Shown piece after piece: positions 1 to 11,325 of a stretch of 11,325 nucleotides of DNA. The stretch is from assembly GCA_001820675.1 (NCBI GenBank), contig MHQO01000010.1, positions 1-11,325 of the forward strand, given 5' to 3'. Source of the DNA: Candidatus Sungbacteria bacterium RIFCSPLOWO2_01_FULL_47_10. GTDB taxonomy: Bacteria > Patescibacteriota > Minisyncoccia > Sungbacterales > GWA2-42-14. Under the pieces are notes generated by a model that was not told the DNA's origin, did no database searches, and saw only the letters and a list, made by a program, of their open reading frames with translations. The position numbers and the translations under genes were made by a program. Numbering within the stretch: the stretch's first letter is position 1; every line of letters starts with the position of its first letter.

Positions 1-1401
1 TGAAATTTTTGAATTCAGATTTGAAACGTGTGTGTAATTCTGATTTTTGGAGTGTGAAATTTTTTGCGAATCGGAATATGCAATAACTTTTATCTTATAA
101 TTTCGCCGTGTTAACTCTTCGGCAATTGTCTTCGAATATGTGGCAGGGCCCCCGATGTCGGGAGGAAAAATTCCGGTTGCGACCACCATAATCGGCTTTG
201 AAAAAAGACCGATTTCGGTTTTGAATACTTCTGAAAGCCGCCGCGCAACCCTGGCCCAGTTATATTTTTTGACGGCACTACTTCTGGCGGCAGACGCGAT
301 TTTTCTGGAACGCGTTTTTTCAATGAGTAAAGAAAGGATTTTTTCGGAAAGATCTTCGGGGTCATCGACGTTCGTGCATAAACCCGTCTTGCCGTCTTCC
401 AAAAAATCAACGATCCCTCCCACCGGCGTTCCGATAACCGGAAGGCCCGCGGCCATTGCCTCAATGAATGAATTCCCGAAACCCTCCGAACGCGAGGGAC
501 GAACAAACACATCCGCAAGATTCAAATATATGGGCAAATCGGCGTGTGAAACGCTTCCCGCAAACAAAATATCGTCGCGTATGCCGAGAGAAACCGAGAG
601 ATCTTTTAGCGCATGCGCCTCGCGGCCTGTTCCGAGAATGACGAACCGTACCGGAAGTTCCGGACTTTTATCTTTTATACGCTTGAGCGCGCGAATAACC
701 GTGTCAATTCCGTTCTTCCTGACCAGGCGCGAGGATGTAAGAATGATGCGCTCGGCGCCGGAAAGCCCAAGATGTTTTCGTATTCTTTGCAATTCCTCTT
801 CCGATATTTTACGGCAGAAATTATCAACATCAACGCCGTTCGGAATCACATCTCCCGAGCCCTCATAATTGAAACGGCGGGCGACATCCAGAAGATACGC
901 GGAAATGGCGGTAACGAAATCGCACATTCGGAACGAATACCGCAGTCCGAAAATATTCACGAGGTAAAAACGAGACCGCCGCAGATGCTCTTCGGTGTCC
1001 CCTTCCTGCAGTGTCAGAATATACGGAGTTCTTGGGAAGAAAAACTTAAGCGTGCTTGCCGCAATCGATCCGTATGAAGCCATAACCGCCCACAAAATTC
1101 GGGGGCGGCCGCGATGGCGCAAAATCAGCATAAGGCCGGAAAAAAAGGCGTTTATAGGAAGCAAAAATTTATCCCACGGTTTTCCGAATCCGAGCCGGAC
1201 GATAGTGGCTCCATCTTTTATTTCCTCAACCGGAACGATCCTGTCGAATCGGCTTGTTAAAATAAAAAAATCATACGTGCCCGAAAGCCGTTTTACATTT
1301 TCGCGTATCGCAACTTCTGCCCCTCCTACAAAAGGATCATAGGCGGTGGTAAATACGAGCACAAGCGGTTTTTGAGAGCTTTTTCGAGTACCGTGCGGCA
1401 T
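1..1401 (-). CDS. Tandem GT4-family glycosyltransferase fusion (partial at left edge)
   Basis: Translating this strand gives one uninterrupted frame of 467 codons that leaves the window without a stop. It starts at ATG 1401 (MPHGTRKSSQ). Residues about 10-395 form a complete GT-B fold retaining glycosyltransferase of the GT4 type. They show an N-terminal GGAE loop (26-29), 'IPNGVDVDNF' (about 186-195), the donor-domain strand 'SSRLVRKNG' (about 223-231), and an E-x7-E signature in 'SEGFGNSFIEA' (E306 and E314) followed by 'GLPVIGTPVGG'. After a linker of roughly ten residues the frame continues from about residue 402 with 'MVVATGIFPPDIGGPATYSK', the typical opening of another GT4 enzyme, cut by the edge. 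The likely role is sugar-nucleotide-dependent transfer to a surface glycan; donor and acceptor cannot be read. No Shine-Dalgarno precedes the ATG. Separate genes are unlikely because no stop lies between the halves; an internal start at M405 (position 189) is an alternative. Confidence 0.87.
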   Translation of the reverse strand, partial: MPHGTRKSSQKPLVLVFTTAYDPFVGGAEVAIRENVKRLSGTYDFFILTSRFDRIVPVEEIKDGATIVRLGFGKPWDKFLLPINAFFSGLMLILRHRGRPRILWAVMASYGSIAASTLKFFFPRTPYILTLQEGDTEEHLRRSRFYLVNIFGLRYSFRMCDFVTAISAYLLDVARRFNYEGSGDVIPNGVDVDNFCRKISEEELQRIRKHLGLSGAERIILTSSRLVRKNGIDTVIRALKRIKDKSPELPVRFVILGTGREAHALKDLSVSLGIRDDILFAGSVSHADLPIYLNLADVFVRPSRSEGFGNSFIEAMAAGLPVIGTPVGGIVDFLEDGKTGLCTNVDDPEDLSEKILSLLIEKTRSRKIASAARSSAVKKYNWARVARRLSEVFKTEIGLFSKPIMVVATGIFPPDIGGPATYSKTIAEELTRRNYKIKVIAYSDSQKISHSKNQNYTHVSNLNSKIS

Positions 1402-1413
1402 GGCAACAGTGAA

Positions 1414-1442
1414 ATCTTACCACATCGCGCTATTTGTTTCCA
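1414..1442 (-). promoter_or_regulatory. Candidate promoter of the glycosyltransferase gene
   Basis: On the minus strand TGGAAA (1442-1437) and TAAGAT (1419-1414) are separated by 17 bases, and TGG directly precedes TAAGAT, as in an extended -10 element. It lies just downstream of the terminator of the preceding unit, where a new promoter is needed. Initiation about seven bases downstream would leave only a few untranslated bases before ATG 1401, which would fit the missing Shine-Dalgarno. Boxes are only partly consensus (4 of 6 each). Confidence 0.35.
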
Positions 1443-1452
1443 CACATCCGAT
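1440..1452 (-). repeat. 13-base element, copy 1 (minus ATCGGATGTGTGG)
   Basis: The same 13 bases occur at 2771-2783 on the same strand. Both copies lie between an upstream gene's terminator and the next start codon, 39 and 43 bases from the ATG respectively. A shared promoter-proximal element or regulator site is possible; chance or common origin of the two leaders is not excluded. Confidence 0.4.
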
Positions 1453-1460
1453 TTGGGTTT

Positions 1461-1484
1461 AAAAAAAGCGCCTTGAAAGGCGCC
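1461..1484 (-). terminator. Intrinsic terminator after the P-loop/CYTH gene and mini-ORF
   Basis: Read on the minus strand, GCGCCT-TTCA-AGGCGC forms a perfect stem with a tetraloop and runs straight into seven T residues (1467-1461). It begins two to three bases after the stop of the 20-codon ORF and ends the transcription unit that starts upstream of 2728. Confidence 0.85.
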
Positions 1485-1485
1485 T

Positions 1486-1548
1486 CTAATCCGCGAGCCG
1501 ATAAAATTCGAACAATTCATTTGAGGTTCCGTCAGGCAGGGGGGTCAT
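1486..1548 (-). CDS. Putative 20-residue small protein or translated leader-type ORF
   Basis: ATG 1548 to TAG 1486 encodes 20 residues (MTPLPDGTSN, then ELFEFYRLAD). I do not recognise a family. A near-perfect AAGGAG (1560-1555) lies six bases before the ATG; together with the two A residues at 1564-1562 region it forms one of the strongest ribosome binding sites in the window, better than those of most of the large genes here. The ORF starts 28 bases after the stop of the 383-residue gene and ends immediately before the intrinsic terminator, so it fills the space between them. The peptide is acidic, with no signal peptide or membrane segment. It may be a real small protein cotranscribed with the upstream gene, or the remnant of a longer one. 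Coding status is not proven; the case rests on the SD, the spacing and the terminator. Confidence 0.45.
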   Translation of the reverse strand: MTPLPDGTSNELFEFYRLAD

Positions 1549-1554
1549 CTTCCG

Positions 1555-1560
1555 CTCCTT
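1555..1560 (-). promoter_or_regulatory. Strong ribosome binding site of the 20-codon ORF
   Basis: AAGGAG sits with a six-base spacer before ATG 1548, in a purine-rich run that begins right after the stop of the 383-residue gene. This is the main reason to take the mini-ORF seriously. Confidence 0.55.
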
Positions 1561-1576
1561 TCTCTTTTCTTTTTTT

Positions 1577-2728
1577 CTATCGAATCAGCGCAAGAGAGCT
1601 ATTCGAATACCGGTCGTCTCCCGTTACTTCCTTTATGACTTCGATAAACGGAGGGATTTCAAGTCGGTCGTTTTCGTCGGTAAGCTCAACCTCAAGCCGC
1701 ACGATCGGCCGTGAAGGATTAAAGGAAATTCCGTCTTCGCAAAGGGCGGCGATCATGCGAGAGTATGTCGGTTCACAAAAGACATCCGCCTCGAAATACT
1801 GGTTCGACCAGGCAAAACAATGCCGTATTTTCCGGATGATATCACGGGAGTGATCCCGTTCGCCCGCCATATACCCAGAATATTCTTCGGGTGTGATATT
1901 CCGTTCAACTTCATACATGGTGCCAGCTTTTATCTTTTTTTTCTTTGTTTCGGTGAATGTGTAATGGCCGTTTTGACTCCGCCTTCGCATGCGCCGCCTG
2001 AATTCATCGACCGGCTTAAGGTAGGTTTGTTCGATTTCAACGACATTCGAGAAAACGGGCAGATGAGAAAACTCCGGAAGGTAGATAATGAAACTCCGCT
2101 CAATTTCCATTGGCGCGGGAATCCCCAACACGCGGCAAACGCTCACAAGGAGCCGCTGCATTTTGCCTTCAAAATCGGTGCTGTTGTCGATGGCTCGGAG
2201 GTGCGGGCACCCAACCCACGCCTCAAGAGTTCTCGTATCAAGAGTAATTGCTTCTTCCGGAGATTCTTTTCTCTCGGTATTGTTCGCCGTGGTGTAAAAT
2301 TCGGCGGCACCAATCGCCGCAGTTACCAGGTGGATCACCGACACATACGGAGCGTCACGCAGCATAACTTCGTTCAGCCCCATTTTTTTTAAAAGCGTGG
2401 CAAAATCGTCGGGCGCCATATATGCCTTTCCGTCCATGAGGCCGCGGTCGCATAATAAAACTTTTTTCGGATTCTTATGCCGGCCCAACATGTTCCGATA
2501 AAGTTCCTCATGCGCGATCTGGAGACGTAGAATATATTCCTGGAATTCCATGGAAGGAATTCCGTCTTCGCCGATTTTTACCCCGCTTGAAAAAAGTTGT
2601 GTTGCCGCTTCTGGAACGGTCAGGGCGCTGAAGCCGTAGTCGCATAACTTTTCTGGGATTCGCGCCATTGCAGTCGATTTCCCGCTGCATGGCCCGCCGG
2701 TTATAACAATCGCGGGAATATCCCTCAT
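1577..2728 (-). CDS. P-loop NTPase with C-terminal CYTH-like domain (TTD14/NadR-type AAA protein)
   Basis: 383 residues from ATG 2728, led by GGAGAGG just before the start. The N-terminal half is a P-loop NTPase: Walker A 'GGPCSGKST' (11-19) and a Walker B-like 'VLLCDRG' (90-96, D94). This layout matches the AAA domain shared by NadR kinases and eukaryotic TTD14 (TRPL translocation defect 14). The C-terminal part (about 226-370) reads as a CYTH/triphosphate tunnel domain: 'EIEQTYL' (231-237) in place of ExExK, an arginine-rich strand (244-250), 'KIR' (300-302), 'FEAD' (312-315) and 'LEVEL' (345-349). The tunnel lysine of ExExK is a threonine here (T235), so triphosphatase activity is doubtful; nucleotide or phosphorylated-ligand binding is more plausible. 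It is a cytosolic protein with no signal peptide. The natural substrate is unknown, although Drosophila TTD14 is reported to bind GTP and phosphoinositide. It ends in its own terminator after a mini-ORF. Confidence 0.82.
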   Translation of the reverse strand: MRDIPAIVITGGPCSGKSTAMARIPEKLCDYGFSALTVPEAATQLFSSGVKIGEDGIPSMEFQEYILRLQIAHEELYRNMLGRHKNPKKVLLCDRGLMDGKAYMAPDDFATLLKKMGLNEVMLRDAPYVSVIHLVTAAIGAAEFYTTANNTERKESPEEAITLDTRTLEAWVGCPHLRAIDNSTDFEGKMQRLLVSVCRVLGIPAPMEIERSFIIYLPEFSHLPVFSNVVEIEQTYLKPVDEFRRRMRRRSQNGHYTFTETKKKKIKAGTMYEVERNITPEEYSGYMAGERDHSRDIIRKIRHCFAWSNQYFEADVFCEPTYSRMIAALCEDGISFNPSRPIVRLEVELTDENDRLEIPPFIEVIKEVTGDDRYSNSSLALIR

Positions 2729-2770
2729 GGCCTCTCCGTATCAAATGTGAATGAACATACCGCATACATA

Positions 2771-2783
2771 CCACACATCCGAT
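2771..2783 (-). repeat. 13-base element, copy 2 (minus ATCGGATGTGTGG)
   Basis: Identical to 1440-1452 on the same strand and placed 43 bases before ATG 2728. Upstream of it TTGCAG and, 17 bases later, TATGTA could be poor promoter boxes that would enclose the element; I regard those boxes as weak. Confidence 0.4.
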
Positions 2784-2795
2784 ACGGCTGCAATC

Positions 2796-2816
2796 AAAAA
2801 ACCGGTCGAAGCCGGT
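2796..2816 (-). terminator. Intrinsic terminator after the PGPGW-like gene
   Basis: Minus-strand ACCGG-CTTCGA-CCGGT is followed by a run of T (2801-2796), 17 bases beyond the stop at 2834. The stem is short (five pairs) but GC-rich. On the plus strand the same stem is followed, after four bases, by seven T, but no plus-strand gene leads into it. Confidence 0.7.
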
Positions 2817-2833
2817 ATGATTTTTTTCTGCGA

Positions 2834-3283
2834 TTATTTCTTGGGACGAATTCTCTTGCCTTTTTTGAAATAGAATCGAATCCCCGTTCGCGCATAAACA
2901 ATTTTACGCGTCTTCATCATGATCTCCTTCATGAAGTAAATCTTTATTCCATTCTTCACAAAATGTACCGTTCCGTCTTGATAGTAAAAATTTGTTTTAA
3001 TGTACATCTTTCTCAGGATCCTGATGCCCCAGGCAACGTATTTTCGTAAAAAGGGAACTTCATGAACGACGACGATAAGTCCGGGAATCAAAAATGGATT
3101 CGGGCCGGGAAACAACGAAAACAGAATGCCGATAATCCCCATTATAATTCTTACCATCCGCCATTTCCAAAAAAATCTCCATAAAATATAGCGAAAAATC
3201 CTGGCACCCTTTGAATTCCAAAGCCGTTTCCACATTGGCCGGCCCGTTTTTAAAGGACTGTTTCCTGCCTGTACCCGTTGCAC
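2834..3283 (-). CDS. Small basic membrane protein, PGPGW-family-like
   Basis: 149 residues if the GTG at 3283 is used; neither it nor the ATG at 3235 (residue 17, MWKRLW) has a convincing Shine-Dalgarno, and the ATG version may be the real protein. The centre carries one strongly hydrophobic segment (about 44-73) interrupted by 'LFPGPNPFLIPG' (57-68) and followed by 'HEVPFLRKYVAW'. This pattern, a hydrophobic helix, PGP, a second hydrophobic stretch and an amphipathic aromatic helix, resembles putative transmembrane proteins of the PGPGW family, but the GW of the name is replaced. Both flanks are rich in lysine and arginine; the tail ends 'KKGKRIRPKK'. Function is unknown. It sits between two intrinsic terminators, so it is probably monocistronic. 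Confidence 0.62.
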   Translation of the reverse strand: MQRVQAGNSPLKTGRPMWKRLWNSKGARIFRYILWRFFWKWRMVRIIMGIIGILFSLFPGPNPFLIPGLIVVVHEVPFLRKYVAWGIRILRKMYIKTNFYYQDGTVHFVKNGIKIYFMKEIMMKTRKIVYARTGIRFYFKKGKRIRPKK

Positions 3284-3316
3284 AAAATCGCCGAAAAATC
3301 AAGAGGGCGCGCATTT

Positions 3317-3353
3317 AAAAAACATTCTCATATTCTTAAGAATGTGAGAATGT
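3317..3353 (-). terminator. Long intrinsic terminator after the lamin-tail/PKD gene
   Basis: A 32-base near-perfect palindrome (3322-3353) folds on the minus strand as ACATTCTCACATTC-TTAA-GAATATGAGAATGT with one A-C mismatch, then runs into six T (3322-3317). It lies 27 bases after the stop at 3381. On the plus strand the mismatch becomes a U-G pair but no T run follows, so it terminates the minus strand. Confidence 0.8.
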
Positions 3354-3380
3354 CATACCGCCAGAAGAACAGTGAAAAAA

Positions 3381-5048
3381 TCAGAAGAATTTTTTGAGAA
3401 AGAGAAAGCCGACAGCGGATGCGGCTCCGATAAACAGGCTTGCGGTCAAAAATATATATGAAGAAAATCCTCCAAACGAGATGCCGGCAGTTTGTTCGTC
3501 CGGCAAAACAGCGGACTCGCCCGTCTCAAGCGGAGAAACGTCATTATCCGTCCCGAATGGCGGCGGATTGATTCCGCTTTCGATATTATTCGCGCCGCCG
3601 CTTTCGTCCTTGTTTTCTTCAAGCGATGCGGCCTCACCCGATCCCGTCTTTTTGTCCGATGCGTCTTTTGTCGCAGCGCTCATTTTTTCAGTCAAACCGT
3701 TCGCGCCAACATTGTTCCCTTCCGTCTCGGTTATTTCGTATTCGGAAACAGCAACCGGATTTACGGCTCCGGGGGATGGTGATGACGTTTTTATAAAACC
3801 ACTGTCTTTGCCACGGATAAAACTCTCACCCGAAGAAAGAACTCCGGTAAATTTTGCGGTATCGACGGTTTTTCCGTTTGACGTTAATAACGATATAAAC
3901 CCGCCGAGCCCCGAGATCCCCGTTGTCGAATTCGGGAATACCCGAACGGTTTTTCCGTCAAGAAATGTATCCTTCGGCATCAAAAAAACTGCTCCGCTTG
4001 CTTCATCTTTTACTATAAGCCGCCCGATATCCGTTCTCTTGGCGTTCGCGTTGAATAGTTCTATAAATCCATCGGGGCCGGTTTTAACTTCGCTTATCGC
4101 AATCTGCGGCAGGAGAACTTCTATCGTCAAATAATCTCCGTGTGATTCTTCGCCAACATTCGCATTCAAGCTCACGATATAAACGCCGGGATAAGAATAT
4201 GTGTGAGTCGTCGCTTTCAGGCGCGCAATCGAGCCGTCGCCGAAATTCCAGAGATACTGCGCATTTGTGACAGGATCTCCCGACACACCGGTTGTCCTTC
4301 CCACAAAATCCGTTTCCTGGCCCGATAATACGGTTTTGTCCTCTCCCGCATACACGGTAAATGTTTCTTTCAGCGCCGGAGTTGTCGGCTGTGATGAAAC
4401 AACGTTTTCTGCCGATGAACCCAACCCCGATTCCTCTTCTGTTGGTTGTGAAGGGCCGCCGGAAGCGGCACCGTAGGCGCTATTTTCCGATTTCGGCGTT
4501 CCGTTTATGGGGGTGCCGTTCGCGTCTTTCCCGTTTCGGGTATTTCCGTCGTTCGATGCCCAGTTTGATGAAAGGGACCCATCCGCCAACGGATCGATTC
4601 GTTCCATGGAAAAATAATCTGGACCGATGGAGCCGGCTGGCCAGCCGCCCGCGAATGAAATAGTGTCAACAACGGATCCCCCGGAATCAATCAACTCGAG
4701 GTCTTCGCCGGAATTCGATATACTGCCATATTGTCCAAATGATCCATAAAAATCCGCGGCAACATCGGAAATATCCGAATCCGATGTACGTTCAATCAGA
4801 TAAAAACCGGAGCCCGAGATCGTTCCGGAAAGATTTATGGTCGGTCTGCCGTCCGACAGAGCCCGAATAATCCATCCGTCCAATGAAATTGCCTGACCGC
4901 CATTGTTTCTCAATTCAATCCATTCGTCGGTATCGTCTGCGGCAGTTCCGCTCCATCCGACTTCGTTGATGACAACACTGCCCGCGCGAACAAAAAACGG
5001 GGCTGAGAAAATGCAGAACAATGCGATTATTTTTTTCATCATACTCAT
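3381..5048 (-). CDS. Membrane-anchored surface protein: lamin-tail, PKD, lamin-tail domains
   Basis: The frame extends to a TTG at 5057, but ATG 5048 (MSMMKKIIALF) is preferred; ATGs at 5042 and 5039 are also possible and none has a clear Shine-Dalgarno. Numbering from 5057: signal peptide about 6-25 ('IIALFCIFSAPFFVRA'); first lamin-tail domain about 27-195 ('VINEVGWSG', 'DEWIELRN', 'GFYLIERT'); PKD domain about 233-315 ('LWNFGDGS', 'HTYSYPGVYIVSL'); second, shorter lamin-tail domain about 318-430 ('IAISEVKTGPDGFIELFN'); a long acidic, low-complexity stalk (430-530); one transmembrane helix (533-555) and the tail KKFF. The protein is therefore exported and held by its C-terminal helix, with beta-sandwich domains outside. 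These domains are common in secreted proteins; roles in adhesion or surface display are inferred. It has no catalytic motif. The first lamin-tail domain resembles the one in the giant protein at 6381-10322 (shared 'INE', 'DEWIEL', 'FLIERT' type motifs). Confidence 0.85.
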   Translation of the reverse strand: MSMMKKIIALFCIFSAPFFVRAGSVVINEVGWSGTAADDTDEWIELRNNGGQAISLDGWIIRALSDGRPTINLSGTISGSGFYLIERTSDSDISDVAADFYGSFGQYGSISNSGEDLELIDSGGSVVDTISFAGGWPAGSIGPDYFSMERIDPLADGSLSSNWASNDGNTRNGKDANGTPINGTPKSENSAYGAASGGPSQPTEEESGLGSSAENVVSSQPTTPALKETFTVYAGEDKTVLSGQETDFVGRTTGVSGDPVTNAQYLWNFGDGSIARLKATTHTYSYPGVYIVSLNANVGEESHGDYLTIEVLLPQIAISEVKTGPDGFIELFNANAKRTDIGRLIVKDEASGAVFLMPKDTFLDGKTVRVFPNSTTGISGLGGFISLLTSNGKTVDTAKFTGVLSSGESFIRGKDSGFIKTSSPSPGAVNPVAVSEYEITETEGNNVGANGLTEKMSAATKDASDKKTGSGEAASLEENKDESGGANNIESGINPPPFGTDNDVSPLETGESAVLPDEQTAGISFGGFSSYIFLTASLFIGAASAVGFLFLKKFF

Positions 5049-5096
5049 TGGTTGCAAATTTTTTCTAAATCGTCAATGACGGCGCGCTTTGGTATT

Positions 5097-5118
5097 ATTA
5101 CGTAATTTATTACGTAAT
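5097..5118. promoter_or_regulatory. Tandem ATTACGTAAT palindromes in the divergent intergenic region
   Basis: The perfect 10-base palindrome ATTACGTAAT occurs at 5097-5106 and 5109-5118, centre-to-centre 12 bases, so both copies lie roughly on one face of the helix. They are about 50 bases from the likely start of the lamin-tail gene and about 85 bases upstream of the plus-strand TATAAT. This geometry suits a dimeric regulator binding side by side, possibly over the minus-strand promoter. The AT-rich surroundings could also supply minus-strand -10 boxes. Confidence 0.5.
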
Positions 5119-5163
5119 ATATGTGACATAAATATTCGGAATCGAAAAAATCTGCCGGTTGCT

Positions 5164-5176
5164 ATGTTAATAACAT
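5164..5176. promoter_or_regulatory. Perfect 13-base palindrome ATGTTAATAACAT
   Basis: Six bases mirror each other about a central A, and AACATGTT (5172-5179) overlaps it as a second small palindrome. It lies just upstream of the -35 region of the plus-strand promoter, a normal place for an operator. Short AT-rich palindromes arise easily by chance. Confidence 0.3.
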
Positions 5177-5203
5177 GTTTAAGAAAATGTCCACGATATA
5201 CTG

Positions 5204-5209
5204 TATAAT
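5204..5209 (+). promoter_or_regulatory. Consensus -10 box (TATAAT) for the DUF4382 gene
   Basis: A perfect TATAAT lies 86 bases before ATG 5295. The -35 region at 17 bases spacing reads AAGAAA and is poor. The implied leader of about 80 bases includes an A/T-only inverted repeat (5251-5267, ATTTTTT-CTC-AAAAAAT) of doubtful stability and no strong Shine-Dalgarno. Confidence 0.5.
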
Positions 5210-5294
5210 GAAGTGGTAATTTTTAACTCCACAGACCGTACCGGGGCCGTATTTTTTCTCAAAAAATGGCTTAAATACAGGTCTTTTTCACATT

Positions 5295-6272
5295 ATGAAA
5301 AATGTTCTTCTTGTTCTTGGACTTGTTGTGGTCATTGTGGCGCTCATTCTCGCATTGGGTCCATCCCGCCAGGAATCGGTCAGGGTTGAAACATCCCCGC
5401 CCGCTCCCGAGCCTGCTCCCGAGCCAAGTCCGTCTCCTCTTCCGCCGCCGCAGCCGACCGAAGGCAGGGTTGTTTTTGCGGTAACCGATGCCGCGGCAGG
5501 ACTTGAAAATATCGACGGTATTATCGTCACGACCAAAGAAGTTCGGGTTCAGAGTGCGGCCAAAGGATGGGTTACGGTTTCGGAAGAAACAAAATCGTTC
5601 GACCTTCTCAAACTCAAGGAATCGGGATCGTTCGCGCTTCTTACGGAGGCAAATCTCGAAGCCGGAGAATACAATCAGGTGCGCCTTTCGGTTTCAAAAG
5701 TGGAAGTGATTGAAAAAAGTAGCGGAAAAATTTCTCTCGCAAAACTTCCTTCCGGAGACCTGAAACTTGTCGGAAAACTCGTGGTTGAAGCGGGCAACGA
5801 ATCGTCCGTCGTTCTCGATTTTCTTGCCGATAAGTCGCTTCATACAACGGGGCAGGGGTCGTATATTTTCGCGCCGGTTATCACACTTGAGACAAAAAGC
5901 AATGCGGAAATTTCAATCGGCGGAGGGCTCGTGAATATCGGCGGCGGAAAAACGGATACAAACATAACGATCGGCATGAATGAATCCGGCGAAGTCGGAA
6001 TAAACGTCGCAATCGATGCGGGAGCAAACCTTGAAATCGTCGGGGACGCGATACGCGTCATGGCAAAAGGCGAAAGTGAAGCGGCGGTTTCCATTACGGC
6101 AAAGGGCGCGATTGACGCGGCGGTCGGCGGGGAATACCTCGACAGCGCCATTTCCGTAAAAATGATCACGCGCGAAGGAAAGAAAACGTGGCTTGTTACG
6201 GGACTGAAGGGACTTGAAATTACGAATATCTATGTGGATGCTTCAACGGGCGTTGTCGTGCGTGTTGAATAA
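5295..6272 (+). CDS. Membrane-anchored DUF4382 protein with C-terminal PepSY-like domain
   Basis: 325 residues from ATG 5295. Residues 4-21 are an uncleaved-looking N-terminal transmembrane helix, followed by a Pro/Glu/Ser-rich spacer (35-54). Residues about 57-199 match the DUF4382 pattern: 'GRVVFAVTDAAAG', 'IIVTTKEVRV', 'WVTVSEE', 'FDLLKL', 'LEAGEYNQVRL', 'LKLVGKLVVEAG', 'VVLDFLADKSLH', 'YIFAPVI'. Glycine-rich strands (205-255) lead to about 263-325, where 'AKGAIDAAVGGEYLDSAI' then 'GKKTWLVTGLKG' then 'IYVDASTGVVVRVE' has the order and ending of a PepSY domain. The protein should face outwards, held by its N-terminus. DUF4382 has no settled function; PepSY domains often inhibit or escort secreted peptidases, so an envelope role is plausible. 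It is the only plus-strand gene and is divergent from the lamin-tail gene; it ends at a shared bidirectional terminator. Confidence 0.87.
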   Translation: MKNVLLVLGLVVVIVALILALGPSRQESVRVETSPPAPEPAPEPSPSPLPPPQPTEGRVVFAVTDAAAGLENIDGIIVTTKEVRVQSAAKGWVTVSEETKSFDLLKLKESGSFALLTEANLEAGEYNQVRLSVSKVEVIEKSSGKISLAKLPSGDLKLVGKLVVEAGNESSVVLDFLADKSLHTTGQGSYIFAPVITLETKSNAEISIGGGLVNIGGGKTDTNITIGMNESGEVGINVAIDAGANLEIVGDAIRVMAKGESEAAVSITAKGAIDAAVGGEYLDSAISVKMITREGKKTWLVTGLKGLEITNIYVDASTGVVVRVE

Positions 6273-6345
6273 TACCCGGAAACCGATTAGCGCGGATAGT
6301 CACGCGGAAAAACACTGACATACGGCTACCCAACGAGTCAAACGC

Positions 6346-6382
6346 AAAAACGGGCGATGGATACGCATCTGCCCGTTTTTTT
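6346..6382. terminator. Bidirectional intrinsic terminator between convergent genes
   Basis: AAAAACGGGC (6346-6355) pairs perfectly with GCCCGTTTTT (6371-6380), with an inner GATG/CATC helix and one bulged T. Plus-strand transcripts meet T at 6376-6382, minus-strand transcripts T at 6350-6346. The minus gene's stop TAA (6383-6381) overlaps the plus-strand T run, so the convergent genes share it with almost no spare sequence. Confidence 0.88.
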
Positions 6383-9300
6383 ATGGAAACAGATCCGGCG
6401 GCTCCGTTTTCACCGCATTCGAATCATCAATATCTACGCCATTATTTATGATATGCGACGAACTGCCAACGGTTATCCCAACCGCATTATTTCGAAATAC
6501 CGCATTTTCAAGAGTCGACGTCGCATTGTCGGATACAATCAGCGCATACCCTGAGTTGTTCCGAAAAAGCGTATCGTAAACAGTGCTCGAAGAATTCTTA
6601 AACCAAACGCCTCTGAAACTGTTGTTCTCAATAATCGAATGCGCGAGCGATACGGATGACGCTTCCGCCATGAGTCCCGCACCCATACGAATCTGCGTTC
6701 GACCGCCCCCGTACCGGATTATTGCGCCGTTGAGGATTGATTCGCGCCCCGGTCCGGAATATATCGAGATTCCCGACCAGGTGCCCGCTGATGCCTGAGA
6801 GGTTGTCGCGTTATTATTCGTGTCTCCCCCATATTCGTCGTCGGCAAACGCGGTAAAAACAACAGGTTCTTCTTCTGTCCCCTCCGTCACAAGAGAACCG
6901 TATACGCACATGTCTCCGTGGTCCGGAAACTTAATCACAACGCCTTTTTCAATTGTGAGTTTTGCGTTTATATTATAGCACGCATAATCTCCAACGATAT
7001 ACGTCAAGTCCTTCGGCAGAAACGTGTCATCTTCAAGATGCCCGATGAGTTCTATGCCGTGTTTTCCCGGGCTTTCAGGCGAAATACTGTTTCCCTCAAA
7101 AAAGGGAACGGAATTCGTGATGCGGATCGCATAATTATTTTCAATGAATCTGTTGCGACTGATTTCTCCTCCGCGAAAATTCGAGCCGGCTATGCCGCCT
7201 CCGTTTTTAATAAATTCGTTATCAATAACCCGTGCCGCCCCGCCTCCGCCGACAAACGCTTCACGCGCATTCAGCCGAAACATGTTGCCGCTCACGGTTG
7301 ACGCGCAACCCAAACATCCGATTCCGAATAATTGCGAGTGTTCGATTATTGAGTCGCTCACCGAAACATTCACGCCTTCCAGCACAATCATTGCTTGTCT
7401 TTCGATTGAAAAATTATTGATATGTCTGCCGCCATACCGGATAATCGCTCCGACAATTCGGGATTCCGGCTCCGAAGCATCAAAAAATATATTTTTCCAC
7501 GAACCCGGGTAGGGGCAGGCCGCGGTTGAGGAGGCGTCGTCCGGACTGCATATGCCGTCCTTATTCGTATCTCCCCCGAACTCGTCGTCGCGGATGCTTG
7601 TGATGACAACCGGGTCCTCTTTTGTTCCAAGAATTTTTAAGGCGCCATGAACGGTGATTTTTGGGTCATATGTTGATGCGATTTTGACGACCACTCCCGG
7701 CTCAATCGTAAGCGATGCTCCGTAATCAATCATCAGCCCATCGCGGAGGATAACATACGGAGAATTCTCTTTTGTCAGGGTTTTGTCGGAGCGAAGCCAA
7801 TAATGGCCGTATACGACGGGAAGGGTCGCGCTGTTCCTTTCTTTTGGCGTGCCGAAGATTTCCTCTCCATCGGCATTTGCATACGGACGGGCAATTTCTT
7901 CTTCGTAATATGTTCCCCACCCCGCTTCCGCACCCCCCACATCGGCATTGACGCGCTCCATGGTGCTCCGCGCGGCCTTATTGCCAGCGCACCAGCGGGT
8001 ATTTTCGCGCCAATTTGGGGGACAGTCCAGGGTTTGATCGATTATTGTCGAACCCCTGGCAAGTTTTATAACCATGCCGGAATCATGAAGGCCGGTACCG
8101 AAAGAGGTTACAATATCCGCGGAAATATCCGGCAACGTATCGTCATTGGTGCGTTCAATAAGAAAATATCCTTTCGGCTGAATTGCGCCCGAAAGAGGGA
8201 TAATTTTTTTTGGCTCGGCGCTCATCGGACTTGCAAGATTTGCGGTATCCTGCAGGCCGTATAACTCCAACTGCCAGCCGGAGAGGTTTATCGGATGTAT
8301 CACGCGGCTTTTAAGTTCAATCCATTCATCTTTGCTTGTCGTTGCCGACCCCCCCGTTCCCATCCATGCGATTTCGTTTATGATCACGGGCAGGAGATTG
8401 ACTTCCGCCGATTGCGAAACTTCCGCAGATTCGTTGCCCGCGCCGTCTTTTGCCCGTGCGCGAAATTCATACAGCATGTCGGATGATGCGCGATATACCA
8501 AAGACCGTGCCCTGGTGGTTGTCGCGGTGGAGCTTGCGGAGGCAGAATCATCTTCACCCATTCCGGCATCAATGATTTTCGGATTCTCAAAATCTTCACA
8601 GGGCGCCCATGGAACAGAGACGCTTTGCCGAGATAAGCACGCGAGAGAATATGATGCGGCGTCATCCGCCGATGAATCAAGCGCTATCGTAAGCGTCGTC
8701 GTGCCGATCGCGCATGCCTCCTCCGAGAAACCGTCGGAACACTCAAGAATAGTTAAAGAAACATCCGGCGGCGTTTCATCCGGAGTTGAAGTCGGACTTC
8801 CTTCGTCGAGAAGTCCGACTTCGGTAGTTTCCTCCCCCTCAAGAGAGGGAGGAGAGGAGGGGGTATCACTGGTCTCGCCATCAGAAGCAGAAACAGCCGC
8901 TCCCCCTCCGCCTCCGCCGACAAAAGCGCCAAGATACCACGGCGGAGAATCAATATCATCCGATTGTTCGGCCGCTGTTTCGTTATCCGGTGTCGAGGTT
9001 GCCTCCTGGAGTTCTGCCTTTGGAGAGGGTGGCGTTACGGATGCCGTGTTACCCGGCATTAAATTATACAAGGATTCTTGTGCTTCTGGTTTTTCGGCAT
9101 CAGCAGGAACCGAAGAAGGAACTGTGGCGGAGCTGTCCGGCGCTGATTCGACTACGGCGTTGGACGGCGGCGCAGTTTCCTGAACTTTCTGAATCGCGCC
9201 GCTGACTCCTGCCGTATACGCGTAAGGGCCAACAGTATTCGAAGAAAATACGCTTGTTGACCAATCCCACGCTTTCTGCCACCAGGAGCGGTTTTTAAGC

Positions 9301-10322
9301 CACAAAGTTCGCGTTTGCTTTTCTTTTTCAACCTCATCGAAGAAAAGCTTGATTAGGCCCGCGCCGTTTTTTATAGCTTCTTTTGAGAGAAGGGCCCAGT
9401 AGTCTGCAGTGATCAAATTATCTGCGTCCTCAATTGTAGTTACCTTTTCTATTCCTCCCAAACGCCTGATTCCGAGCTGAATTAACTTGTATTTAATTCC
9501 ATCAAGTTCTGCGTACCCAAATTGATGGAAAAGTCCATCACTTAACTTTTGTAATACTGTAATTGAATATGTTGGTCTTGTGTAATCAAATATTGTATCT
9601 TTACTAAAAAAATTATTATTTGAATAATTCGCCGTCACATTGAAATAATCATTCAAAGACGAGGCAATGCGGGGCTTGTTTGATTCACTCTTCATTCCCT
9701 CAAGCATATTTGTATTATTCACGCCAAATTGAGCGGTCCACGATTCATACGGGCTTTCGTCAAGCAGGGCGGAATGGCTCAAAATGTTCGGGTGGGGGTC
9801 GTTTCTGGTGTGATCCGGAACCGTGGCATCCTCAAGCAAGTGCAGGATGTGGCCGAGCGACTCAAGCCCCCGCTCCTCGTCAATCCATGCGTAGTCATAA
9901 ATCGCGCGCTCCCACGAATAATCGGACGGGGATGAAAACAGAGAAAATATGGAGCCATACGTCGTATCCCGAAACGCGCCGTCTTCTTCGGCTTGCGCCA
10001 ATGTATCCTGCGACCAGTCCTTTGACGATTCCCACGTTTTGCCCAATATCGTAAGCCCGCGATCGTGCACAGGATCAAAGAAATGCCTAAGCCATCGCGT
10101 CTCCTCGTCTTCGTCAATCGAGCCCTTCATCAAAAGGCCGATTTCATGAGCGTCAAGGAATCTTTCTGGATGATGATAATTGAAAAAGCGCGCGATCTCT
10201 TTTGTGAGTGCGGGGTGCGTTGTTGTGTCGCTGTATCCGAAAACAAAAAGAGGGATACTCAAAAAAAGAATCCCCCCTCCTAAGAATTCGTAAAGAAGTT
10301 TTATAGTTCTAAAATTTTCCAT
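6381..10322 (-). CDS. Giant secreted protein: Zn phospholipase C/P1 nuclease-like domain, lamin-tail domain, beta-helix
   Basis: 1313 residues from ATG 10322; the next methionine is residue 65, so this start is secure. Hydrophobic signal 13-29. Residues about 31-345 resemble zinc-dependent phospholipase C/S1-P1 nuclease: H36, D70 or D72, H80 in 'LRHFFDP' (compare 'SHFYDP' of Bacillus cereus PLC), then H161-x3-D165-x5-H171 in 'HLLEDATVPDH', the exact spacing of that enzyme's H118/D122/H128; 'PYESW' (191-195) may supply the last glutamate. Residues 380-515 are a Pro/Ser/Glu linker with six glycines (469-474). An Ig/FN3-like segment (518-643) and a lamin-tail domain (about 645-830, 'VIINEIAWMG', 'DEWIEL', 'YFLIERT') follow. 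Residues 838-1300 form a right-handed beta-helix with two long repeats and a Ca-loop-like 'DTNKDG' (918-923). There is no C-terminal anchor, so it is probably released or held non-covalently. Substrate (phospholipid or nucleic acid) cannot be told. Its start overlaps the upstream gene by 22 bases. Confidence 0.85.
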   Translation of the reverse strand: MENFRTIKLLYEFLGGGILFLSIPLFVFGYSDTTTHPALTKEIARFFNYHHPERFLDAHEIGLLMKGSIDEDEETRWLRHFFDPVHDRGLTILGKTWESSKDWSQDTLAQAEEDGAFRDTTYGSIFSLFSSPSDYSWERAIYDYAWIDEERGLESLGHILHLLEDATVPDHTRNDPHPNILSHSALLDESPYESWTAQFGVNNTNMLEGMKSESNKPRIASSLNDYFNVTANYSNNNFFSKDTIFDYTRPTYSITVLQKLSDGLFHQFGYAELDGIKYKLIQLGIRRLGGIEKVTTIEDADNLITADYWALLSKEAIKNGAGLIKLFFDEVEKEKQTRTLWLKNRSWWQKAWDWSTSVFSSNTVGPYAYTAGVSGAIQKVQETAPPSNAVVESAPDSSATVPSSVPADAEKPEAQESLYNLMPGNTASVTPPSPKAELQEATSTPDNETAAEQSDDIDSPPWYLGAFVGGGGGGAAVSASDGETSDTPSSPPSLEGEETTEVGLLDEGSPTSTPDETPPDVSLTILECSDGFSEEACAIGTTTLTIALDSSADDAASYSLACLSRQSVSVPWAPCEDFENPKIIDAGMGEDDSASASSTATTTRARSLVYRASSDMLYEFRARAKDGAGNESAEVSQSAEVNLLPVIINEIAWMGTGGSATTSKDEWIELKSRVIHPINLSGWQLELYGLQDTANLASPMSAEPKKIIPLSGAIQPKGYFLIERTNDDTLPDISADIVTSFGTGLHDSGMVIKLARGSTIIDQTLDCPPNWRENTRWCAGNKAARSTMERVNADVGGAEAGWGTYYEEEIARPYANADGEEIFGTPKERNSATLPVVYGHYWLRSDKTLTKENSPYVILRDGLMIDYGASLTIEPGVVVKIASTYDPKITVHGALKILGTKEDPVVITSIRDDEFGGDTNKDGICSPDDASSTAACPYPGSWKNIFFDASEPESRIVGAIIRYGGRHINNFSIERQAMIVLEGVNVSVSDSIIEHSQLFGIGCLGCASTVSGNMFRLNAREAFVGGGGAARVIDNEFIKNGGGIAGSNFRGGEISRNRFIENNYAIRITNSVPFFEGNSISPESPGKHGIELIGHLEDDTFLPKDLTYIVGDYACYNINAKLTIEKGVVIKFPDHGDMCVYGSLVTEGTEEEPVVFTAFADDEYGGDTNNNATTSQASAGTWSGISIYSGPGRESILNGAIIRYGGGRTQIRMGAGLMAEASSVSLAHSIIENNSFRGVWFKNSSSTVYDTLFRNNSGYALIVSDNATSTLENAVFRNNAVGITVGSSSHIINNGVDIDDSNAVKTEPPDLFP
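6705..6959 (-). repeat. Beta-helix repeat module 2 (protein residues 1122-1206)
   Basis: Begins 'LTIEKGVVIKF', continues 'YGSLVTEGTEEEPVVFTAFA', 'DDEYGGDTN', 'GTWSGISIY' and ends 'NGAIIRYGG', matching module 1 in order. The loop after GGDTN is shorter than in module 1 and its acidic positions are partly asparagine (D1167, N1169, N1171), so any calcium binding is probably lost. A run of beta-helix coils ('SIIENNSFRGV') follows it as in module 1. Confidence 0.75.
7428..7712 (-). repeat. Beta-helix repeat module 1 (protein residues 871-965)
   Basis: Begins 'LTIEPGVVVKI', then 'HGALKILGTKEDPVVITSI', 'DDEFGGDTNKDG', a loop with C925 and C936, 'GSWKNIFFD' and 'VGAIIRYGG'. The same series recurs at 6705-6959, an internal duplication of about 250 residues counting the helical coils after each module. 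Confidence 0.75.
8788..8822. repeat. Inverted pair of palindromic 13-mers inside the linker of the giant gene
   Basis: GAAGTCGGACTTC (8788-8800) and GAAGTCCGACTTC (8810-8822) are exact reverse complements separated by nine bases, and each is itself a palindrome around its central base. It encodes about residues 501-512 of the low-complexity linker. The perfect 13-base stem in coding DNA looks like a small repeat element tolerated in a linker rather than ordinary coding sequence. Confidence 0.7.
8831..8852. repeat. C-rich/G-rich inverted repeat next to the palindromic pair
   Basis: CCTCCC (8831-8836) and GGGAGG (8847-8852) are complementary, with a partly pairing interior, and a purine-only run continues to about 8863. 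It lies nine bases from the palindromic pair in the same linker and may belong to the same inserted element. Confidence 0.5.
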
Positions 10323-10768
10323 TTTCCATTTAAACCACGGATCATGACTAATTGAACTTCAACTATATTGTTCTCATCTGCAATTGTAAAAAAAACCCGA
10401 TCTCCATTGTTTTTTGTCAATTTAAGTGTGTGTGCATCCACGATTGCATTTTTTAGCCCGTTGCTGTCTCGCAATTCTGCTAAGTAACCATGTATCTCCT
10501 CCTGCTTATCCAGTACAAAATACTTCGATGCCAATTCAACATCTCCTTTTTCAAGGGCCGAGATGAATAATTCGAGCGTTTCTTCCGGAGTCTCGCCCCC
10601 ATACGTATCCTCCATATACTGGCGCGTGAGGGACTCCACTTCTTGTTCTGCCTGATATTCGGGAGAATTATAATACCCGTAATACCCAATGCCGAAAAAA
10701 ACAGCCGCGCCAACGCCGATAAGGAGAAGTGCTTGTAAAAAGTATTTAAAAATGCGTTTTTTATTCAT
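10301..10768 (-). CDS. Membrane-anchored NTF2-like (DUF4878-type) small protein
   Basis: 155 residues from ATG 10768 (MNKKRIFKYF). A transmembrane helix covers about 9-32, then a charged coil, then a soluble domain (about 58-155). 'TPEETLELFISALEKGDVELASKYF' spans a helix, a GD turn and a helix, split here as 'TPEETLELFI' (60-69), 'SALEKGD' (70-76) and 'VELASKYF' (77-84). This opening is typical of NTF2-like extracytoplasmic domains such as DUF4878. The end, 'VMIRGLNGKWKILEL', is the usual final strand of that fold ('...G.WKI'). No catalytic residues stand out; ligand or partner binding at the outer membrane face is inferred. Its last 22 bases overlap the start of the 1313-residue gene (stop TAA 10303-10301, next ATG 10322), so the two are probably one operon with coupled translation. 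No clear Shine-Dalgarno is seen before ATG 10768. A terminator lies only 28 bases upstream. Confidence 0.77.
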   Translation of the reverse strand: MNKKRIFKYFLQALLLIGVGAAVFFGIGYYGYYNSPEYQAEQEVESLTRQYMEDTYGGETPEETLELFISALEKGDVELASKYFVLDKQEEIHGYLAELRDSNGLKNAIVDAHTLKLTKNNGDRVFFTIADENNIVEVQLVMIRGLNGKWKILEL

Positions 10769-10795
10769 TCTGGTTAAGAAGTAGCATTACGCGAT

Positions 10796-10830
10796 AAAAA
10801 ATGCAAAACCGCAGGACGCAGGTTTTGCAT
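10796..10830 (-). terminator. Intrinsic terminator after the peptidoglycan-binding gene
   Basis: On the minus strand ATGCAAAACC (10830-10821) pairs perfectly with GGTTTTGCAT (10810-10801), loop of ten bases, followed by five further T (10800-10796). It ends 28 bases before ATG 10768, leaving little room for a separate downstream promoter. Confidence 0.85.
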
Positions 10831-10836
10831 ACTATA
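10831..10836 (-). promoter_or_regulatory. Possible -10 box overlapping the terminator
   Basis: Minus-strand TATAGT abuts the 5' arm of the terminator. Initiation about seven bases downstream would begin inside that arm, so the new transcript could not form the full hairpin and would run on into the 155-residue gene. No good -35 is visible (ATAAAG at 17 bases spacing), so this is weak. Confidence 0.25.
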
Positions 10837-10898
10837 CCGTGTTATGATGAAATCTTTATGAAGAAAGAATAAAGAAAAATTGCGGTGATGTAAGTGCT

Positions 10899-11325
10899 TT
10901 AGGACGACTGCAAAATTTTGTTTATCTTCGCGCGGCTTGAAGGCCCGACAAATCCGGTTCCTCCCGAAAGTCCTGCCGGTTTCAATACGTCGTCGGCATA
11001 TTTTTCCTGAAAACGGACGACGGCCTGTTTCGTAAGATCCCCAAAATAACCGGTGATAAGCCCTTGGGGGTAGACACCTTCTTTTACCAAAAGCTCCTGC
11101 AGTGCTTTTACGTCATCGCCGCCATCTCCCACGGTCAAATTCCTTAAAATTTCTTTTTTTGTTTCCTGCCCGGGCGGCAATGCGGCGCCGGAAAGAAGGT
11201 CATTCACTTTCTTAAGAGTTGATTTGCCGACATATCCCGACCCCTGCGACAATCCGACCGATGTAAGAATTTCATCGGCATATTTTTCCTGAAAACGGAC
11301 GACGGCCTGTTTCGTAAGATCCCCA
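10899..11325 (-). CDS. Tandem peptidoglycan-binding-domain protein (C-terminal part, runs off right edge)
   Basis: The frame is open from the right edge to TAA 10901-10899, giving 141 visible residues; a TTG at 11252 is internal, not the start, because homology continues upstream of it. The last domain reads 'LTVGDGGDDVKALQELLVKEG', shown here as 'LTVGDGGDDVKALQ' and 'ELLVKEG', then 'GYFGDLTKQAVVRFQEKY', the pattern of PG_binding_1 domains that bind peptidoglycan. The visible upstream piece repeats 'GDLTKQAVVRFQEKYADE' and is followed, like the last copy, by 'VG...GSGYVGKSTLKKVNDLL' against 'GTGFVGPSSRAKINKIL'. The repeat period is 94 residues. No catalytic domain is visible; one could lie beyond the edge. 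It is followed by a strong terminator. The likely location is the cell wall or envelope, with export inferred from function. Confidence 0.85.
   Translation of the reverse strand, partial: GDLTKQAVVRFQEKYADEILTSVGLSQGSGYVGKSTLKKVNDLLSGAALPPGQETKKEILRNLTVGDGGDDVKALQELLVKEGVYPQGLITGYFGDLTKQAVVRFQEKYADDVLKPAGLSGGTGFVGPSSRAKINKILQSS
10993..11043 (-). repeat. 51-base direct repeat, copy 1
   Basis: Identical base for base to 11275-11325, offset 282 bases (94 codons), encoding 'GDLTKQAVVRFQEKYAD' in both domains. Flanking parts of the two domains differ clearly, so identity here points to recent exchange between the domains. Confidence 0.9.
11275..11325 (-). repeat. 51-base direct repeat, copy 2 (cut by the edge)
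   Basis: Second copy of the repeat at 10993-11043. The match reaches the last base of the window, so the true repeat may be longer. Confidence 0.9.

Follow-up and report, generated by a model that had tools for sequence, protein, structure and literature searches.

The window analysed here (the whole stretch of DNA, 11,325 nucleotides in length) carries on its minus strand a giant open reading frame at 6381..10322, which starts with ATG and encodes a single secreted-type protein of 1313 amino acids, as the first-pass annotation of this DNA had proposed. A hydrophobic signal peptide is predicted at residues 1–29 (10236..10322, minus strand), with cleavage expected after Val27-Phe28-Gly29 and directly before Tyr30. 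It is followed by a domain with a predicted fold of the phospholipase C (PLC)/P1-nuclease type (residues 30–350, 9273..10235), by a linker rich in Pro, Ser, Thr and Ala together with a stretch without a Pfam match in a scan of the full protein (residues 351–645, 8388..9272), by a lamin tail domain or LTD (residues 646–754, 8061..8387; PF00932, E 1.9e-6, 28.6 bits and below the cut-off of 34.3), and by a beta-helix region (residues ∼850–1313, 6384..7775), the Pfam core of which at residues 968–1094 matches PF13229 above the cut-off (E 3.8e-14). The annotated fusion to lamin-tail and beta-helix modules was recovered by Pfam, and the CPR origin of the window was borne out. The figure of about 900 residues of adhesive-type modules is loose: only the LTD and beta-helix are recognizable, and residues ∼351–645 are mostly linker without a Pfam match. 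Furthermore, although the giant gene is real, the locus does not consist of this gene alone: a conserved partner gene immediately upstream (10301..10768, minus strand) had been missed. It encodes 155 amino acids, comprising an N-terminal hydrophobic, putatively transmembrane stretch and an NTF2-like domain with weak similarity to DUF4878, and its last 22 bp (10301..10322) are shared with the beginning of the giant gene, whose ATG spans a Lys-Trp codon pair close to the partner's end.

Several other genes surround this pair. A second lamin-tail protein with two LTD stretches, a PKD domain and a C-terminal hydrophobic tail is encoded at 3381..5057 (minus strand); homologues of it lie downstream of the giant gene in two other loci, directly in L073 and after about 2.5 kb in L074. 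Peptidoglycan-binding-like repeats are encoded upstream of the pair at 10899..11324 (minus strand), in a frame cut by the end of the window, and related proteins occur in 18 of 80 loci; a large surface-protein-like family is found near the pair in 24 loci. The convergent gene at 5295..6272 (plus strand) encodes a DUF4382 protein with a hydrophobic N-terminus, and that at 1577..2728 (minus strand) a 383-residue protein with the P-loop-like start GGPCSGKST and only a weak match of adenylate-kinase type. Another family, represented by L128:5459-6229 and its relatives and presumably resembling small REP-type transposases, accompanies the pair in 21 of 80 loci, its commonest place being two genes upstream.

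Relatives of the giant protein are widespread among related genomes. A search with its first 413 residues matched 49 of 142 genomes, that of the window included, and a profile (A2) built from 77 sequences matched 50 of the 142, 47 of them strongly (E 3.8e-37 or better) and three (G026, G073 and G115) by the core motif only. Eleven of 379 genomes matched in a wider sample of the phylum, of which eight, including the window's own, were strong and three were core-only. A scan of named genomes yielded 217 confirmed relatives from 226 pattern matches, and the best 80 of these 217 were analysed as loci. They belong to candidate groups that we take to be Patescibacteria or are labelled just 'bacterium', with the exception of L083, a contig of a metagenome-assembled genome labelled Legionellaceae, which carries the pair with the same 22-bp overlap; our guess is that this is probably a mis-binned Patescibacteria contig. 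One genome (G044) holds two copies of the enzyme gene, L063 (C3) and L066 (C10), one of which is interrupted by stops. No second PF00882 gene was found in the window's genome, which is 87% complete. A viral, phage or plasmid origin was considered and rejected: no relative occurred in viral contigs (nine pattern matches, none confirmed, in a single-protein scan), phages or plasmids.

The C-terminal modules were compared in 65 family proteins, namely the window protein and 64 complete ORFs of at least 700 amino acids, three of 67 complete proteins having been dropped as shorter. At E 0.001, PF00932 matched 59 of the 65 (29 of 33 and 30 of 32 in the two constituent sets) and PF13229 matched 14, so the beta-helix was rejected as a general core or defining part of the system; some of the other proteins have PKD, Ig-like, fn3, beta-propeller or cupredoxin matches. 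When searched from the window's own LTD, such a domain follows the zinc-type domain in 61 of 67 complete ORFs, often in two or three copies. In three proteins (L124, L145 and L069) a staphylococcal nuclease (SNase) domain lies between the zinc-type domain and the LTD, and a motif scan of the main ORFs of 120 loci, 106 of them distinct, placed the SNase motif in these three only.

The assignment of residues 30–350 to the PLC/P1-nuclease fold is supported by a predicted structure of high confidence (model m1edc4d4fb312, pLDDT 93.7, pTM 0.93), which matched both enzyme groups in Foldseek and VIA, in line with the fold put forward in the annotation. Foldseek itself scores the matches only modestly, with a best E of 8.8e-4 and a query TM of about 0.44, and the structural match is clearly stronger to PLC than to the S1/P1 nucleases (20.0 versus 14.6). 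Sequence profiles point in the same direction. A 32-sequence profile (A1) aligned with Bacillus cereus PLC (1ah7) at E 1.2e-4, placing His161, Asp165, His171 and Glu193 on His118, Asp122, His128 and Glu146, with PLC residue numbers counted from printed chain positions. The A2 profile (E 2.1e-4) also aligned His80 with His69 in 'SHFYDP', in a short segment that scores 1.7 bits and on its own lacks significance. The model has in addition a four-strand beta stretch before the last long helix (residues 254–296 according to DSSP, 9435..9563, minus strand), which to our knowledge is absent from PLC.

Pfam coverage of the domain is sparse. PF00882, the zinc-dependent PLC family, weakly matched 17 of 32 relatives in one set and 57 of 77 in the other, and at E 0.001 was found in only one of 33 and two of 32 full-length family proteins. 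Profile searches also gave no sign of a non-zinc fold: apart from PF00882, no family matched more than two of the 32 or more than two of the 77 relatives (best E 0.0034; for the 77, among the 25 of 27 families listed). The S1/P1 nuclease family PF02265 was absent from the 12 families matched by any of the 32 members at E up to 10, a scan in which the filters of HMMER drop most matches above about 0.1, and NCBIfam gave no meaningful match for the 77 members. The window's own domain had no Pfam match, including to PF00882 at E up to 10, and as a single sequence matched nothing significant in the PDB (best E 1.5). These last two results are what would be expected if the His/Asp pattern had arisen by chance in a domain of another fold that holds no metal site. 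That explanation is contradicted by the profile and fold matches to PLC, and also by the retention of all eight proposed ligands in 38 of 38 sequences not chosen by motif; we regard it as very improbable.

Conservation was assessed in two alignments. The first comprises the window and 37 relatives obtained by whole-domain similarity and not selected by motif, from which rows L061, L063 and L072 were dropped. The second (A2) comprises the window and 76 of the best 80 relatives, with L088, L089, L115 and L131 dropped; its relatives were fetched with the pattern [EQ]Dx[TSG]VP[DAE]HTR, so that Asp165, Val168, Pro169, His171, Thr172 and Arg173 are kept by construction, whereas His36, His80 and His161 lie outside the pattern and their conservation in 77 of 77 is not built in. 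Fourteen of the 37 relatives recur in the larger set, the mean column identity of which is 37%. Invariant in all 38 sequences of the first set are His36, Glu71, Asp72, Arg76, His80, His161, Asp165, Val168, Pro169, His171, Arg173, Asp175, His177 and Glu193, and the proposed ligands and Tyr30 are kept in all 77 pattern-fetched sequences.

The five residues named in the annotation (His36, His80 in RHFFDP, His161, Asp165 and His171) were found at these positions and are conserved in the order seen in PLC, but the list was incomplete, omitting Asp72 (with Glu71), His177 and Glu193, which are equally invariant. His36 (10215..10217; all coordinates of site residues are on the minus strand) is the proposed counterpart of PLC His14, the numbering of which, like that of P1 His6 and the N-terminal spacings of the two enzyme types, is taken as general background. 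Asp72 (10107..10109), adjacent to Glu71, is the probable counterpart of PLC Asp55 as judged from its order. His80 in HFFDP (10083..10085) and His161-x3-Asp165-x5-His171 (9810..9842) correspond to PLC His69 and to His118, Asp122 and His128 by residue alignment, as does Glu193 in SPYE (9744..9746) to Glu146. The spacing His161-x3-Asp165-x5-His171-x5-His177 does not vary in either set (38 of 38 and 77 of 77 sequences), His177 always lying six residues past His171. In PLC, Zn1 is bound by Asp122, His69, Asp55 and His118, Zn2 by His142, Glu146 and His128, and Zn3 by Trp1 and Asp122 (PMC10420013). The residue four positions before Glu193 is never His (none of 77 and none of 38), and a counterpart of His142 in the H-x3-E motif is therefore absent. 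His177 (9792..9794), which aligns with PLC Asn134, is proposed as the candidate for the missing ligand and may substitute for His142.

The N-terminus of the mature domain shows a further departure from PLC. Residue 30 (10233..10235) is Tyr in 77 of 77 sequences, and Tyr in 36 and Phe in two of the 38-sequence set. Signal peptidase I sites carry a small residue of the Ala, Gly or Ser type directly before the cut, and the residue preceding position 30 is Ala in 59, Gly in 16 and Ser in two of the 77, and Ala in 29, Gly in four, Ser in four and Phe in one (L060) of the 38. The signal peptide postulated ahead of the domain is thus backed by a small residue in 77 of 77 and 37 of 38 sequences, L060 being the sole case that does not fit the rule. 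Tyr30 is the first residue of the model, and the alignment begins with it in every one of the 26 PLC and S1/P1 rows of the structural comparison, in which the chain ranges start at 1, 21, 26 or 27. Since mature S1 nuclease starts at residue 21 with a Trp that binds zinc through its main chain (PMC5201275), Tyr30 would stand at the place of the N-terminal Trp ligand, PLC Trp1, and the predicted cut would be followed by the site with no propeptide in between.

The predicted fold is accordingly shared with the zinc-dependent PLCs (PF00882; B. cereus PC-PLC 1ah7 and Listeria PLC 8cqm), and the H-x3-D-x5-H core and the HFYDP-type histidine of PC-PLC are present in all 38 family members. However, the N-terminal Trp of PC-PLC is replaced by Tyr or Phe at a matching position, the His of His142-x3-Glu146 is missing while the Glu is present and a histidine occurs elsewhere (His177), and the giant protein differs further in its extra beta stretch, its lack of room for a propeptide, its fusion to LTD and other modules, and its NTF2-like partner gene. 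The annotated likeness to B. cereus PLC therefore stands for the fold and the ligand order but not for a canonical enzyme: a canonical PC-PLC was rejected on the grounds of Tyr/Phe for Trp, the lack of an H-x3-E motif and a window protein that falls below the gathering score of PF00882. The fold predicted by the model is likewise common to the S1/P1 nucleases (5fba, 1ak0 and SmNuc1 8qjn), to which no sequence-level match was seen. P1 nuclease has Asp as its last ligand and a second His-x3-Asp metal motif; the giant protein has Glu at the last Asp position and no second motif, and with no PF02265 match a canonical P1 nuclease was also rejected. Overall, we consider it highly probable that the N-terminal domain is a metal-dependent hydrolase of the PLC/P1-nuclease superfamily.

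Which phosphodiester such an enzyme would cleave is less certain. A phospholipid, favoured by the similarity in sequence and fold, has about an even chance of being the substrate. Nucleic acid is a possible but less probable substrate, and is favoured by the SNase fusions of the three relatives and by the company that LTDs keep with nucleases (PMC8289736, PMC6085458). A secreted S1/P1-type nuclease could then degrade extracellular nucleic acid for nucleotide uptake, with the LTD helping to hold nucleic acid or the cell surface; we judge this reading equally tentative, because the profiles match PLC and PF00882 rather than nucleases, the structural match is stronger to PLC, the last ligand is Glu as in PLC and not the Asp of P1, and the H-x3-D motif is lacking. 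A third explanation is that the fold and a metal are kept while the enzyme acts on a different phosphodiester of the cell's own envelope, for which teichoic acids, lipid-linked sugars and cyclic nucleotides are examples. The family-wide changes in the site (residue 30, the loss of His142, His177, and the invariance of Glu71, Arg76 and Arg173 in 38 of 38), the presence in roughly one in three related genomes (50 of 142) and the proximity of some loci to peptidoglycan-binding or surface-protein-like genes are consistent with it, but the ligands differ little from those of PLC, and we consider it improbable.

The gene immediately upstream of the enzyme gene, on the same strand, is a homologue of the partner in 78 of the 80 named-genome loci (the best 80 of 217 relatives), and in the two others (L121 and L088) the enzyme ORF begins at the contig end. 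With starts called mechanically, 46 of the 78 show an overlap of exactly 22 bp, and 69 lie within 30 bp. From a reading of two profile tables, the partner is adjacent in 44 of the 47 strongly matching relatives; one of the other three (G119) has its enzyme locus cut at a contig end, and in G130 and G034 an upstream ORF shares the partner's end motif by eye, the profile missing it in G130 even at E 1 and finding it in G034 only at 0.39. All eight strong matches of the wider sample have the partner upstream (in G332 only at E 1.3e-3, and in G294 about 0.6 kb away), and none was found upstream of six core-only matches (G026, G073, G115, G440, G176 and G158). Across the 142 genomes both profiles matched in 45, only that of the enzyme (A2) in five, three of them core-only, and only that of the partner (A3) in five. 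Strict exclusivity of the partner was not upheld, since unlinked partner-like genes occur in G025, G029, G054, G099, G136 and G139, among others; three of four such genes (L153, L154, L155 and L157) lie near a cysteine-desulfurase-like gene, with gene names given by eye, and the unlinked genes suggest a paralogue with another role. In one locus (L160, G062:C12) the partner is followed by three other ORFs, and past these, close to where the contig ends, comes a short match to the first part of the enzyme gene.

The partner has the hydrophobic N-terminal stretch in 77 of 79 sequences, no lipobox by pattern search in the 79, and weak similarity to DUF4878 in 50 of the 79 (E up to 1). Its predicted model is confidently NTF2-like with a generic fold match, and its predicted outer domain has strongly conserved residues (GG-TPEET and the final WK). 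Partner distances correlate with enzyme-domain distances (r 0.70 for the window and 75 loci), a value that shared descent alone could give. From gene order and co-occurrence we propose that the two proteins are linked, and a direct action of the partner on the enzyme seems rather probable. An inhibitor is suggested by the NTF2-like fold, the likely membrane location, the pairing and the lack of a propeptide. The known Imm-NTF2 immunity proteins likewise have this fold and stand beside a secreted hydrolase-type protein (PMC3482391), whereas the present partner is upstream and presumably membrane-anchored, and is likened to them by fold and gene order. The partner may instead be a membrane anchor, foldase or secretion helper, a reading that we place somewhat short of an even chance: the pairing holds whatever C-terminal modules follow, and the strongly conserved residues of the outer domain would suit this role, but no observation separates a helper from an inhibitor.

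Comparison with other systems places the family within a known superfamily. The Het-C domain (Tox-HET-C), a predicted PLC/S1-P1 relative, is a divergent member with a similar complement of His and acidic residues (PMC3482391); it differs in belonging to toxin systems, while the present domain occupies the N-terminus of its protein and comes with a partner. ExeM of Shewanella, an extracellular nuclease with an LTD, is also a secreted phosphodiesterase, but its catalytic domains are of other kinds, namely EEP and a YcgR-like region (PMC6085458). A lamin tail domain protein without a PLC domain is mentioned beside a CRISPR locus in Roizmanbacteria (PMC6509639). Among the open-licence papers surveyed, titles and abstract openings gave no description of the giant protein, of a PLC–LTD fusion in Patescibacteria or of the partner. 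A Pfam match in the window's domain and a meaningful NCBIfam match are likewise lacking for this family, which combines a Tyr or Phe cap, a shifted histidine, fusion to a lamin tail domain and a paired partner.

As a whole explanation, we consider a two-gene module of a secreted multi-zinc phosphodiesterase and a membrane partner to be fairly probable. The first gene would yield a small protein with one N-terminal helix in the membrane and its NTF2-like domain outside, and the second, starting within the first, a giant protein secreted through Sec and cut by signal peptidase just before Tyr30. The new N-terminus, together with His36, Asp72, His80, His161, Asp165, His171, His177 and Glu193, would then form a multi-zinc site of the PLC/P1-nuclease type. 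Homology, predicted fold, conservation and gene pairing are results of the computation, whereas zinc as the metal, the number of metals, the activity and substrate, and the topology and role of the partner are inferred. The site may hydrolyse a phosphodiester of a phospholipid, which is somewhat favoured, or of nucleic acid, while the lamin-tail and variable C-terminal modules may hold the enzyme at a surface. No space is left for a propeptide, so activity would begin once the enzyme emerges from the membrane, and the partner could bind it there, either as an inhibitor for self-protection or as a folding helper. In its boldest form, which we consider unlikely as a complete statement, the proposal is of a previously undescribed and strictly paired Patescibacteria system, in which a secreted, lamin-tail-tethered, Tyr-capped multi-zinc phospholipase (or nuclease) with its NTF2-fold membrane guardian would act on membranes or nucleic acids belonging to neighbouring or host cells; the strict pairing would follow from an enzyme that is active at the moment of signal-peptide cleavage.

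Ultra-small Patescibacteria are thought not to make their own lipids and nucleotides, and feeding on those of a host, as suggested in the first-pass annotation, may be one use of the enzyme. The giant protein offers a concrete candidate for such a role: it is hydrolase-like and secreted, occurs in 50 of 142 related genomes and has an invariant proposed site and a paired partner. Its production and assay do not depend on culturing the organism. In our judgement, a well studied zinc site would also gain a new variation if Tyr or Phe takes the position of the metal-binding N-terminal Trp.
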